Assembly: GCF_000682675.1 (NCBI RefSeq)
Contig: NZ_AWFA01000010.1
Span: 1-64,000, forward strand
Direction of reading: 5' to 3'
DNA: 64,000 bases
Source of the DNA: Hyphomonas pacifica
GTDB taxonomy: Bacteria > Pseudomonadota > Alphaproteobacteria > Caulobacterales > Hyphomonadaceae
Shown: positions 1 through 64,000 of the stretch, one piece after another
Position numbering within the stretch: position 1 is the first letter of the stretch
Layout of the letters: each line of letters starts with the position of its first letter
The notes under the pieces: model-generated
What the model was told of the DNA's origin: nothing
The model's input: only the letters and a program-made list of their open reading frames with translations
The model's database searches: none
Program-made: the position numbers and the translations under genes

Positions 1-1
1 G

Positions 2-75
2 TCGGAGCGATAGGATTCGAACCTACGACCCCTCGCCCCCCAGGCGAGTGCGCTACCGGGCTGCGCCACGCTCCG
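2..75 (-). tRNA. tRNA-Pro (anticodon GGG)
   Basis: Read on the minus strand, this folds as a standard cloverleaf. The acceptor arm pairs CGGAGCG with CGCTCCG, the anticodon stem pairs CTCGC with GCGAG, and the seven-base loop CTGGGGG puts GGG in the anticodon position. The T arm carries the usual GGTTCGAATCC. The length is 74 nt to the discriminator base A. The window begins one base later, so an encoded CCA tail cannot be checked. Confidence 0.95.
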
Positions 76-128
76 ACACCGGCGGCTTGTAACCAAGCCT
101 CCGCTTTTCCGCAATGCGTTATGTGGGA

Positions 129-602
129 TTAGGCTGCGCGTTTCTGGCGGACGGCATCCAGGCGGGCTTTCAGGTCGGTCAGGCCGACCAGAGCATCTTC
201 CAAGCGCTCACGGCTGCCGGTCTTTGCCGTGTCCTCGATCTCGGCCTCAAAAGCCTTGGCGACGCTCTTCTGCAGTTCCCGCGCCGGGCTCGGGGCTGCT
301 GCACCCAGAGTAGCCTCGCCTGCCAGCACGGCCAGCACGCCCTGCTCAGCCAGCAGCGCCTTTGCGCCTTTCAGGGTCAAACCCTTTTCGTGAACCAGAA
401 TCTGGATCGCCCTCAGCGCTTCCAGGTCTTGTGGCCGGAACATGCGGCGTCCATCGGCGCGCTTTACCGGCCGCACATCGCGCGTGAACTTGGTTTCCCA
501 GTAGCGGATCACATGTGTCTCCAACCCCAGCTCTGCTGCCGCTTCTCCGATTGACCGGAATGCTTTGGCGGATTTTTCAACACGAGCGCGGCTTGCAGAC
601 AT
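129..602 (-). CDS. MerR-family transcriptional regulator
   Basis: The protein has 157 residues. An N-terminal winged-helix MerR domain (about residues 15-85) is clear: an IGEAAAELGLETHVIRYWE recognition segment followed by a R-RMFRPQDLEAL wing and a KGLTLKGAKALL helix. The C-terminal half is Ala/Glu-rich and probably helical, with no cysteine-based metal site, so an effector cannot be named. It lies 17 bp downstream of ihfA on the same strand. A small MerR gene next to ihfA is a common arrangement in alphaproteobacteria and suggests cotranscription. The target is unknown. Confidence 0.88.
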   Translation of the reverse strand: MSASRARVEKSAKAFRSIGEAAAELGLETHVIRYWETKFTRDVRPVKRADGRRMFRPQDLEALRAIQILVHEKGLTLKGAKALLAEQGVLAVLAGEATLGAAAPSPARELQKSVAKAFEAEIEDTAKTGSRERLEDALVGLTDLKARLDAVRQKRAA

Positions 603-619
603 AAGCGGATCCTTCCTGG

Positions 620-913
620 CTAATTTTTGTCGACCAACGCCTTGAGCATTGGTGAGGGGCGGAAGGTGACGACACGGCGCGCCGCGATCACGGCTTCTTC
701 CCCGGTTTTTGGGTTACGGCCTTCGCGCGCGGATTTCGACCGCACCACAAAGTTTCCAAAACGAGAAAGCTTCACCTCATCTTCCTTCTCAAGCGCAGAG
801 CCTATCAGCTCCAGCGTCTTGTCCAGCAGATCAGACGATTCCTGACGCGTAACCCCTACTTCACGAACAATTGCGTCGGTAACTTCGGCGCGTGTGATGG
901 TCTGGTTACTCAT
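620..913 (-). CDS. ihfA: Integration host factor alpha subunit
   Basis: At 97 residues this is a full-length HU/IHF-family DNA-bending protein. The family signature is visible in the beta-arm region (GNFVVRSKSAREGRNPKTGEE) with the intercalating proline in the NPKTG loop and the terminal helix FRPSPMLKALVDKN. The start TITRAEVTDAI and the position next to plsX/fabH favour IHF alpha over HU. IHF alpha pairs with IHF beta to bend DNA by about 160-180 degrees at promoters, replication origins and recombination sites. It sits between fabH and the MerR gene, all on the minus strand. Confidence 0.93.
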   Translation of the reverse strand: MSNQTITRAEVTDAIVREVGVTRQESSDLLDKTLELIGSALEKEDEVKLSRFGNFVVRSKSAREGRNPKTGEEAVIAARRVVTFRPSPMLKALVDKN

Positions 914-1016
914 GGGATTCTCCCGCTTTGGTTAATGGATAGCCAAGGATTGTTAACGGAATCCTAGCGCCCGCGTTCCTTCTGAACTTTGATAATGCTG
1001 ATTTTCGCCTGTGAGG

Positions 1017-1988
1017 CTAGAGGCGGAAAAGGCTCGCGCCCCACGAAAAGCCGCCGCCCATTGCTTCTGACAGGACCAGATCGCCCTTCTTGGCGCGCCC
1101 CGTGCGCACGGCATGATTCAGGGCAAGAGGAATGGAGGCAGCGGATGTATTAGCGTGCTTGTCCACTGTGATGATAACCTTCTCATCATCAATATTCATC
1201 TTCTTGGCCACCGCATCCAAAATGCGCTTGTTGGCCTGATGTGGTACGAACCAGTCAATATCCTCAATGGTCAGGCCGGTCTCGTCCAGCACAGCCTGAA
1301 TGGCCGCGGAAATATTCGTCACGGCATGACGAAATACACGATTACCTTCCATGCGGACATGACCAATCGTGCCCGTAGAGCTGACGCCGCCATCAACATA
1401 AAGCAGATCGGATTTGGTGCCATCTGTGCGGATATGGTGTGTGATGACGCCCTGATCTTCTGCGCCGTCCCACTCTTCCGCTTGCAGCACGACTGCTCCG
1501 CCGCCATCGCCGAACAGCACGCAGGTGCCACGATCAGACCAGTCCAACAGGCGGGTGAAGGTTTCCGCGCCGATCACAATCGCTGTATTGAAGAGGCCCT
1601 GCTTCAGCATGGCATCTGCCGTCGACAGCGCGAACAGGAATCCGGAACAGACAGCCTGAACGTCAAAGGCCGCGCCGCCGGTCATGCCCAGTTTCGCCTG
1701 AACTGCCGTAGCCGTTGCCGGGAAAGTCTGGTCCGGTGTCGTCGTGCCCAGCACGATCAGGTCCACATCCGCTGGTGTCAGACCCGCCGCCGCCAGCGCA
1801 TCCCGCGCGGCTGCCGTGGCAATGTCGGATGTCATCTCGCCTTCGGCGGCTACGTGTCGCTGGCGGATGCCCGTGCGCTCGACAATCCATTCATCAGATG
1901 TATCGACCATTTTGGAGAGATCGTTATTGGTCAGCACCTTTGTGGGAAGATAACTGCCCGTCCCACGGATAAAGCTTCGCCGTGCCAT
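1017..1988 (-). CDS. fabH: 3-oxoacyl-[acyl-carrier-protein] synthase III
   Basis: This 323-residue thiolase-fold enzyme performs the first condensation of type II fatty-acid synthesis, joining acetyl-CoA (or another short acyl-CoA) to malonyl-ACP. The whole catalytic triad is visible: Cys114 in AVCSGF, His250 in [11 protein letters not shown] and Asn280 in [10 protein letters not shown]. The glycine-rich GGGF-WG segment near the C-terminus is also present. It starts 22 bp after plsX on the same strand, the usual lipid-synthesis pairing, and ihfA follows 103 bp later. The length is normal and no damage is seen. Confidence 0.97.
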
Positions 1989-2010
1989 TAAATGCCTTTC
2001 ATAGAGCCGG

Positions 2011-3045
2011 TTATTCGGCTGCTATCCCTTTTTGCCGGATTTTTGCGAGGTTCGTGGCAACCTCATCCCGATAATGGCTGGTCGCGAGGTCTGCTGCAAG
2101 CTGGCAAGCACGGGCAAAGCCGCGGCCATCTGTACCGCCATGGCTTTTGACGGATACACCGCCCAGCCCCAGCAGTACGCCGCCATTCACATTGCTCGGA
2201 TCCATCTGAGCGCGCAGATTCTTCAGGCCGCCCATGGCAAGCACGGCACCCAGCTTTGAGAACAGGTTTCCCGTCAGGGCCTCGCGCACCCGCACCCCAA
2301 GCATGCGCGCGACGCCTTCACCGGCCTTCAGGGCAACATTGCCTGTAAAGCCATCCGTGACGATGACATCCACCTTGCCGCTGGAAATATCGTCACCCTC
2401 AACAAAGCCCTGATAGTCCAGTTCCAGATCGCTACCGCGTAGCCACTCATGGGCCTCGCGGATTTCGTCATGGCCTTTCATCTCTTCAGAGCCGATATTC
2501 AGCAGGCCAATCGTCGGGCGCTTAATTCCCAGAATCGCCCGCGCATAGGCTTCACCCATGATCGCAAAGGTAACAAGCTGAGCGGCGTCTGCCTCCAGAT
2601 TCGCACCTACATCCAGTACCACACTGCGCCCACGCAGGGTCGGCCAGGCAGCCGTCATGGCGGGGCGGTGAACGCCGTCCATCTTGCGTAGCACCAGCAT
2701 GGAAATGGCCATCAGTGCGCCTGTATTCCCTGCGGACACGGCGGCATTCGCCCGGCCTTCCTTCACATCTTCCAGCGCGTTCCACATGGAGGAATTCCGT
2801 CCACGGCGCAGAGCCTGGCTGGGCTTCATGTCACCCGTGATGATATCTTCCGTGTGAACGATTTCCATTCTGTCGGCTACGGAAGAATACTTTGCCAGAA
2901 TAGGCTTCAGCTTCGCTTCATCGCCGTGCAGGCGCACAAATGCGTCCTTGCGCGCCGACAGGAACGCTGTAGCGCCCTCTACGGTCACGTCAGGGGCATT
3001 ATCGCCGCCCATTGCATCAACTGCCAGGATTGTGCCTTTAGCCAC
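2011..3045 (-). CDS. plsX: Phosphate acyltransferase PlsX
   Basis: This 344-residue protein converts acyl-ACP to acyl-phosphate, the donor for PlsY in phospholipid synthesis. The N-terminal [18 protein letters not shown] motif is diagnostic, and [29 protein letters not shown] and [14 protein letters not shown] segments follow as in the family. It is probably a peripheral membrane enzyme. In many alphaproteobacteria a DUF177/YceD gene sits immediately upstream. Here only 97 bp separate plsX from the chaperone gene and no such gene is present. Confidence 0.97.
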
Positions 3046-3142
3046 GGGCCTTCCAGCTCCACCGAGTTTGTCCGGATTACCCAGCGGTGTTTAAGGCGCG
3101 CCCCGCACCTTGGCAACGCCGCGCATGCGAAGGAATTGCAAC

Positions 3143-3676
3143 TCAGGCCGGATGTGGCCAGATCAGCGCGCCGGAGACAAACGCCTCATCCGGCTGCTCC
3201 GCCAGCCATTGGCGCTGTGCCAGCATATAGTCTGCCAGCTCAGTCTGCTTGTCCGGCATACAGATTGCGTTACGCAGAACGCAGGCCTCAACCGCCGCGT
3301 GACGTGCACCATTTTCTATAGAATACGCCTCCGCCAGAGACTTCCCAAGACCGTAATGGACCTCCGCCAGCTTGCGCATTTTGCGGGCGATAGACGAATC
3401 CCCGACGCCTTTTTCACGGAATGAGGCGTCAAAACCATCCAGGATCAGTGAGTTTACGGCTTCGGCCAGACGGTCACCTTCGCGGTTTTCCATGACCTTC
3501 AGGCGGGGAATCAGCAGACTTGCATGCGCGGTCACCATCGCCGCCCGACCCTCAAACGTATCAATGGCCAAGCCACGCTCATACAGCACGGGCTCAAGAG
3601 AGGCCATGACCATGCCGGAGTGAAGCGCACCCGCTGTGCGCTTGATGTTCGTGCGTTTTCGCTTGGCCCATAACAT
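3143..3676 (-). CDS. Ubiquinol-cytochrome c chaperone (Cbp3/UQCC1) family protein
   Basis: The 177-residue protein resembles the alphaproteobacterial Cbp3/UQCC1-like family, named after the mitochondrial cytochrome b assembly chaperone. Visible family features are the early YERGLAIDTFEGRAAMVTAHASLLIPRL helix pair, GFDASFREKGVGDSSIARKMRKLAEVHYG, and a C-terminal AEQPDEAFVSGALIWP segment. I chose the ATG at 3676, which has AAGGG about 7 nt upstream. A longer reading frame to 3829 would run into the divergent bamE coding region. The gene sits upstream of plsX and divergent from bamE, a layout common in the class. The role in cytochrome bc1 assembly is inferred from the family. Confidence 0.8.
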   Translation of the reverse strand: MLWAKRKRTNIKRTAGALHSGMVMASLEPVLYERGLAIDTFEGRAAMVTAHASLLIPRLKVMENREGDRLAEAVNSLILDGFDASFREKGVGDSSIARKMRKLAEVHYGLGKSLAEAYSIENGARHAAVEACVLRNAICMPDKQTELADYMLAQRQWLAEQPDEAFVSGALIWPHPA

Positions 3677-3767
3677 AGGAAAACCCTTCGCCTCCTGCAT
3701 ACCTGCGCTTGCCAAGCCATACTCGCAAACGCTAGGTCTTTGCCAACGAGTTATCAGGAGTATTCCG

Positions 3768-4244
3768 ATGTCGCGATGCGCGATTCTGGCCTTATCGGTA
3801 CTGGCCCTGCCTCTGACGGCCTGTCTCACTCCGTCACGGGATTATCATGGCTATGTCGCTGACGAGGCGCAACCGCGGGACATGGCACCCGGCGAAGACA
3901 CGCGCTCCACAGTCCTTGCCAAACTCGGCTCCCCGTCTACGATCAGCGTTTTCGATGAAAATACTTGGATCTACATGTCCGACATTCAGGAGCGCATTGC
4001 CTTCCTGAAACCAAAGATCACCAAGCGCAGCGTTGTCGCCATCCGCTTCGGCACGGACGATAAGGTTGAAGACGTGGTTGAGTACGATGCCGATGCGGGG
4101 CAAATCATCAACTACGCATCGCGTGAAACACCAACGCGCGGTCGCGAACTTGGCTTCTGGGAACAGATCTTCGGTACGATCGGCGCAGTTCAGCTGCCCC
4201 GAACGGACGAAGCCACACCAGACAATCCAACCGGCCGCCGCTAG
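3768..4244 (+). CDS. bamE: Outer membrane assembly lipoprotein BamE (OmlA/SmpA family)
   Basis: This 158-residue lipoprotein has a short signal peptide ending in the lipobox LPLTAC (Cys about residue 19). The BamE fold follows: GEDTRSTVLAKLGSPSTISVFDENTWIYMSDIQERIAF and a beta-rich stretch VVAIRFGTDDKVEDVVEYDADAG. BamE stabilises the BAM complex that inserts outer-membrane barrels. The start at 3768 is supported by TCAGGAG 7 nt upstream and by the signal sequence. A longer upstream frame lacks these. The tail ends in a polar, low-complexity stretch. It is transcribed divergently from the Cbp3-like gene. Confidence 0.9.
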   Translation: MSRCAILALSVLALPLTACLTPSRDYHGYVADEAQPRDMAPGEDTRSTVLAKLGSPSTISVFDENTWIYMSDIQERIAFLKPKITKRSVVAIRFGTDDKVEDVVEYDADAGQIINYASRETPTRGRELGFWEQIFGTIGAVQLPRTDEATPDNPTGRR

Positions 4245-4476
4245 TCTTTTCAGCGTTCCTGCCTGAGTTCCGGACATCCCCTCCCTTGCGAAAGGGATTC
4301 GCCCGTCATTATAAAAAAGTAACTCGCCTGAGACGCGTTTACCCGTTAGTGTGACATTACTGCCGCACTGGACACGGCCCTGTCCCCAGAAGTCAGGCTC
4401 ATCCAGTCGGAACAGGTGTGCAAACCACGGGGCGTATTTCCCCATACTGCAAACCAGGCAAGGCAGGAGGATGGTG
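4245..4476. other. Gene-poor intergenic stretch after bamE
   Basis: I find no convincing gene between bamE and the small reading frame beginning near 4477. The stretch contains a five-base-pair hairpin (CCCTT/AAGGG, 4283-4296) with no following T-run, and an A-rich patch at 4312-4318. Neither is strong enough to call a terminator. Confidence 0.5.
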
Positions 4477-4668
4477 ATGGCTTGGAAAGTGCCACTTTTG
4501 AACAGGACGGTAAAATCGCTTGGGCAAGCGTCCCGGCGTATACCGCAAAATTCATCAGCAACAGAAGCAGCTCAGAAAAGATACCAGCGCGTCAGGGATC
4601 TGGCTCGAAAGAGACTGGAAATGGCTGAAAATCCAATGGAAGACGAAACCGCTCAGCCCGCTAGCTGA
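4477..4668 (+). CDS. Possible small hypothetical protein
   Basis: A 63-residue frame begins MAWKVPLL and ends in an acidic tail. An AGGAGG-like site lies about 6 nt before the ATG at 4477, and another in-frame ATG lies at 4471. The product is basic in the middle, with a helical AAQKRYQRVRDLARKRLEMAE segment, and is polar overall with no signal peptide. It converges on the nepR-like gene. I do not recognise the family, and it could be a chance frame. The ribosome-binding site and helical segment are the only support. Confidence 0.3.
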   Translation: MAWKVPLLNRTVKSLGQASRRIPQNSSATEAAQKRYQRVRDLARKRLEMAENPMEDETAQPAS

Positions 4669-4684
4669 ATGGTCAGGCTCTGCC

Positions 4685-4885
4685 CTACTTCCTGGTTTTA
4701 AGGTCTTCAGCTTCCTTCAATTGCTGCATCAGCCTGAGAAGCTTGTCAGGAATAGGCTGCTTAAGCGTCTCATTATAGACGTCCTTCAGGCCCTTTTCGA
4801 GCGACTCATGACGATTGTCAGTATAACGGGCGGGCGGATAAGCAGATGACGTCGGCTTAGCCGTATTACGTGCATCCTTTTTCAT
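4685..4885 (-). CDS. NepR-like anti-sigma factor (general stress response)
   Basis: The 66-residue product matches the NepR consensus across residues 28-59: an amphipathic LEKGLKDVYNETL helix, the signature IPDKLLRLMQQL, then an acidic-basic tail. NepR proteins hold the sigma factor EcfG inactive until phosphorylated PhyR binds them. The first 25 residues are polar and probably disordered, as is usual. No ecfG or phyR is adjacent, so this is either an orphan paralogue or the general-stress locus has been split. A GGAAC lies upstream on the same strand (5042-5038), but no CGTT follows at the right distance. Family assignment comes from the motif only. Confidence 0.75.
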   Translation of the reverse strand: MKKDARNTAKPTSSAYPPARYTDNRHESLEKGLKDVYNETLKQPIPDKLLRLMQQLKEAEDLKTRK

Positions 4886-5049
4886 CTAAGCCCCCTCGCA
4901 TCTGATCGCCAGCCCCCGCAACCAAATATAAGCCAGTGTCTATACTTGCATTAAACCTTTAATAGGCAATTACCACACTGCCCCTTTGGGGGTATAAACA
5001 GTCCGATTTAGAGATATATTCATATCCTGACGAAACCGTTCCACATTTT

Positions 5050-6276
5050 TCATGCGAAGTGAAGACGGCGATACTTGCCATTAAAATAAAGGAGGGGATC
5101 GCGTCTGGGGTCGAATTTTGCCCTCATCACCTCACCTATCAGAATGATATGATCTCCGCCCTTATGGACCGCATGCCGCCGGCATTCAAAATTCGCCAGT
5201 GCTCCAGAAAGTAGCGGAACATCATGCTGGCCAGTCTCCCAGGGAGTTTGTGAGAACCGGTCTTCTCCGGGCTTGGCAAAGAGGTTCGAAGTCGGTTGCT
5301 GACCGATATGCAGTACATTGACAGCAAAGGTTTCTGCCTCCTCCAGCGCAGCGCGACTCTTCGACGTATTCGCAATACAGACCAGCAGCAGAGGCGGGTC
5401 GAGGGAGACCGATGTGAACGAATTCGCGGTCAGCCCGATTGGCGTTCCATCTGCGGCCTTTGCCGTCACAACTGTCACGCCGGTGGCAAAGCAGCCCATC
5501 GCATCGCGCAGCGTCCGCGCATCAGAACCTGAGCGATATTCCGGCACCGAACGTGGCACGCGTCTCTCCAGAAAATCCAGAAGAGTCGCGTTGAACAGAT
5601 CAGCAGAATCTGTCGCGACCACGTGGCCTGCTTCGCTGACTTCGGCATATTCCGCATCGGCAAAGCGCCCGGCAAACCGGCCTGCCTCTTCGGCGGGCGT
5701 AATCCGGCTGAGCGCACCGCGCACGAACAGAACCGGCAAGCGAATATCACTGGCCGCAGCCTGAACTCTGTGGACCAGGTCATTAGAATGGAACGTCTCT
5801 TGAAAGCGCGGATCAAATCGCCCCGACGACAAGGCTGCTTCCGCAACGGTCTTGATAGCCGCATCAGACCTTTCGGCAGAGCCGGTTTCGGAATCAGGCG
5901 GTGCATCGACCAGAACCAGACCAGATGCCAGATGCGCGCCATCTTCGCCGATCGCTGCGGTCGCAATCCAGCCCGCCAGAGATGAAGCCACCACAACGGG
6001 CCGCGAAGCCATCTGCGCCAGAACGCAGCGAAGGTCTTCAACACAGGCGTCAAAATCATAGCGACCATCTTCGGGCCATTCGCTTTCGCCATGACCGCGC
6101 AAATCCACTCTCAGAACGCGCCGACCTGCCTGACGTAGGGCATCGGCCACATCATTCCAGTCGTCCCGGCTCTGGCCCACCCCATGAACCAGAAGCACAG
6201 AGGGGTCGTTCTCATCACCGGAAACATCTCCTTTGAGAGCAACTCCGGCAAATCCCTTGAAACTGATGTCGTGCAT
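5050..6276 (-). CDS. Alpha/beta hydrolase-flavin reductase fusion protein
   Basis: This 408-residue protein joins two enzymes. Residues 1-240 form an alpha/beta hydrolase: oxyanion LLVHGVGQ, VDLRGHGESEW, an elbow ASSLA around Ser99 where GxSxG is expected, and a late SEAGH histidine. Residues 254-408 are a flavin reductase like HpaC (RDAMGCFATGVTVVT, LTANSFTSVSLDPP, ANFECR, GDHIILIGEV). HpaC-like reductases supply FMNH2 to monooxygenases. I chose the ATG at 6276 because AGGA lies 6 nt upstream. An in-frame ATG at 6312 would add 12 residues. No partner oxygenase is in the window. The flavin reductase part is clear, while hydrolase activity is uncertain because of the altered elbow. Confidence 0.85.
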   Translation of the reverse strand: MHDISFKGFAGVALKGDVSGDENDPSVLLVHGVGQSRDDWNDVADALRQAGRRVLRVDLRGHGESEWPEDGRYDFDACVEDLRCVLAQMASRPVVVASSLAGWIATAAIGEDGAHLASGLVLVDAPPDSETGSAERSDAAIKTVAEAALSSGRFDPRFQETFHSNDLVHRVQAAASDIRLPVLFVRGALSRITPAEEAGRFAGRFADAEYAEVSEAGHVVATDSADLFNATLLDFLERRVPRSVPEYRSGSDARTLRDAMGCFATGVTVVTAKAADGTPIGLTANSFTSVSLDPPLLLVCIANTSKSRAALEEAETFAVNVLHIGQQPTSNLFAKPGEDRFSQTPWETGQHDVPLLSGALANFECRRHAVHKGGDHIILIGEVMRAKFDPRRDPLLYFNGKYRRLHFA

Positions 6277-6419
6277 GAATTGTCCTGACTGAGCTTCGCG
6301 CTTCCCTTTCATTTATCCCGCTGACCCCAAGTGTCGAGAGCGGGCCTGTTGAGGCCTGCCAGCGCTTGCCGCTGCGGAGTATCTGGACAAGCCGTGTTCA
6401 GGGGCCGAAACTCGCCTTT

Positions 6420-7286
6420 ATGATTACAGGGCCAACATCACACTCATACTATTCGCAGCGCCTCCGGCTTCATTATGTGGACTGGGGAAATGAAGGCGCG
6501 CCCATTCTAATTCTGCTGCATGGCGGGCGCGATCATTGCCGCAGCTGGGACTGGGTTGCGCAGGAATTGCGCGAGGACTGGCACGTCATTGCGCCGGATC
6601 TACGCGGTCATGGCGACAGCGCCTGGTCGGCCGATGGCGAATATTCGCCGCGCGCCTGCGTCTATGATCTTGCGCAGCTGATCCACCAGTTGAATGCCGG
6701 GCCGGTGACGATCGTGGCCCATTCCTATGGCGGTAATATCGCGCTTCGCTATGCCGGGATCTATCCGGACATGGTGAAGAAGATCGTCGCGATTGAGGGC
6801 CTCGGTCCCTCGCCCAAGATGATGGAAGAGCGCGCCAAGGTCACACCGGCAGACCGGATGAAGGAGTGGATCGAATCCAAGCGCGCCAGCGCGGGTCGTC
6901 TGCCCCGGAAATATGAGAGCCTGGATGAGGCCTACACGCGGATGAAGGAGGAGAATACCTACCTCTCCGATGCCCAGGCGCGCCACCTGACAATCCATGG
7001 CATCAGCCAGAATGAGGATGGCACCTATTCCTGGAAGTTCGACAATTACATGCGGATCTTCACGCCGTATGACATGCCGCAGGAAGATGTGGAGCAGTTG
7101 TGGCAGAACATCACCTGCCCGACCCTGCTGATGTATGGTGACAAGAGCTGGGCGTCCAATCCCGCAGAAGATGGCCGCGTCCAGCATTTCAGGAATGCGC
7201 GCGTGAAACTCTACAAGGATGCCGGGCACTGGCTTCACCATGACAAGCTGGATGAGTTCCTGACGGACCTGAAAGCGTTTCTCTGA
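6420..7286 (+). CDS. Alpha/beta fold hydrolase
   Basis: The 288-residue protein shows a complete alpha/beta hydrolase core: LILLHGGRDHCRSW oxyanion region, APDLRGHGDSAW, nucleophile Ser102 in VAHSYGG, an acid near LLMYGDKSW, and the catalytic histidine in KDAGHWLHHD. A helical cap occupies about residues 130-215. The start at 6420 is the first ATG before the conserved core. A TTG at 6366 is an alternative. It is divergent from the hydrolase-reductase fusion and is followed by an SDR and an HSL esterase, which suggests a catabolic role on an ester, epoxide or lactone. The substrate cannot be deduced. Confidence 0.85.
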   Translation: MITGPTSHSYYSQRLRLHYVDWGNEGAPILILLHGGRDHCRSWDWVAQELREDWHVIAPDLRGHGDSAWSADGEYSPRACVYDLAQLIHQLNAGPVTIVAHSYGGNIALRYAGIYPDMVKKIVAIEGLGPSPKMMEERAKVTPADRMKEWIESKRASAGRLPRKYESLDEAYTRMKEENTYLSDAQARHLTIHGISQNEDGTYSWKFDNYMRIFTPYDMPQEDVEQLWQNITCPTLLMYGDKSWASNPAEDGRVQHFRNARVKLYKDAGHWLHHDKLDEFLTDLKAFL

Positions 7287-7381
7287 TTTTCTGGCTCTGT
7301 ATTGCTGGCCACCTGCCGCCGCGACATGTCTGGTGCGTCCTGAACACGCCAGTACAGTGGCTGGCAAAACAGGAGGAACGC

Positions 7382-8122
7382 ATGACAGATCCGCTTTTCA
7401 GTCTTGAGGGAAAAATTGCGCTGATTACGGGCGGCAGCCGCGGGCTTGGCTACCAAATGGTCAAGGCGTTTGCAGAGCGCGGCGCGGATGTGATCATTGC
7501 CAGCCGCAATCAGGACGCCTGCGAAGAAGTGGCCGAGGAAGTGCGCGCGATGGGGCGAAAAGCACTGGCCGTGGGCGCGCATTGCGGACGCTGGGACGAC
7601 ATAGATGCGCTGATTGAGAAGGCCTATACTGAATATGGCCGGGTCGACATTCTGGTCAACAATGCCGGCATGGGCCCGATGGTGCCGAGCCATGAAGTGC
7701 CGGAAAATTTGTTCGATAGCGTCATGAATCTGAATTTCAAAGGCCCTTTCCGCCTTTCATCCATCATCGGTGATCGGATGAAAAAGGCCGGACGTGGGTG
7801 TATTATCAATATTTCCTCCATTGCATCGCTGGTGCCGATGCCGGCGGTTGTTCCCTATGCAGGTGCTAAAGCGGCGCTAAATGCGATGACGACGTCGATG
7901 GCCCGCGAATATGGCCCGGAAGTGCGGGTGAATTGCATCGCCGCAGGGCCTTTCCTGACGGATATTTCCAAAGCCTGGACCGATGAAGCCCGTCAGACGG
8001 CGAATAACGCACTTCATCGCCCTGGCCGCCCGGAAGAGATTGTGACGGCCGCCTTGTATCTGGCGACGGATTCCTCCAGCTTCACGACAGGCGTCATCCT
8101 TCGCGTGGATGGCGGCCCCTGA
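7382..8122 (+). CDS. SDR-family oxidoreductase
   Basis: This 246-residue classical short-chain dehydrogenase has the cofactor motif TGGSRGLG (residues 17-24), NNAG (93-96) and the catalytic Ser146, Tyr159 and Lys163 in the YAGAK segment. The C-terminal GRPEEIVTAALYLATDSSSFTTGVILRVDGG is typical. Arg42 after the second strand (IIASRN) suggests NADP(H), though this is inference. A strong AGGAGG precedes the ATG, and the next gene begins 12 bp later, so the two are very likely cotranscribed. It probably oxidises or reduces an alcohol/ketone intermediate in the local pathway. Confidence 0.9.
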   Translation: MTDPLFSLEGKIALITGGSRGLGYQMVKAFAERGADVIIASRNQDACEEVAEEVRAMGRKALAVGAHCGRWDDIDALIEKAYTEYGRVDILVNNAGMGPMVPSHEVPENLFDSVMNLNFKGPFRLSSIIGDRMKKAGRGCIINISSIASLVPMPAVVPYAGAKAALNAMTTSMAREYGPEVRVNCIAAGPFLTDISKAWTDEARQTANNALHRPGRPEEIVTAALYLATDSSSFTTGVILRVDGGP

Positions 8123-8134
8123 GGAGGAAAAGCC

Positions 8135-9091
8135 ATGTCTTCCAAGTATCTGCTCGACCCTGAACTGAAAGCCTTTTTCGAAGCGCTGCCCCCAACGGAA
8201 TTGACCCGCGAAGCCTTGCCTGAAATTCGCAAAGTGCGCACGGACTTTGCAATGGCCACAATGCCGTCGCTGCCGCCAGAGGTCAGCATTGTTCAGGAAA
8301 TGGCGCCGGGACGAAACGGCGACCCGGATGTACGGATGAAAATCTATCGCACCGGATCTGACCGGACAGACCGTCCGGCCATTCTGCACCTTCATGGCGG
8401 AGGTTATGTTCTCGGCAATCCCGACACGATGGCACCGCAATGCACAGCCTGGGCGAAGGGGATGGACGCCATTGTTGTGGCGCCAGCTTACCGGCTGGGG
8501 CCGGAAACGAGCTATCCAGGCAATGTTGAGGATGCCTATGCGGCGCTGGCGTGGATGCATGATAATGCGGGTCAGCTGGGCATTGATACTTCCCGTATTG
8601 CGGTGGCCGGGGAAAGTGCGGGCGGAGGGCTGGCGGCGGCGCTGGCCCTGTTGGTGCGTGATCGGAAGGAATTTTCATTCTGTCACCAACAACTGATCTT
8701 CCCGATGATTGACGACCGGACAGCCACGCGGACCGACCTATCCTCGATGTTCGGGGAATTGGTATGGACCAATGAGATGAACCATTTCGGCTGGTCATGT
8801 CTTCTCGGCGCAGCCCCCGGATCAGATGGCATTTCGCCTTATGCCGCCGCGGCGCGGGCGGAAGACCTTTCCGACCTTCCTCCAGTTTTCATGGCAACCG
8901 GCGCGATGGACCTCTTCACGGAGGAGAACCTGGAATATGCCCGCCGTCTGATGGCCGCAGGCGTTCCGGTTGAGCTGCACGTCTATCCCGGCGCACCGCA
9001 TGGCTTCATGTGGGTGACAGATGCCCGCGTTACCAAGCAGTACAATCGCGATGCTTGGAATGCGCTCGCGCGGGGGATCGGCGCGATCTAG
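8135..9091 (+). CDS. Alpha/beta hydrolase, hormone-sensitive lipase (HSL) family esterase
   Basis: The 318-residue protein carries HSL-family hallmarks: the oxyanion HGGG (87-90), the elbow GESAGGG with nucleophile Ser161, the acid in MDLFTEENLEYARRL and the histidine in PGAPHGFMW. Such enzymes hydrolyse short-chain carboxyl esters. GAGGAGG lies just ahead of the ATG, in the 12-bp gap after the SDR gene. Its stop codon overlaps by four bases the stop of the CoA-transferase gene on the other strand. No signal peptide is seen, so it is probably cytoplasmic. Confidence 0.9.
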   Translation: MSSKYLLDPELKAFFEALPPTELTREALPEIRKVRTDFAMATMPSLPPEVSIVQEMAPGRNGDPDVRMKIYRTGSDRTDRPAILHLHGGGYVLGNPDTMAPQCTAWAKGMDAIVVAPAYRLGPETSYPGNVEDAYAALAWMHDNAGQLGIDTSRIAVAGESAGGGLAAALALLVRDRKEFSFCHQQLIFPMIDDRTATRTDLSSMFGELVWTNEMNHFGWSCLLGAAPGSDGISPYAAAARAEDLSDLPPVFMATGAMDLFTEENLEYARRLMAAGVPVELHVYPGAPHGFMWVTDARVTKQYNRDAWNALARGIGAI

Positions 9092-10254
9092 TCCAGTGAC
9101 AGGCCAAGCTCTGCGAGAACTTCTTCCGTATGCTCTCCAATCCTCGGCGCAGGGCGGATTTCCTTTTTCGGCGCCCCGATAAAGTGTACCGGCGGCTGGG
9201 TTTCCCAATAGCCGCCTTCGGTTGGATGCTCTCGCCGCTGGAAGAAATTGACCGCCTTGAGGTGCGGGTCTTCCTGAAGGTCCGGGAAGTCATTCGCCTT
9301 GGCGGCAGGAATGTCCGCGCCGGCTAGCACCTCCAGCCAATGCTCCGTTGTTTGATCCTTAAAGTAGTGCTGAACCCGATCCATCATATAGTCCATGTTG
9401 AAATAACGGCCGCGATAATCATTGATGCGTTCGTCTTCAAGCTCCTGCGGTGCGCCAATCACATCGAACAGTTTGACCCAGCGCGCGTCTACATAAGGCG
9501 CGATGACGATATAACCATTGGACGTTTTCAGCGGCTGCCGGCACGGGTCCACCTGGCGCTGGTAGCAGAATGGCCCGACAGCCGGATCGAAGACCGCCTC
9601 ATAGAAATGCTCTTCCAGCAGGAAGTGCGTGATGCATTCAAACATCGGCACTTCGACATGCACGGCCTCACCTGTCCGGTCCCGCTGGCGCAGGGCAGCA
9701 AGCGTTGCGTAGACGGCATGCAAGCCTGAGACCTTGTCGGCAAAAGCGGTCGGGATGAAGCGCGGACGCTCATTGCCGTCTACCTTTGGCAACAGCATGG
9801 TCGCGCCGGACAGGCCCTGGATCAGGTCATCATAGGCCGGGCGCCCCGCATAAGGCCCTTCCGAGCCAAAGCCGACGCAATGGACATAAACGATATCCGG
9901 CTTGATCTTCTTCACCTCCTCAAAAGTGAGGCCGAGGCGAGCCACAGCATCGGCGCGGATATTGTGGATGAAGACATCGCTGTTTTGGATCAGCTTGCGG
10001 ATGGCGGCCTGCCCTTCATCAGATTTCATGTCCCAGACCACAGAACGCTTGCCGCGATTCATGGTCAGGTGGCACGGCCCCATACCCTTGGTGTTGGCAG
10101 GCTTGCCGACATTGCGGAAATCATCGCCATTTTTCGGTTCGACCTTAACCACTTCAGCCCCCATGTCTGCCAGGGTCTGCGTGCAGTACGGGCCGAAGAT
10201 GACGGTCGTCATATCGGCGATGCGCAGGTCAGACAGGACATTCGTTGCGGGCAT
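9088..10254 (-). CDS. CaiB/BaiF family (family III) CoA-transferase
   Basis: The 388-residue protein belongs to the formyl-CoA transferase/CaiB family. The N-terminal LSDLRIADMTTVIFGPYCTQTLADMGAEVVKVEP is characteristic. SVVWDMKSDEG, FIHNIRADAVARLGL, the FGSEGPYAGRPAYD loop and C-terminal PAPRIGEHTEEVLAELG follow. The catalytic Asp expected in this family is probably in the RPAYDDLIQGLSG segment. The start at 10254 is fixed by GGAGG seven bases upstream. These enzymes move CoA between carboxylic acids, often before beta-oxidation. The acid is unknown. The position beside two esterases and an SDR suggests activation of a product of ester cleavage. Confidence 0.9.
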   Translation of the reverse strand: MPATNVLSDLRIADMTTVIFGPYCTQTLADMGAEVVKVEPKNGDDFRNVGKPANTKGMGPCHLTMNRGKRSVVWDMKSDEGQAAIRKLIQNSDVFIHNIRADAVARLGLTFEEVKKIKPDIVYVHCVGFGSEGPYAGRPAYDDLIQGLSGATMLLPKVDGNERPRFIPTAFADKVSGLHAVYATLAALRQRDRTGEAVHVEVPMFECITHFLLEEHFYEAVFDPAVGPFCYQRQVDPCRQPLKTSNGYIVIAPYVDARWVKLFDVIGAPQELEDERINDYRGRYFNMDYMMDRVQHYFKDQTTEHWLEVLAGADIPAAKANDFPDLQEDPHLKAVNFFQRREHPTEGGYWETQPPVHFIGAPKKEIRPAPRIGEHTEEVLAELGLSLD

Positions 10255-10393
10255 GTGGTTTCCTCCGGATTTTTCCTGCTCATAATGCGGTTGTCGCTGG
10301 GACAGACAAGACGTTTCGCGTGATTGATTGGCCTGCACCTGTATCCGCGCCCTCTGGTGAAGGCACGGCAGATGGCGTGATTGCGAGGCTCGC

Positions 10394-10993
10394 TCAGCTG
10401 GTATTCCAGGCATCCTGAAGCCGCGCGCGGATCATGCCTGGCAAAGCCGCCGACACAATGCCGAGTTCCGGCCGAAGGCGGAACGCGCTGGCAAGGGGCA
10501 AAACGTGCGGCACAGGCTCTCCCTTCTCTCTTTGCCGAGCGATGGCGTGCGCCAGGCGCTTTGCATGAGTATCCGGGTCTTTCAGGACACGATAGAGCGC
10601 CGCAAGGCGTGCGAGAAAAGGCGCTGCCGGAATCGGCTGGCCATCTCGGAATGGCATCTTCTGGGGCAGCGCCCCCGTCGCAACAGCCACCTTCTTTGCA
10701 GACAGGGCAAAGCGACGCTGGGCGGGAAAGGAAACGATCTCAGCCCCTTCCGGCAATTGGCGTGGATATGTCTGGCGCGAGACCTGCCGCTCAGGCAGGC
10801 CTAGCATCAGCGCCATCAGGTAGAGCAAACGGCGAACAATGGTTTCAAGTTGGGACAATCGACCTGACGCGCGCTGTTTCAGGCTACGTGGCAAGGTTTT
10901 CGGCTGCAGCTGTGCGTTCGTCATGCCAATGATGTTGGTCAGGGCATAACGCGCCTGTTCAAAGCCTTGATTGATGAAGTCTGGATTGCTCAT
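10394..10993 (-). CDS. Conserved-looking hypothetical protein
   Basis: I do not recognise this 199-residue protein. It is rich in Arg, Ala and Leu. A hydrophobic segment near residues 55-66 (RRLLYLMALMLGL) may be membrane-associated, but no signal peptide is visible. A long amphipathic region follows (LARLAALYRVLKDPDTHAKRLAHAIARQREKGE), and the C-terminus repeats the Arg/Leu-rich pattern. The ATG at 10993 has only a weak ribosome-binding site. It lies between the CoA-transferase gene and the glycosyltransferase gene, all on the minus strand. Length and absence of a competing frame favour a real gene. Confidence 0.55.
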   Translation of the reverse strand: MSNPDFINQGFEQARYALTNIIGMTNAQLQPKTLPRSLKQRASGRLSQLETIVRRLLYLMALMLGLPERQVSRQTYPRQLPEGAEIVSFPAQRRFALSAKKVAVATGALPQKMPFRDGQPIPAAPFLARLAALYRVLKDPDTHAKRLAHAIARQREKGEPVPHVLPLASAFRLRPELGIVSAALPGMIRARLQDAWNTS

Positions 10994-11073
10994 GCCAGAC
11001 AGAATGAAGGCGCAGCCTATGCGACGGATTCAGGCAAAGAAATTCAGGCGCAGTCAACCTGCCATACATCGCC

Positions 11074-12039
11074 TTACCAGGGATAGGCATACCATTTCGG
11101 ACGCATGCCGACGGCGATCAGCAAGCGATCTGCCATGGCATCTATAAAGTCCAGCACGGTGGGACGCGCATCCAGCCTGTCCAGCCGGGTCATATGCTCT
11201 TCCCAGATCTTGCCATTCTCATCCTCACGCCGCAGCGCGATCAGTCGGCGCAGATAGTGGCGCTTGTAATGCTGGAGGATGGTGCGGCCGTCATCCTCCG
11301 GAAAGGCCACGGCGGCATAGCGCAGAAGGTAGTGATACCAGTCCAGAAGGTGCAGACGTTTCGGCGCAACGAAGCGGGAGGTCACCGTGTCTTCGTGAAC
11401 GCGTGTATTGGCAATGTATTCATGGACAAAACCAAATCGCCATTTCGTCAGTGTACGCAGGACTGAGTCCGTATCGAAGGCATTCACACAGGAATCGAAA
11501 TAGACACCATCTTCCGGAATGGCCTTCACATTGACTAGCACATGCGGAGCGCGGAAATGGCCCTGATTGAGAAAGAAGCGGCGAATGGCTTCCTTGCCCT
11601 CCATAACTGCAAGCCCGTCAGGCCATTGGTAAGTTTCCAGATCCCCACCATAATTGACCTTGCACGCCACAAGGCCAATCTGGTCATCCAGTTGGGCCAC
11701 CTGCATCATCTTTTCGATGGCATCTGGCGTCATGGTGTCATCGGCACATAGCAGGCGAAACCATTCCGCGCCTTCAGGCAGATGGGCGAAAGCGGAGTTC
11801 CAGTTTTCCACCTGAGGCAGCAAATTCTCGTGCCGTACGACTTTGACGGGAACACGGGCGTTCTCAAACTCGGCAATGATGCTTGCCGTAGCGTCAGTTG
11901 ACGCATTCTCAATGACCAAGTGTACCAGATTTGGCCAAGTTTGCGCCTGAACACACTCCATTGTCTCACGCAAATAGGCTTCGGCATTGTAAGCTGGCGT
12001 AATCACGGTTACGAGCGGGTAAGCGGCGGGGTCACTCAT
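11074..12039 (-). CDS. Glycosyltransferase family 2
   Basis: The 321-residue protein begins with a GT-A nucleotide-sugar fold: VTVITPAYNAEAYLRETMECVQAQTW, then VIENASTDATASIIAEF, and a DxD-like metal site in RLLCADDTMTPDAI. The C-terminal half has conserved-looking aromatic clusters but no transmembrane helices, so it is likely cytoplasmic or membrane-peripheral. It opens the polysaccharide locus and is divergent from the acyltransferase-FkbH-ACP set across a 171-bp gap. Donor and acceptor sugars cannot be read from sequence. UDP-glucuronate or UDP-xylose from the downstream genes are possible donors. Confidence 0.88.
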   Translation of the reverse strand: MSDPAAYPLVTVITPAYNAEAYLRETMECVQAQTWPNLVHLVIENASTDATASIIAEFENARVPVKVVRHENLLPQVENWNSAFAHLPEGAEWFRLLCADDTMTPDAIEKMMQVAQLDDQIGLVACKVNYGGDLETYQWPDGLAVMEGKEAIRRFFLNQGHFRAPHVLVNVKAIPEDGVYFDSCVNAFDTDSVLRTLTKWRFGFVHEYIANTRVHEDTVTSRFVAPKRLHLLDWYHYLLRYAAVAFPEDDGRTILQHYKRHYLRRLIALRREDENGKIWEEHMTRLDRLDARPTVLDFIDAMADRLLIAVGMRPKWYAYPW

Positions 12040-12210
12040 TGAGACAGTCGATCAATTAGAGGGTATAGTTCGGTGCGAAGACCCTGACGGAACGCAAGTT
12101 GCATACCAGTGCAGCAGGCGTTTTAAAAGGCGTGAAAAGAAAGTGTTCTACTAAAAGGGGTGTTCGCCCGGCACGGCACACCTCTTCTTCCAGGGGTGGG
12201 CAAAGTGTCA
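12040..12210. promoter_or_regulatory. Divergent promoter region of the polysaccharide locus
   Basis: This gap separates two outward-facing units and must contain their start signals. It is more AT-rich than the flanking genes (AAAAGGCGTGAAAAGAAAG near 12125). I could not identify a convincing -35/-10 pair or an operator. Confidence 0.4.
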
Positions 12211-12834
12211 ATGAACAAAGATGAAAATCACTCAGATACGTGCATGGACGAGCCGGTCCTGTACGGACCTGACCTGATTGGCAAGCATGGCTTCTGGACG
12301 ATCCTGAAAGAGGATTATGCGGCAAATAATCGCCGCTGGGCCGAGCCAGGCTTTCGCGCGGTGGCCGTGCATCGCTTTGGCACATGGCGCAAAGTGATCA
12401 AATTTTCCCCGCTGCGCAAGGTGATGGGCTTGCTCTACTATTTGATGAACCACCGTGTACGTACAGTGTACGGGATTGAGCTGCACGATACCGCAAAGGT
12501 GGGCCGTCGGCTGGTGATTGCGCACCAGGGCGGCATTGTGATCCACCGCCATGCAACAATCGGCGATGACTGCATGATCCGCCAATGTGTAACGATTGGT
12601 GCAGGCGCAACCTATGACATAAGCGAAGCCCCTGTGCTGGGCAGCCGCGTGACGCTGGGTGCCGGTAGTGTCGTGATCGGACCGGTCCAGCTGGGCGATG
12701 ACACCAAGGTCGGCCCCAATGCTGTAGTGCAGACCCATATCAAGCCGGGCTCAACCGTCTTTGCGCCAGCCTCCCGCGTGATTACCATGCCTAAGCCGAA
12801 ACCGGCACCAACACCTGTCCAGGACGTCGAGTAG
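12211..12834 (+). CDS. Serine O-acetyltransferase-like hexapeptide acyltransferase
   Basis: The 207-residue protein has an N-terminal helical part (residues 20-75) like that of CysE and a left-handed beta-helix built from hexapeptide repeats (about 90-175: LVIAHQGGIVIHRHATIGDDCMIRQCVTIGAG and VTLGAGSVVIGPVQLGDDTKVGPNAVV). The C-terminus is Pro/Lys-rich. It looks like CysE, but its placement one base before an FkbH-like gene and an ACP gene argues for acyl transfer to a sugar or a carrier-bound unit instead of cysteine synthesis. I chose the ATG at 12211. An earlier GTG is in frame at 12160. The acyl donor is unknown. Confidence 0.8.
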   Translation: MNKDENHSDTCMDEPVLYGPDLIGKHGFWTILKEDYAANNRRWAEPGFRAVAVHRFGTWRKVIKFSPLRKVMGLLYYLMNHRVRTVYGIELHDTAKVGRRLVIAHQGGIVIHRHATIGDDCMIRQCVTIGAGATYDISEAPVLGSRVTLGAGSVVIGPVQLGDDTKVGPNAVVQTHIKPGSTVFAPASRVITMPKPKPAPTPVQDVE

Positions 12835-12835
12835 A

Positions 12836-14821
12836 ATGACCGCATCAGACAAGCTGGCCGAAGCCGCTGCCCTGAAACGCGAAAAGAATTACCAAGGCGC
12901 CATCGCCGCCTATGACGCGGCGCTCGCCAATGTCGAAGCACCCGATGAGAAAACCTGCCTGGCGGTCGCACAATGTCATGCTGGCACGGGACAAAAGGAC
13001 AAGGCCCTTGACTGGCTGGCACTGCTGACCCGTGGCGGAGATGACTTCCCCGCCTGGCAAGCCGCCAGCGGCCTGTTGCGCAAATTGCTGAAGGACAATC
13101 CCGGCCTTTCCGCGCCGCATGCCAAGCGGACGGGGCGCGTGTGGCTGACCGGCAGCTATACGCTGGCCCAATTGGCGCCGTTACTGCAGCTGGCCGCGCT
13201 GGCCGTAAATGTGAATATCGAAGTGGCTGTTGCCGATTATGGGCAGCATCGCCAGGACGCGCTGTCGCCCGATTCACAGATGTATGCTTTTGACCCGGAC
13301 GTTATCGTGATCGCCCTGCACCATAGCGATCTGGAACGATCCGTCAGTGATCTGTCTGTTCAGGAAACTGTCACGGAAGCAACGCAGGATGTCTCGATGA
13401 TCTGGCAGTCCATCCGCCAGAACTGCAAGGCGCGCATCCTGTGCACCAATATTGCCGCACCACTGGATGAAGCCTTCGGGCACCTGTCTTCCCGCGTGCC
13501 GGAAAGCCGCCGCACGATCATTCATGCAGTGAATAATGATTTGGCCCGAAAGGCGAATGAGCTGGGTGGCGTCACGCTGGTGGATGTCGAGGCAATATCA
13601 GCCCAAATCGGTAAGCGCGCTTGGTTTGATGATCGCTACTGGCACCTCTCCAAGCAAGGCGTCAGCTTTAAAGCCCTGCCTCTGCTGGCGCGTCATATGG
13701 CGGCGCTTATCGCAGCCGAGTTCGGGCTGACGAAGAAATGCCTCGTGCTGGATTTGGATAATACGTGCTGGGGTGGTGTGATCGGGGAAGACGGGCTGGC
13801 AGGGATCAAGATCGGCCAGGGGGATGCAAAGAGCGAAGCCTTCCTGGCTTTCCAGATGGCTGTGAAGCGCCTGCAACAGCGCGGCGTCATTCTGGCAGTC
13901 TGCTCCAAGAACAATGATGCCGATGCACGCGAGCCGTTCGAGAAACATCCGGACATGGTGCTGAAGCTGGACGATTTCGCCATGTTCGTCGCTAACTGGA
14001 CGAACAAGGCCGAGAACATCAAACATATAGCCAAGACGCTGAATATCGGCCTCGACAGCCTGGTCTTTGCTGATGACAATCCGGTCGAACGCGCAACGGT
14101 TCGCGAGCTTGTGCCGGAGGTGGACGTGCTACCGATGCCGGAAGACCCGGCCGGTTATGTGCGCGTGCTGGGCGACTATCTCGGCTTCGAGACGGTCAGC
14201 TATACGCGAGAAGATGCCAACAAGACCGAGCAATACCGGGCCAAGTCCCGCATCGCGGAGATGCAGGCGACGACGGCCTCCCTGCCTGACTTCTACAAAT
14301 CCCTGCACATGAAGGCCGAGATCGAGCCATTCAACGACTTCAATATGCCGCGCATCGTGCAGCTGATTGGCAAGTCCAACCAGTTCAATTTGACGACCTA
14401 TCGCTATTCGGAGGCCGACATTCGCGACTTCATGCAACAGGATGGTGCGGTGAACCTATCCCTGAAACTGGCCGACAAATTTACTGACCACGGGCTGGTC
14501 AGCATGATCATGGCGCGACTGGTGGAAAGCGCGATGGACATTCACCTATGGCTGATGAGTTGCCGGGTAATCGGGCGCACGGTGGAAGATGCATTGTTGG
14601 GAGAGCTGTGCCTGCAGGCCCGTGCGCAAGGCCTGAAGAAGCTGCGCGGGAGTTACATTCCCACCGCCAAAAACGCGCTGGTTGAAACGAAATATGCCGA
14701 TTTCGGATTTGATTGCATCGCAAAACTGGACGACGGCAAGACAATTTGGGAATACGACATTGAAAAACAGGGCGATATTTCGAGCCCCTATATTGCTGTC
14801 AATACACGCGTTGAGGCCTGA
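12836..14821 (+). CDS. FkbH-like HAD-superfamily protein with TPR-like N-terminus
   Basis: The 661-residue protein has four parts: a TPR-like helical start (1-90), a segment like the SGNH-type N-terminal region of FkbH proteins (100-290), an HAD-IIIC domain with motif I DLDNT (Asp306, Asp308, Thr310) and a VFADDNPVERATV motif, and a GNAT-like C-terminus (about 500-640: FTDHGLVSMIMARLV, RVIGRTVEDALL). FkbH proteins take the glyceryl group from 1,3-bisphosphoglycerate, remove phosphate and load glycerate onto an ACP. The ACP gene follows after 2 bp, matching that chemistry. Glycerate as the unit is inference from the family. The product is likely cytoplasmic. Confidence 0.85.
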   Translation: MTASDKLAEAAALKREKNYQGAIAAYDAALANVEAPDEKTCLAVAQCHAGTGQKDKALDWLALLTRGGDDFPAWQAASGLLRKLLKDNPGLSAPHAKRTGRVWLTGSYTLAQLAPLLQLAALAVNVNIEVAVADYGQHRQDALSPDSQMYAFDPDVIVIALHHSDLERSVSDLSVQETVTEATQDVSMIWQSIRQNCKARILCTNIAAPLDEAFGHLSSRVPESRRTIIHAVNNDLARKANELGGVTLVDVEAISAQIGKRAWFDDRYWHLSKQGVSFKALPLLARHMAALIAAEFGLTKKCLVLDLDNTCWGGVIGEDGLAGIKIGQGDAKSEAFLAFQMAVKRLQQRGVILAVCSKNNDADAREPFEKHPDMVLKLDDFAMFVANWTNKAENIKHIAKTLNIGLDSLVFADDNPVERATVRELVPEVDVLPMPEDPAGYVRVLGDYLGFETVSYTREDANKTEQYRAKSRIAEMQATTASLPDFYKSLHMKAEIEPFNDFNMPRIVQLIGKSNQFNLTTYRYSEADIRDFMQQDGAVNLSLKLADKFTDHGLVSMIMARLVESAMDIHLWLMSCRVIGRTVEDALLGELCLQARAQGLKKLRGSYIPTAKNALVETKYADFGFDCIAKLDDGKTIWEYDIEKQGDISSPYIAVNTRVEA

Positions 14822-14823
14822 TC

Positions 14824-15057
14824 ATGTCTACTGAAACCCGTTTGAATGAAGTCTTCCAGACTGTTTTCCTGGATGATGATCTGGAACTGTCAGATGATAT
14901 GACCGCCGCGGATGTCGACGGATGGGACAGCCTGGCCCACATCAATCTGATGTTTGCGATCGAGCAGGAGTTCGGCTTTCAGTTCCCCGGAAACGAGCTG
15001 GCCGAGCTGCCGAATATTGGCGCGTTGAAAGCCTTTATCGACAGCAAGACCCGCTAA
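14824..15057 (+). CDS. Acyl carrier protein
   Basis: The 77-residue acidic protein is a stand-alone carrier protein. The phosphopantetheine attachment site is Ser36 in DVDGWDSLAHINLM, and a helix with FAIEQEFGFQFPGNELAELPNIGALKAFI follows. It starts 2 bp after the FkbH-like gene, so the two are almost certainly translated together. It probably carries the three-carbon or acyl unit made by that protein. It is not the fatty-acid AcpP: the DSL motif lies in a different surrounding sequence and no fab genes are next to it. It converges on rfbC. Confidence 0.93.
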   Translation: MSTETRLNEVFQTVFLDDDLELSDDMTAADVDGWDSLAHINLMFAIEQEFGFQFPGNELAELPNIGALKAFIDSKTR

Positions 15058-15064
15058 CGCATCT

Positions 15065-15610
15065 TCATGCCTTGAAAGCTGATGCTTTATAGTCTGCCCA
15101 GGACGCATCCTTGTCTGACAGCACCGTGACCGGCACCGGCCATTCAATACCGAAGGCCGGGTCATCATGGCGCGCGCCGCGCTCTGCTTCTGGTGCGTAG
15201 AATTCCGACACGAGATAGCTGACCTCGGTATCATTCAGCAGAGTTTGGAAGCCGTGAAGGAAACCTTTCGGGATGTAGAGCTGATCCTTGTTTTGCTCAG
15301 TCAATTCAAAGCCCTGCCATTTAAGATAGGTCGGGCTGTCCGGGCGGATGTCTACGATCACGTCAAAAATCGCGCCGCGGACGCAGCGGATTACTTTCAC
15401 TTCGGCGCTTGGCTCAATCTGGCAGTGCATGCCGCGCAGCGTGCCCTGCTCAGCCGAAACAGACATGTTCTGGTTTACAAAGCGGGTTTCCAGGCCATGG
15501 GCGGCGAACTCATTGATGCAGAATGTCCGGGCAAACATGCCCCGCTCGTCCCCGCGCGCCTCCAGCTTTATCAGGAATGCGCCCAATAGATCTGTCTTGT
15601 GAAACAGCAT
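15065..15610 (-). CDS. dTDP-4-dehydrorhamnose 3,5-epimerase family protein (RfbC-like)
   Basis: This 181-residue cupin belongs to the RfbC/RmlC family. Visible family features are the early GAFLIKLEARGDERGMFARTFCINEF strand, the active-site TLRGMHCQ with its histidine, VKVIRCVRGAIFDVIVDIRPDSPTYLKW, and LYIPKGFLHGFQTL. AGAGGA lies nine bases before the ATG. RmlC epimerises 4-keto-6-deoxy sugars. No rfbA, rfbB or rfbD is in the window, and a cytidylyltransferase lies next door, so the substrate may be another NDP-4-keto sugar. The strand is opposite to both neighbours. Confidence 0.85.
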   Translation of the reverse strand: MLFHKTDLLGAFLIKLEARGDERGMFARTFCINEFAAHGLETRFVNQNMSVSAEQGTLRGMHCQIEPSAEVKVIRCVRGAIFDVIVDIRPDSPTYLKWQGFELTEQNKDQLYIPKGFLHGFQTLLNDTEVSYLVSEFYAPEAERGARHDDPAFGIEWPVPVTVLSDKDASWADYKASAFKA

Positions 15611-15721
15611 GTAAACTTATCCTCTACTAGATGATCGCAGATTGATTGCCTGTGCGGGTGGGTTCAAGCTTAAAACTGGAACAATGTCTGCATAACCGGA
15701 CAGACAAAGGGAGACATTTTC

Positions 15722-16498
15722 ATGAAAGTCCTGATCCTTGCCGGTGGATTTGGTACGCGCCTCAGCGAAGAAACGACGATCCGTCCGAAACCTATGGTGG
15801 AGGTCGGCGCCCGTCCCATTCTGTGGCACATCATGAAAAGTTACTCCCATTACGGTTTTAACGAGTTCGTCGTTTTGGGCGGATACAAGGTTGAATTCAT
15901 TCGGGATTACTTCCTGAATTACACCCGCACCTCCAGCGATTTTACTGTGGATTTGCAAACCGGGGAACTGGTCTGGCAGCGCCATAACGCCGAGCCGTGG
16001 AAGGTGACGGTGCTTGATACCGGCGCAGATTCCATGACTGGCGGGCGTATTCGCCGCGCGCGCGAGATTGTCGGAGATGAAACATTCTGCCTGACCTATG
16101 GCGATGGTGTCTCGGATGTGGACATCGCCAAGCTGGTCGAGTTCCATAGAGAGAAAGGCATGGCCTGCACCGTGACAGCCGTTGTGCCGCCTGGCCGCTT
16201 TGGTGTGCTGGCCTTTGACGAGTCCGGCGAAAAGGTCGAGGCCTTCCGCGAAAAGGACAAGGAAGATGTCGGCATGATCAATGGCGGCTTCTTTGTCTGT
16301 GAGCCATCTGTCTTCGACCTGATCGACGGGGACGATACGGTATGGGAACAGGAGCCCCTGCGCAGGCTGGTCGATGCCGGCCAGCTGGCAGCCTATCGCC
16401 ATCGCGGCTTCTGGCAGGCTATGGACACGCTGCGTGACCGAAACGTGTTGGAACAGCTGTGGGAGAGCGGCAAGGCCCCGTGGGCTCCGTGGCTCTGA
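15722..16498 (+). CDS. rfbF: Glucose-1-phosphate cytidylyltransferase-like nucleotidyltransferase (RfbF family)
   Basis: The 258-residue protein opens with the nucleotidyltransferase signature LILAGGFGTRLSEETTIRPKPMVEVG. IRDYF, the LTYGDGVSDVD metal region, and a C-terminal GFWQAMDTLRDRNVLEQLWESGKAPW that matches glucose-1-phosphate cytidylyltransferases are visible. The reaction is CTP plus glucose-1-phosphate giving CDP-glucose. GGGAG precedes the ATG by eight bases. The usual partner, CDP-glucose 4,6-dehydratase (RfbG), is not next to it. The SAF-domain oxidoreductase follows after 194 bp. The sugar could be glucose or a related hexose phosphate. Confidence 0.88.
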   Translation: MKVLILAGGFGTRLSEETTIRPKPMVEVGARPILWHIMKSYSHYGFNEFVVLGGYKVEFIRDYFLNYTRTSSDFTVDLQTGELVWQRHNAEPWKVTVLDTGADSMTGGRIRRAREIVGDETFCLTYGDGVSDVDIAKLVEFHREKGMACTVTAVVPPGRFGVLAFDESGEKVEAFREKDKEDVGMINGGFFVCEPSVFDLIDGDDTVWEQEPLRRLVDAGQLAAYRHRGFWQAMDTLRDRNVLEQLWESGKAPWAPWL

Positions 16499-16692
16499 AT
16501 TGATGTCGGAAAGCCATTAGAATGCGGATCCTTTTGAGACAGAAAGATCAAGCTTTGCCTCATTCGTGCAAGAAGTTCTGAATACACGACGCTTCCATTT
16601 GACAAGCGTTTAAGGATGGCCGTTTTAGTCAGTCAGACCCTGACAATCCGGGCATGTTTCTTGCTTTGGGATTGTGCCTCTGGAGTATACTC

Positions 16693-17985
16693 ATGATCAT
16701 TGTCGATACCGCTCTCGCAAAACGCGCCGAGGAACTGAAACCTTTGCAGGTCGGTCTGTTCGGTGCAGGCTTCATGGCCAAGGGCATCGTCAACCAGGTA
16801 ACGCGCTACACACCGGGTATGCGGATCGCCACGATCTGCAACCGCACACTGAGCGCCGCCCGTGACGCCTACCATGTAGCCGGAGTGCCGGATGACATGA
16901 TTGTCGAGTGTACGACCGCTGCGCAGCTGGACGACGCGATCCGCGCAGGCAAGTTCGCGATCACATCGGACATCCAGGTTATGGTCGAGGCCGCAGGCAT
17001 CGAAGTCGTGATCGAGTCAACCGGCCATGTCGAATATGGCGCCAAGGCCACGATCGCCTCCATCAATGCCGGCAAGCATATGGTATCCATGAATGTAGAG
17101 CTGGACGCAACGGTTGGCTCCATCCTTAAGGACAAGGCCGACAAGGCAGGCGTCATCTTGTCAGGTTGTGACGGTGATCAGCCGGGCGTGCAGATGAACC
17201 TGTTGCGCTATGTGCAGACGCTGGGCCTGAAGCCCCTGCTCTGCGGCAACATCAAGGGTCTGCAGGATCGCTATCGTAACCCGACCACACAGGCCGCCTT
17301 TGCCAAGCAATGGGGCCAGACACCTAACATGGTCACCTCCTTTGCGGACGGCACCAAAATTTCCATGGAGCAGGCTATTGTCGGCAACGCGACCGGCATG
17401 AAAGTGGCGCAGCGCGGCATGATTGGCATCGAATACAAGGGCCATGTCGACGAGATGGTCGACATGTACGATCTGGACCAGATGCGCGAACTGGGCGGGA
17501 TCGTCGACTATGTCGTCGGCGCGAAACCTAGCCCTGGCATCTATGTATTCGCCGAAGCGCAGGACAAAACCCAGGCGCATTATCTGAATTATGGCAAGCT
17601 GGGCGAAGGCCCGGTTTATTCCTTCTACGTACCATGGCATCTTACGGCCTTGGAGGTTCATATCTCGGCTGCGCGCGTAGCCTTGTGCACTGACACCGTC
17701 ATCGCGCCGATTGGCCGACCGACAGTCGAATGCGTAGCCAGTGCGAAGATTGACCTCAAGGCTGGCGAGACGCTGGACGGGCTGGGCTATTACATGACCT
17801 ATGGCCAATGCGAAAATTACGACACGGCCGTTGCCGAAAACCTGCTGCCCATGGGGCTGGCAGAAAATTGCAAGCTGAAGCGCGATGTTCCGAAGGATCA
17901 GGTTCTGACCTGGGACGATGTGGAAGCGCCGACAGACAGCCTGTCTCATGCGCTGCGCGCTGAGCAGGACGCTCTCTATAATTGA
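16693..17985 (+). CDS. NAD(P)-dependent oxidoreductase with C-terminal SAF domain
   Basis: The 430-residue protein has an N-terminal Rossmann fold of the homoserine-dehydrogenase-like type (VGLFGAGFMAKGIVNQV, then VESTGHVEYGAKATIASINAGKHMVSMNVELDATVG) and a C-terminal SAF-like part (about 330-415: KIDLKAGETLDGLGYYMTYGQCEN). The middle has LSGCDGDQPG and DLDQMRELGGIVDYVVGAKPSPG. GGAG seven bases upstream fixes the ATG at 16693. Such proteins are often found in sugar-modification clusters, but the reaction is not well defined. It lies between rfbF and the epimerase-like gene and probably acts on the same nucleotide sugar. The substrate is unknown. Confidence 0.8.
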   Translation: MIIVDTALAKRAEELKPLQVGLFGAGFMAKGIVNQVTRYTPGMRIATICNRTLSAARDAYHVAGVPDDMIVECTTAAQLDDAIRAGKFAITSDIQVMVEAAGIEVVIESTGHVEYGAKATIASINAGKHMVSMNVELDATVGSILKDKADKAGVILSGCDGDQPGVQMNLLRYVQTLGLKPLLCGNIKGLQDRYRNPTTQAAFAKQWGQTPNMVTSFADGTKISMEQAIVGNATGMKVAQRGMIGIEYKGHVDEMVDMYDLDQMRELGGIVDYVVGAKPSPGIYVFAEAQDKTQAHYLNYGKLGEGPVYSFYVPWHLTALEVHISAARVALCTDTVIAPIGRPTVECVASAKIDLKAGETLDGLGYYMTYGQCENYDTAVAENLLPMGLAENCKLKRDVPKDQVLTWDDVEAPTDSLSHALRAEQDALYN

Positions 17986-18014
17986 TGGTTGATTAGACTG
18001 ACGGGACACCACTC

Positions 18015-19124
18015 ATGAAAACCGCAAACGATATTGTGCAGGAAGACCTGGCTGACATTGGCGACCGTCTGTCTACAGAATTTGGTGAAATGGCAGGAAA
18101 AAAGCTGTTGATTGTCGGCGGCGCCGGCTTTCTTGGCTATTATCTGGTACAAGCCCCACTGGCCTGGAACAAGACCGGCAAGGGCGCACCGATTGACGTG
18201 ACCGTTTATGACAACTGGATCCGGGGAAAGCCTGACTGGATACAGGTGCTGGAAGGCGATGAGCACCTCAAATTGGTTACGCATGACATCACCCATCCGA
18301 TGCCGGAAGATGCGGAAGACTTTGATTACATCATCCACGCCGCCTCGATTGCCTCTCCGATCTATTACCGGAAATACCCTATCGAAACGATGGATGCGAA
18401 TGTCGATGGCCTGCGCCACCTGCTGAACTTCGCGATGAAGAAACAAGCCGCCGGCAATCCGCTGTCAGGTTTTCTGTTCTACTCCACGAGCGAGATCTAT
18501 GGTGATCCGACACCGGAGAATATTCCGACACCGGAGACCTATCGCGGCAATGTCTCCTGCACCGGCCCCCGCGCATGTTATGATGAGTCCAAACGCTATG
18601 GTGAAACGCTGTGCGTGAACTTTGCGCGTCAGCATGGCCTGCACATAACGATTGCCCGCCCGTTCAATAATTATGGCCCGGGCCTGAAGATCACCGATCG
18701 CCGCGTGCTGCCGGACTTTGCCCGCGATGTGTTCGAAGGTCGTGACATCGTGATGCTGTCTGATGGCTCTCCGACGCGCACTTTCTGCTACATCGCGGAT
18801 GCGATTGTCGGATACTACAAGGTGCTGGTCAAAGGCGAGCCAGGCGAGAGCTACAATATCGGGACGGATGCGGAAGAAGTCTCGATGGCAAAACTGGCCG
18901 ATGAAGTTGTGAAGGTCGCCACAGCGAACTGGGACTATAAAGGACAGGTCATCCGGAAGACCTCCAGCGACAAGGAATATCTGACCGATAATCCAAACCG
19001 CCGCTGCCCCGTCATTGACAAAGCCCGCAGCCAGCTTGGCTATGAGCCGAAAGTTCATTTCGAAGAGGGCCTTGAACGCGCCCTGATCTGGTATTCCGGA
19101 AACATGGTGGCAGAGGACGCCTGA
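18015..19124 (+). CDS. UDP-glucuronate decarboxylase-like NAD-dependent epimerase/dehydratase
   Basis: This 369-residue extended SDR has the NAD motif GGAGFLG (35-41) and the catalytic Tyr189 and Lys193 in GPRACYDESKR, a sequence context characteristic of UDP-xylose synthase. HDITHP and ASPIYY, also shared with that family, are present. The final third includes SPTRTFCYIADAIVGYY and YNIGTD. The next gene, starting 1 bp later, is UDP-glucose dehydrogenase, which makes UDP-glucuronate, the substrate of UDP-xylose synthase. A 26-residue N-terminal extension precedes the Rossmann fold. UDP-xylose formation is likely but not proven, since other NDP-sugar epimerases share the fold. Confidence 0.8.
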   Translation: MKTANDIVQEDLADIGDRLSTEFGEMAGKKLLIVGGAGFLGYYLVQAPLAWNKTGKGAPIDVTVYDNWIRGKPDWIQVLEGDEHLKLVTHDITHPMPEDAEDFDYIIHAASIASPIYYRKYPIETMDANVDGLRHLLNFAMKKQAAGNPLSGFLFYSTSEIYGDPTPENIPTPETYRGNVSCTGPRACYDESKRYGETLCVNFARQHGLHITIARPFNNYGPGLKITDRRVLPDFARDVFEGRDIVMLSDGSPTRTFCYIADAIVGYYKVLVKGEPGESYNIGTDAEEVSMAKLADEVVKVATANWDYKGQVIRKTSSDKEYLTDNPNRRCPVIDKARSQLGYEPKVHFEEGLERALIWYSGNMVAEDA

Positions 19125-19125
19125 T

Positions 19126-20460
19126 ATGAAAGTATCCGTAATCGGCACAGGCTATGTTGGTCTCGTTTCCGGGGCCTGCCTATCGCACTTGGGGCATACA
19201 GTCGTTTGCGTGGATGTCGATCCGCGCAAGGTCGACATGATCATGGAAAAGAACCCGCCCATCTATGAGAAGGGCCTTCAGGAATTACTGGACGAGAACG
19301 TCCCTGCGCGTCTGACCGCGACGACAGATTTGCGCAAAGCAGTGCTGGAGTCCGACCTGTCGCTCATCGCTGTCGGCACGCCCTTTGACGGCCAGATTAT
19401 TGACCTCAAATACATCCGTCAGGTCGCAAAGGAAATCGGCGAAGCCCTGAAGGACAAACCTGATTATCACATGGTTGTCGTGAAGAGCACAGTGGTGCCC
19501 GGCACAACGACCGATGTGGTTCTGCCCATTCTGGAAGAGGCGTCAGGCAAGACGGCTGGGGTTGATTTCGGCGTTGGCATGAACCCGGAATTCCTGCGTG
19601 AAGGCGAAGCGATCGAGGACTTCATGCAGCCTGACCGGATTGTGTTCGGGGGTATTGATGAGCGATCCATCGACTCCCTTGCGGCCCTCTATGAGGTGTT
19701 CGACAAGTCAGACAAGGTGCGCACCGATCCGCGCACGGCGGAAATGATCAAGTACACGGCGAACTCGCTACTTGCGACTCTGATCTCCTTCTCCAACGAG
19801 ATTGCCAATCTCTGCGCTGCACAGAAAGTTGATGTGGCTGAAGCAATGCATGGTGTTCACCTGGACCGCCGCTTCTCACCCATCCTGCCGTCGGGTGAGC
19901 GCGTTTCACCTGGCTTTGTATCCTATGTCTGGCCAGGCGCGGGTTTTGGGGGCTCATGCTTCCCGAAGGATGTGAAGGCGCTTGTGGCGCATGGCGAAAA
20001 TGGCGGCGTGCCGATGCAGCTGCTCAAATCTGTGATTGATGTGAACAATCGCCAGCCCCAGAAAATGGTGGACATGCTGGAGGATCGCCTTGGCGATATC
20101 TCCGGACGCAAGGTGACCGTACTGGGTGTAGCTTTCAAGCCGGGCACGGATGACATCCGCGAGAGCCCTGCCATCCCCGTTATTCGTCAGCTTGCAGATA
20201 AGGGCGCCCTTTTGACAGCCTTTGACCCGATCGCAAGACATGAAGCGGAGCGGGAACTGGGCGACAAACTTAGTTTCCGCGACACGCTGGACGAGGCCAT
20301 TGCAGATGCCGAAGCGATCCTAATCATGACAGCATGGCCTGAATTCAAGGCCCTGCCGGAGATGATATCGAAACTGCCTGGCGCGCCCCTCCTTGTGGAC
20401 GGGCGCAGGATGATCGAAAAGGACAGCGTGCCAAACTATGCCGGCATCGGCCTTCAGTAA
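19126..20460 (+). CDS. ugd: UDP-glucose 6-dehydrogenase
   Basis: The 444-residue enzyme oxidises UDP-glucose to UDP-glucuronate with two NAD. An N-terminal VIGTGYVGLVSGACLS fold, MNPEFLREGEAIEDFMQPDRIV, the catalytic Cys278 in GAGFGGSCFPKD, and a C-terminal VLGVAFKPGTDDIRESPA domain are all intact. A few extra residues lie just before the cysteine loop (ILPSGERVSPGFVSYVWP). It starts 1 bp after the decarboxylase-like gene, suggesting coupled translation and a UDP-glucose to UDP-xylose route for the surface polysaccharide. Confidence 0.95.
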   Translation: MKVSVIGTGYVGLVSGACLSHLGHTVVCVDVDPRKVDMIMEKNPPIYEKGLQELLDENVPARLTATTDLRKAVLESDLSLIAVGTPFDGQIIDLKYIRQVAKEIGEALKDKPDYHMVVVKSTVVPGTTTDVVLPILEEASGKTAGVDFGVGMNPEFLREGEAIEDFMQPDRIVFGGIDERSIDSLAALYEVFDKSDKVRTDPRTAEMIKYTANSLLATLISFSNEIANLCAAQKVDVAEAMHGVHLDRRFSPILPSGERVSPGFVSYVWPGAGFGGSCFPKDVKALVAHGENGGVPMQLLKSVIDVNNRQPQKMVDMLEDRLGDISGRKVTVLGVAFKPGTDDIRESPAIPVIRQLADKGALLTAFDPIARHEAERELGDKLSFRDTLDEAIADAEAILIMTAWPEFKALPEMISKLPGAPLLVDGRRMIEKDSVPNYAGIGLQ

Positions 20461-20479
20461 ATGGAGCGGACAAGCTTGT

Positions 20480-22627
20480 TCAGCGATGAGGCTGGGCGAG
20501 CTCCCGTCCGTCCAAACTTGCGACATCGCGAAGCCCCCACAGGGAATTTGCGCCGAAAATCTGAGCACCCGGCTGTATCAGCTCAGCATATTCAATGGCC
20601 CGTATCTCACAGGGCGTTCCCTCTTCCTGGAGACGACGAAGAATGCTGGCGCGCATATAGCCAGGGCGTACGCCCTCTTCTTCCGGCGGCGTCACCCACA
20701 CACCATCCGCCGTTACGAGGAACAAGTTTCCCATTGCAAAGCAGGCAGGCCGCCCCGCCATATTAAGCATCAGGGATTCATCAGCCCCCGCCTCACTTGC
20801 CTGCCGTCGCGCGACAAGATTTTCGCCATAGCTGGTTGATTTAATCTGCGACAGAGGAGACGTTTCGTTTCTGCGAATGGATGCGGTGATCGTCTTCATG
20901 GGCGCGTAGGGCCGCGTGTCCGATAGCGGCGTGACACTCAGCACGGTGAGAGGCTCACTGCCTGCTGCCACCGCCCCGCGACCACCTGCCCCGCGACTGA
21001 CGGTAATCCTCAGGGCGGCATCGCCTGCAACACGCTCCGCCAGCTCCAGAAAAGCCTGCCTTAAAGCCTCGTCCTCGGGCACTCCATTTATTCCGAGAAC
21101 GGAAAGAGAGCACCGCAGGAGAGCGATGTGTTCATCGAGACCTTCAATGCTGCCGTCTGACAGGCGCAGGGTCTCAAAGCATCCATCGCCAAGCAGAAAG
21201 GCCCTGTCCCGTACGGAAACTTCGGGCGAGGCCATCCAGGCCGCTCCCTTGAAGGCAATATCCATGGTTTCGGGTATTGCATACTCCATCAGGGCGCGTG
21301 TCATTGCAGATGCCTTATCCAAAGTTTCCTGATATTCCTGAGACGGAATGGAATCCGATACAATTCCACCACCAGAACGGAAATGCCCCTTCCATCGACT
21401 AGCGCCCTGTTCTGACAGGGCAACTGATCGGATCAGGATGGAGGAATCCATATTTCCATCAGGGCTCATCCAGAGAAGTGATCCACAATAGGGACCGCGC
21501 GCCTCCTGCTCCAGCTCGGTGATAATCTGCATGGCCCGAACTTTTGGCGCGCCTGTGATTGATCCACCTGGAAAAGCCACCCGGATCACATCCAGCGCAT
21601 CACGCCCTTCTTGCAATTCGCTCGTCACCGTCGAGACAAGGTGGTGGACATTCGCATAGCTCTCAAGCGCATTAAGTTTTGGCACCTTAACGCTACCCGG
21701 TTTGGAGACGCGCGAGAGATCGTTGCGCATCAGATCCACAATCATCAGGTTTTCCGCCCGGTCCTTTTCCGAGTTCAACAGGTCGTCGGCCAGGCGTTTG
21801 TCTTCATCCGGTGTTCTACCACGAGGGCGTGTGCCTTTGATGGGCTGGGTTGTTACCTGGTGTACGCCAGCGGGGGTCACTTGCACCTTCAAGAAACGTT
21901 CGGGCGAGTTCGAGACAAGCGCATGCCCCGGCAAACGATAATAGGCCGAGAACGGCGCTGGACTGTTTTCCGATAGACGGCGCATCAGGTCATAAGGGTG
22001 CGCGTCATCCTCCAGCTCAAAATCGAAACGCTGAGATATGTTTGCCTGAAAGCAATCCCCAGCATGGATGTAGGCTACGGTGCGAGCGATACTTTCCTTA
22101 TACTGCGTATCCGCTATGATTGGGTGGGGCATACCGGAAGCCAAGGCGCAACTACGTGTCGGCGCATCAGACACGCAAATCAGCTGGGACAATGGAGGCC
22201 CATCTTTCTTCCCCCAATGCCATCGCCAATATTCCGCCTTTCGCGTAGCATGGTTAAACGCGATAACCTCTGAATAAAGACCCAGGGCAACATCAGGCCA
22301 CGCTTCCCGAACTGGCTGCGCCTTGAGGTTTGGGACCAAGACTCGTCCATACTCGTACGACAGCAAGCCAGCCCAACCACCACAAAAGGGAGGCGCATCC
22401 GCTGGGCGCTGAAACTTCAACTGGTGTGTAAGGGCGCGAACTTCGTCGATATGCCGAGCGTCCGCCGCCATTTGCGTAGTCACCACGCAAACCGGATTTG
22501 CGCAGATATAGCTCCATTGTCCGCCAGGGCTGTAAAACAGCAGCGCATAGGCGCTGTCACGCAAGGGCACAAATGCCTCAAGTGGATCGCGCCATGGTAT
22601 GAGATCGCGGCTAAACACTGTCTTCAC
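20480..22627 (-). CDS. pabBC: Fused aminodeoxychorismate synthase component I / 4-amino-4-deoxychorismate lyase
   Basis: The 715-residue protein is PabB followed by PabC. The chorismate-binding domain (about 100-460) has PIKGTRPRG, NLMIVDLMRNDLSRVS and FPGGSITGAPKVRAMQII. The PLP-dependent lyase (about 480-710) has RDRAFLLGDGCFETLRL and a probable PLP lysine in QIKSTSYGENLVAR. Together they convert chorismate, with ammonia from PabA, into p-aminobenzoate for folate. PabA is not in the window. The start at 22627 gives a normal N-terminus. The gene converges on ugd with a 19-bp gap. Such fusions are known in other bacteria. Confidence 0.92.
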   Translation of the reverse strand: MKTVFSRDLIPWRDPLEAFVPLRDSAYALLFYSPGGQWSYICANPVCVVTTQMAADARHIDEVRALTHQLKFQRPADAPPFCGGWAGLLSYEYGRVLVPNLKAQPVREAWPDVALGLYSEVIAFNHATRKAEYWRWHWGKKDGPPLSQLICVSDAPTRSCALASGMPHPIIADTQYKESIARTVAYIHAGDCFQANISQRFDFELEDDAHPYDLMRRLSENSPAPFSAYYRLPGHALVSNSPERFLKVQVTPAGVHQVTTQPIKGTRPRGRTPDEDKRLADDLLNSEKDRAENLMIVDLMRNDLSRVSKPGSVKVPKLNALESYANVHHLVSTVTSELQEGRDALDVIRVAFPGGSITGAPKVRAMQIITELEQEARGPYCGSLLWMSPDGNMDSSILIRSVALSEQGASRWKGHFRSGGGIVSDSIPSQEYQETLDKASAMTRALMEYAIPETMDIAFKGAAWMASPEVSVRDRAFLLGDGCFETLRLSDGSIEGLDEHIALLRCSLSVLGINGVPEDEALRQAFLELAERVAGDAALRITVSRGAGGRGAVAAGSEPLTVLSVTPLSDTRPYAPMKTITASIRRNETSPLSQIKSTSYGENLVARRQASEAGADESLMLNMAGRPACFAMGNLFLVTADGVWVTPPEEEGVRPGYMRASILRRLQEEGTPCEIRAIEYAELIQPGAQIFGANSLWGLRDVASLDGRELAQPHR

Positions 22628-22707
22628 CCATTCCTGACGTCACCAAATCAACCAGATTGCCTGTATTAGCCGGGAAGACGCAAAGACGAAAGCAGAGGGT
22701 GGGCCGT

Positions 22708-23531
22708 TATCCTCCCCCCCCCCTTAAAACTGGGCCAAGTTGAGCCTGGTGGTTTAGGCGGTTCAGGAGGTTTTTTTATGGCTAGGAAGCGATATTCAGA
22801 TGAGGACGTGCTGCGGCTGTGACGTGAGATAGAGGTTTTGCTTGCAGAAGGTCTTGATGTAGTGAGTGCGTGACGCAAGGCACGTGTCGGATGCGACCTT
22901 TTATAACTGGCGCAAGAAGTTTGGTGGGGTTGGGCGCACGCAACTGGCCGAGAATAAAGCTCTGGAGAAAGAGAATGCGCGGCTGGAGCGGATCGTGGTG
23001 GATCTGGAACTGGACAAGCTGATCCCCCAAGAGACACTTGATTACCTAAAGCCCAAGGCCTGAAGCCCGCTGAAGTGCGTCAGGGCGTGATCCATGTGCG
23101 CCAGAGGCTCGACACCTCACAGAGCGGCGCGCCTTCAGGCGGTCGGCATGGCGCGCTCTACACAGCAGTACAAAGCCCGCAAGGCAGACGATGATGAAAC
23201 GCTGCGCCTGGCCATGATACACATTCGATCTGACAATGGCCCGGAGTTTGTTGCCTCAGGCCTGCAGGACTGGCTGGTACGTGTGGGTATCCGACCGTTG
23301 CATATCTATACCGGGAGCCACCTTGGAAAAGGGGTACAATGAACGCTTCGAACGACCCCTCAGGCGAGAGGTGCTGAACGCTGAATGGTTTACCTCACTC
23401 CACCAGGCCCAGACCGCCATCAACACCTGGCTCAGACAATACAATCGTGTCCGGCCTCACCAGACCCTCAGCATGCGACACCCGCGCCAGAAACTCGATT
23501 GCAAAATGGCCCATAAACTGGGGGCTGGACA
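22708..23531 (+). mobile_element. Degenerate IS3-family insertion sequence
   Basis: This 0.8-kb stretch is a decayed IS3-family element. Intact members are about 1.2-1.3 kb, so a large part is missing. The right end, read inward on the minus strand, is TGTCCAGCCCCC then GTTTATGGGCCATTTTG. The left end has a comparable run with ten Cs, then TTAAAACTGGGCCAAGTT, so imperfect inverted repeats remain. Inside lie an orfA and an orfB remnant with stops, frameshifts and a central deletion. I see no target-site duplication. It is bounded by pabBC on one side and tRNA-Gly on the other. Confidence 0.75.
22778..23063 (+). pseudogene. IS3-family transposase OrfA remnant
   Basis: The frame starts MARKRYSDEDVLRL after an AGGAGG site and hits two in-frame stops within the first 35 codons. 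It then shifts into a frame that reads HVSDATFYNWRKKFGG and AENKALEKENARLERIVVDLELDKLIPQETLDYLKPKA, the helix-turn-helix and leucine-zipper parts of a typical OrfA. It is nonfunctional. Confidence 0.75.
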
Positions 23532-23541
23532 CGGAGGCTAG
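23064..23541 (+). pseudogene. IS3-family transposase OrfB remnant
   Basis: Pieces of the DDE integrase survive: the N-terminal AVGMARSTQQYKA, then HIRSDNGPEFVASGLQDWL (the third catalytic-region motif) and NERFERPLRREVLN plus WLRQYNRVRPHQTL from the C-terminus. About 100-130 residues carrying the first catalytic aspartate are deleted between the N-terminal part and the SDNGPEF segment. A frameshift near 23320 separates the two halves of the C-terminal domain. It is nonfunctional. Confidence 0.75.
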
Positions 23542-23595
23542 CGCAAGCCGCTGCATCTTTGGAGGGAAAAGCTTACTCCGAACTTACTTGGCCTC

Positions 23596-23616
23596 GTAGC
23601 CGCAATTTGCGGCTAC
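23596..23616. repeat. Inverted repeat/hairpin
   Basis: Nine bases GTAGCCGCA pair perfectly with TGCGGCTAC across a three-base loop. The sequence lies between the IS remnant and tRNA-Gly. No T-run follows within ten bases on either strand, so I do not call it a terminator. A T-rich stretch lies 13 nt later on the plus strand. Confidence 0.5.
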
Positions 23617-23647
23617 TGGCAAGACCTTGTTTTTCGGTAGTTTTTAT

Positions 23648-23722
23648 TGGAGCGGGCGATGAGATTCGAACTCACGACCCCAACCTTGGCAAGGTTGTGC
23701 TCTACCCCTGAGCTACGCCCGC
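23648..23722 (-). tRNA. tRNA-Gly (anticodon GCC)
   Basis: On the minus strand the acceptor GCGGGCG pairs with CGCCCGC. The anticodon stem CAACC/GGTTG encloses the loop TTGCCAA, so the anticodon is GCC. The T arm GAGTTCGAATCTC is normal. CCA is encoded after the discriminator T. It stands alone beside the IS3-family remnant. Confidence 0.95.
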
Positions 23723-23850
23723 GTCCTATAGGGTATGTCACGACGTCTCCGCCGAGAGGCGTGATAAAGCGCATCACGCTGGCCTTTGCAAGGTGGAATT
23801 TCGGCAAATCTGCACAAAATGCAGATGGATGCCAAAACCCCCTTTATCCG

Positions 23851-24315
23851 CTAGCCTCTCAACACAGCGCGGATCTGATCCGGACGCACTTCACGGCCCT
23901 CCAAGTCCACAAAAGCGGCGCGAATCGCGCTCTTTGAGCCCGCCTTGGTAAAACTGATGGGCGGTGTCTCACCCTGCCCCAGCCACGCGTCACCCCACTG
24001 CGTCAACCCGATTAGGATCGGCCGCAGGGAGAGCCCCATGGAAGAAAGTGTGTATTCCGGCCTCGCGCGCTTGCCTGGCGACTTGTAGGATCGCTTGGTC
24101 AGCAGACCAGCTTCGACAAGATTCTTTAGGCGCCCTGACAGGACTGTACGCGGACAGCCAAGTTCGGCCTGAAAGTCATCGAACCGCCGGACACCATAAA
24201 GGGCGGCGCGTAGGATGAGCAGCGTCCAGCGATCTCCGATAGTATCAATCGCCCGGGCAAGATTGCAGGAGTCAGGCGGAACAGGCGAGCGGCGGGCAAG
24301 AGGTATCTGTGACAT
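23851..24315 (-). CDS. HxlR-family transcriptional regulator
   Basis: The 154-residue winged-helix protein fits the HxlR family: the start has CNLARAIDTIGDRWTLLILRAALYGVRRFDDFQAEL. The recognition helix RTVLSGRLKNLVEAGLLTKR and the wing SPGKRARPEYTLSSMG follow. The N-terminal Cys could serve as a thiol switch, as in some members, but this is inference. It is divergent from the phytase-like gene, with a GACATATGTC palindrome immediately before its start, so it could act on its own promoter or that neighbour. Confidence 0.88.
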   Translation of the reverse strand: MSQIPLARRSPVPPDSCNLARAIDTIGDRWTLLILRAALYGVRRFDDFQAELGCPRTVLSGRLKNLVEAGLLTKRSYKSPGKRARPEYTLSSMGLSLRPILIGLTQWGDAWLGQGETPPISFTKAGSKSAIRAAFVDLEGREVRPDQIRAVLRG

Positions 24316-24325
24316 GACATATGTC
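24316..24325. promoter_or_regulatory. Palindrome before HxlR gene (possible operator)
   Basis: The perfect palindrome GACATATGTC abuts the HxlR start codon in the divergent region. A second inverted repeat, AGAGTC-N6-GACTCT, lies at 24351-24368. HxlR regulators bind short dyads, so these are candidate sites. A ten-base palindrome alone can arise by chance. Confidence 0.3.
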
Positions 24326-24419
24326 TTGGATAAGTTCGCTTTTTAAATCCAGAGTCTTTGACGACTCTGTCGCAAATTTCAGCGATAAGCTGCCTCTCGC
24401 CAGAAGAGGAAACCGATTC

Positions 24420-25526
24420 ATGCGCACCATTTTGCTATGCCTTTTGATGCTGCCGACCTTGCCGATCAGTTGCACTGCGCCATCCGAGTCAGAACGCCCA
24501 CATCCGACATTAAGCAGCTCGGGCATTACGGAATCGACTGGCAATGCAGCCTCTTTGAAGATTATCGAAAACAGCTGTCCAACTGGCGCCCAAAAGATTG
24601 CGCCCACGCCCATCGACATTCAGGCCACATCCATACCTCTTTGGCCAGAGGACAAGACCGATGACCTGCCCACCGGAATACGTTTCCTTGGCGGGTGGGT
24701 GCTGACATCATCACATCAGGGTTTTGGCGGACTGTCGGGCATAGACTTGCTGTCTGATGGCAGCCTGCTGACCGTGTCTGACGAGGGCGCGTTCGTATGG
24801 ATAGACATGAGCAATGATGCGCCAGCTGGAAGCGGCAAATTTGCCTATATGCGCGGTCCCGATGGGAGCTATCTGCGCGGCAAAACGGACGGAGATTCCG
24901 AGGGGCTCGCTCTGGATGGCGGCATAGCCTATGTCAGCTTTGAACGGCGCCATCGCATTGAGGCGTTTGCGCTGGAGGCTTGTGGCGCAGAGGCCCGATC
25001 CGTCTTGGTCAGCACCTTACCAAGAGAGATCGATGGCACACGTATACATGAGAATGCCGGGGCAGAGGCACTAGCCCTGAACAAACGCACACTACAGGCA
25101 GGCTTTGAACAGGTCATCAATGGCCGTTCGGCGGTGGCCATTTCATCCGTTGAAACATCCTCTATCGAGATGCTCGATCCTGTCGCTTCCGGCTATGGCG
25201 GCCCCTTGGTGGGCATGTCAGATGCCTCGCCAAGGGCCTCAGATGACGGCCAGCAAGTCACTTTCGCATTACGTCGGCAGTTCAATCCCCTCTTTGGCAA
25301 CCGCCTGACCATTGAGGCACGTTATTCAGATGCCGATGGGCACGCGCTCTCGGCTAACGGCCAGCCGCTGCTCAAACTGTCTCCACCGATGAACGTCGAC
25401 AATTTTGAAGGCATTACCGCAAAGCTGCAGTCGGACGGCAGCTATCGGCTATGGCTAATCTCTGACAACAATTTCAGCCCCAGACAAAGAACCTTGCTAT
25501 ACGCCTTTGATATCACCCTGCCGTGA
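24420..25526 (+). CDS. Esterase-like activity of phytase family lipoprotein
   Basis: The 368-residue protein begins with a lipoprotein signal (MRTILLCLLMLPTLPISC, lipobox Cys about residue 18), a Ser/Thr-rich linker, then a beta-propeller of the phytase-like esterase family: GFGGLSGIDLLSDGSLLTVSDEGAFVWIDM, GDSEGLALDGGIAYVSFERRHRIEAF, and DNFEGITAKLQSDGSYRLWLISDNNFSPRQRTLLYAFDI. The start at 24420 is chosen because it begins the signal peptide. The product should be anchored to the periplasmic or outer-membrane face. The family is named from a weak phytase similarity, so the real substrate is unknown. Confidence 0.85.
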   Translation: MRTILLCLLMLPTLPISCTAPSESERPHPTLSSSGITESTGNAASLKIIENSCPTGAQKIAPTPIDIQATSIPLWPEDKTDDLPTGIRFLGGWVLTSSHQGFGGLSGIDLLSDGSLLTVSDEGAFVWIDMSNDAPAGSGKFAYMRGPDGSYLRGKTDGDSEGLALDGGIAYVSFERRHRIEAFALEACGAEARSVLVSTLPREIDGTRIHENAGAEALALNKRTLQAGFEQVINGRSAVAISSVETSSIEMLDPVASGYGGPLVGMSDASPRASDDGQQVTFALRRQFNPLFGNRLTIEARYSDADGHALSANGQPLLKLSPPMNVDNFEGITAKLQSDGSYRLWLISDNNFSPRQRTLLYAFDITLP

Positions 25527-25610
25527 AGCATTTGCACCACGGCGCATCAATCCCTCTTACAAAGGGATGCGGGGCGGATTACATCATACCCAGCACAAGG
25601 GCTGCTGCGT

Positions 25611-25740
25611 TTGCAATGGGACTGATCTCCGGCGACCTTACTTACCGTCAGGGAGCTGGCAATCTGGTCCGGACCGTGGTCCGGGCTCACCTGGCACCCA
25701 CCTAGTCTCTAGGTTGACGGGAGTGAATATGCCCAGCGGC
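25611..25740 (+). ncRNA. ssrS: Candidate 6S RNA
   Basis: This gene-free, structured stretch directly precedes the 5-formyltetrahydrofolate cyclo-ligase gene, the place where 6S RNA is found in many proteobacteria. A closing stem CCGTCA/TGACGG (25645-25650 with 25715-25720) encloses an apical hairpin CCGGAC-CGTG-GTCCGG. On the 3' side there is a small hairpin ACCTAG-TCT-CTAGGT (25700-25714), matching the small 3' hairpin in the 6S bubble. The motifs CTCCGGCGACCTTACTT and CACCTGGCACCCACC look like those of alphaproteobacterial 6S RNAs as I recall them. Ends are approximate. 6S RNA binds the housekeeping RNA polymerase in stationary phase. Confidence 0.6.
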
Positions 25741-25758
25741 GTTGGTGGTTCTTGTGCG

Positions 25759-25787
25759 CATATAATCTGGTGACGCCAGAGCATATG
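25759..25787 (+). other. Hairpin between the 6S candidate and fau
   Basis: CATAT and TCTGG pair with CCAGA and ATATG around a TGACG loop. The stem interrupts the leader 20 bp before the fau start codon. No T-run follows. It could be a processing or attenuation structure. Confidence 0.35.
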
Positions 25788-25806
25788 GCCGCTAAGGCTG
25801 CTGTAG

Positions 25807-26409
25807 ATGACCGAGACCATAGACAAAACCGATCTGCGACACCGTATGCGCACCCTGAGGGCTGAGGCTGCTGCGCGCGATCCCGATGCCGCCGAGACCC
25901 TGGCCGAGCAATTTCCCATGAAATTGTTAGAGCGCTACGGGCCTGTCGTCGCAGGCTATGTGGCGATCAATGAAGAGATCGACCCAGCCCCCCTGATGAA
26001 GCGCCTGGCGAAGGCTGGCGCAGAGCTTTGTCTGCCCCGCATTGAGGATGGCGGAGAATTAACCTGGCGCCTGTGGTCTGCCGGCGAAACACTCGAACGC
26101 CGTCCCTTTGGCCTGCTTGAGCCTGCTGAAGATGCGCCCGTTGCCACGCCCACTCTTATCCTGACGCCCTTGTTGGCGTTCGACGGCATGGGCAACCGCC
26201 TCGGCTATGGCAAAGGCCATTATGATCGTGCATTTGAAAAACTGCGGGCAAATGGCAGAGCGTTCGCCTGCGCCCTGGCCTATCCAGCGCAACAGATCGA
26301 TCAAGTTCCTGCTGAAGATCATGACCAACCCCTGGACTGGGCAGTTACCCCAATCGGCTCAATTCCGCTCTTCATGATGCGAAACATGAAAAGCCTGACA
26401 GACAGCTAG
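25807..26409 (+). CDS. fau: 5-formyltetrahydrofolate cyclo-ligase
   Basis: The 200-residue enzyme converts 5-formyl-THF to 5,10-methenyl-THF with ATP. Family features are DLRHRMRTLRAEAAA, VAGYVAINEEIDPAPLMKRL, the basic-acidic FGLLEP segment, and the ATP-binding LLAFDGMGNRLGYGKGHYDRAF. The last of these is the signature. It follows the putative 6S RNA, as ygfA does in E. coli. The 3' end precedes the GH16 gene by 63 bp. No damage is seen. Confidence 0.93.
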   Translation: MTETIDKTDLRHRMRTLRAEAAARDPDAAETLAEQFPMKLLERYGPVVAGYVAINEEIDPAPLMKRLAKAGAELCLPRIEDGGELTWRLWSAGETLERRPFGLLEPAEDAPVATPTLILTPLLAFDGMGNRLGYGKGHYDRAFEKLRANGRAFACALAYPAQQIDQVPAEDHDQPLDWAVTPIGSIPLFMMRNMKSLTDS

Positions 26410-26472
26410 GACGTCCAAAAACTTGGCGCATTTCTTGCGAAACACCTCAAAAGGTAAACGCAAAGCAGTGAA

Positions 26473-27474
26473 ATGCAGTCTTCAGACAAAACAGACGAAA
26501 AGAGATGGCTCGGCCGTTTCAGTAATATTGATGCCATAACGGGACTTTGCGTACTCGCAGTGTTCCTTTTCGGGATTGCAGCCGCGTTCTCTTCCAAAGA
26601 CACTCGTAATCTCACCGTCGTGGCAGACGTGCCCATTTACTATCCTGTCGCACCTCCAGAGGCTGCGCCTGCGCCGTCAGATGCCGCGGATAAACTGGCA
26701 CCAGAGGCTGCGCCTCAGCCCGCTCCTGCGCCGGACCAGCCCCAGGCAAAGCAACTCGCCAATTCTAGCCCGGCCTTTATCTCGCTCTTGGGAGACGATC
26801 GTCTTGAGGCCTCTTACTATCTATCCCAGAGCAAAGCCCCTCGGGACTTTTATGGTGGCCGTTGGGCCCCCGAAAACATTGAAAGCACCGCAAATGGCAC
26901 AACGTTCAGCGTGAAGAAGGAGGGCAATACAGACGTGCCCTTCTCGATCGCGGAGGCCAGCACTTACAAGCGCTATGGCTATGGGCGCTATGAAGCGATC
27001 ATGCAGATTGGCAAGGGATCAGGCCTCGTATCTGCTTTCTTCACCTATACCGGCCCCTATTTCGGGGACCCGCATGACGAAGTGGATATCGAGTTTCTGG
27101 GTAAGGACACGACCAAGATCCACTTCAACTACTGGCGCAATGGAAAGCGTGGCAAGTTCGCCACCTTCGATCTGCCCTTTGATGCCTCTGAAGGCCCACA
27201 CCTTTATGCGTTCGAATGGCTGCCGGACCGCATTACCTGGTACGTCGATGGCGTGCCCTATTATGCGAGCGAGCTGAATGACCCCTTCATTCCCAAAACA
27301 GCCGGGAAGGTTCATTTCAGTCACTGGACCGGCATTCCCAAGATGCGGGAATGGCATGGCAAGCCTGATTTCGGTACTGAGGCTGTCACGACAGTCAGCT
27401 GCTCGTCTTTCACCCCCATGGGCGAAGACAAACGGTCTTGCAGTGATGTCTACAAGGAAAAGAAAAACTCCTGA
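26473..27474 (+). CDS. Membrane-anchored GH16 family glycoside hydrolase
   Basis: The 333-residue protein has a transmembrane segment near residues 22-40 (GLCVLAVFLFGIAAAF), a Pro/Ala-rich linker (about 55-95), and a GH16 jelly-roll catalytic domain. The catalytic motif ExDxE is present as DEVDIEF, with the two glutamates as nucleophile and acid/base. YKRYGYGRYEAIMQIGKGSGLVSAFFTYTG and DRITWYVDGVPYY are typical. GH16 enzymes cut or rearrange beta-1,3/1,4-glucans and galactans. The anchor suggests action in the periplasm on exported polysaccharide. The substrate is unknown. Confidence 0.88.
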   Translation: MQSSDKTDEKRWLGRFSNIDAITGLCVLAVFLFGIAAAFSSKDTRNLTVVADVPIYYPVAPPEAAPAPSDAADKLAPEAAPQPAPAPDQPQAKQLANSSPAFISLLGDDRLEASYYLSQSKAPRDFYGGRWAPENIESTANGTTFSVKKEGNTDVPFSIAEASTYKRYGYGRYEAIMQIGKGSGLVSAFFTYTGPYFGDPHDEVDIEFLGKDTTKIHFNYWRNGKRGKFATFDLPFDASEGPHLYAFEWLPDRITWYVDGVPYYASELNDPFIPKTAGKVHFSHWTGIPKMREWHGKPDFGTEAVTTVSCSSFTPMGEDKRSCSDVYKEKKNS

Positions 27475-27498
27475 GCCGCCCTTGCGGAGGCTCAGGAG
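27459..27498 (-). terminator. Convergent Rho-independent terminator between GH16 and DUF1476 genes
   Basis: CTCCTGAGCC (27468-27477) pairs with GGCTCAGGAG (27489-27498), and the stem can extend through CCGC/GCGG with one bulge. On the minus strand the stem is followed by TTTTTCTTTT, a proper T-run. It overlaps the GH16 stop codon and may work in both directions, but the tail is better for the minus-strand gene. Confidence 0.75.
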
Positions 27499-27507
27499 AC
27501 AGAAATG

Positions 27508-27831
27508 TTATTTATCTTTGAGGATTTGCTCACGGGCGATGGGCAGCAATTGCGCCATCTGTTCGCGAATACGCGCATCAGTCCGGTCAATTCCAGCTTC
27601 ATCAAAATCCTTGCGAACCTTGCGAAACACGTCCTCATCGCCAGCCTCTTCCAAGTCTGCCAGGACAACAGATTTTGCATAGGCCTCAGCGTCAGCACCG
27701 CTCAGCCCCATCAGGTCCGCAGCCCAAATGCCAAGCAGCTTGTTGCGGCGTGCCATCACTTTGAACTGGGTTTCCTGATCCAATGCATAGCGTGCCTCTT
27801 CTGCGCGCTCGCGATCATCAAATGTGCTCAT
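27508..27831 (-). CDS. DUF1476 protein, ATP synthase zeta-subunit-like inhibitor
   Basis: The 107-residue acidic protein matches the DUF1476 family: MSTFDDRERAEEARYALDQETQFKVMARRNKLLGIWAADLMGLSG followed by AEAYAKSVVLADLEEAGDEDVFRKVRKDF. In Paracoccus the zeta subunit of this family binds the F1-ATPase and stops ATP hydrolysis. I take the ATG at 27831, where the family N-terminus begins. A longer frame continues upstream antisense to purC but has no family similarity. It ends at a strong terminator and is divergent from purC. Confidence 0.88.
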   Translation of the reverse strand: MSTFDDRERAEEARYALDQETQFKVMARRNKLLGIWAADLMGLSGADAEAYAKSVVLADLEEAGDEDVFRKVRKDFDEAGIDRTDARIREQMAQLLPIAREQILKDK

Positions 27832-28005
27832 GAAATGGCCTTTCTGAAAGGTGGTCTTCTTCTGGGTGCATATAGGGGCTGACATGAGGTGTGCGCAATA
27901 ATTGTTTCTTTGGGCAGATTGGCGTAACAGTCGCGCTTTCTGGGGTTGCTGTTCACGATTCTCGTTACAGGCGAACCAGATCCTTTTGCAGGAGGCCCGG
28001 TACGT

Positions 28006-28779
28006 ATGAACAAGAAACGCGTAATCTATGAGGGCAAGGCCAAGATTCTCTATGAAGGCCCGGAACCCGGTACGCTGATCCAGTACTTCAAGGACGATGC
28101 GACCGCATTTAACGCAGAAAAACGCGCCGTCCTGGATGGCAAGGGTGTCCTGAACAATCGCATCAGCGAATTCATGATGACGCGCCTTTCCGCCGTAGGT
28201 ATCCCGACACACTTCATCCGCCGCCTCAATATGCGTGAGCAGCTGATCAAGAAAGTGGACATCATTCCTCTGGAGGTCGTTGTGCGTAACGTTGCCGCTG
28301 GCACGCTCTCCAAGCGCCTCGGCATTGAAGAGGGGCAGGTTCTTCCCCGCCCGATGGTCGAATTCTATTATAAGGACGATGCCTTGGGTGATCCGTTGGT
28401 CACCGAAGAGCATATCGCTGCGTTCGGGTGGGCCGGTCCGCAGGAATATGATGACCTGATCTCTCTGGCGTTGCGCGTGAATGATTTCATGTCTGGCCTG
28501 TTTGCAGCTGTCGGCATTCGCCTTATCGACTTCAAACTTGAGTTTGGCCGCCATTATGATGGTGACAGCGAAGTGCCGCGCATCCTGCTGGCTGACGAGA
28601 TCAGCCCGGATAGCTGCCGTCTCTGGGATTTTGAGACGGGCAACAAGCTGGACAAGGACCGCTTCCGCCGTGACATGGGCGGTGTGACAGAGGCATATGC
28701 CGAAGTCGCACGCCGTTTGGGCATCCTTAAGGAGTCTGGTGAAACGGACAATGTGGTCAGCTTCAACGGGGGCAAATAG
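28006..28779 (+). CDS. purC: Phosphoribosylaminoimidazole-succinocarboxamide synthase
   Basis: The 257-residue enzyme joins aspartate to CAIR in purine synthesis, using ATP. Typical elements are [28 protein letters not shown], the [25 protein letters not shown] segment, and [10 protein letters not shown] with [22 protein letters not shown] lies before the ATG at 28006 (spacing about 9). The purS gene follows after 113 bp. The length is normal. Confidence 0.96.
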
Positions 28780-28892
28780 CCCCCAATCGCCCTGGGGCAA
28801 CAACCTGCATACCCGCGCTGCCTGTCTGTTCCAATGACAACGCAATTGGGCTAAACGGAGCCCGACTCAGACTTCGCCAGGAGATCATTTAT

Positions 28893-29138
28893 ATGAAGGC
28901 CATCGTTCACATCGCACTTAAGAATGGTGTTCTGGACCCTCAGGGCAAAGCCGTTGCGGATACTTTGACGCGCATGGGCTACAAGGAAGTCGAAGCGGCT
29001 CGCATTGGCAAGGTCATCGAACTGGACCTTGAAGACGGCCTCTCGAAGGATGCGGCGGATGCCCGGGTCAAGGAAATGTGCGAGAAGCTTCTGGCAAATA
29101 CTGTGATCGAAAGCTACCGCTACGAACTGGCGGAATAG
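28893..29138 (+). CDS. purS: Phosphoribosylformylglycinamidine synthase subunit PurS
   Basis: The 81-residue protein is the small PurS subunit of the three-part FGAM synthase: KAIVHIALKNGVLDPQGKAVADTLTRMGYKEVEAARIGKVIELDL, then a C-terminal ANTVIESYRYEL. PurS bridges PurL and PurQ for ammonia transfer. In most genomes purQ and purL follow. Here a TetR regulator follows instead, so purQ and purL must lie elsewhere or form a separate unit. The reading frame is intact. Confidence 0.93.
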   Translation: MKAIVHIALKNGVLDPQGKAVADTLTRMGYKEVEAARIGKVIELDLEDGLSKDAADARVKEMCEKLLANTVIESYRYELAE

Positions 29139-29247
29139 GCCCCGGCCCTCAAGGCTCATGTCATAGGGGCCGCCACTCTTTCGTATTTCTGAAAGACATT
29201 TTGCCAATAAAGCCGCCACTCTCTGACGCAAGACATACAAACTCCAA

Positions 29248-29267
29248 AAGTGAGCAAGCATTCACTT
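29248..29267. promoter_or_regulatory. Inverted repeat, candidate TetR operator
   Basis: AAGTGA and TCACTT are separated by eight bases, a perfect 6-bp dyad of the size TetR-family repressors bind. It lies 54 bp upstream of the TetR start codon and overlaps the -35 element of the candidate promoter. Autoregulation is the natural reading. Confidence 0.5.
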
Positions 29268-29294
29268 GCAAGAGTTCCTCGCTAAAGCTATATT
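29266..29294 (+). promoter_or_regulatory. Candidate promoter for the TetR-plsC operon
   Basis: TTGCAA at 29266-29271 and TATATT at 29289-29294 are 17 bp apart, a good spacing for the housekeeping sigma factor. The -35 overlaps the AAGTGA dyad, and the TetR ATG lies 28 bp downstream of the -10. Confidence 0.5.
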
Positions 29295-29321
29295 GAAGCC
29301 AGAGAGATAGGGGAATGCACC

Positions 29322-29930
29322 ATGGCGCGGCAAGCCAGTAAAACCAAAGACACGGCCAAAAAGCCCCGGGCGCGCAATGCACGCCCCAAAATCGAACGCG
29401 CTGCCCTCAAGCTCTTCATCCATGAAGGGATTGATGCAGCCACGACACGCGAGATTGCGGAAAAGGCTGGCGTCTCTGAAGGCGCACTTTACCGGCACTA
29501 CAAAGGCAAGGACGAACTTGCACTGTCCTTGTTCATGGAAACTCACAATCGTCTCGGCGCGATGATGGCTGAGGCGCTTTCCGGTGAAGGCAATCTGGAC
29601 GAAAAAGTGCTCGCCGCCGTTACAGCCTACTGCGAACTGGCCGATGAGGATTTCCTGCTCTTTTCCTTCCACCTCGTTTCGCTGAACCGCTTTCTGCCCT
29701 ACGATAAACGCCGCGAGGATGATCCGGTCTCGATCACAGAGAAGATCATCTCCAACCTGATGCAGGAAGGCGTGCTGCCGAAGGGCGACCCAGCGCTCAA
29801 AGCCGCCATGGCACTGGGCGTCGTGATGCAGGCCGGACAGAACAAGATCTACAATCGCCTGCCCGGCCCACTCTCCCAGCATGCTGAAGCCATGGCCCGC
29901 GCAGTCCTCTGTGTTCTGAAGTCGGAATAG
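29322..29930 (+). CDS. TetR/AcrR-family transcriptional regulator
   Basis: The 202-residue protein has a basic, Lys/Arg/Ala-rich N-terminus (1-20), a TetR DNA-binding domain (about 24-70: AALKLFIHEGIDAATTREIAEKAGVSEGALYRHYKGKDEL) and a helical ligand domain. An AGGGGAA site precedes the start. An acyltransferase follows after 23 bp, so the regulator may respond to a lipid-related signal. The ligand is unknown. An operator-like dyad is upstream. Confidence 0.9.
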   Translation: MARQASKTKDTAKKPRARNARPKIERAALKLFIHEGIDAATTREIAEKAGVSEGALYRHYKGKDELALSLFMETHNRLGAMMAEALSGEGNLDEKVLAAVTAYCELADEDFLLFSFHLVSLNRFLPYDKRREDDPVSITEKIISNLMQEGVLPKGDPALKAAMALGVVMQAGQNKIYNRLPGPLSQHAEAMARAVLCVLKSE

Positions 29931-29953
29931 TTCCTTTTCAGGAGAACGACGCC

Positions 29954-30760
29954 ATGCGCGCCATGCTCTTCACAATTGTCTACTATATGCTGTCAGTCCT
30001 CTATGTGCTGGTATCTGTCCCGTTCCTTATCCTTCCTGGCCGCGGCCCGGTCAGTGTGATCATCCGCAGCTATACGCGCGCAATGAACTGGAATTTACGC
30101 ATTGTTGCGGGCATACGCAAAGAGGTGCGCGGCCAGGAAAACCTGCCAGAAGGCGCATTCGTCATCGGCGCCAAACATCAAAGTTGGGGCGATGGATATC
30201 TCATCTATCCTGAAGTGAAGAGCCTTTCCTTTGTAACCGGAGACCATCTGGAAAAGTTTCCGCTTGTCGGTGGCATCCTGCGAAAGCTTGGCGCAATTGT
30301 CATCGACACATGCGGTGGCGGGGAACGCAAGGCAGCCTCCTTGCGCGAAGGAATGGAAGTCGCCCGCAAGGAAGGTCGCCGTGTCCTGATTTATCCGGAG
30401 GGGCACCTCGCCCCGGTCGGCTATTATTTCCGCTATAAACCCGGCATCTGGCACATGGCGCAAGCCATGCAGGTTCCGGTCGTACCTGTTGCCACGAATA
30501 TCGGCGTCTTCTGGAGCCAACAGGAAAAAGAGAAGCGCCCCGGCAAGGCTGTGATCGAATTTCTTGAGCCAATCCCATACGATCTGCCCAAGGATGAGTT
30601 CATGAATCGGCTGACAGAAGTCGTTGAGGCGCGCACTGCGGAACTCGTCGCCGAGGCCACTGGCGCTCCCGTGACACCTGCCATCCTTATCCCGGACCCA
30701 CCAAAGGGCATGGAAGCCAAACCTACACCAAATAACCTCGCGGCTTATGGCAAGCCCTGA
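29954..30760 (+). CDS. 1-acyl-sn-glycerol-3-phosphate acyltransferase-like protein (PlsC family)
   Basis: The 268-residue protein has an N-terminal transmembrane segment (5-30) and the PlsC motifs: KHQSWGDGYL (HX4D-type active site), GAIVIDTCGGGERKAASLREG and the IYPEG motif. It should transfer an acyl chain to lysophosphatidic acid or a similar lipid on the inner membrane. CAGGAG lies 9 nt before the ATG. It is cotranscribed with the TetR gene by position. The tail is Pro-rich. It could be an alternative acyltransferase rather than the main PlsC. Confidence 0.88.
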   Translation: MRAMLFTIVYYMLSVLYVLVSVPFLILPGRGPVSVIIRSYTRAMNWNLRIVAGIRKEVRGQENLPEGAFVIGAKHQSWGDGYLIYPEVKSLSFVTGDHLEKFPLVGGILRKLGAIVIDTCGGGERKAASLREGMEVARKEGRRVLIYPEGHLAPVGYYFRYKPGIWHMAQAMQVPVVPVATNIGVFWSQQEKEKRPGKAVIEFLEPIPYDLPKDEFMNRLTEVVEARTAELVAEATGAPVTPAILIPDPPKGMEAKPTPNNLAAYGKP

Positions 30761-30766
30761 GAAGGT

Positions 30767-31372
30767 CTAGTCGGCTAGCCGCGCCCCGTAAGCCTCAAAA
30801 GCGGCTTCCACCATGACTTGTGCCTCCGCAGCATCCCCATAGCCACTTAGCACAACTTGGTTACCGCCAGCAGGAACCTGCTTATAGGTCAGGAAGAAAG
30901 CCTCGATCTGGTCCCGCTGTGCTTCAGGCAGGTCTGAGAGATCACGGACTTCCTTGTAGAATGGGTCAACCTCATCGGACGGCACGGAAATGATTTTGTC
31001 GTCAGGGTGTCCCGCATCCGTCATCCGCAGCACGCCGATAGCGCGTACTTCAAGATACGCTCCCGGAATAACAGGCTGTCGTGTCAGTACGAGTGCATCC
31101 AGAGGGTCTCCATCGCCCGCCAAAGATGACGGAATTGATCCGTAATTGGCTGGATATCCGACAGGCGCGGACAGGAAGCGGTCGACGCGCACATGGCCGG
31201 TCTCTTCATCAATCTCATATTTGGTGAAGCTGCCCGCCGGAATTTCTATAATCGCATAGAAACTGTCTATCTCCACAGGTTGCGGTATCGCAAAGGGATG
31301 CACGGGCTCGGCAATTGCCTCCATTGCAGTCAGGGACACTGCCCCCATCAGCAAGCTCATAAGTTTGCTCAT
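30767..31372 (-). CDS. Exported inorganic pyrophosphatase
   Basis: The 201-residue protein carries a family I pyrophosphatase core after a likely signal peptide (MSKLMSLLMGAVSLTAMEAIAEP, cleavage near residues 21-23). The core has FTKYEIDEETGHVRVDRFL, PANYGSIPSSLAGDGDPLDALVL with the DGDPLD motif, GVLRMTDAGHPDDKII and SDLPEAQRDQIEAFFLTYKQVP. It hydrolyses PPi to two phosphates with Mg. Family I enzymes are usually cytoplasmic, so export is notable. It is the last gene of the minus-strand run that includes the suf genes. Confidence 0.85.
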   Translation of the reverse strand: MSKLMSLLMGAVSLTAMEAIAEPVHPFAIPQPVEIDSFYAIIEIPAGSFTKYEIDEETGHVRVDRFLSAPVGYPANYGSIPSSLAGDGDPLDALVLTRQPVIPGAYLEVRAIGVLRMTDAGHPDDKIISVPSDEVDPFYKEVRDLSDLPEAQRDQIEAFFLTYKQVPAGGNQVVLSGYGDAAEAQVMVEAAFEAYGARLAD

Positions 31373-31399
31373 CCCAGACCTCCCGTCATTTACCTCTGA

Positions 31400-31894
31400 T
31401 CACTTATCGCCCAGAAGCGCCGCACGCCATAGCGCGCACTTTTGTTCAAACCGCATGGCCGCATAGGCTGGGCTGGTGGAGGGAGCCGGCACGATCTGCG
31501 CAGATCCAGGAACATGATCACGCGCGAAACGCTCAAAACTCTTTGCCGCCTTGCCACCATTCAAGGCGATGCGCCGAATATTCGGATACTGCGTGAAGAA
31601 AGTCGAAAAATCATTTGGCACTTCGGCCTTGATATTGGAATCGAGACTGCCTTCCCGCTGGCAGAACTGAAGCACGTCCCAAACGGCGACGCCTTGCACC
31701 TTCAGGGTCTCCACCCGCACCTGATATGGCTTGTCCGGTCCCGCGCCGTACAATTCTCCCATGATGGGCCAGAATGCGTTGCGAGGGTGGGCATAATATT
31801 GCCCCGCCTCTAGAGAGGCGATGCCTGGCATGCTTCCAAGAACAAGAATTTCAGCATTAGGGGCCGCGATCGGATCAAAGCTCTGAATGATCAT
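31400..31894 (-). CDS. DNA-deoxyinosine glycosylase (UDG superfamily, family 6-like)
   Basis: The 164-residue protein has the family 6 uracil/hypoxanthine glycosylase layout: LVLGSMPGIASLEAGQYYAHPRNAFW, AVWDVLQFCQREGSLDSNI and a late APSTSPAYA motif with the conserved Ser/Pro loop. Enzymes of this group remove hypoxanthine (deaminated adenine) from DNA, and some remove uracil. It is a soluble cytoplasmic protein. It follows sufA by 28 bp on the same strand, but no known functional link to Fe-S assembly is apparent. Confidence 0.82.
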   Translation of the reverse strand: MIIQSFDPIAAPNAEILVLGSMPGIASLEAGQYYAHPRNAFWPIMGELYGAGPDKPYQVRVETLKVQGVAVWDVLQFCQREGSLDSNIKAEVPNDFSTFFTQYPNIRRIALNGGKAAKSFERFARDHVPGSAQIVPAPSTSPAYAAMRFEQKCALWRAALLGDK

Positions 31895-31922
31895 TCGGCC
31901 CCTGCTCCGGCCATCAAATGCC

Positions 31923-32282
31923 TCAGGCGTCTACAACCGGAACAATCGTAACGCTTTCACCGCATCCACAAGCATCTGTCTGGTTTGGGTTCCGGAACAC
32001 GAACTTCTCATGCAGCGGCGTGACTTCGTAGTCGACTTCGCTGCCCAATAGAAACAAGACGGCCTTTGCATCAATTAGGATGGTTACGCCATTATCCTCA
32101 ACAACTTCATCCAGGACTTCCGGCTCAGTGGCGTAGTCCATGACATATTCCATGCCCGCGCAGCCGCCATTCTTCACGCCCACGCGCAAATAGCCGGCGC
32201 CTTTTTCGTGCATGATCTCCTTAACGCGCTCTGCAGCAGCGTCAGTGAGCATTACGGGCTTGGGTCTCGGTCTTCTGGCCAT
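31923..32282 (-). CDS. sufA: Iron-sulfur cluster assembly accessory protein SufA/IscA
   Basis: The 119-residue A-type carrier has the three cluster cysteines: one in VGVKNGGCAGMEY and two in DACGCGES near the C-terminus. LTDAAAERVKEIM and FRNPNQTDACGCG fit the HesB/IscA family. It receives 2Fe-2S or 4Fe-4S clusters from SufBCD and hands them to targets. It closes the suf operon, 35 bp downstream of the sufT gene. Confidence 0.93.
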   Translation of the reverse strand: MARRPRPKPVMLTDAAAERVKEIMHEKGAGYLRVGVKNGGCAGMEYVMDYATEPEVLDEVVEDNGVTILIDAKAVLFLLGSEVDYEVTPLHEKFVFRNPNQTDACGCGESVTIVPVVDA

Positions 32283-32317
32283 ACTAACTAGATAGGAAGG
32301 ATCGTGTTCAGGTTCAA

Positions 32318-32701
32318 TTAAAGCATGTTCAGCGCAAGACGCGCTTCATCCGACATGCGGGACGGATCCCACGGCGGATCGAAGGTGAGATGCACCTCGA
32401 CGTCCTTGATGCCCTCCACAGTGCGCGCAGCCGTCTCCACCCAGCCCGGCATATCGCCCGCCACGGGGCAGCCTGGGGCTGTGAGGGTCATTTCCACGTC
32501 CACTTTACGGTCATCATCAATGTCGACCTTGTAGATCAGGCCCAATTCATAGATATCGACCGGGATTTCCGGGTCGAACACCGTCTTGAATGCCTCGATC
32601 AGCGCATCAGTGATCCGATTCAGCTCATCCTGCGGAATCGCCGAAGGCGCCGCATCCTCTGAAGCATCGACCATGTCGCGAGATGTCATATCATCTGCCA
32701 T
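32318..32701 (-). CDS. sufT: SUF system Fe-S assembly protein SufT (DUF59/MIP18 family)
   Basis: The 127-residue protein carries a DUF59 domain with FDPEIPVDIYELGLIYKVDIDDDRKVDVEMTLTAPGCPVAGDMPGWVE and a final DPPWDPSRMSDEARLALNML. The N-terminal 30 residues are polar. SufT helps mature Fe-S enzymes. It lies between sufS and sufA on the minus strand, a standard position, with an 8-bp gap after sufS. Confidence 0.92.
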   Translation of the reverse strand: MADDMTSRDMVDASEDAAPSAIPQDELNRITDALIEAFKTVFDPEIPVDIYELGLIYKVDIDDDRKVDVEMTLTAPGCPVAGDMPGWVETAARTVEGIKDVEVHLTFDPPWDPSRMSDEARLALNML

Positions 32702-32709
32702 GGTGCCCT

Positions 32710-33933
32710 CTATACCAGCATTTCCCGGGCCTTGGCGAGCGCTTCAATGAAAGCGTCCACCTCGGCCTCAGTGTTATAAATTGCGAAACTTGCCCGCGCC
32801 GTCGCGCTGACCCCCAGATGCTCCATCAGCGGCTGGGCACAGTGATGGCCTGCACGGATGGCCACTCCATACTGATCCAGGATCTGCGCCAGATCATGGG
32901 GATGAGCTCCTTGCAGGCTGAACGTCAGGACAGCGCCCTTGTCTGGTGTCGTACCATGAACCGTGATGCCATTCACGCCGCGCAGTCCCTCATAGGCGCG
33001 TTCATAAAGCGCCATCTCGTGCGCTTCGATCTCGACATGATCAAACGCATTGATCCATTTGAGCGCAACGCCAAGACCAATGGCCTCCAGAATTGGCGGT
33101 GTGCCGGCTTCGAACTTGTGCGGGGCAGTATTGTAGGTAACACGGTCACGGGTCACGACCTCGATCATCTCTCCGCCGCCCTGATAGGGCCGCGCCCGCT
33201 CCAGTGCTTCGTCCGTGCCATACAGCACACCAATGCCGCTGGGGCCGTAGAGCTTGTGGCCGGTCATGACATACCAGTCGACGTCCAGCGCCTGCACATC
33301 AACCGGAACATGAACGGCGGCCTGGCTGCCATCGGCCAGTACCTGCGCGCCGGCAGCGTGGGCCAATTCGCAGATCCTGGCCATATCGGTGACCGTGCCC
33401 AACACGTTGCTCATATGCGTGATGGCAACCATACGGGTCTTTGGCCCAATGGCTTCGGCCAACTCTTCCATATTGAGCGAGCCATCCTCATGAAGGCCAA
33501 CCCATTTCAAGACCGCACCATGGCGCTCACGCAGGAAATGCCACGGGATAATGTTAGAGTGATGCTCCATTATGGAGAGCACAATCTCGTCACCGGGTTG
33601 AATCTCGCCCCCCAGGGCAGAAGCAACAAGGTTGATGCCCTCTGTCGAACCCTTGGTGAAAACAATATTATCCGTAGACACCGCATTCAAATAAGCACGC
33701 GACGTCTCGCGAGCTGCCTCATAGGCTTCTGTGGTTTCATTGGACAACGTGTGGATGCCCCGGTGAACATTTGCGTAGGCCGTGCGGCACTGATTGGCGA
33801 TTGCATCAATCACGGCATTCGGCTTCTGGGCACTGGCAGCATTGTCCAGATAGACCAGAGGCTTGCCGTTCACCTCACGCGACAGAATCGGAAATTCTGC
33901 TCGAATGGCATCTATGTCCAGCGCCCTACTCAT
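32710..33933 (-). CDS. sufS: Cysteine desulfurase SufS
   Basis: The 407-residue PLP enzyme removes sulfur from cysteine to give alanine and an enzyme persulfide. It shows VYLDNAASAQKP, HHSNIIPW, the PLP lysine in YVMTGHKLYGPSGIGVLYG and the active cysteine in IRAGHHCAQPLMEHLG. Type II (SufS) features fit well. It overlaps sufD by four bases (ATGA-type), implying coupled translation. A different desulfurase gene opens the operon. Confidence 0.95.
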   Translation of the reverse strand: MSRALDIDAIRAEFPILSREVNGKPLVYLDNAASAQKPNAVIDAIANQCRTAYANVHRGIHTLSNETTEAYEAARETSRAYLNAVSTDNIVFTKGSTEGINLVASALGGEIQPGDEIVLSIMEHHSNIIPWHFLRERHGAVLKWVGLHEDGSLNMEELAEAIGPKTRMVAITHMSNVLGTVTDMARICELAHAAGAQVLADGSQAAVHVPVDVQALDVDWYVMTGHKLYGPSGIGVLYGTDEALERARPYQGGGEMIEVVTRDRVTYNTAPHKFEAGTPPILEAIGLGVALKWINAFDHVEIEAHEMALYERAYEGLRGVNGITVHGTTPDKGAVLTFSLQGAHPHDLAQILDQYGVAIRAGHHCAQPLMEHLGVSATARASFAIYNTEAEVDAFIEALAKAREMLV

Positions 33934-35156
33934 GACTGTGCCAACCAGTTACTGGCTTCATGGCGCAGGATGTCTTTAAGATCACCAGCCGTTTCCAAAG
34001 CTTCGGCAATGAAGGCTTCTGTCAGCAAAGCACGCGCCGTGCGTTCCGGAATGCCGCGCTGACGCATGTAGAACAGCTGGTCCCCATCCAGCGCACCGCA
34101 CGTATTGCCGTGCGCGCATTCGACATCGTCAGCATAGATCTCAAGCTCTGGCTTGGCGAACACAACTGCGCCTTCTTCCAGAAGCAAGGCTTTATGCTGC
34201 ATGTCGGCATCGGTGTACTGCCCGGCCGTACGGGGCACATGGAACTTGCCCTGAAAAACACCTGTGCCGCCATCGAGTACAGCACCCTTGGTCATCTGCC
34301 GTGTGACACAAGACTGTGCACCATGGCGCACATGCGTGGTAATATCTGCATGCAAACCTTTTCCAACCAGATAGGCTGCATTCATCGTCGCTTTAGCGTC
34401 GGCTTCCTTGTGGACAAGGCGTGTTTCCAGACGGGCCAGCTTTGCCCCGAAAGCCAGACTGGTCTGAGTATATTCGGACTCGCCTTCCAGCTGGACAAGC
34501 GCCGTCGCTGCCATCGTCTCCTTGTCCGCACCACGCTGATAAACCGTCCGGTTCATCTTCGCATCACCCTGAAGACTGTATTCGAAGACAGATGAAAGGA
34601 AGCCTGCGCCACCAAGGTAACTTTCCGAGACCGTCAACTCAGCGCCCGGACGCACAACAATCGTCACGCGGGCGAAACTCGCTTCACCTTCGCCACCGAA
34701 CGCGAAATGAAGACGAGGCAAATCTGTCGCCGTCACTTCAATCATCAGCGTACCTGGACGAGTCTTGGAGCCGGCGAGCGCTGCTGCGAGCGCACCAAGC
34801 GGCACATCTTCAGCGGACCCAAGCGCTTGCGGTTCAGGCTTCACAAACAGATGGATGCCTTCCGGCAAGTCCTTGGGATATTCAAAACCATCTGGCGAGA
34901 ACCGGAAGCACAATGCTTCATCAGATGCCAACGGGTCACACGCACTCTGGCTGCCTGGACGATCAAGTGCGCCGAGCGCGGCTTTGAAATCCGTCCACTT
35001 CCAGGCTTCCATGCGGCGGGTAGGCAGACCGGTCTGCGCGAACGCCTGGAACAGCCGCTCACGGCGCGGATCCTCAGGCTGCATGCCATAACGGGCAATC
35101 AGCTCAAGCTCTGCAGTATTCGGGTTAGAAATGAGAGCGCGGAGAGCTGTGGTCAC
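33930..35156 (-). CDS. sufD: SufBCD complex subunit SufD
   Basis: The 408-residue protein is the non-catalytic SufD scaffold. An N-terminal RRMEAWKWTDFKAAL segment and the C-terminal beta-helix HADITTHVRHGAQSCVTRQMTKGAVLDGG, FQGKFHVPRTAGQYTDADMQHKALLL and YADDVECAHGNTCGALDGDQLFYMRQRGIPE are characteristic. With SufB and SufC it builds Fe-S clusters. It overlaps sufC and sufS by four bases each. Confidence 0.94.
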   Translation of the reverse strand: MTTALRALISNPNTAELELIARYGMQPEDPRRERLFQAFAQTGLPTRRMEAWKWTDFKAALGALDRPGSQSACDPLASDEALCFRFSPDGFEYPKDLPEGIHLFVKPEPQALGSAEDVPLGALAAALAGSKTRPGTLMIEVTATDLPRLHFAFGGEGEASFARVTIVVRPGAELTVSESYLGGAGFLSSVFEYSLQGDAKMNRTVYQRGADKETMAATALVQLEGESEYTQTSLAFGAKLARLETRLVHKEADAKATMNAAYLVGKGLHADITTHVRHGAQSCVTRQMTKGAVLDGGTGVFQGKFHVPRTAGQYTDADMQHKALLLEEGAVVFAKPELEIYADDVECAHGNTCGALDGDQLFYMRQRGIPERTARALLTEAFIAEALETAGDLKDILRHEASNWLAQS

Positions 35157-35914
35157 ACCACTTCTCCCAGCACTCCATCATAACCTTCCTTTTCCAGACG
35201 ATGGGCCAGCTCAGGGCCACCCGTCGCGATAATACGGCCCTTGGCCAGCACGTGCACCTTGTCCGGCTTGATATGGTCCAGCAGGCGCTGATAGTGCGTG
35301 ATCACCAGCATGCCGCGATCGGGCGAACGCATAGCGTTCACGCCGTCGGATACGGTTTTCAGGGCATCTATATCAAGGCCGGAATCGGTCTCGTCCAGGA
35401 TCAGAAATTTCGGCTCCAGCATCATCATCTGATAGATTTCAAGCCGCTTCTTCTCTCCGCCGGAAAACCCGACATTCAGCGGTCGCTTGAGCATCTCGGC
35501 GTCCAGTTTCAGCTTTTGCCCCAACTCGCGGGACTTTTTGATGAAATCCGGTGCGGAAATCTCGTCTTCGCCGCGCGCCTTACGCTGCGCATTCATGGCC
35601 GCGCGCACAAAGGTCATCACGGGTACGCCCGGAATCTCTACAGGATACTGGAAGGACAGGAACAGGCCCTTCGCGGCCCGCTCTTCCGGATCCATGTCCA
35701 GAATGTCTTCGCCGTTCAGAGTGGCGCTTCCCCCGGTCACCTCATAGCCATCGCGGCCGGTCAACACATAGGACAGGGTCGATTTGCCGGCACCATTGGG
35801 TCCCATAATGGCATGGACTTCCCCAGCAGGCACTTCCAGGTCGAGACCATTGATAATGGTTTTGGCCTCGTCTTCTTCGCCGACAGTCGCGGTCAGATTC
35901 TCAATCTTCAACAT
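35153..35914 (-). CDS. sufC: Fe-S cluster assembly ATPase SufC
   Basis: The 253-residue ABC ATPase has Walker A GPNGAGKST, the LSGG-like signature GFSGGEKKRLEI and Walker B ILDETDSGLD. It powers SufBCD. I chose the ATG at 35914 because family members begin close to LKIENL. In-frame ATGs lie at 35923 and 35935. None has a strong ribosome-binding site. A 4-bp overlap joins it to sufD. Confidence 0.94.
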   Translation of the reverse strand: MLKIENLTATVGEEDEAKTIINGLDLEVPAGEVHAIMGPNGAGKSTLSYVLTGRDGYEVTGGSATLNGEDILDMDPEERAAKGLFLSFQYPVEIPGVPVMTFVRAAMNAQRKARGEDEISAPDFIKKSRELGQKLKLDAEMLKRPLNVGFSGGEKKRLEIYQMMMLEPKFLILDETDSGLDIDALKTVSDGVNAMRSPDRGMLVITHYQRLLDHIKPDKVHVLAKGRIIATGGPELAHRLEKEGYDGVLGEVV

Positions 35915-35996
35915 GGTGCGCATGTAAGCGGGCATGAGGCCCGGGAAAAGCCCCTGATGCAGGAAAAGGTGGTTTAGGTGGACGCTGAGCGCCGCT

Positions 35997-36395
35997 TCAA
36001 GCGTCGCGCTGGGCCAGCATGTCGGATTCGCGGACTGACAGGGTTTCTGTCCACAGGGTCAAACGAGTGCATAGGCCGACCATATCCAGCTCAACCTTCA
36101 GGATACCGTCTGCGCGCCACGGCTCATCCAGGGCACTGATTGTGCCCCCTTCAGACCAGTGCGCCCAGCCATCACCAATCCGCTCGATCTCGAAGACACT
36201 ACGCTCCACGCGGCACCACTGCGCCTCATATTCGCGACAAATCGCGTCCCGGCCCTCAATGGCACGATCAAAAGGGCTTTTGAGGAAGTGCGCGGAAGTG
36301 GAGAACACTTTCGCCAGCTGATCGGAGTCCTGGGCCTCAACAGCCCGGGAATAGGCGTTGACCCATGTCTGGAACGCGTCCGGATCAGCCAACAC
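35997..36395 (-). CDS. NTF2/SnoaL-like small protein inside the suf operon
   Basis: This frame gives about 132 residues with an NTF2/SnoaL-like pattern: [53 protein letters not shown], then paired strands [21 protein letters not shown] and [11 protein letters not shown]. It starts with GTG (36395) or TTG (36392), overlapping the sufB stop, after GGAGG. A longer frame to 36476 would lie inside sufB and is rejected. Such folds bind small ligands or act as lyases, but no catalytic set is recognised. Its place suggests a job with Fe-S assembly, by context only. Confidence 0.75.
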
Positions 36396-37947
36396 TGCCC
36401 TCCAGGCTGACCTTGAGAAGGCTCTGGGCTTCCACGGCGAACTCCATGGGCAGCTCCTGCAAAACCTCACGGACAAAGCCGTTCACGAGCAGGGCAACCG
36501 CCTCTTCCTCTCCAATGCCGCGCTGGCGGACATAGAAGAGCTGGTCGTCAGACAGCTTGGTGGTCGTGGCTTCATGCTCCAGCTGGGCATCGGCCCGGCG
36601 GTTCTCGACATAGGGCACTGTATGCGCGCCGCAGCGGTCACCGATCAGCAAACTGTCGCACTGGGTGAAGTTCCGGGCCTTGTCGGCCTTTTTGTTCACA
36701 GAAACGAGGCCGCGATACGTGTTGTTGGATTTGCCCGCCGAGATACCCTTGGAAATGATCCGGCTGCGCGTGCGCTTGCCAAGGTGGATCATCTTTGTGC
36801 CGGTATCGGCCTGCTGGCGACCATTGGTGACGGCGATGGAGTAGAACTCACCGACACTGTCATCCCCGCGCAGAATGCAGGACGGGTATTTCCATGTCAC
36901 AGCCGAGCCCGTCTCGACCTGCGTCCAGCTGATCTTGGAACGATCCCCGCGGCAATCACCACGCTTGGTCACGAAATTGTAGATGCCGCCCTTGCCATCT
37001 TCATCGCCAGGCCACCAGTTCTGGACCGTGGAATACTTAATCTCGGCATCTTCCAGCGCGACCAGCTCCACCACAGCGGCGTGTAGTTGGTTCTCGTCGC
37101 GCATCGGCGCCGTACAGCCTTCCAGATAAGAGACATAAGCCCCCTCGTCGCACACGATCAGCGTGCGCTCGAACTGGCCAGTATTCTCGGCATTCATGCG
37201 GAAATAGGTCGACAGCTCCATCGGGCAGCGCACGCCTTTGGGCACGTAGACAAACGTCCCGTCAGAGAAAACCGCGCTGTTCAGCGTCGCGAAGAAATTG
37301 TCGGATTGCGGCACCACAGTGCCCAGATACTTCTTCACCAGATCTGGATATTCATGCACGGCTTCGGAAATCGACATGAAAATTACACCAGCCTTTTCCA
37401 GTTCCTTCCGGAAGGTGGTCGCGACCGATACGGAATCGAACACGGCATCGACGGCAACGCGCGGCGTCTCGCGAGCTGTCGCGGCCGTTTCGGCCGCCCC
37501 CTCGACGCCCAGCAGAACCTCAGCCTCACGAAGCGGGATGCCCAGCTTCTCATAGGTTTCGAGGATTTCCTTGGGCACGTCATCAATCGATTCATACTTC
37601 GCGCCGGTTTTAGGGGCCGCGTAGTAATAATAGTCCTGATAGTTGATCTTGGGATAGCGAACCATCGCCCAGGTCGGCTCTTCCATCGTCAGCCAGCGCT
37701 TGTAAGCGGCCAGGCGCCATTCGAGCAGCCATTCAGGCTCGTTCTTCTTGGCCGAAATGAAACGGATCGTGTCTTCGGACAGGCCCTTGGGCGCCATGTC
37801 CATTTCAATGTCCGTTGAGAAGCCTGCTGAATAGTTTTCGGACTGCAAGCGCTTTGCCGCCTCGACGGTGCCCGCGTCAATGCTGTCCTTCACCTTCACA
37901 TCGGTGCAGTCGTCTTCGTGTTCGTCGATGCCGCCGCAGCAATCCAT
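36385..37947 (-). CDS. sufB: Fe-S cluster assembly scaffold SufB
   Basis: The 520-residue protein has the SufB core: [65 protein letters not shown], and the cluster region [54 protein letters not shown] 40-residue N-terminus rich in Cys and acidic residues (CC, then C at residue 14) precedes the family core. If the ATG at 37947 is right, this is unusual. A GTG about 17 codons in is an alternative start. It overlaps the NTF2-like gene at its 3' end. Confidence 0.94.
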
Positions 37948-37998
37948 ATCCAGTCTTTCTTCTCAATCGGGTCTGGGAGTAATCTCCCGGCAACCAGG

Positions 37999-39144
37999 TC
38001 AGGCTTTTTCCTTTAGCACTGTGCGTTTGGCCGCCTGTAACCACGCATCCGCCACGCCTTTAAAGTCTTCCGGCGTGCTATTCCATCCAAAGCTGGTGCG
38101 GATTGCAGATTCCGCAAGGGCATCAGATGCGCCCATAGCCAGCAATACGAGCGAGCGCTTCACCTTTCCAGATGAACATGCAGACCCGGCTGAGATGCAC
38201 ACGCCTGCCAGATCCATCGCCATAACCTGCGTTTCGGCTGCAAACCCCGGCAGAGCGAAATTGGACGTACCAGACAGACGATCTGCGCCCTTGCCCATGA
38301 TTGTCACGCCTGCCTGTTCTTCCAGTAGGCACTCCATCTCGTCACGATATGTCGATAGTTTAGCATATTTTGGCATGTCGCGCAGGGACGCTTCGATTGC
38401 AGCATGAAATCCGGCAAACGCCGCTACGTTTTCCGTGCCTGAGCGCAGGCCGCGCTCCTGACCGCCGCCCTGCTGAACCGCCTTCAAGGGCGCGCCTGCC
38501 CGGTGCCACAAGGCGCCCGCGCCCTGCGGCCCGCCAATCTTGTGCGCTGACAGGGTGAGATAATCGACGCCCAGCATGGCCACATTGACCGGAATCTTGC
38601 CGAGCCCCTGAACTGCATCACACACAGTCAGTCCTTCGGCCTCGCGCACCAGGGCCGCTGCCTCAGCCACTGGCTGGATCACGCCTGTCTCATTATTCGC
38701 CAGCATCAGGCACAGGACCGGAACGCCCTTGGCCTCATGGTCCCAAGCCGAGAGCCGCACGGCGAGGTCCTCAAGATCAATCTTGCCCTCCGGCGTGACA
38801 TAAGCCGTCTCAACACGTGCGCCCGAGAATGCGGCAGGCTTTGCAATCGCCTCATGCTCAATTGCGGACACCAGAAAGGTGCATTCGCCTTCCAAAGCCG
38901 CCACAATGCCATGAATGGCAAGATTGTCAGCTTCCGTACCGCCACTAGTCAGCACCACGTCCTCGGCGCGGCTGCCAATGGCCCCGCCAATGGCCGAACG
39001 TGCTTTTTCCAATACAGCGCGCGCCGCCCGTCCGGATGCATGAACAGATGACGGGTTGGTTGCCCCCATGTCCCAAACAGCCTGCATCGCATCGCTGGCT
39101 TCGGGCCTCAGGGGAGAGGTTGCATTGTGGTCTGCGTAAATCAT
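37999..39144 (-). CDS. Cysteine desulfurase, IscS/NifS type
   Basis: The 381-residue class V aminotransferase begins IYADHNATSPLRPEASDAM, has the PLP lysine in TLSAHKIGGPQGAGALWH and the active cysteine in CISAGSACSSGKVKRS, the type I (IscS/NifS) loop. It supplies sulfur for clusters. It is a second desulfurase besides sufS and opens the suf operon, 51 bp before sufB. The region upstream (39145-39253) is AT-rich and should hold the operon promoter. No IscR/Rrf2 gene is in the window. Confidence 0.93.
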   Translation of the reverse strand: MIYADHNATSPLRPEASDAMQAVWDMGATNPSSVHASGRAARAVLEKARSAIGGAIGSRAEDVVLTSGGTEADNLAIHGIVAALEGECTFLVSAIEHEAIAKPAAFSGARVETAYVTPEGKIDLEDLAVRLSAWDHEAKGVPVLCLMLANNETGVIQPVAEAAALVREAEGLTVCDAVQGLGKIPVNVAMLGVDYLTLSAHKIGGPQGAGALWHRAGAPLKAVQQGGGQERGLRSGTENVAAFAGFHAAIEASLRDMPKYAKLSTYRDEMECLLEEQAGVTIMGKGADRLSGTSNFALPGFAAETQVMAMDLAGVCISAGSACSSGKVKRSLVLLAMGASDALAESAIRTSFGWNSTPEDFKGVADAWLQAAKRTVLKEKA

Positions 39145-39253
39145 CTAATGAATATACGTACTTCCGGCGTTTTTTGCAGGTGCAGAAAAATTTGCTTTTC
39201 ACACACCAAATGGCTTATGACCGCGCCCTTCCCCCGTGACCAGCGAGTATAAC

Positions 39254-39931
39254 ATGGCAGAACTCATAATTCCTGGCCCACAGGGCCGCATTGAAGCACG
39301 TTACACTGAGCCGCCTTATGAAGGTGCGCCCATTGCTCTCATCCTGCATCCTCACCCGAAAGCAGGCGGTACCATGCAGGATCCGATCACGATCATGCTG
39401 TATCAGATGTTCGAGAGACACGGCTTCGGCGTCCTGAGGTACAATTCCCGCGGCGTCGGTCGCAGCCAGGGTCAATACGACCAAGGCGTCGGTGAGCTGG
39501 AAGACGCTGCCTATGTGCTCGATTATGTCGAGAACCTGTCGGAAAGCCCGCGCTTCGTATGGTGTGCAGGCTACAGCTTCGGTGCATGGATCACACTTCA
39601 GCTGCTGATGCGCCGCCCGGAGATTGACGGCTTCCTCGCAGTCTCCCCTCCGGCCAACCATTACGACCTGTCATTCCTGGCACCCTGCCCGGCGTCTGGT
39701 CTGATCGTCTCCGGTGACTCCGATTCGATCTCTTCCCCTGAAGACGTAGAACGCGCGCTGACCAAGGTTCGCGTCCAGAAGGGTGAACAGATTGATCGCG
39801 CCCGCATCAAAGGCGCCAACCACTTCTATCAGGACAAGCGCGAAGAGCTGATCGGCCTTTGCGAGGAGTATCTTCTGCAACGCCTCGCCGATGCCGAAGA
39901 AAAGCTGCGCCTGGAAGCTGAAAAAGACTAA
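39254..39931 (+). CDS. Alpha/beta hydrolase (dienelactone hydrolase-like)
   Basis: The 225-residue protein begins MAELIIPGPQGRIEARY and has ALILHPHPKAGGTMQDP, FGVLRYNSRGVGRSQG and a nucleophile-elbow region CAGYSFGAW, where GYSFG gives the serine. GDSDSISSPEDV (probable acid) and GANHFYQDK (histidine) follow. It is probably cytoplasmic. The C-terminus is a Lys/Glu-rich helix. The ATG at 39254 is chosen over one at 39236, which lacks similarity. The substrate is unknown. Its stop overlaps the anmK stop by four bases. Confidence 0.85.
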   Translation: MAELIIPGPQGRIEARYTEPPYEGAPIALILHPHPKAGGTMQDPITIMLYQMFERHGFGVLRYNSRGVGRSQGQYDQGVGELEDAAYVLDYVENLSESPRFVWCAGYSFGAWITLQLLMRRPEIDGFLAVSPPANHYDLSFLAPCPASGLIVSGDSDSISSPEDVERALTKVRVQKGEQIDRARIKGANHFYQDKREELIGLCEEYLLQRLADAEEKLRLEAEKD

Positions 39932-41046
39932 TCCAGAAATTTGCCGCCTGTCAGCGGGCCCGGAACGCCTGTCGTATCCGGCCAGCTGATGGGCAGGCCC
40001 TTTGCAGTTCGCATTGCCAGATAGGCAAACGCCTCCGCCTCAATTGAGTCCCCACGCCAGCCAACCTCTTCCGCCGTCAGGACGGGACAACTCACAGCGT
40101 CGCGCAGGGCTGCCATCATGGTTGGATTATGACGTCCACCCCCGCAGGCAATGACGCGACGGGGATATTCGGCCAGTTGCGAGAGCCCCGCGGCAACGGC
40201 GCGGGCCGAGAATTGCGTCAGCGTCGCCGCGCCATCTTCCAGAGACAGGCCACGCACCATTTCAGCACTGAAATCATACCGGTCCAGAGACTTTGGAGGC
40301 GGCTGGCGGAACCAATCACGCTGAAACAGGCCCGCAAGCAATGCTTCATCGGCCTGACCTGCCGCAGCGAGCCTGCCATCGACATCATGCGTGCCCTGTC
40401 CGTGGGCTTCTATCCATTCATCGACCGGGCCGTTGGCTGGTCCGGTATCGAAGGCCACCAATGCCCCACCTGACATGCGCGCGGTAATGTTAGCGACGCC
40501 CCCCAGATTCAGTACACAGGCTGTTTCATCCCCGAGCCGACGCAAGAGCGCGGCATGATAGGCTGGTGCCAAGGGCGCGCCTTGCCCGCCCTGGGAAACA
40601 TCATGAGTCCTGAAGTCATAGGCGAGCGGCACACCGAGCGCGCGACGCATCGCAGGACCATCAATCAACTGAAGCGTTTGCCCCTTCCGGCCATCTTTGG
40701 GTGCCAGATGCAACACCGTCTGGCCGTGCACCCCGGCGAGAACCGGCTGGGTGCCACTCCATGCCTCCAGAAGCATCTGCCAAGTCGCCTGATGGGTTGA
40801 AGTGATCACATCTCGCGCCTGCGCGAACAAGGCTTCAGGCGCCTCGCCCTCCCAGTTCCAGGCGCGGGCCGCCTTGGTCGCGTGCTGCAGAATCCGGCGC
40901 TCTTCCGGCAAATATTTGCGCTCCGCTGTTGCGCCGAAATCCAGCACGCTCTCGCCATCTGTCAGGATCAAGGCGGCATCCACGGCATCAAGGGACGTGC
41001 CGGACATGAAGCCCGCGACCCATTGGGGTTCAGATTTTTCACTCAC
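39928..41046 (-). CDS. anmK: Anhydro-N-acetylmuramic acid kinase
   Basis: The roughly 372-residue kinase phosphorylates and opens 1,6-anhydro-MurNAc during cell-wall recycling. It has [59 protein letters not shown] and [13 protein letters not shown], all typical. The start is uncertain: I take the GTG at 41046, 10 residues before the conserved core. A GTG at 41091 is possible. It is divergent from tyrS, with a 59-bp gap, a pairing common in bacteria. Confidence 0.93.
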
Positions 41047-41105
41047 AGAGTTCAAGATCGCTTCTTTCCATGGTACGCGCGGCTTCCTCACGGAGACACG
41101 AGAAA

Positions 41106-42356
41106 ATGAGCGAATACAAGTCGGAATTCCTGAAGACCCTGTCAGAGCGGGGTTACATCAAGCAAGTCACGCATCCAAAGGAACTGGATGCGTATTGCCG
41201 CGAGGGGACTCCGATCGGCTATATCGGCTTCGACGCGACGGCGGACAGCCTTCACGTCGGCTCGTTGTTGCAGATCATGATGCTACGCCAGCTGCAAAAG
41301 GCTGGCGGCAAGCCGATCGTCTTGATGGGCGGCGGCACCACGAAAGTGGGTGACCCGACCGACAAGGAAAAGTCCCGGCCCCTGCTCACCAATGAGCAGA
41401 TCGAAGCGAACATTGCCGGCATCAAGAAAGCGTTCGAGCCCTTCCTGAAATTCGGGGACGGCCCAACAGACGCCATCATGGTCAATAATGACGACTGGCT
41501 CAGCAAGCTCGGTTATATCGACATGCTACGCGAAGTTGGTGTGCATTTCACCATCAACACAATGGTGAAGCAGGATACGGTCGCCCGCCGCCTCGCGGCT
41601 GAGCAGCCCTACACGTTTCTCGAATTCAACTATTTGCTGATGCAGTCCTATGACTTTCTTGAACTGTTCCGTAGACAGAATTGCCGCCTGCAGTTTGGCG
41701 GGTCAGACCAATGGGGCAATATCGTTGGCGGTGTGGACCTGGTCCACAAGGCCGATGGCGGCGAAGTGTACGGTCTCACCGCGCACCTCATCACCACGGC
41801 GTCGGGTGCCAAGATGGGCAAGACAGCGGACGGCGCTGTCTGGCTGAACGCTGACCGCAAGAGTCCGTATGAATACTGGCAATTCTGGCGCAATACAGAG
41901 GACGCTGACGTAGGCCGCTTCCTTCGCCTGTTTACCGAATTGCCGCTGGAAGAGATCGCTCGCCTAGAAACGCTTGAAGGCGCTGAGATCAATCAGGCGA
42001 AAATCACACTGGCCAATGAGGCGACAACGCTGCTGCATGGCGAGGCCGCCGCGAAGGAAGCCGAAGCTGCCGCTGCCGCCGTCTTCGCGCAAGGAGGTTC
42101 AGCCGAGGCCCTGCCCACCGTCGAAGTGGCCAGAGCAGAGATTGAAGGCGGAATGCTGGTCGCAGCGGCATTCATGGCAGCTGGCCTGACCGATTCCAAT
42201 GGCGAAGCCCGCAGGCTGATCAAGCAAGGCGCCGCCAAAGTCAACGATGTTCAGGTTAAAGACCAGAATGCCGCTTTGTCAGCTGATAATATTATCGACG
42301 GCACGATCAAGCTGTCAGCCGGCAAGAAGCGCCACGCCCTGGTGAAAGCCGTCTAG
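41106..42356 (+). CDS. tyrS: Tyrosyl-tRNA synthetase
   Basis: The 416-residue class I enzyme charges tRNA-Tyr. It contains [26 protein letters not shown] (HIGH-like region), [12 protein letters not shown], the second signature [12 protein letters not shown] (KMSKS variant seen in other bacterial TyrS) and a C-terminal S4 RNA-binding domain ([18 protein letters not shown]). It starts at 41106, divergent from anmK. Its stop overlaps the stop of the giant AsmA-like gene by four bases. Confidence 0.96.
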
Positions 42357-45300
42357 AATTCCTCTTCAGGAATAGGGGGCAGTTCTGACGGGATCGGCTC
42401 GTCCTCGGGCCGTGGCTTGGCCTCAGGAATGGATGTATCCGCCGGGTTTTCAAACACTCGGCGGATCACCCCAGGCGCCAGGGCGGATAGCGGGTTCACG
42501 GACACGTTCGCCTTCTCAAGGCTTCCCCGAACACTGTAGGTCAGCGAGAAGACACCTTCGCCATCACGGCCAACGACAAGGTCGCCGATGATCGGAATGC
42601 TGCCCAGCGCGGAATTCATTCCGAAGCTTGGCACAAGCACGCCATCTACGCTGATCTCATTCGTCTTGGACTCAAGAAATCCGTTCACGGTCAGTCCCAG
42701 CGCGGGGCCCTGCGCCTTGCCGCCCGTCACAACATAGCGGTCTGCTGCTAGCGTCAGCGGAATATCAATCCGTGAGAAGAGCACGCCCTCCCCGCCAAGG
42801 GTATCTGCCAGCCCCCGCAAGGATGCCAACGAAAGTATCTGAGTTAGCACAGGGGCATTCTGCACACGTCCATTTATGATCGCAATATCAAACTTGGAGG
42901 CCTGCCCCTTAGGTGCCAGCCTGCCCTCCACTTCCAGCTTGCCGCCTTCCAGAAAGTCCAGGCCGAGGAATGCGCTGGCCAGAAAGCCTGCATCACCACT
43001 GACAACACGAATGTCTGTGCCATCCGTTCCTGTGCCGTCAAGCTTCACCTCAAATGGAGAGCCGTCATCGGTCGCACCATTGGCGGCAAAGCGCTGCATC
43101 CCCGCAGATGTGGAGTACCACGACGCGGTTGCCCCGCGAACGTTCAGGCCCGGCCCCAGTGTGAGCGTATCAAGCTTGGCATTTACTCGCAGCGGCGTCC
43201 CATTATCGGAATCGGCATTCTCAATCGCCCCCAGACCCGGCAACGCGCCGGAAAGATCCAGATACGTCCCCTCAAGACCAACGACGAGGTTGCCGTCCTC
43301 CCCCCTGCGTACATCTCCCTTCACATCAGCCGTGTCAGCGAGATATGCCCGGCGAACTTGAGCGGAAATAATGCGGGAATCCTTGCCGAGCGCAAATGTG
43401 CCGTCAAGATACGCCTCGGCACTGGTGAACAATACGTCAGAAGAGAAGCCATCATCCTTGTTCGAATAAACGACCGAAACTTTGCCACTATCTCCCGCAG
43501 GCTTGATCCAGCCCAGCTCGGAAAGATCAATACGCGCTTCAGTGAGGTCTGCAGAGACCGTCGCGAGAGAAACGGACTCATCCTGGATGGAGGCCTGGAC
43601 CTCCGTCGGCACTTCTCCCGTAAGATATGCCCTGCCCGGCAATCCAAACCGGTTCAATACATCAGCCGTAATGATTGCGCTCGCGGATAGCGCTGAGGGT
43701 TGATCATCATCACCGAACCCGTCGCGCCAAGTATATTGCACCGGCGCAGGACCGAGTTCCCCAAAGCCTGAAATCATGATCCCGTCTTGATCAACATTAA
43801 TCTTCGAAGACGCCTTTTTCAGGTTCAAGCCTAAAGCGGCATTCATCAGGCCCCCATTCTCCAAAGTCCCGATGGCAGAGAATTGGACATCTTCATACGG
43901 AACATCATCTAGCGCCGGACGAAACATTTCGAATGTCATTTCGGCATCACCACTGAGACGCTCTGCATCAAAGTCCAGTTTCAGACGCGACTCATTGAGA
44001 ATACGAATAATATTCTGGACAGGACCCTGGCCCTTGGCAAACACACGGAAGTCTTCGCCTTTTGGATTGAAGGCCGGAAAATCAACCAGAGCCTCACCGA
44101 CATCCCACCCCCCATAGTCGGCAGAATCGACCGTTACCCGAAAGCTGTTGCCTGTTAGGCGACCTTTGCCTGTCGCATTCTTCACAGCGGGCAAGTCATC
44201 CAGAAAGCGCACTTGCGCGCCGGTGACATTAAAGGTGAGGTTAAGGTCTTCGTCCCTCAGAAAACCTTTTGCAAAGCTGTCCCGCTTGAGTTCCAGACGT
44301 CCAGCAAGGCCGGAAACTTCTGCTGCTTCGATGCGCTGCATGGTAAAATTCCGCGCGCCAGTTCCCAAACCGACAGGCCAAAAGGCCAGAACGGTGTCCT
44401 TGGTTACGCCACCTTCGCTTTCCAATTCGATGGTGCCAAGAATGGGGGGCTGTTGATCTATCTTGTCCTTTGTGAGCGCCAGGTTCAGGTCCGCCTTGAA
44501 GACCGTATCGCCATAGCTGAAGGTCGCGTGCGTATTCTCGATGCGTCGCTCAGGCAGATCTATACTTCCCTTTGCGCTAACGACTCCAAGTCGTAGGGCG
44601 CTTTCGAAGCCGGGAGTCAGATCGAGCACTAAATCCTTGCTCTCCATCTGGAAAGGCCTTGGTCCCGTGCCCTTCAAAGCATTGCTCAGTGTAAGGGCAA
44701 GCTCGCCTGAAATCGGGCCTGCTCTGGTACTTGTCCCCACAAGGTCCAACTGGTCTTCTCCGGCCTTGTAAGTGAGTGTGATGTCCAGATCGGAAACTTC
44801 CCGCGCTTCTCCAGCAAAAGGAAGTTTGCCTTCAGCCAGCTGCGCTTTGAGAGAAACCTCCTCCACACCGGCACTGGCCGATGTGTCGAATTCTACCGAA
44901 ACATTCGCAGGCAGGCCGCTCAGGTTTTCTCCGCCGACACCAAAGCGGCTGGCAAGGTCAGCCAAAGGCCAGTCCGCCACAGCAAACTCGGCAGACATGC
45001 GTTGACTGCGATCGCTTGTGCGGATGTCCATGGCAAGACCGCCTGGTAAGCCTTCTCCAACGCCGCTACCGGAAACAGACAGGCTGAAGCCATCTTCATC
45101 ACGCGACATAAGACCCCGGGAATCGATCAGCTGCATGATTGGCGTGCCCTCGGCATCCTTCACGCGGATTTCGAAATTCTCGAAAGACACACGTTCCAGG
45201 CTGAACTCTTCCTGCGCCTGCTGAACGGCTGTCAGCACTTGCGGCAAGACAGTGTTTGCCCGGTCCAGCCATTCGGAAGGATTTTGCGGCAGTGTGCCTT

Positions 45301-45736
45301 CCGGCAGTTCTGGCAAGGGATCTCCGCCCATGCGCCATGTTCCGTCAGCTTTCTGCTCGACATCGACCCAGCCGTCCTGCATCACGAGCCCGAGAACTTC
45401 GACATCTCCGAAAACGAGTGCAGACCCCGCCAGAACGATCCTGGCGTGCTTTGCTTCTGCAGTAACATTGCCCTCATCATCTATCAGGCTAAGGCCGTTG
45501 CCAGTCACCAGAACCCGCCGATCTTTGGTAGACCACTCCAGATAGACATCATCCAACGTAACAGGCCTGCCATTCCTGGCGCTGGAAAGGGCTTTCTCGA
45601 TATCATCCCGGAAGATCTCCAGTTTGATTGGGCCACTAGAGAGACGGAAGACCAGTATTCCCGCCAGAACGATCGCCAGAAGAATCAAGCCGCCCAGAAT
45701 TTCGAGAATGATGAGTGAGGCTTTCTTGCGAACCAA
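42353..45736 (-). CDS. AsmA/YhdP-like protein (DUF3971 type)
   Basis: The 1127-residue protein has one N-terminal transmembrane helix (about 8-30), then a long beta-rich periplasmic part (repeating patterns such as [36 protein letters not shown]), and a Pro/Glu-rich tail. The C-terminal region fits AsmA-like domains of YhdP family proteins, including [42 protein letters not shown]. Such proteins bridge the periplasm and move phospholipids to the outer membrane. The start is a good ATG at 45736. It is divergent from bcp. Confidence 0.85.
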
Positions 45737-45835
45737 ATGTCGGCTCCGGTTTGGTGTGGAAGGTTACTTGAACCCCGAACAACGGCTTAATAGCGATATA
45801 TGCAACTGACTCTAAGCGCACCATAGGAGGAATAC

Positions 45836-46300
45836 ATGGCAGATACACTCGAAGTGGGCCAAAAGGCTCCGGACTTCTCCATGCCGTCCACATCAGGCCC
45901 GGTTAAGTTGAAGGACTTCACAAGCAATTATCTGGTTTTGTACTTCTACCCGAAAGACAACACCCCCGGCTGTACAAATGAAGCGAAAGACTTCACTGCC
46001 CTCGCAGACACATTTGAGGCGAAGGGCGCAAAAATTGTAGGCGTCTCTCGCGATAGTCTCAAAAAGCATGAAAATTTTGCTGCGAAGCACGACCTTAAAG
46101 TCATCTTGGCCAGCGATGAAAGCGGTGAAGTCACCGAAACCTATGGCACTTGGGTTGAGAAGAAATTGTATGGACGTACTTATATGGGAATCGCCCGCGA
46201 GACATTCCTTATCGATCCGAAGGGAACAATCATTAAAGTTTGGAAAAAAGTCCGCGTGAAAGGCCACGCAGAGGACGTTTTAAGCTCGATACCAGAGTGA
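45836..46300 (+). CDS. bcp: Peroxiredoxin, Bcp/PrxQ family (single-cysteine form)
   Basis: The 154-residue thioredoxin-fold protein has the peroxidatic Cys46 in DNTPGCTNEAKDF. The resolving cysteine found five residues later in E. coli Bcp is a lysine here, and no other cysteine exists, so it should work as a 1-Cys peroxidase needing an outside thiol. GVSRDSLKKHENFAAKHDL and GTWVEKKLYGRTYMGIARETFLID are typical. TAGGAGG precedes the start codon. It follows the divergent promoter region with the AsmA-like gene. Confidence 0.9.
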   Translation: MADTLEVGQKAPDFSMPSTSGPVKLKDFTSNYLVLYFYPKDNTPGCTNEAKDFTALADTFEAKGAKIVGVSRDSLKKHENFAAKHDLKVILASDESGEVTETYGTWVEKKLYGRTYMGIARETFLIDPKGTIIKVWKKVRVKGHAEDVLSSIPE

Positions 46301-46506
46301 TCAATTCGTATTGAATATAAGGTCTAAGGCGAAATAATTTAATATTAATGGGAGGTTTACCCTATGAGGCGAAAATTAGCATAAATTATGCTCCCTAGGG
46401 GTTTCGTCTCGAAGTGATTAAGGTATGTATATTGGCAACGGGTTTGGGAACTTGCTGTAAGGACTGTTGCAGTAGGCGGTGTGATTTCAGTCGACGGGTG
46501 GCGTGA
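46301..46506. promoter_or_regulatory. AT-rich leader before the M23-bactofilin operon
   Basis: The gap is AT-rich and must carry the operon's promoter. It contains a 15-bp dyad AGCATAA-A-TTATGCT (46378-46392) and, overlapping it, a seven-codon open frame (ATG 46364, stop 46382-46384) with GGAGG eight bases upstream. I did not find a convincing -35/-10 pair. The dyad could be an operator and the short frame may be chance. Confidence 0.35.
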
Positions 46507-47733
46507 ATGGCGAAATGGAGTGCGAACCTCAAGGCGACGTTCGATCGCGCATTTCCGGAACGGCAGATATATCATCGTAGTGGCGGCACAGTCCGTTACA
46601 TTTCCATTTCTCCTTGGCAGCAGGCCATTTTTGCACTGGGTGCAGCGGCCGTTGCCGGATGGACAATCTTCCTGACAGGTTCCTTCGCACTGGGCGGCTC
46701 ATCTGGCGCACTGACAGGCAATCCGGATGATCGCGAACTGGCAAAGTATGAGCGTTGGGTGCAGGAACTGCGCGCCAAGGATGCGCTGTCCCGATCTCTG
46801 CTGGAAGAGCGAACCGATGCCTTTCAAAAAGAAACTGCCGAATGGGAAGATCGCCAGAAAGCTCTGGAAGATCTGTTCGAACAACTCAAAGGCGAAGAAG
46901 ACCTGGAAGTCTCCGCTCTGAAGGGTGATGGCGCAAATCTTCTCGTCCAGGCATCCATTGAGGAAGCTGATACACGCCAGTCCCGCGACAGTTTCCGGAT
47001 CACAGCCTCCTTGGATACCAGCGGAACACGCGTCAGTGTCCGCAACCTGAAATACAATCAAGAGCGTATGCTAAACGAAGCAGAAGAGATGGCCATTGAC
47101 CGCGCAGAGCGTGCGCGCAGTGTTATCCAGCTGACTTCCGTTGGCAGTGACCGTATCCTCTCAGGCACGGAAATGGGCGGACCGCTTGTTTCCATGGCCA
47201 ATCTGACTTCCGGCGCAAATGGCGTTTCCGATCAAAGCGCCGCCTTCTATCAGCGACTTGCCGAAACGCAGGCGCGTGTCGCTGAAATGCAGTATTATGA
47301 GCAAATTCTTGAAAGTCTGCCGATCAATCGGCCAGTCGGTGTGCCATACCGTCTGACCAGTGATTATGGCGTTCGGGTCGATCCTTTTACCAAGCGTCCC
47401 GGCTGGCATAATGGCCTTGATCTGGCAGCTTACCGTAACGCACCCATCGTGGCTTCAGGGCCGGGTGTTGTGAGCTATGCTGGGGCACGCTCAGGGTACG
47501 GGCGGTTGGTGGAAATTGACCATGGACATGGTTTCAAGTCCCGCTATGGCCACCTGCGCTCCATTACGGTAAAAAAAGGGGACATCGTCAACGTCGGTGA
47601 CCTTGTGGGGAAGATGGGCACGACTGGGCGAAGCACCGGCGACCACCTTCATTTCGAAGTGTGGTTCAACGGCAAACCATATGATCCTATTAAATTCTTG
47701 AAAGCAGGCCGTCATGTTCACCAAAAGCAATAA
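46507..47733 (+). CDS. M23-family metallopeptidase (LmdC-like)
   Basis: The 408-residue protein has a cytoplasmic N-terminus, one transmembrane helix (about 40-60), a coiled-coil (about 75-125) and a C-terminal M23 domain (about 285-395). The zinc ligands are in HNGLDLA and HLHFEVW, with YGHL between. It should cut peptidoglycan crosslinks, anchored to the inner membrane. The last 20 bp overlap the bactofilin gene. A similar M23 peptidase-bactofilin pair (LmdC-BacA) shapes stalks and buds in Hyphomonas neptunium. Confidence 0.9.
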   Translation: MAKWSANLKATFDRAFPERQIYHRSGGTVRYISISPWQQAIFALGAAAVAGWTIFLTGSFALGGSSGALTGNPDDRELAKYERWVQELRAKDALSRSLLEERTDAFQKETAEWEDRQKALEDLFEQLKGEEDLEVSALKGDGANLLVQASIEEADTRQSRDSFRITASLDTSGTRVSVRNLKYNQERMLNEAEEMAIDRAERARSVIQLTSVGSDRILSGTEMGGPLVSMANLTSGANGVSDQSAAFYQRLAETQARVAEMQYYEQILESLPINRPVGVPYRLTSDYGVRVDPFTKRPGWHNGLDLAAYRNAPIVASGPGVVSYAGARSGYGRLVEIDHGHGFKSRYGHLRSITVKKGDIVNVGDLVGKMGTTGRSTGDHLHFEVWFNGKPYDPIKFLKAGRHVHQKQ

Positions 47734-48241
47734 ATCCTCAGCCTCGACCCCACCGCAGGCCGAACCCATGAAAGCTGCTCCCACGCAGGAAGCCATTCGC
47801 GGTGCTTCCTCGAAACCCGCAGCCCGCGCGGCCTCCATCATTTGCGCCGACATGAAAATCAATGGCTCAGTCAGCTCTGAAGGCGCGCTTCAGATCGACG
47901 GCGTTGTCGATGGCGATGTTACCGCGACCGACATCACGATCGGTGCGAGCGGTCACATTACCGGCGAAGTGAAAGCCGAAGTGGTCAAAGTGAAAGGCCG
48001 CATCAAGGGCTCCATTCGCGCCCGCAAGGTCGAGCTGGAAACCGGCGCACATGTCAAAGGCGACATCGTTCACTCTTCTCTGCAGATTCAGTCCAATGCT
48101 GTATTTGAAGGTCAGGTAAAGCACGCAGAAGATCCGCTTAAAGACGCAGCCCCTCGCGCAGCAGCCGAAAACAGACCATCCGCCAGCGTTACGCCGCCAG
48201 CCGCGAATGCGAATTTCGGCATCTCGCCGAACGCATCCTGA
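47714..48241 (+). CDS. Bactofilin
   Basis: The 175-residue protein is a polymer-forming cytoskeletal protein. The bactofilin core (about 45-140) is a right-handed beta-helix: SIICADMKINGSVSSEGALQIDGVVDGDVTATDITIGASGHITGEVKAEVVKVKGRIKGSI. Flanking tails are Pro/Ala/Ser-rich. It overlaps the M23 peptidase gene by 20 bp, so the two are translated as a unit. By analogy with related bacteria it likely places the peptidase at sites of shape change. It ends before a clear terminator. Confidence 0.93.
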   Translation: MFTKSNKSSASTPPQAEPMKAAPTQEAIRGASSKPAARAASIICADMKINGSVSSEGALQIDGVVDGDVTATDITIGASGHITGEVKAEVVKVKGRIKGSIRARKVELETGAHVKGDIVHSSLQIQSNAVFEGQVKHAEDPLKDAAPRAAAENRPSASVTPPAANANFGISPNAS

Positions 48242-48266
48242 TTCATTCCCCAACCGGAAATACTGG

Positions 48267-48297
48267 CAGCGGCTTCTCCGGAGGCCGCTGTTTTTCT
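48267..48297 (+). terminator. Rho-independent terminator after bactofilin gene
   Basis: CAGCGGC (48267-48273) pairs with GCCGCTG (48284-48290) around a ten-base loop, followed at once by TTTTTCT. This is a standard intrinsic terminator ending the M23-bactofilin operon. Confidence 0.85.
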
Positions 48298-48390
48298 ATT
48301 CAGAACAAACACTTGCATGCCCGTGCCCTTGCGACACTTGCAATGGCTGGCTAGGGTCCACCTCAAACAGAAACAAGTTTGAGGTGTGTC

Positions 48391-49902
48391 ATGCGTGGCT
48401 GGTTATTTGCTATTTGCCTTGTTGTCTCTTCCGGGGCGGCCTTTGCCCAAGAAGCTCCAAAAGACGACAAAAAAACTGCGGAGATTCCGGACCCAAGCAC
48501 TTTTGCCTCGGATCACACCCTTCGTCTCAAGGAAACAACGATCAAATACAAGACTGTCGCGAGCGAGACCTATCTGCGCGACGAGAAGGATGAGCCAATG
48601 GCCTCCATCTTCTCCGTCTCTTACGTACGCGATGGATTAAACGATGCTACGCAGCGCCCCGTCACCTTCGTGTTCAATGGCGGCCCAGGCTCTGCATCGC
48701 TTTGGCTGCACATGGGGGCCTTTGGCCCGAAACAAGTTATCACCCCGTCTGATGCCGAAGGGGTTGGCGCACCGCCCTATACGATCCGCGACAACCAGAA
48801 TTCCCTGCTCGACGTAACAGACCTCGTTTTCATTGATCCTGTGGGCACCGGCTATTCCCGCCCGCTCGGCGATACCGAAGGCAAGGAGTTCTACGGCGTC
48901 AATGAAGACGCAGAGAGCATTGCCGAATTCATCCGCCTCTGGCTGACCGAGAATGGTCGCTGGAACAGCCCGAAATTTCTTGCCGGCGAAAGCTATGGCA
49001 CAACACGCGCCGCGGCACTGACGGAAAAGTTGCAAGGCGGTTGGAATGGCATTGGCCTGAATGGCGTTATCCTGATCTCCGCGATCCTGGACTTCCAGAC
49101 TGCGCGTTTCGCGCCAGGCAATGACACTGCTCACCTCTCCTTCTTCCCGACAGAAGCTGCCATCGCCTGGTATCACGGCAAGGCCGACAAGGCGAAATGG
49201 AACAATGATTTTGCCGCCTTCGTCATCGATGCGCGTACCTATGCCATTGAGACGCTGGCCCCTGCCCTGATCCGCGGCTCCACTCTATCCGATGCAGAGG
49301 AAACTCAAATCGCCAATGAGATGAGCGCCTATCTTGGTGTCTCGGCTGAGTGGATCAAGCTGGCCAATCTGCGTGTGGACCCAACACGTTTTCGCAAGGA
49401 ATTGCTGCGCCGCGAAGGCTACACGGTTGGTCGCTTCGACGGACGCTACAAAGGCATTGACAGTGAAGGCACCAGCGACATGCCGGAAAACGATCCATCC
49501 GGATACGGAATGGATGTCGCCTATGTGGCTGCCATCAATGACTATCTGACGAGAGAGCTGAAAGTTGATTTCACTCGGCCTTACAAGGTTCTGACCGGAG
49601 AGCCAGGGTCCCAGTGGAACTGGGATATGAATAATCGTGGCTGGCCATCCTATGTGAATGTCACGCCATGGCTGGGCAAAGGTATGCGGGAAAATCCTGA
49701 TCTGAAGGTTCTGCTGGCTTCAGGCTGGTATGATCTGGCCACGCCATTCTTTGGCGCAGAAATGTCCCTCTACAAGAATGGCGTAGTACTGGACCGTGTG
49801 CAGTTCGACTATTACGATGCGGGCCACATGATGTATCTGAAGGAAAAGGATGGTGAGAAGCTGTCCCAGGATGTGCGCGACTTTATCGAAGCCGCGCACT
49901 GA
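48391..49902 (+). CDS. Serine carboxypeptidase family S10 protein
   Basis: The 503-residue protein has a signal peptide (MRGWLFAICLVVSSGAAFAQ) and a complete S10 catalytic set: Ser201 in GESYGTTRAA, the acid in GWYDLATPFFGAEM and His in YDAGHMMYL. The family motif FNGGPGSASLWLHMGAFGP forms the oxyanion region. It should act in the periplasm as a carboxypeptidase or acyltransferase. GAGG precedes the ATG. It is not part of an obvious pathway here. Confidence 0.9.
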   Translation: MRGWLFAICLVVSSGAAFAQEAPKDDKKTAEIPDPSTFASDHTLRLKETTIKYKTVASETYLRDEKDEPMASIFSVSYVRDGLNDATQRPVTFVFNGGPGSASLWLHMGAFGPKQVITPSDAEGVGAPPYTIRDNQNSLLDVTDLVFIDPVGTGYSRPLGDTEGKEFYGVNEDAESIAEFIRLWLTENGRWNSPKFLAGESYGTTRAAALTEKLQGGWNGIGLNGVILISAILDFQTARFAPGNDTAHLSFFPTEAAIAWYHGKADKAKWNNDFAAFVIDARTYAIETLAPALIRGSTLSDAEETQIANEMSAYLGVSAEWIKLANLRVDPTRFRKELLRREGYTVGRFDGRYKGIDSEGTSDMPENDPSGYGMDVAYVAAINDYLTRELKVDFTRPYKVLTGEPGSQWNWDMNNRGWPSYVNVTPWLGKGMRENPDLKVLLASGWYDLATPFFGAEMSLYKNGVVLDRVQFDYYDAGHMMYLKEKDGEKLSQDVRDFIEAAH

Positions 49903-49908
49903 TAAGTC

Positions 49909-50379
49909 CTAGACCGCCTTGCGAACGAGGGCCGTATTCATGCGCGCGCCCTCGACAATCACGGCTTCACCTTCGCTGATGGTGGAGCCGTCTGACGTCT
50001 CTGCCCCCCAGACAGTATCGCCGATCTTGATGCGGCCGCTACCGGCTGCAGAAAAGTCAGAGGTTGCAATGCCGCGCTGGCCAACCAGGCTGGCCATACG
50101 CTTATTGAGTGTGGGGTGTTCTTCCCCTGTGTTACGCATGCCCGAGAGAACAGTGCGGCCCAAGATAACAAGCGCGAACGCCACTATGCCGAACACAATA
50201 AGCTGGCCCTGCCAGGCCGACAGGCTGTCCGGTGCGAAATAGGCAAAGGCGGCCGTCAGCCAGGCTGCGATGGAGACCATCAGCAGGTCGAATGTACCGG
50301 TCATCATCTCGATACCAAACAACAGTAGACCAATCGCAAGCCAGTGCCAGAATGTCAGCTCAGTGAAGATCTGTTCCAT
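49909..50379 (-). CDS. NfeD-family membrane protein
   Basis: The 156-residue protein has two or three transmembrane segments in the first 80 residues (FWHWLAIGLLLFGIEMMTG, LIVFGIVAFALVILG) and a C-terminal OB-fold (GTARSDFSAAGSGRIKIGDTVWGAETSDGS-like region). NfeD proteins partner with SPFH/stomatin proteins. It begins 3 bp after the SPFH gene, which is the expected operon. The exact role in membrane microdomains is unknown. Confidence 0.88.
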   Translation of the reverse strand: MEQIFTELTFWHWLAIGLLLFGIEMMTGTFDLLMVSIAAWLTAAFAYFAPDSLSAWQGQLIVFGIVAFALVILGRTVLSGMRNTGEEHPTLNKRMASLVGQRGIATSDFSAAGSGRIKIGDTVWGAETSDGSTISEGEAVIVEGARMNTALVRKAV

Positions 50380-50382
50380 GCG

Positions 50383-51300
50383 TCAGTCCTCCTTCTTCTT
50401 AGCGTCCGTCAGTCCCTTTATGCCTTCAATTGTGCCAATGATGCTGGAGAACTCCGCCGGAATGATGACCGTCTTCTGCTGGTTGGAGGACGCCAGTTTC
50501 TCAAAGGCCTGAACATAGGCCTGGCCGAGGAAGTAGTTGATGGCGTTTACGTCACCGGCTGCTATGGCTTGGCTGACCATTTCGGTCGCCTTGGCTTCGG
50601 CTTCGGCTTCACGTTCGCGGGCTTCAGCGTCCCGGAAGGCAGCTTCCCGGCGGCCTTCGGCCTCCAGAATTTGCGCCTGTTTCTGACCCTCAGCCTTCAG
50701 AATGGCAGACTGCTTGTCGCCTTCTGCGGTGAGGATTTCCGCACGCTTCAGGCGCTCTGCCTTCATCTGGCGAGCCATGGCCTCGGTAATATCCGCCGGC
50801 GGGCTGAGGTCTGCGATCTCTATACGGGTGACCTTCACGCCCCACGGATTGGTTGCCGCATCAATAACCGTCAGCAGGCGCGCATTGATGTCGTCGCGAT
50901 TCGACAGCACTTCATCCAGATCCATTGAGCCGACAACCGTACGGATGTTCGTCAGTGCCAGATTTGTAATGGCGTGATGCAAATTGTTGACTTCATAAGC
51001 CGCAGACACGGCATCCACGACCTGGATGAAGACCACCGCGTCGCAGGAAACCATGGCGTTATCCTTGGTGATCACCTCCTGCTGTGGCACATCCAGAACC
51101 GTCTCCATCATGTTCATCTTGCGACCGACACGATCAAAGAACGGCGTGATGATGGACATGCCCGGCCCGAGCGTGCGCGTGTAACGACCAAACCGTTCAA
51201 CCGTGTAGTTGTAGCCCTGTGGCACAAACTTAAAGGCAGATGTCAGGCCGATCAGACCGACAATAGCAACCAGAATAACGACAGCAAAAATCGGGTCCAC
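50383..51300 (-). CDS. SPFH/Band 7 domain protein (stomatin/QmcA-like)
   Basis: The 305-residue protein has an N-terminal transmembrane helix (5-25), the Band 7 domain (FVPQGYNYTVERFGRYTRTLGPGMSIITPFFDRVGRKMNMMETVLDVPQQEVITKDNAMVSCDAVVFIQV) and a charged coiled-coil (about 190-250: AEILTAEGDKQSAILKAEGQKQAQILEAEGRREAAFRDAEAREREAEAEAKA). It probably forms membrane-bound oligomers with the NfeD partner encoded 3 bp downstream. Confidence 0.93.
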   Translation of the reverse strand: MDPIFAVVILVAIVGLIGLTSAFKFVPQGYNYTVERFGRYTRTLGPGMSIITPFFDRVGRKMNMMETVLDVPQQEVITKDNAMVSCDAVVFIQVVDAVSAAYEVNNLHHAITNLALTNIRTVVGSMDLDEVLSNRDDINARLLTVIDAATNPWGVKVTRIEIADLSPPADITEAMARQMKAERLKRAEILTAEGDKQSAILKAEGQKQAQILEAEGRREAAFRDAEAREREAEAEAKATEMVSQAIAAGDVNAINYFLGQAYVQAFEKLASSNQQKTVIIPAEFSSIIGTIEGIKGLTDAKKKED

Positions 51301-51371
51301 GGTCCCTCTCCTTTATTATTACTTGTATTTAAGGTGGGGAGAGTTTTCCGTTATTCAATAAATTTTGAGCG

Positions 51372-51408
51372 AAAAAAAGGTGCGCCCGGCCCCACCAGAC
51401 GCACCCTT
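51372..51408 (-). terminator. Rho-independent terminator near the peroxiredoxin gene
   Basis: On the minus strand GGTGCG pairs with CGCACC, followed by seven Ts. The unit lies just downstream of the peroxiredoxin stop codon (51443) and before the SPFH start, so it separates the two transcription units. Confidence 0.85.
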
Positions 51409-51442
51409 TATGTCTCAGTTTGCTTGAAAAATCTCGCCGGAA

Positions 51443-51925
51443 TTAGAGCTGGCTCAGCATGTAATCCACGCTGGACACCTTAAACTCACCGCCGTCTTCC
51501 ACATTGAGCTCAGACACCACGCCATCTTTCACGATCATGGAGTAACGCTGGGAGCGCTGGCCCATGCCGAAGCCGGTCGCGTCCATTTCCAGGCCAACAG
51601 CCTTTGCGAAGGCGCCATTGCCATCCGCCAGCATGCGCACGCTTTCATTTGCGTCGGCATCCTTGCCCCATGCGCCCATGACGAACACATCGTTGACCGA
51701 GGTACAGACAATCTCGTCCACGCCTTTGGCTTTCAGGTCACCGGCCTTGTCGACAAAGCCCGGCAGGTGACGTGCCGAACAAGTCGGTGTGTAAGCGCCC
51801 GGAACCGCGAACAGCGCGACAGTCTTGCCGCCAAAAACGTCCGCCGTTGTACGGGGTTGCGGGCCATCTGCCGTCATTTCCATGAAGGTAGCCTCGGGAA
51901 GCTTGTCGCCGACCTTGATGCTCAT
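51443..51925 (-). CDS. Peroxiredoxin, Prx5-like
   Basis: The 160-residue protein has the peroxidatic Cys49 in VPGAYTPTCSARHLPGF, plus FGMGQRSQRYSMIVKDGVV near the C-terminus, as in Prx5/redoxin-type peroxidases that use glutaredoxin or thioredoxin. AAGGAG lies before the ATG at 51925, and an upstream in-frame ATG (51976) has no family sequence. A second cysteine occurs in EIVCTSVND. A terminator follows. It is divergent from the YqgE gene. Confidence 0.92.
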   Translation of the reverse strand: MSIKVGDKLPEATFMEMTADGPQPRTTADVFGGKTVALFAVPGAYTPTCSARHLPGFVDKAGDLKAKGVDEIVCTSVNDVFVMGAWGKDADANESVRMLADGNGAFAKAVGLEMDATGFGMGQRSQRYSMIVKDGVVSELNVEDGGEFKVSSVDYMLSQL

Positions 51926-52048
51926 ATCTTTCTCTCCTTGATCATCGTGTAGCTGAGATAGGTCTTCCACACTCATGCGACAAGCGCGCTATCCCTTGCC
52001 AAGGCCCTGCATTTGCCTCAGCATCATGGCATAAAGGTATACGGACGT

Positions 52049-52609
52049 ATGGATGCTGAGCTGACAGGAAAAGTATTGATTGCCTTGCCGGGCATCGGGG
52101 ACCCGAGATTTGCCCGGTCAGTCATCCTGCTGTGTGCCCACTCGCCGGAATTTGCGATGGGAATTGTTCTCAATAAACCAATGGTCGGCCTGAAGCTGCC
52201 CCAGCTTCTTGAGCAACTGGATGTCCCCCTCGAGATCGAGGTATCCGATACCTACGTGCTCGATGGCGGTCCGGTCAGCAGTGATCGCGGCTTCGTCCTT
52301 CATACTGAAGACGTGATGAGCGAAGGCGCAACGCTGGAGGTCAATGACGACCTCTGCATGACCGCGACACGAGACATCCTGCACGCTATTGCGTCTGAGG
52401 CAGCACCGCGGCGCTCTGTGCTCGCTCTAGGCTATTCCGGCTGGGGTGCCGGACAGCTGGAATATGAACTGGCGGAAAACGCCTGGCTCGTCGCCGATCC
52501 GGACCCTGAATTGGTGTTCGGCGAAAACCATGAAGAAAAGTGGCATAAGGCATTGAGCAGCCTGGGCATTGATACGGGGCGCCTGCAGGTCGATCCGGGC
52601 CGCGCCTGA
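52049..52609 (+). CDS. YqgE/AlgH family protein (UPF0301)
   Basis: The 186-residue protein matches UPF0301: LTGKVLIALPGIGDPRFARSVILLCAHSPEFAMGIVLNKPM, the VYDGGPVSSDRGFVLHT-like segment (VLDGGPVSSDRGFVLH), GYSGWGAGQLEYELAENAWLVAD. Family members in Pseudomonas influence alginate genes, but the molecular role is not established. I start at the ATG 52049, because the earlier in-frame TTG has no RBS. It converges on the EAL-domain gene with touching stops. Confidence 0.9.
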   Translation: MDAELTGKVLIALPGIGDPRFARSVILLCAHSPEFAMGIVLNKPMVGLKLPQLLEQLDVPLEIEVSDTYVLDGGPVSSDRGFVLHTEDVMSEGATLEVNDDLCMTATRDILHAIASEAAPRRSVLALGYSGWGAGQLEYELAENAWLVADPDPELVFGENHEEKWHKALSSLGIDTGRLQVDPGRA

Positions 52610-53731
52610 TTAGCTGACGAGGAACTTCAAGGCGGCCTCTTCATCCATTGGCCGCGCGAACGCAAATCCTTGCGCATAGTCAAAACCAAGGCTGCGCAGG
52701 CGCGCCGCGTCTTCCTTGTTCTCAACGCCCTCTGCCGTTGTCGTCATGCCCAGTCGGCTGGCCAGCAGAGTGATTGCGCCAAGGATGGTGTCAGTACGAT
52801 ACTGACCGAGACGGCGCGTCAGGCCATGATCCACTTTTAGACTGTCTGCCGGGAAATCCGCCAGCCAGGCAAAGGATGAATGCCCTGTCCCAAAGTCATC
52901 CAGTACCAACCCCGCCCCCACGGCCTTCAATGCCATGACAGCGGCCAGGGCATGATTCTCGTCGCGCAGCGCCGCCTGCTCCGTCAGCTCGATACGGATA
53001 GCGCGCTCAGGCAAGCCATAGCCATTCATCAATGCCTCAACCAGTGCAGGCAGGGCATTTCTCGCCAGATCCCGCGCCGTCAAATTCACATGCATGAACA
53101 GATCATCGCGTCCGGAGGCTTCGCGCAAGTTTGACAATGTCTCCGCCGAGCGGATCAGCATGTTGGACGCAAGTGCCTCATCCTCATACCGACTTGGGGG
53201 CGCTTTCACGTCACCATCATCCCAGCGCGCCAAGGCCTCAAACCCGGCGATCTTGCCATTGGCAAGCGAGACAATGGGCTGGAACACGGGATGCAAATCC
53301 GGGCCAGGCTTCAGGTCCGACGGATCCATGTCCGAAAACTCAGAGCCGCTGAGCAGCAGGCCATGCGCCTCGACATCGCCAATAAACGCCCCAACAAGAT
53401 GAATGTCCTCACCACGCGACAGGCGCAGCGCGCATCTGACGGGGCCGTCATTATCCGCAAAGGCTTGGGCCAGACGTCCTCGGCTCAGGCCCTCAAACAT
53501 TTGCTCGATGGCATCCAGCGTCCAGTCCCCGGCCAATTCAGACAATGCGCTGCCATTACCCGCCTCAATGACCAGCCGCCGCGTAGGGGCAAACCAATGC
53601 CAACTGCCTTGGGGCTGAGTGGTCGGGGCCAGGGTCATGTAACCATATGTATCGCTATCACTCCGGCCTGACGAGGGCGAAAAGGACATGATCGCGGCGT
53701 TCGCCCGCGATTTCGAGATAAGCCTTTGCAT
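52610..53731 (-). CDS. EAL-domain cyclic-di-GMP phosphodiesterase
   Basis: The 373-residue protein has an N-terminal segment of about 120 residues that I do not recognise (possibly PAS-like), and a C-terminal EAL domain (about 130-370). The catalytic set is intact: GFEALARW (EAL), VNLTARDL, RIELTE, LDDFGTGHSSFAWL, LKVDHGL and TAEGVEN. It should break down c-di-GMP to pGpG, affecting motility or adhesion. The ATG at 53731 has AGAGGG upstream and overlaps the GNAT gene by 74 bp. An ATG at 53689 is an alternative. Signal input is unknown. Confidence 0.88.
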   Translation of the reverse strand: MQRLISKSRANAAIMSFSPSSGRSDSDTYGYMTLAPTTQPQGSWHWFAPTRRLVIEAGNGSALSELAGDWTLDAIEQMFEGLSRGRLAQAFADNDGPVRCALRLSRGEDIHLVGAFIGDVEAHGLLLSGSEFSDMDPSDLKPGPDLHPVFQPIVSLANGKIAGFEALARWDDGDVKAPPSRYEDEALASNMLIRSAETLSNLREASGRDDLFMHVNLTARDLARNALPALVEALMNGYGLPERAIRIELTEQAALRDENHALAAVMALKAVGAGLVLDDFGTGHSSFAWLADFPADSLKVDHGLTRRLGQYRTDTILGAITLLASRLGMTTTAEGVENKEDAARLRSLGFDYAQGFAFARPMDEEAALKFLVS

Positions 53732-54218
53732 GTCCCTCTTCCTGAAATCCGTTTGTTTCCAATACTTTCCGGGAACGCAGGTTTGATGCCAGAATGCCTG
53801 CCTCTATGCGATAAAGCCCCAATTCACTGAAAGACCACCGGCAAACGGCCCCTACGCCTTCGGCCATATAACCATGGCCCTGAAAGTCTTTGCCGAGCCA
53901 ATAGCCCATGCTGGCTGCGCTTGCGGGCCATGGGCGAACATTGGTGAGAGAGATTCCGCCCACAAGACGGTCATCCTTCAGACGCCGCATCAGGAATACA
54001 AAAGCCCGGCCAGACTTCCATCCATTTTTCCAGGCATGCGTGCGCCGCGTCCAGTCTGCCTTGGAATTGGCATCCTTGGCCCATAGCGGCTCCCATCGCT
54101 CCAGATGCTTGCGGCTTGATTTGCGTAAGTCAGACCAGTCTTCAAAGTCAGATTTCCGCGCCGGTGTGATCACAAGACGTTCTGAAACAAGGACCGTATC
54201 CTTTCTTCTCGGAGGCAT
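53658..54218 (-). CDS. GNAT-family N-acetyltransferase (RimJ-like)
   Basis: The 186-residue protein has VSERLVITPARKSDFEDWSDLR, GGISLTNVRPWPASAASMGYWLGKDFQGHGYMAEGVGAVCRWSF and a late GLYRIEAGILASNLRSRKVLETNGFQEEGH segment, the acetyl-CoA loop Q-GHGYM among them. It resembles ribosomal-protein alanine acetyltransferases. It lies 3 bp after thrC on the same strand and overlaps the EAL gene. The target is unknown. Confidence 0.88.
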   Translation of the reverse strand: MPPRRKDTVLVSERLVITPARKSDFEDWSDLRKSSRKHLERWEPLWAKDANSKADWTRRTHAWKNGWKSGRAFVFLMRRLKDDRLVGGISLTNVRPWPASAASMGYWLGKDFQGHGYMAEGVGAVCRWSFSELGLYRIEAGILASNLRSRKVLETNGFQEEGHAKAYLEIAGERRDHVLFALVRPE

Positions 54219-54221
54219 GAC

Positions 54222-55598
54222 CTACCCGGTGATCTCTTCCACGCGCGCGCGAACCGCACCAAGATTTGCTTCGATACGCTCAAACACCTCTTCCTGATCG
54301 CGCAGTCCTTTGACACGATCCGGCAACGGACAGTCACGGCCCGTCGCCTCAAGAACCGTTTCAGGGAATTTCGCAGGAGATGCCGTTGCCAACACAACTG
54401 TCGCCACATCAGCCGTCGGCAAGGAGCGCGCAACATGCGTTCCAACGGCCGTGTGCGGACAAATTAGCCAGCCGGTTTCGGCTTCAACTCTTTTCATCTC
54501 GGCCATTGTGTCCAGATTACTGACACTCGCCGCCTTCATGCCGGAACAGGCAAGCCTACTGGTCACGTTTTCCGGCAACATGGCCTCTCCGGACTGGGCA
54601 AACGTATTATAGGCCACACGCACGACATCGCTGTCACGTCCGGACAGTTCAAACAGCAGGCGCTCGAAATTGGACGGGATGGAGATATCCATAGCGGGAC
54701 TGGGCGTGGAAACCGCAGCCTCCCTCGCCATGATGCCCGTATTGAAAATGCGTGCCAGGGAATCATTTTCGTTCACAGCACAGACGATTTCCAGGCCACC
54801 TGTCAGCATTCCGCAACGTGCGGCCACGTAACCTGCGAGGGCATCGCCCATATTCCCGCTCGGCACTACGAACCGGATGGGCTGGGCCAGCGCAGCTTGA
54901 GCTGTCGCGTAATATACCATCTGCGCCGCGATACGCACCCAGTTGATGGAGTTGACGCCAGAGAGGCCAACGCGTGTGACAAAGTCACGATCCGAAAACA
55001 GGGATTTCACAATCGTCTGGCATGTGTCGAAGTCGCTATCCAGGGCCAGATTGAAAACATTGTCCGCACCAGTGGTCGTCATGAACAGGCGCTGCACAGG
55101 CGAGATCCGCTCAAACGGGTGCAGGATGACCAGATTGGCATTTTTCGCCTCCGCAAAGGCAGCTGCCGCAGCGCCGCCTGTATCGCCAGAGGTCGCGCAC
55201 ATGATCGTCATGTGCTGGCCTGTCTTTGCCAGCAGGTGATCATACAGCTGGCCGATTAGCTGCATCGCCACATCCTTGAAGGCCAGCGTTGGACCATGGT
55301 GCAACTCCAGCAACCAACTGGCCGGGCCGGTCTGCGTCAGCGGTGCAACAGACTGATGCGCAAAAGAGCCATAGGCCTTCTCACACAGCGGCTCCAATTC
55401 ATCCTGGGACAGGGCATCTCCAGCGAAAGCAGACAAAATACGCGCCGCAACCTGAGTGTAGGTTTCACCAATCTTCGCCGGAGCAATGGACGGAAATGTT
55501 TCCGGAACGTACAGCCCCCCGTCGGGTGCCAGACCAGCGAGGCATGCCCCGACAAAATCAACAGGTTCAGATTGTCCCCGTGTGGAAATATACTTCAC
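54222..55598 (-). CDS. thrC: Threonine synthase
   Basis: The 458-residue PLP enzyme turns O-phosphohomoserine into threonine. It contains YISTRGQSEPVDFVGACLAGLAPDGGLYVPE, the PLP lysine in GPTLAFKDVAMQL, and CATSGDTGGAAAAAF. The start is the GTG at 55598, overlapping the SURF1 stop by four bases (GTGA), with AAGGAA upstream. An upstream frame to 55688 has no family sequence. It sits in the usual place behind the oxidase assembly genes. Confidence 0.94.
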   Translation of the reverse strand: MKYISTRGQSEPVDFVGACLAGLAPDGGLYVPETFPSIAPAKIGETYTQVAARILSAFAGDALSQDELEPLCEKAYGSFAHQSVAPLTQTGPASWLLELHHGPTLAFKDVAMQLIGQLYDHLLAKTGQHMTIMCATSGDTGGAAAAAFAEAKNANLVILHPFERISPVQRLFMTTTGADNVFNLALDSDFDTCQTIVKSLFSDRDFVTRVGLSGVNSINWVRIAAQMVYYATAQAALAQPIRFVVPSGNMGDALAGYVAARCGMLTGGLEIVCAVNENDSLARIFNTGIMAREAAVSTPSPAMDISIPSNFERLLFELSGRDSDVVRVAYNTFAQSGEAMLPENVTSRLACSGMKAASVSNLDTMAEMKRVEAETGWLICPHTAVGTHVARSLPTADVATVVLATASPAKFPETVLEATGRDCPLPDRVKGLRDQEEVFERIEANLGAVRARVEEITG

Positions 55599-56287
55599 GA
55601 TCCATTCCTTCCGCGTAGCCGCAAGCGGCCTTTCTGGTGATGGAAAGCCAGATACACAGCCAGCAAGGCCATGGCGAGCCCCCACCACGTAATCGCATAG
55701 CCAAAATGCCGCTGGGGCGGCAGCTGGTCATCCATTCGGAGCCGGGCGAACGGGTTGCGTCCTGCCTTCGCCCGCCCATTCTCGACCATGCGCAATGTCT
55801 GAGGTTCAAAGACATCCGGATTGACGCGCGACGCATTCTCCGGTGACAGCAACTGCGAAAGTTCCGCAGGTTTATAGGTGTAGAACACGCCAGAGGCAGG
55901 GTGATCCTTGCCCGCGAACGGGTTCTTTCCACCCGGCGCCTTGTAGATTCCCTCTGCCGCGAATTTGAGATTGGATCCGCAATCTGGGCCTTGGCACGGC
56001 ACCGGCGCTTCGACCTGATACAACAGTTCAATCGTGGTGAAGACAATGTCGTCGCCGCGATCAATCGCCACCACTCGGCGCCAGGCGGAAGCCCCATCCG
56101 CATAAGCGTAGACCATGGCTTCGCTGCCCGGCACGACGCGGCCTTCCAGCATCTGCCATTCAGGCTCCATCTCATCTAGTGCCATCTTCTCGCTGAACCG
56201 GCCATACTGCCAGTTCCCGAGCAGGATGAGGATGACCAGGCTGAACAGTGTGAAAGCCGTCATCACTGGATATGGCCGAAAGCTCAT
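55595..56287 (-). CDS. SURF1-family cytochrome oxidase assembly protein
   Basis: The 230-residue protein has two transmembrane segments: near the N-terminus (TAFTLFSLVILILLGNWQYGRF) and near the C-terminus (YAITWWGLAMALLAVYLAFHH). NWQ-RFSEK and the PP-HFGYAITW motifs fit SURF1. It helps insert heme a into subunit I of cytochrome aa3 oxidase. It overlaps thrC by four bases. Confidence 0.9.
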   Translation of the reverse strand: MSFRPYPVMTAFTLFSLVILILLGNWQYGRFSEKMALDEMEPEWQMLEGRVVPGSEAMVYAYADGASAWRRVVAIDRGDDIVFTTIELLYQVEAPVPCQGPDCGSNLKFAAEGIYKAPGGKNPFAGKDHPASGVFYTYKPAELSQLLSPENASRVNPDVFEPQTLRMVENGRAKAGRNPFARLRMDDQLPPQRHFGYAITWWGLAMALLAVYLAFHHQKGRLRLRGRNGS

Positions 56288-56371
56288 GGAAAACTCTACC
56301 TTGAATAAAATCAGGCCCGCCAGGCATGTCGCCGGCGGGCCTGGTGTAGATTAGCTCGTCAGCAAGATTGC

Positions 56372-57244
56372 CTAACCGCCATGAGCCAGGAATGGCACCA
56401 CATAGACAAAGGCAAACAGGAACAGCCAGACAACATCAACGAAGTGCCAGTACCATGCAGCAAACTCGAAGCCCAGGTGCTTCTCTGACGTCATGTTGCC
56501 AGCCATCAGGCGCAGCAAGCAGACAATCAGGAAGATCGTCCCGATCACAACGTGGGCACCGTGGAAGCCGGTCGCCATGAAGAAGGCTGAGCCATACAGC
56601 GTGCCGTCAAAGGTGAACTGGGCGTGCTGGTATTCGAAAACCTGCAGGCAGGTGAATGCCATGCCGAGGATGATCGTCAGCAGAAGGCCAAGCTTTGCCC
56701 CGGAGCGGTCGTCATGCTGCAGCGCGTGGTGCGCCCAGGTAACTGTCGTGCCGGAGAGCAGAAGGATCAGCGTGTTGATCAGCGGCAGGTGGAAAGGATC
56801 AAAGGTTTCAACCCCAACCGGCGGCCAGTCCTTGAAACGGGCGAGACCATCAGCGAAAAGCGGGTTTGCAGAGTCCCAGTTCGGGCCGACCCGAGCGCTT
56901 TCGAAGATCGCAAATTCAAAGAAGCTCCAGAACCAGCCAGCGAAAAACATGACTTCGGAGGCAATGAACAGGATCATCCCGTAACGCAGACCAATCGTAA
57001 CGACTGGCGTGTGGTCCCCTACACGGCCCTCCTTGATGACTTCGCGCCACCAGCCGAACATGACCCACATGATCATGGCCAAGCCAAGGGCGAGCAGCCA
57101 CCAGGTGCCCTGTTCAAGGCCGAAAAGGCCTTTCATGAAGGTTACCCCGCCAAGCGCCGTAACGACGACGGACATAGACCCCAGCAGTGGCCAGGGGGAT
57201 GGATTGACGAGATGGTAATCGTGTTTGACTTCGTCGTGAGCCAT
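56372..57244 (-). CDS. ctaE: Cytochrome c oxidase subunit III
   Basis: The 290-residue protein has seven transmembrane segments and the COX3 motifs: HDYHLVNPSPWPLLGSMSV, FIASEVMFFAGWFWSFFEF, TTVTWAHHAL, GFHGAHVVIG and WYWHFVDVVWLFLF. It is a core subunit of the aa3-type oxidase. It lies between ctaG and SURF1, in the operon order usual for the class. It has no catalytic metal. Confidence 0.96.
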   Translation of the reverse strand: MAHDEVKHDYHLVNPSPWPLLGSMSVVVTALGGVTFMKGLFGLEQGTWWLLALGLAMIMWVMFGWWREVIKEGRVGDHTPVVTIGLRYGMILFIASEVMFFAGWFWSFFEFAIFESARVGPNWDSANPLFADGLARFKDWPPVGVETFDPFHLPLINTLILLLSGTTVTWAHHALQHDDRSGAKLGLLLTIILGMAFTCLQVFEYQHAQFTFDGTLYGSAFFMATGFHGAHVVIGTIFLIVCLLRLMAGNMTSEKHLGFEFAAWYWHFVDVVWLFLFAFVYVVPFLAHGG

Positions 57245-57321
57245 GGCCTTTTAGACCCCTCTAGAAATTCACATGAATCAGACCGCTCTTTAGCCCGCTC
57301 CGCATAGGAAACGCAACTGTA

Positions 57322-57900
57322 TCAGCCGGGTTTGGCCGAATTCGCCGCACCTTTTACAGCGGCTTCCTTTGGCCCTGAATAGGCCGAGCTTTCAAAGAAC
57401 GTATAGCTAAGTGTTATTGTCTCCAGATTTCGCGAAACGCGATCATCCTGCATGTCTGCGGAGACAAAATAGACAACAGGCAATTTCTTGGTTTCCCCAG
57501 GCGCAATGACACGCTCTTCAAAACAGAAGCATTCCAGCTTGTAGAAGAACGGGCCGGCATAGTGCGGGGTCACATTATAGGTGGCAACGACGCGGTATTC
57601 ACGGTCCGTCGGGTTTGTAACCTCATAGAAGGCAAGGCCATGCTGGCCCAACTTCAGTGTCTGGTCCGCCTGTAGCGGGCGGAAAACCAGCGGCATATCC
57701 GCAACGTTTGCGTCAAAGCGGACATGCACCATCTGATCAGCAACCTTATCCGGCGCAGCTGTCGCGATTCGGGTTGTGCCGCCAAATCCGGTGACACGGC
57801 AGAAGGTGTTGTAAAGCGGATCCGCGGCAAAGCCGAGCCCCAGCATGCCCCCAAAAACGGCGAGTGAGATAGCCGCGACTTGGACATTGGAAAGCTTCAT
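57322..57900 (-). CDS. ctaG: Cytochrome c oxidase assembly protein CtaG/Cox11
   Basis: The 192-residue protein has an N-terminal transmembrane helix (about 7-28), then a periplasmic domain that holds the copper-binding KLECFCFEE motif (conserved CFCF). Cox11/CtaG places copper in the CuB site of subunit I. VRFDANVADMPLVFRPLQADQ and VVYFVSADMQDDRVSRNLETITLSYTFF are typical. The start codon overlaps the CoxF-like stop by 1 bp. Confidence 0.95.
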   Translation of the reverse strand: MKLSNVQVAAISLAVFGGMLGLGFAADPLYNTFCRVTGFGGTTRIATAAPDKVADQMVHVRFDANVADMPLVFRPLQADQTLKLGQHGLAFYEVTNPTDREYRVVATYNVTPHYAGPFFYKLECFCFEERVIAPGETKKLPVVYFVSADMQDDRVSRNLETITLSYTFFESSAYSGPKEAAVKGAANSAKPG

Positions 57901-58223
57901 TACAGATCCTCCCCGCGCGGTTCATCCGCCTCTGGCTCGATTGGCGTTAGACTTGGTGGGGGAGCAGCCTGGTCCGGATCCATGCCGGGCGGCAACTCCA
58001 TCTCCTCATCAGCGGCCTTATCCTTGAAATTATAATAGAAACCGCTCTTGCTGAGATCGGATGAAGACAGGCGAATAAAGGTAACCACACCAACCAGAAT
58101 AACAAAAGTCGCCAGGGCAAAGCCCAGAACACGGTTACGGCTGCGGCGGGCAAGTTGCTCCTCTGCGCTTGGCGTATAGGGCGCCGTAAACTGCCCTTCG
58201 TATTTGTTATCCGGCTCAGTCAT
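57900..58223 (-). CDS. CoxF-like small membrane protein
   Basis: The 107-residue protein has one transmembrane helix (about 33-50: LGFALATFVILVGVVTFIRL), a polar N-terminus and an acidic, proline-rich C-terminus. No domain is recognised. Its place between ctaB and ctaG matches the CoxF gene of alphaproteobacterial oxidase operons. A role in oxidase assembly is inferred from location. Confidence 0.7.
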   Translation of the reverse strand: MTEPDNKYEGQFTAPYTPSAEEQLARRSRNRVLGFALATFVILVGVVTFIRLSSSDLSKSGFYYNFKDKAADEEMELPPGMDPDQAAPPPSLTPIEPEADEPRGEDL

Positions 58224-58224
58224 C

Positions 58225-59178
58225 TCAGAACACCTTTACCGGAAAATACAGCCCGAACGCGTGCTCAACGATGAGAGCCGCGAAGACCAGAAACAGATAG
58301 AGGATTGAAAACAGAAACATGCCCTTGGCCAATTTCATGTCAGCCGGCGCGGCGCCCTTGTCGCCTGCATGGGACCGCCAAACACGGACAGCATAGGACA
58401 GGAAGGCCAGGCCCAACACACCCGCAACAGCGCCATAGAGCCAACCGCCAAGTCCTGTCAGAAGCGGCGTCATGGCCAGTGGCACGAGCAGCAAAGTGTA
58501 AAGCAGGATCTGGTTACGCGTCGTCTTGGCTCCGTGCGTCACCGGCAGCATGGGCACACCGGCCTTTTCGTACTCGCCATGCGCCAGCAGGCTGAGCGCC
58601 CAGAAATGCGGAGGTGTCCAGAAGAAGATGATCGCGAACAGAATCCATGCATCCAGCGGCGTGTTGCCTGTTACGGCGGCCCATCCGATGACCGGGGGAA
58701 ACGCCCCGGCCCCACCACCAATGACGATGTTCTGAGGCGTCGAACGCTTCAGCCACATCGTGTAGATCACGCCATAATAGAAGATAGAAAAGGCCAGCAA
58801 ACCCGCTGCAAGCCAATTGGACGCGAGCCACATCAGCATCACGGAAACACCGCTCATGATCAGGCCCATGGCCAGCGCTTCCTCACGCGGCACCGCGCCG
58901 GACGGGATCGGCCGCGTCGAAGTGCGGGTCATGATCTGATCGATATCGGAATCGTACCACATATTGATCGCGCCTGCCGCGCCAGACCCCAGCGCGATCG
59001 AGAGCGTGGCAATGGCCGCCATGATCGGATTGATCGACTGACCGGTAACACCGACAGCTGCAATAAGACCGGACACTGCCGTGAAGACGACCAGCATCAT
59101 GATGCGCGGCTTCAACAGCTGAACATAATCACCTGCTGTGGCGTAGCGTTTCGTGTGGGATGCAGACATGTCGGTCAT
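58225..59178 (-). CDS. ctaB: Protoheme IX farnesyltransferase (heme O synthase)
   Basis: The roughly 317-residue multi-pass enzyme adds a farnesyl group to heme b to make heme o. The motif NMWYDSDIDQIMTRTSTRPIPSG is the prenyltransferase aspartate-rich site, and LLKPRIMMLVVFTAVSGL, NIVIGGGAGAFPPVIGW and ILFAIIFFWTPPHFWAL are family features. The ATG at 59178 is my choice. A longer frame reaches 59217 and another ATG lies at 59169. It is 1 bp from the CoxF-like gene. Confidence 0.94.
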   Translation of the reverse strand: MTDMSASHTKRYATAGDYVQLLKPRIMMLVVFTAVSGLIAAVGVTGQSINPIMAAIATLSIALGSGAAGAINMWYDSDIDQIMTRTSTRPIPSGAVPREEALAMGLIMSGVSVMLMWLASNWLAAGLLAFSIFYYGVIYTMWLKRSTPQNIVIGGGAGAFPPVIGWAAVTGNTPLDAWILFAIIFFWTPPHFWALSLLAHGEYEKAGVPMLPVTHGAKTTRNQILLYTLLLVPLAMTPLLTGLGGWLYGAVAGVLGLAFLSYAVRVWRSHAGDKGAAPADMKLAKGMFLFSILYLFLVFAALIVEHAFGLYFPVKVF

Positions 59179-59288
59179 GGGTGCTCTTGGTGAGAACTTA
59201 GAAGCGAAACGGCCCATGCGCCTTTGTACGCTGGGCCGCCCCGTGTTTCATTCAGACTGGCAGGAGGGCCGCGCCCTCCTCCCTTGAA

Positions 59289-60956
59289 TTAGTGGCCACC
59301 TTTCGCAGTAACGTGCGGCAGCTCGTTATACTGGTGGAACGGCGGCGGAGACGACAGCGTCCACTCCAGGGTCGTCGCGCCTTCACCCCACGGATTGGCG
59401 ACACCCTTGCGGCGGCGGACGAGAGCTTCAACCAGGCCCACGAAGAAGACCAGGGTTGCAACCAGCGTGATCGCATAGCCGATGGAAGAGATGTGGTGCC
59501 AGGTGGCGAAGCCGTCAGCATAGTCGATATAGCGGCGCGGCATGCCCTGCAGCCCCAGGAAGTGCTGCGGGAAGAACAGGACGTTAGACCCGACAAACAT
59601 CAGCCAGAAGTGCAGGCCACCAATGAATCCATTATACTTAATGCCGAACATCTTCTCGAACCAGTAGTACCAGCCAGCGAACAGGCCGAACACGGCGCCG
59701 AGGGACAGCACGTAGTGGAAGTGCGCAACGACGTAGTAGGTGTCGTGAAGGGCGTGGTCGATACCGGCGTTTGCCAGAACCACACCAGTCACACCGCCAA
59801 CGGTGAACAGGAAGATGAAGCCGATTGCCCAGAGCATCGGAACTTTGAACTCAATGGAGCCGCCCCACATTGTGGCGATCCATGAGAAGATCTTGATGCC
59901 CGTCGGAACCGCGATGACCATGGTTGCGGCCACGAAGTAGGCTTTCAGGTCAACATTCATACCGACCGTATACATGTGGTGCGCCCACACAACGAAGCCG
60001 ATCACACCGATAGACACCATGGCGTAGGCCATGCCGAGATAACCGAAGATCGGTTTCTTGGAGAAGGTCGAGACGATGTGGCTGATGATGCCGAAGGCCG
60101 GCAGGATCATGATGTACACTTCCGGGTGACCGAAGAACCAGAACAGGTGCTGGAACATGATCGGGTCACCGCCACCGGCCGGATTGAAGAACTGCGAACC
60201 GAAGTTACGGTCGGTCAGCAGCATCGTCAGCGCGGCAGCCAGAACCGGCAGAGACAGAAGCAGAAGAACAGCCGTGACCAGAACGCCCCACGCAAACAGC
60301 GGCATCTTGTGCAGCGTCATGCCAGGCGCGCGCATGTTCAAAATAGTCACGATGAAGTTGATGGCGCCGAGGATGGACGCGATACCCGCCGTATGCAGAG
60401 ACAGGATTAGTACATCCATGGCTGGACCAGGGTGGCCGGTTGTGGAAGACAGCGGCGGATAGAGAACCCAGCCACCGGCAAAGCCGTTACCGGCAGATCC
60501 ACCCGGGACCATCATGGAGATACAGGCCAGGACAAAGGCAGCTGCCGTCAGCCAGAACGAGATATTGTTCATGCGCGGGAAAGCCATGTCCGGCGCGCCG
60601 ATCATCAACGGCACGAACCAATTGCCGAAGCCACCGATCAGAGCCGGCATGACCATGAAGAAGATCATGATCAGACCGTGATAGGTGATGACGGTATTGT
60701 AGAAATGCTTGGCATTCTGAATGGCAACATCGCCTTCACCGGAAACGAATTGCGTCAGCACACCGATACCCGGCTCAGCCAGTTCCCAGCGGATCAGGCC
60801 AGACAGGGTGTAACCTACGATACCAGCAATCAGTGCGAAGATCAGGTAGAGCGTACCGATATCTTTATGGTTGGTGGAAAACAGCCAACGCTTGAAAAAG
60901 CCCGGCTTGTGATCGTGTGCGTCGTGATGGTTGAGGGCAACTTCATCCATAGGCAT
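59289..60956 (-). CDS. ctaD: Cytochrome c oxidase subunit I
   Basis: The 555-residue protein has twelve transmembrane segments and the conserved ligands: [38 protein letters not shown] (CuB ligand histidine and cross-linked tyrosine), AHHMYTVG and [17 protein letters not shown]. It is the catalytic heme a/a3-CuB subunit of the aa3 oxidase. It lies between ctaC and ctaB in the operon. Confidence 0.97.
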
Positions 60957-60978
60957 GGCGATTCACTCTTCTCTCAGA

Positions 60979-61944
60979 TTACTGTTTGGCGGCGAACTGG
61001 GTCGCCTGCTCAGTGGATGCAACTTGACGAACGGAAGCGGCCGCAGCGTCATAATCGCCAGCCAGCATCAATTCGGCCCAACGGGCATATTCTTCTTCGC
61101 TGACAACCCGAACTTCGATCGGCATGAAAGCGTGGTTCACACCGCAAAGCTCTGAACACTGGCCGTAATAGACCCCAGGCTGATCAACGAGGAACCACCC
61201 CTCATTCAGACGGCCTGGAACAGCGTCTGTCTTCACACCGAAGGCCGGGACGGCCCAGGAATGGATGACGTCAGCCGCAGCCGTGTAGTAACGCACGTAA
61301 CGGCCAACCGGAACCACCATCGGGTAATCGACAGACAGGTTGCGTGGCCCAGCATTGGTCGGGTCCGTAGACAGGCCAACATGCATCGGATTGGAAACGA
61401 ATTCCAGCGGATAGCCAGCATCATCAACGATATCGGGATAGGTGTAGGTCCAGTTCCACTGGTTGCCTTGCGCCTTGACGTTCACAAAGCCCTTCTCAGC
61501 CGCTTCAGGGAAGTAGTTCTTGGTGTAGCGTTCATAAGCCCCCGTCTTGCCATCGGCCTGCAACTGCTTCGACTTGCTGGAGATCTGCTCCAGGTTCGGC
61601 ACCACATCCTGATAATACAGGTTAGGGAAGGACTGGCTGGCAATCGCAACCAAGATCAGGGCTGGAACCACCGTCCAGACAACCTCAACCAGGGTGTTGT
61701 GGCTGAATTTACGCGGCTGCGGGTTCGCCTTTTTATTGTGGCGGAAAATCACCCAGAGCAGCAGGGCCAACACGAAAATCGTGATGATGGTGATGATAAC
61801 CAGCACAAATCCATGGAACTGATGAATACGTTCCGCGATACGTGTTGCAGCGGGCTGCATACCCAGCGCGCCGTCGGTCGGTTCGAATGCCAGTGCCGGA
61901 CCAGCCAGAATGGCGGCGCACATGGCGGCAATAAGGTGTCGCAC
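60979..61944 (-). CDS. ctaC: Cytochrome c oxidase subunit II
   Basis: The 321-residue protein has a signal peptide (MRHLIAAMCAAILAGPALAFEP), two transmembrane helices (about 45-65 and 88-108), and a periplasmic cupredoxin domain with the CuA site QCSELCGVNHAFMP. It receives electrons from cytochrome c. It is the first gene of the oxidase operon, divergent from the TPR gene. Confidence 0.97.
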   Translation of the reverse strand: MRHLIAAMCAAILAGPALAFEPTDGALGMQPAATRIAERIHQFHGFVLVIITIITIFVLALLLWVIFRHNKKANPQPRKFSHNTLVEVVWTVVPALILVAIASQSFPNLYYQDVVPNLEQISSKSKQLQADGKTGAYERYTKNYFPEAAEKGFVNVKAQGNQWNWTYTYPDIVDDAGYPLEFVSNPMHVGLSTDPTNAGPRNLSVDYPMVVPVGRYVRYYTAAADVIHSWAVPAFGVKTDAVPGRLNEGWFLVDQPGVYYGQCSELCGVNHAFMPIEVRVVSEEEYARWAELMLAGDYDAAAASVRQVASTEQATQFAAKQ

Positions 61945-62108
61945 GAAGGAATCCTCGTCTCGTTGGAATCTGTGCTCCTGTATCTACAATACGTATTAGC
62001 CGCAACCTACCACTTTCCGCGCTCAATATTGTCGCAGGTTGTCGTCGGACTGCTGCTTCTATGGTAATTTCGGAAAATAGTACAAAATCACACGAAAGTC
62101 CGACCAGC

Positions 62109-62663
62109 ATGAAAAAGACAATAAGTCTGGCTGCGCTTGCGCTTGTCGCCGCCACACCTGCGGCTTTTGCACAGGTCACAATCCTGGGCGGAGGCATCGC
62201 CAAGGAGTGCTTTGAAGCCGCAAAGTATGAAAAGCTCAGCCCCGGTGAGGGAGAGGAAATCTGCACCCGCGCCATCGAATCAGAGGCTCTGAATCCCAGC
62301 AATCGGGCCGCCACATACACGAATCGCGGCGTGTTGCGGATGCGTGCAGGCAAGTATGACAAGGCTTTGTCCGATTACGAAACCGCCAAGAAACTTAAAC
62401 CGGAAGCCGGTGAAGTTTATCTGAATGAAGGAGCAGCATACATATTCCTCAAGGATTATCCCGAGGCATTAGAGGCCTTGACCACGGCAATCGGCCTGCA
62501 ATCCAGTGACATCCACGCCGCTTATTACAATCGCGCCATTGCCAAGGAAAAGCTCGGAGACATCCAAGGTGCCTATCTGGACTTCCAGAAAGCGGTGGAA
62601 CTGAAGCCGGAATGGGATCTTGCCGAGTGGCAACTTTCGCGGTTTGAGGTCACGACAAACTGA
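62109..62663 (+). CDS. Exported TPR-repeat protein
   Basis: The 184-residue protein has a signal peptide (MKKTISLAALALVAATPAAFAQ) and three to four TPR units (about 65-175: RAATYTNRGVLRMRAGKYDKALSDYETAKKLKPE, GEVYLNEGAAYIFLKDYPEALEALTTAIGLQ, AAYYNRAIAKEKLGDIQGAYLDFQKAVELKPE). It probably binds partner proteins in the periplasm. It is divergent from ctaC. I start at the ATG of the signal peptide. The partner is unknown. Confidence 0.85.
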   Translation: MKKTISLAALALVAATPAAFAQVTILGGGIAKECFEAAKYEKLSPGEGEEICTRAIESEALNPSNRAATYTNRGVLRMRAGKYDKALSDYETAKKLKPEAGEVYLNEGAAYIFLKDYPEALEALTTAIGLQSSDIHAAYYNRAIAKEKLGDIQGAYLDFQKAVELKPEWDLAEWQLSRFEVTTN

Positions 62664-62720
62664 TACGCGATATGCGGCTTTGCCCTTGCGGGCGGCTGAG
62701 GCGTCGCGCATCTATTCTGG

Positions 62721-64000
62721 ATGACACAGACTCCCCTGCCCTTCGACCTCGCCAAAGCTTCACAAATTCTCGCTGATGCCACGCAAGGGGCGGATGACGG
62801 CGATCTGTTCATTGAGCGCTCCCGCTCTGAAAGCTTTGTCTTTGATGATGGCCGGCTCAAATCGGCCGCTTTTGACACAGACCAGGGCTTTGGCTTGCGT
62901 GTTGTCGCAGGAGAATCGACGGGTTCCGGCTATGCGTCCGAACTGTCTCTCGATGCTCTGAAGCGCGCCGCCAGTACGGCGTCTCAGGCCAGACGTGGCC
63001 ACGATGGCAAACTGGATGTTGGCCCGACACCGATCAATCGCCGCCTGTATGAGCCGATCGACCCAACCGCGGCGCCCGACTTTTCCGTAAAAACAGGCCT
63101 GCTGGCGGAGATTGATGCCTGGACCCGCGCTTATGATCCGCGCGTTGTACAGGTCTCCGTTTCTCTTGCGGGCAGCCACAAGGAAATCGACATTGTCCGC
63201 CCTGATGGCGCGACCTTCTCTGAAGTGCGCCCCCTGGTTCGCCTAAATGTTTCCGTGACGCTGGAAGAGAATGGCCGCCGCGAGTCTGCTGGCGCAGGCG
63301 CAGGTGGCCGCGCGGCCTATGAAGAATGGATCCAGCCGGAGCGCTGGCAGCAAATGGTCAAGCGCGCAATTCAGAAGGCGTCCGTAAACCTGCAATCCAT
63401 CCCGACTCCCGCCGGCAAAATGGAAGTCGTGCTCGGACCTGGCTGGCCAGCCGTTCTGCTGCATGAGGCCGTCGGCCATGGCCTTGAGGGAGACTTCAAC
63501 CGCAAGGGCACCAGCGTCTATGCGGGCCGAATCGGTGAACAGGTTGCCGCGAAAGGCGTCACCGTGATTGACGATGGCAGCATTGAACGCCGCCGCGGCT
63601 CCCTCTCCTTCGATGATGAGGGCACACCAACCCAACGCACGGTTCTGATCGAGGATGGCATTCTCAAGGGCTACATGCAGGACCGCCTGAATGCGCGACT
63701 CATGGGCCAGCGACCAACGGGTAACGGTCGCAGGGAAAGCTATGAAGCCTCCACCATGCCGCGGATGACCAACACGGTGATGCTCGGCGGAGACAAAGAT
63801 CCGGAAGAAATCGTTTCCTCCATCAAGCGCGGCCTGTGGGCCGTCGACTTTGGGGGCGGTCAGGTCGACATCACCTCAGGCAATTTCGTCTTCCAGTGTA
63901 CCGAAGCCTATCTGGTCGAGGACGGCAAAGTCGTCGCGCCAGTGAAGAATGCGACCCTGATTGGCCATGGGCCGACCGTGCTGCAGGATGTCACGATGAT
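62721..64000 (+). CDS. tldD: TldD metalloprotease (cut by window end)
   Basis: Over 426 codons are open to the window edge. The modulator-of-gyrase/TldD family features are LFIERSRSESFVFDDGRLKSAAFDTDQGFGLRVV, the zinc site HEAVGHGLEGDFNRKG, RRGSLSFDDEGTPTQRTVLIEDGILKGYMQDR and a late GGGQVDITSGNFVFQCTEAYLVEDG. With TldE it degrades unfolded peptides and modified-peptide leaders. The ATG at 62721 is the start. Its position next to the cytochrome oxidase operon is common in alphaproteobacteria. The 3' end is outside the window. Confidence 0.95.
   Translation, partial: MTQTPLPFDLAKASQILADATQGADDGDLFIERSRSESFVFDDGRLKSAAFDTDQGFGLRVVAGESTGSGYASELSLDALKRAASTASQARRGHDGKLDVGPTPINRRLYEPIDPTAAPDFSVKTGLLAEIDAWTRAYDPRVVQVSVSLAGSHKEIDIVRPDGATFSEVRPLVRLNVSVTLEENGRRESAGAGAGGRAAYEEWIQPERWQQMVKRAIQKASVNLQSIPTPAGKMEVVLGPGWPAVLLHEAVGHGLEGDFNRKGTSVYAGRIGEQVAAKGVTVIDDGSIERRRGSLSFDDEGTPTQRTVLIEDGILKGYMQDRLNARLMGQRPTGNGRRESYEASTMPRMTNTVMLGGDKDPEEIVSSIKRGLWAVDFGGGQVDITSGNFVFQCTEAYLVEDGKVVAPVKNATLIGHGPTVLQDVTM

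Follow-up and report, generated by a model that had tools for sequence, protein, structure and literature searches.

What does an FkbH protein do when it stands between a putative sugar acyltransferase and a run of sugar-nucleotide genes? In PKS/NRPS pathways, FkbH domains act on 1,3-bisphosphoglycerate, loading it and removing its phosphate, which leaves a glyceryl thioester on a carrier (PMC8949500, PMC7489565). The question is raised by a locus of Hyphomonas pacifica lying in the 64,000-nucleotide stretch of contig NZ_AWFA01000010.1 that was analysed as a whole (the window). Here, a CysE-type left-handed beta-helix (LbH) acyltransferase (AT), an FkbH protein, and an acyl carrier protein (ACP) are encoded side by side. 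Our reading is that together they make up a glyceryl-transfer cassette, in which FkbH loads the ACP and the LbH AT hands the glyceryl group to a sugar; we give it a probability of roughly 0.55.

Organization of the Locus

The trio lies on one strand with gaps of 1 bp (AT–FkbH) and 2 bp (FkbH–ACP), exactly where a preliminary description of this DNA had placed it. The assignments made there of a hexapeptide acyltransferase and of a dedicated ACP with Ser36 in a DSL motif agree with the profile matches in Table 1. In comparison with the sister species, the dN/dS values are 0.11 (AT), 0.10 (FkbH), and 0.03 (ACP), and all three genes are therefore maintained under purifying selection.

Table 1. 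Features of the trio and its neighbourhood (window positions).
Feature	Position	Strand	Evidence
GT2 glycosyltransferase, divergent neighbour	11074..12039	-	PF00535, 72 bits
LbH acyltransferase (AT), CysE/WcaB-like, 207 aa	12211..12834	+	Hexapep PF00132, 47.3 bits
FkbH protein, 661 aa	12836..14821	+	TIGR01686, 288.4 bits; FkbH_N
TPR-like N-terminal helices of FkbH, residues 16–77	12881..13066	+	TPR_19, borderline; predicted helices
HAD-IIIC phosphatase and GNAT-like tail (TIGR01686 FkbH domain)	13730..14713	+	motif DLDNTCWGG
Acyl carrier protein (ACP), 77 aa	14824..15057	+	PF00550, 29.8 bits (cut-off 20.8)
Ser36 codon of ACP, 4'-phosphopantetheine site	14929..14931	+	sequence and alignment
RmlC-type NDP-sugar 3,5-epimerase	15065..15610	-	TIGR01221, 173 bits, above cut-off
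Glucose-1-phosphate cytidylyltransferase (RfbF)	15722..16498	+	TIGR02623, 395 bits, above cut-off
DRL-type oxidoreductase, SAF-like C-terminus	16654..17985	+	PF21135, 171 bits; SAF, 20.4 bits (cut-off 21)
NDP-sugar epimerase/decarboxylase family SDR	18015..19124	+	PF01370, 145 bits
UDP-glucose 6-dehydrogenase-type nucleotide-sugar dehydrogenase	19126..20460	+	TIGR03026, 428 bits, above cut-off

The surroundings are more modest than the surface-polysaccharide locus originally proposed. They comprise a single GT2 gene and five sugar-nucleotide genes in a short run, flanked on either side by ordinary metabolic genes (hydrolases, an SDR, and a CoA-transferase on the left; a PabB–PabC type protein on the right), and a complete polysaccharide locus at this site is ruled out by these flanks. 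The locus shows no gene for a flippase, a polymerase, or chain-length control, nor any aminotransferase or export gene, nor any dehydratase, KAS, PKS, or NRPS gene. The only Wzz-type protein of the genome is encoded on another contig, beside an apparent outer-membrane barrel and a glycosyltransferase fragment. In one relative (L175) the same sugar module adjoins such export machinery (identities read from the sequence, part of which was scanned), and in another (L178) a similar GT2, recognized by eye, adjoins this module.

Homologues of the DRL-type oxidoreductase occur in 16 of the 105 genomes of the family; among the other 15, the sister species alone has the trio. Conservation of the trio together with the sugar-nucleotide module is ruled out by this count (1/15), and the trio is therefore accessory. 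The RfbF–RmlC–DRL oxidoreductase–epimerase–Ugd module itself (15065–20460) possibly leads to a CDP-linked unusual sugar. Elsewhere in the window, one ORF fuses an alpha/beta hydrolase to a flavin reductase domain (5050–6312), insertion-sequence transposase fragments with an rve_3 integrase core (22866–23541) lie near a tRNA-Gly gene at 23648, and a secreted-looking GH16 glycoside hydrolase is encoded at 26473–27474.

The FkbH Protein and Its Carrier

FkbH matches TIGR01686 over residues 299–626, far above the NCBIfam cut-off of 146.65, and the Pfam FkbH_N profile over residues 117–289 (65.5 bits, cut-off 27), while the TPR_19 match at residues 16–77 (24.8 bits) falls slightly below its cut-off of 25. 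The HAD residues D306/D308 (DxD), K391, and D413/D414 (DD) are intact and invariant across seven aligned proteins, as are C302 and C576. An AlphaFold model built from seven sequences (mean pLDDT 80) places five confident N-terminal helices (predicted at 3–15, 19–29, 38–50, 54–64, and 71–87; pLDDT about 82–94) before FkbH_N, the HAD domain, and the GNAT-like tail. The top Foldseek match of this model is 3slr, BF1531 of Bacteroides fragilis; the matches ranked after it are mostly GNAT acetyltransferases that cover the tail. Since this tail is covered by the FkbH family model, it is ordinary for FkbH, and its reading as a separate acyltransferase is ruled out. The domain series of the preliminary description is thus retained, with the TPR part borderline, but not the GNAT-like tail as an addition to it.

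Because of family membership and the intact HAD residues, glyceryl loading of the ACP by this FkbH, the single one in the whole genome, appears well supported from sequence, as had been suggested. On the side of the carrier, Ser36 lies in a WDSL motif, whose W34 and S36 are invariant in the alignment of FkbH-linked ACPs (85/85).

The Acyltransferase

NCBIfam puts the AT among CysE, EpsC, and WcaB, under the curated cut-offs of both CysE and WcaB; against TIGR01172 (cysE) it reaches 94 bits, far below the 210.65 required. When used as a class-wide search probe, it returned almost exclusively CysE homologues, for which reason FkbH was taken as the probe instead. The window ACYLTRANSFERASE was compared in an alignment with 29 CysE homologues from the class (Alphaproteobacteria), none of which varies in the columns that correspond to E. 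coli D157, H158, R192, and H193. By E. coli CysE numbering, we take H158 to be catalytic and R192/H193 to be serine-binding. At these positions the AT has A104, H105, E139, and A140, and since the His is the only one of the four that is kept, it is not a serine acetyltransferase. This His is also the sole CysE-column residue left in the related proteins of an Acidimicrobiia genome and of the Chloroflexota locus L187 (both described below), and a new His (H112) in a Gly column of CysE is common to all three. The same changes might occur in sugar O-acetyltransferases that use acetyl-CoA, and they are therefore no proof of ACP use. The AlphaFold prediction of the AT (three sequences, mean pLDDT 52) was too poor for use.

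Distribution and Partners

FkbH was found in 5 of the 105 family genomes and in 26 of 385 genomes sampled from the class (E<=1e-60); a species-level genome collection, when scanned, yielded 80 loci. Of the first 85 loci, 81 contain an ACP match. The usual third partner is an MBOAT protein, encoded within 3 kb of FkbH at 63 of 124 loci (three of which also have an LbH protein). An LbH protein occurs there in the absence of MBOAT at 10 loci, the window and its sister included, and 51 loci have neither; some flanks in this count extend only 1.5 kb, and some LbH families may be missed. The arrangements include ACP–FkbH–MBOAT on a Rhodobacteraceae plasmid; MBOAT, one further gene, ACP, and FkbH on a pSymB-type plasmid of Sinorhizobium meliloti; and an FkbH–ACP–WcbI acetyltransferase operon on a Niveispirillum plasmid. 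Neither the whole window genome nor that of the sister species contains an MBOAT gene, and another genome of the family (G018) has three, one of them immediately after FkbH–ACP. Two genomes of one genus carry a distant FkbH together with a NodB-like polysaccharide deacetylase (L088, 3545–6084; L089, 5096–7632; identity read from sequence), and no ACP match was found near it.

The AT-type trio is present in three genomes only: those of the window, the sister species, and one member of the Acidimicrobiia, where the AT–FkbH–ACP order is the same, the genes overlap, the identities are 38–45%, and Gfo/Idh and Zn-ADH genes lie beside it. No further AT trio appeared on searching the phyla to which the chloroflexotan and actinobacterial relatives belong. 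Hence, the genome search did not return the three-gene order as a general set; what is general is the FkbH–ACP pair. The general system is FkbH–ACP with an exchangeable acyltransferase, of which the trio is a rare soluble-enzyme variant.

In a quick maximum-likelihood tree of 116 FkbH proteins (short search, SH-aLRT support), the window FkbH belongs to a group of six with a support of 99. The group is small and its internal branching is without resolution. None of its members occurs with MBOAT and five stand beside an LbH transferase, namely the three AT trios and two members from Chloroflexota that are accompanied by another LbH gene, an ACP, and a phosphopantetheinyl transferase; the sixth, from an actinobacterium, has neither partner.

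Fusions of ACP and Acyltransferase

ACP and LbH acyltransferase are joined in one ORF near FkbH at three loci, two from Chloroflexota and one from Bacteroidota, each a single metagenome-derived contig. In L187 (Chloroflexota, G761 contig 215), the fusion at 9756–10790 directly precedes FkbH and overlaps its gene start; residues 7–212 match NeuD/PglD above the cut-off and residues 229–301 an ACP (i-E 3.5e-19). The polysaccharide operon around it also holds a CysE-like LbH gene, a DegT aminotransferase, a CapD-type dehydratase, a priming sugar transferase, and AcpS, a gene content that would be expected for the N-acylation of an amino sugar. The L188 fusion has an ACP (profile i-E 2.9e-10) followed by a WbbJ-like LbH domain and abuts FkbH. 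That of Sediminibacterium (L044) has the same order, ACP then LbH, about 1.1 kb from FkbH, with an MBOAT gene also near. A fusion of another kind, of a methyltransferase and an ACP, follows FkbH in a member of the Saprospiraceae (L055, 7547–8725); it could be a maker of O-methylglyceryl-ACP, comparable to the dimethylglyceryl group of Campylobacter.

Four relatives of L187 (L211–L214, Chloroflexota) have a matching polysaccharide operon with NeuD, ACP, and KAS III, and with AcpS, an SDR, an AMP-binding enzyme, or FabD wherever the contig extends far enough; no FkbH was seen in these operons. They are apparently dedicated mini acyl-ACP pathways for a sugar. A fifth relative (L210) has NeuD, KAS III, ACP, and FkbH all together. 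Judging from these gene contents, it looks as if the loading module were exchanged ahead of a constant sugar acyltransferase in L187-type operons.

Proposed Mechanism and Alternative Explanations

In the proposed mechanism, FkbH would take the phosphoglyceryl group from 1,3-bisphosphoglycerate, its HAD domain would strip the phosphate, and the D-glyceryl group would be loaded on the phosphopantetheine arm of the ACP encoded next to it. From this carrier, the soluble LbH AT would pass the glyceryl group on to a sugar hydroxyl (or amine) in the cytoplasm before export, thereby replacing the membrane MBOAT that would serve FkbH–ACP pairs in many other bacteria. The acceptor would most likely be a nucleotide sugar or a lipid-linked sugar derived from the neighbouring CDP/UDP-sugar and GT2 genes; which of the CDP- and UDP-sugars of the module it might be is a guess. 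Three points of this scheme are inferences: the ACP thioester as the donor for the AT, an unmodified glyceryl group as the cargo, and a glycan as the acceptor. The AT is probably the transferase because the genome and the FkbH group of six lack MBOAT, because ACP–LbH fusions exist, and because the loading module appears to be exchanged. On the other hand, most LbH proteins of the AT type depend on acetyl-CoA, CysE-like sugar O-acetyltransferases such as WcaB may have lost the serine-binding residues as well, the trio is confined to three known genomes, the locus lacks aminotransferase and export genes, and the ACP-fused partner in L187-type operons is NeuD, not the CysE-like LbH protein. The ACP-dependent glycan decoration put forward in the preliminary description is strengthened by the ACP–LbH fusions, the FkbH–ACP–WcbI operon, the MBOAT partners elsewhere, and the MBOAT-free genome, but not in its acceptor, a putative glycan at a locus without an aminotransferase.

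In a possible but rather doubtful alternative, the LbH protein is an ordinary acetyl-CoA sugar O-acetyltransferase (WcaB-like) that shares the operon, while glyceryl-ACP is used by an enzyme elsewhere in the genome. It would fit the NCBIfam placement of the AT and the CysE-like LbH genes of Chloroflexota polysaccharide operons that showed no FkbH. It sits less well with the 1-bp gap between AT and FkbH, the same trio in two phyla, the ACP–LbH fusions near FkbH, and a genome without MBOAT as an alternative transferase.

Since the AT is of CysE ancestry and glycerate chemically resembles serine, the LbH protein might instead O-acetylate the 3-hydroxyl of glyceryl-ACP, and the acetylated acyl-ACP, or the product of its later elimination, would be used elsewhere. 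There is precedent in the tetronate pathways, whose clusters encode acetylation–elimination by an acetyltransferase and a dehydratase acting on the glycerate-derived unit (PMC7489565). Such cargo acetylation is nevertheless improbable: the CysE residues R192 and H193 that hold serine are replaced in the AT, the locus has no dehydratase, KAS, or PKS genes, and the other LbH partners are sugar acyltransferases of the NeuD/PglD or WbbJ-like kind. We attach a similarly small probability to a cassette that yields a small glycerate-containing metabolite and no glycan decoration. Although the FkbH proteins with described chemistry in the literature found belong to PKS/NRPS pathways, and metabolic genes make up the left flank of the locus, PKS, NRPS, and KAS genes are lacking nearby, sugar-nucleotide genes and a GT2 are the neighbours, and a related cassette is located in a polysaccharide operon.

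More broadly, FkbH–ACP with a soluble LbH AT may represent a way of glycerylating sugars that is a class of its own, with plug-in parts, an idea to which we give even odds. The AT would be interchangeable (CysE-, NodL/WbbJ-, or NeuD/PglD-type, the window being CysE-type), the ACP sometimes fused, and the loading module swappable within the same operon, with FkbH supplying glyceryl and KAS III/FabD/SDR supplying other acyl groups. The glycerate of bacterial surface glycans could then derive from 1,3-bisphosphoglycerate and not from a CoA ester, which would tie surface chemistry to glycolytic flux, and cytoplasmic LbH sugar acyltransferases would accept carrier-protein cargo besides fatty acids. 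The ACP–LbH fusions are small enzymes, amenable to testing, for glycan engineering.

Comparison with Known Systems

Glycerate-decorated glycans are already known, and FkbH–ACP decoration of surface sugars is probably a widespread but little-studied route. In the literature found, FkbH is mentioned in a polysaccharide locus for Campylobacter jejuni alone, where the fkbH-domain gene cj1302 lies among the flagellar glycosylation genes (PMC7099621); Campylobacter flagellin bears di-O-methylglyceryl pseudaminic acid (PMC3068675). A role of cj1302 in making this glyceryl group is plausible. An FkbH gene in a glycan locus and a sugar acylated with a glycerate-derived group are features shared with our proposal, while the sugar, the protein glycan, and the partners differ, and cj1302 is likened to the window FkbH by description, not by sequence. 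Native gellan carries L-glycerate on glucose (PMC9104527), likewise a glycerate ester on a bacterial polysaccharide; 1,3-bisphosphoglycerate, however, should yield D-glyceryl, and the literature found draws no link between gellan glyceryl genes and FkbH.

FkbH–ACP loading in PKS/NRPS systems (e.g., tetronate) resembles the window in an FkbH above the cut-off with an adjacent stand-alone ACP. The window differs in having no KAS, PKS, or NRPS, and in its LbH partner, sugar-gene context, and extra TPR-like N-terminus. In the FkbH–ACP–MBOAT(–SGNH) cassettes of Bacteroidota and Alphaproteobacteria, that of S. meliloti pSymB among them, FkbH and ACP are also adjacent and an acyltransferase completes the set; in the window this part falls to a soluble cytoplasmic LbH enzyme, in a genome free of MBOAT.

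CysE and the colanic acid acetyltransferase WcaB are the closest sequence families of the AT, which lies under the cut-offs of both and, unlike CysE, has lost the serine-binding residues. The functional parallel may be LpxA and LpxD, LbH acyltransferases with an acyl-ACP donor and a nucleotide-sugar acceptor. They share with the proposed AT the LbH fold and this kind of acyl transfer, while belonging to a different subfamily and handling long-chain 3-hydroxyacyl groups from fatty acid synthesis. Judging indirectly from the ACP–LbH fusions near FkbH, the window AT may work in the manner of LpxA and LpxD, with an acyl-ACP as donor and a sugar as acceptor.
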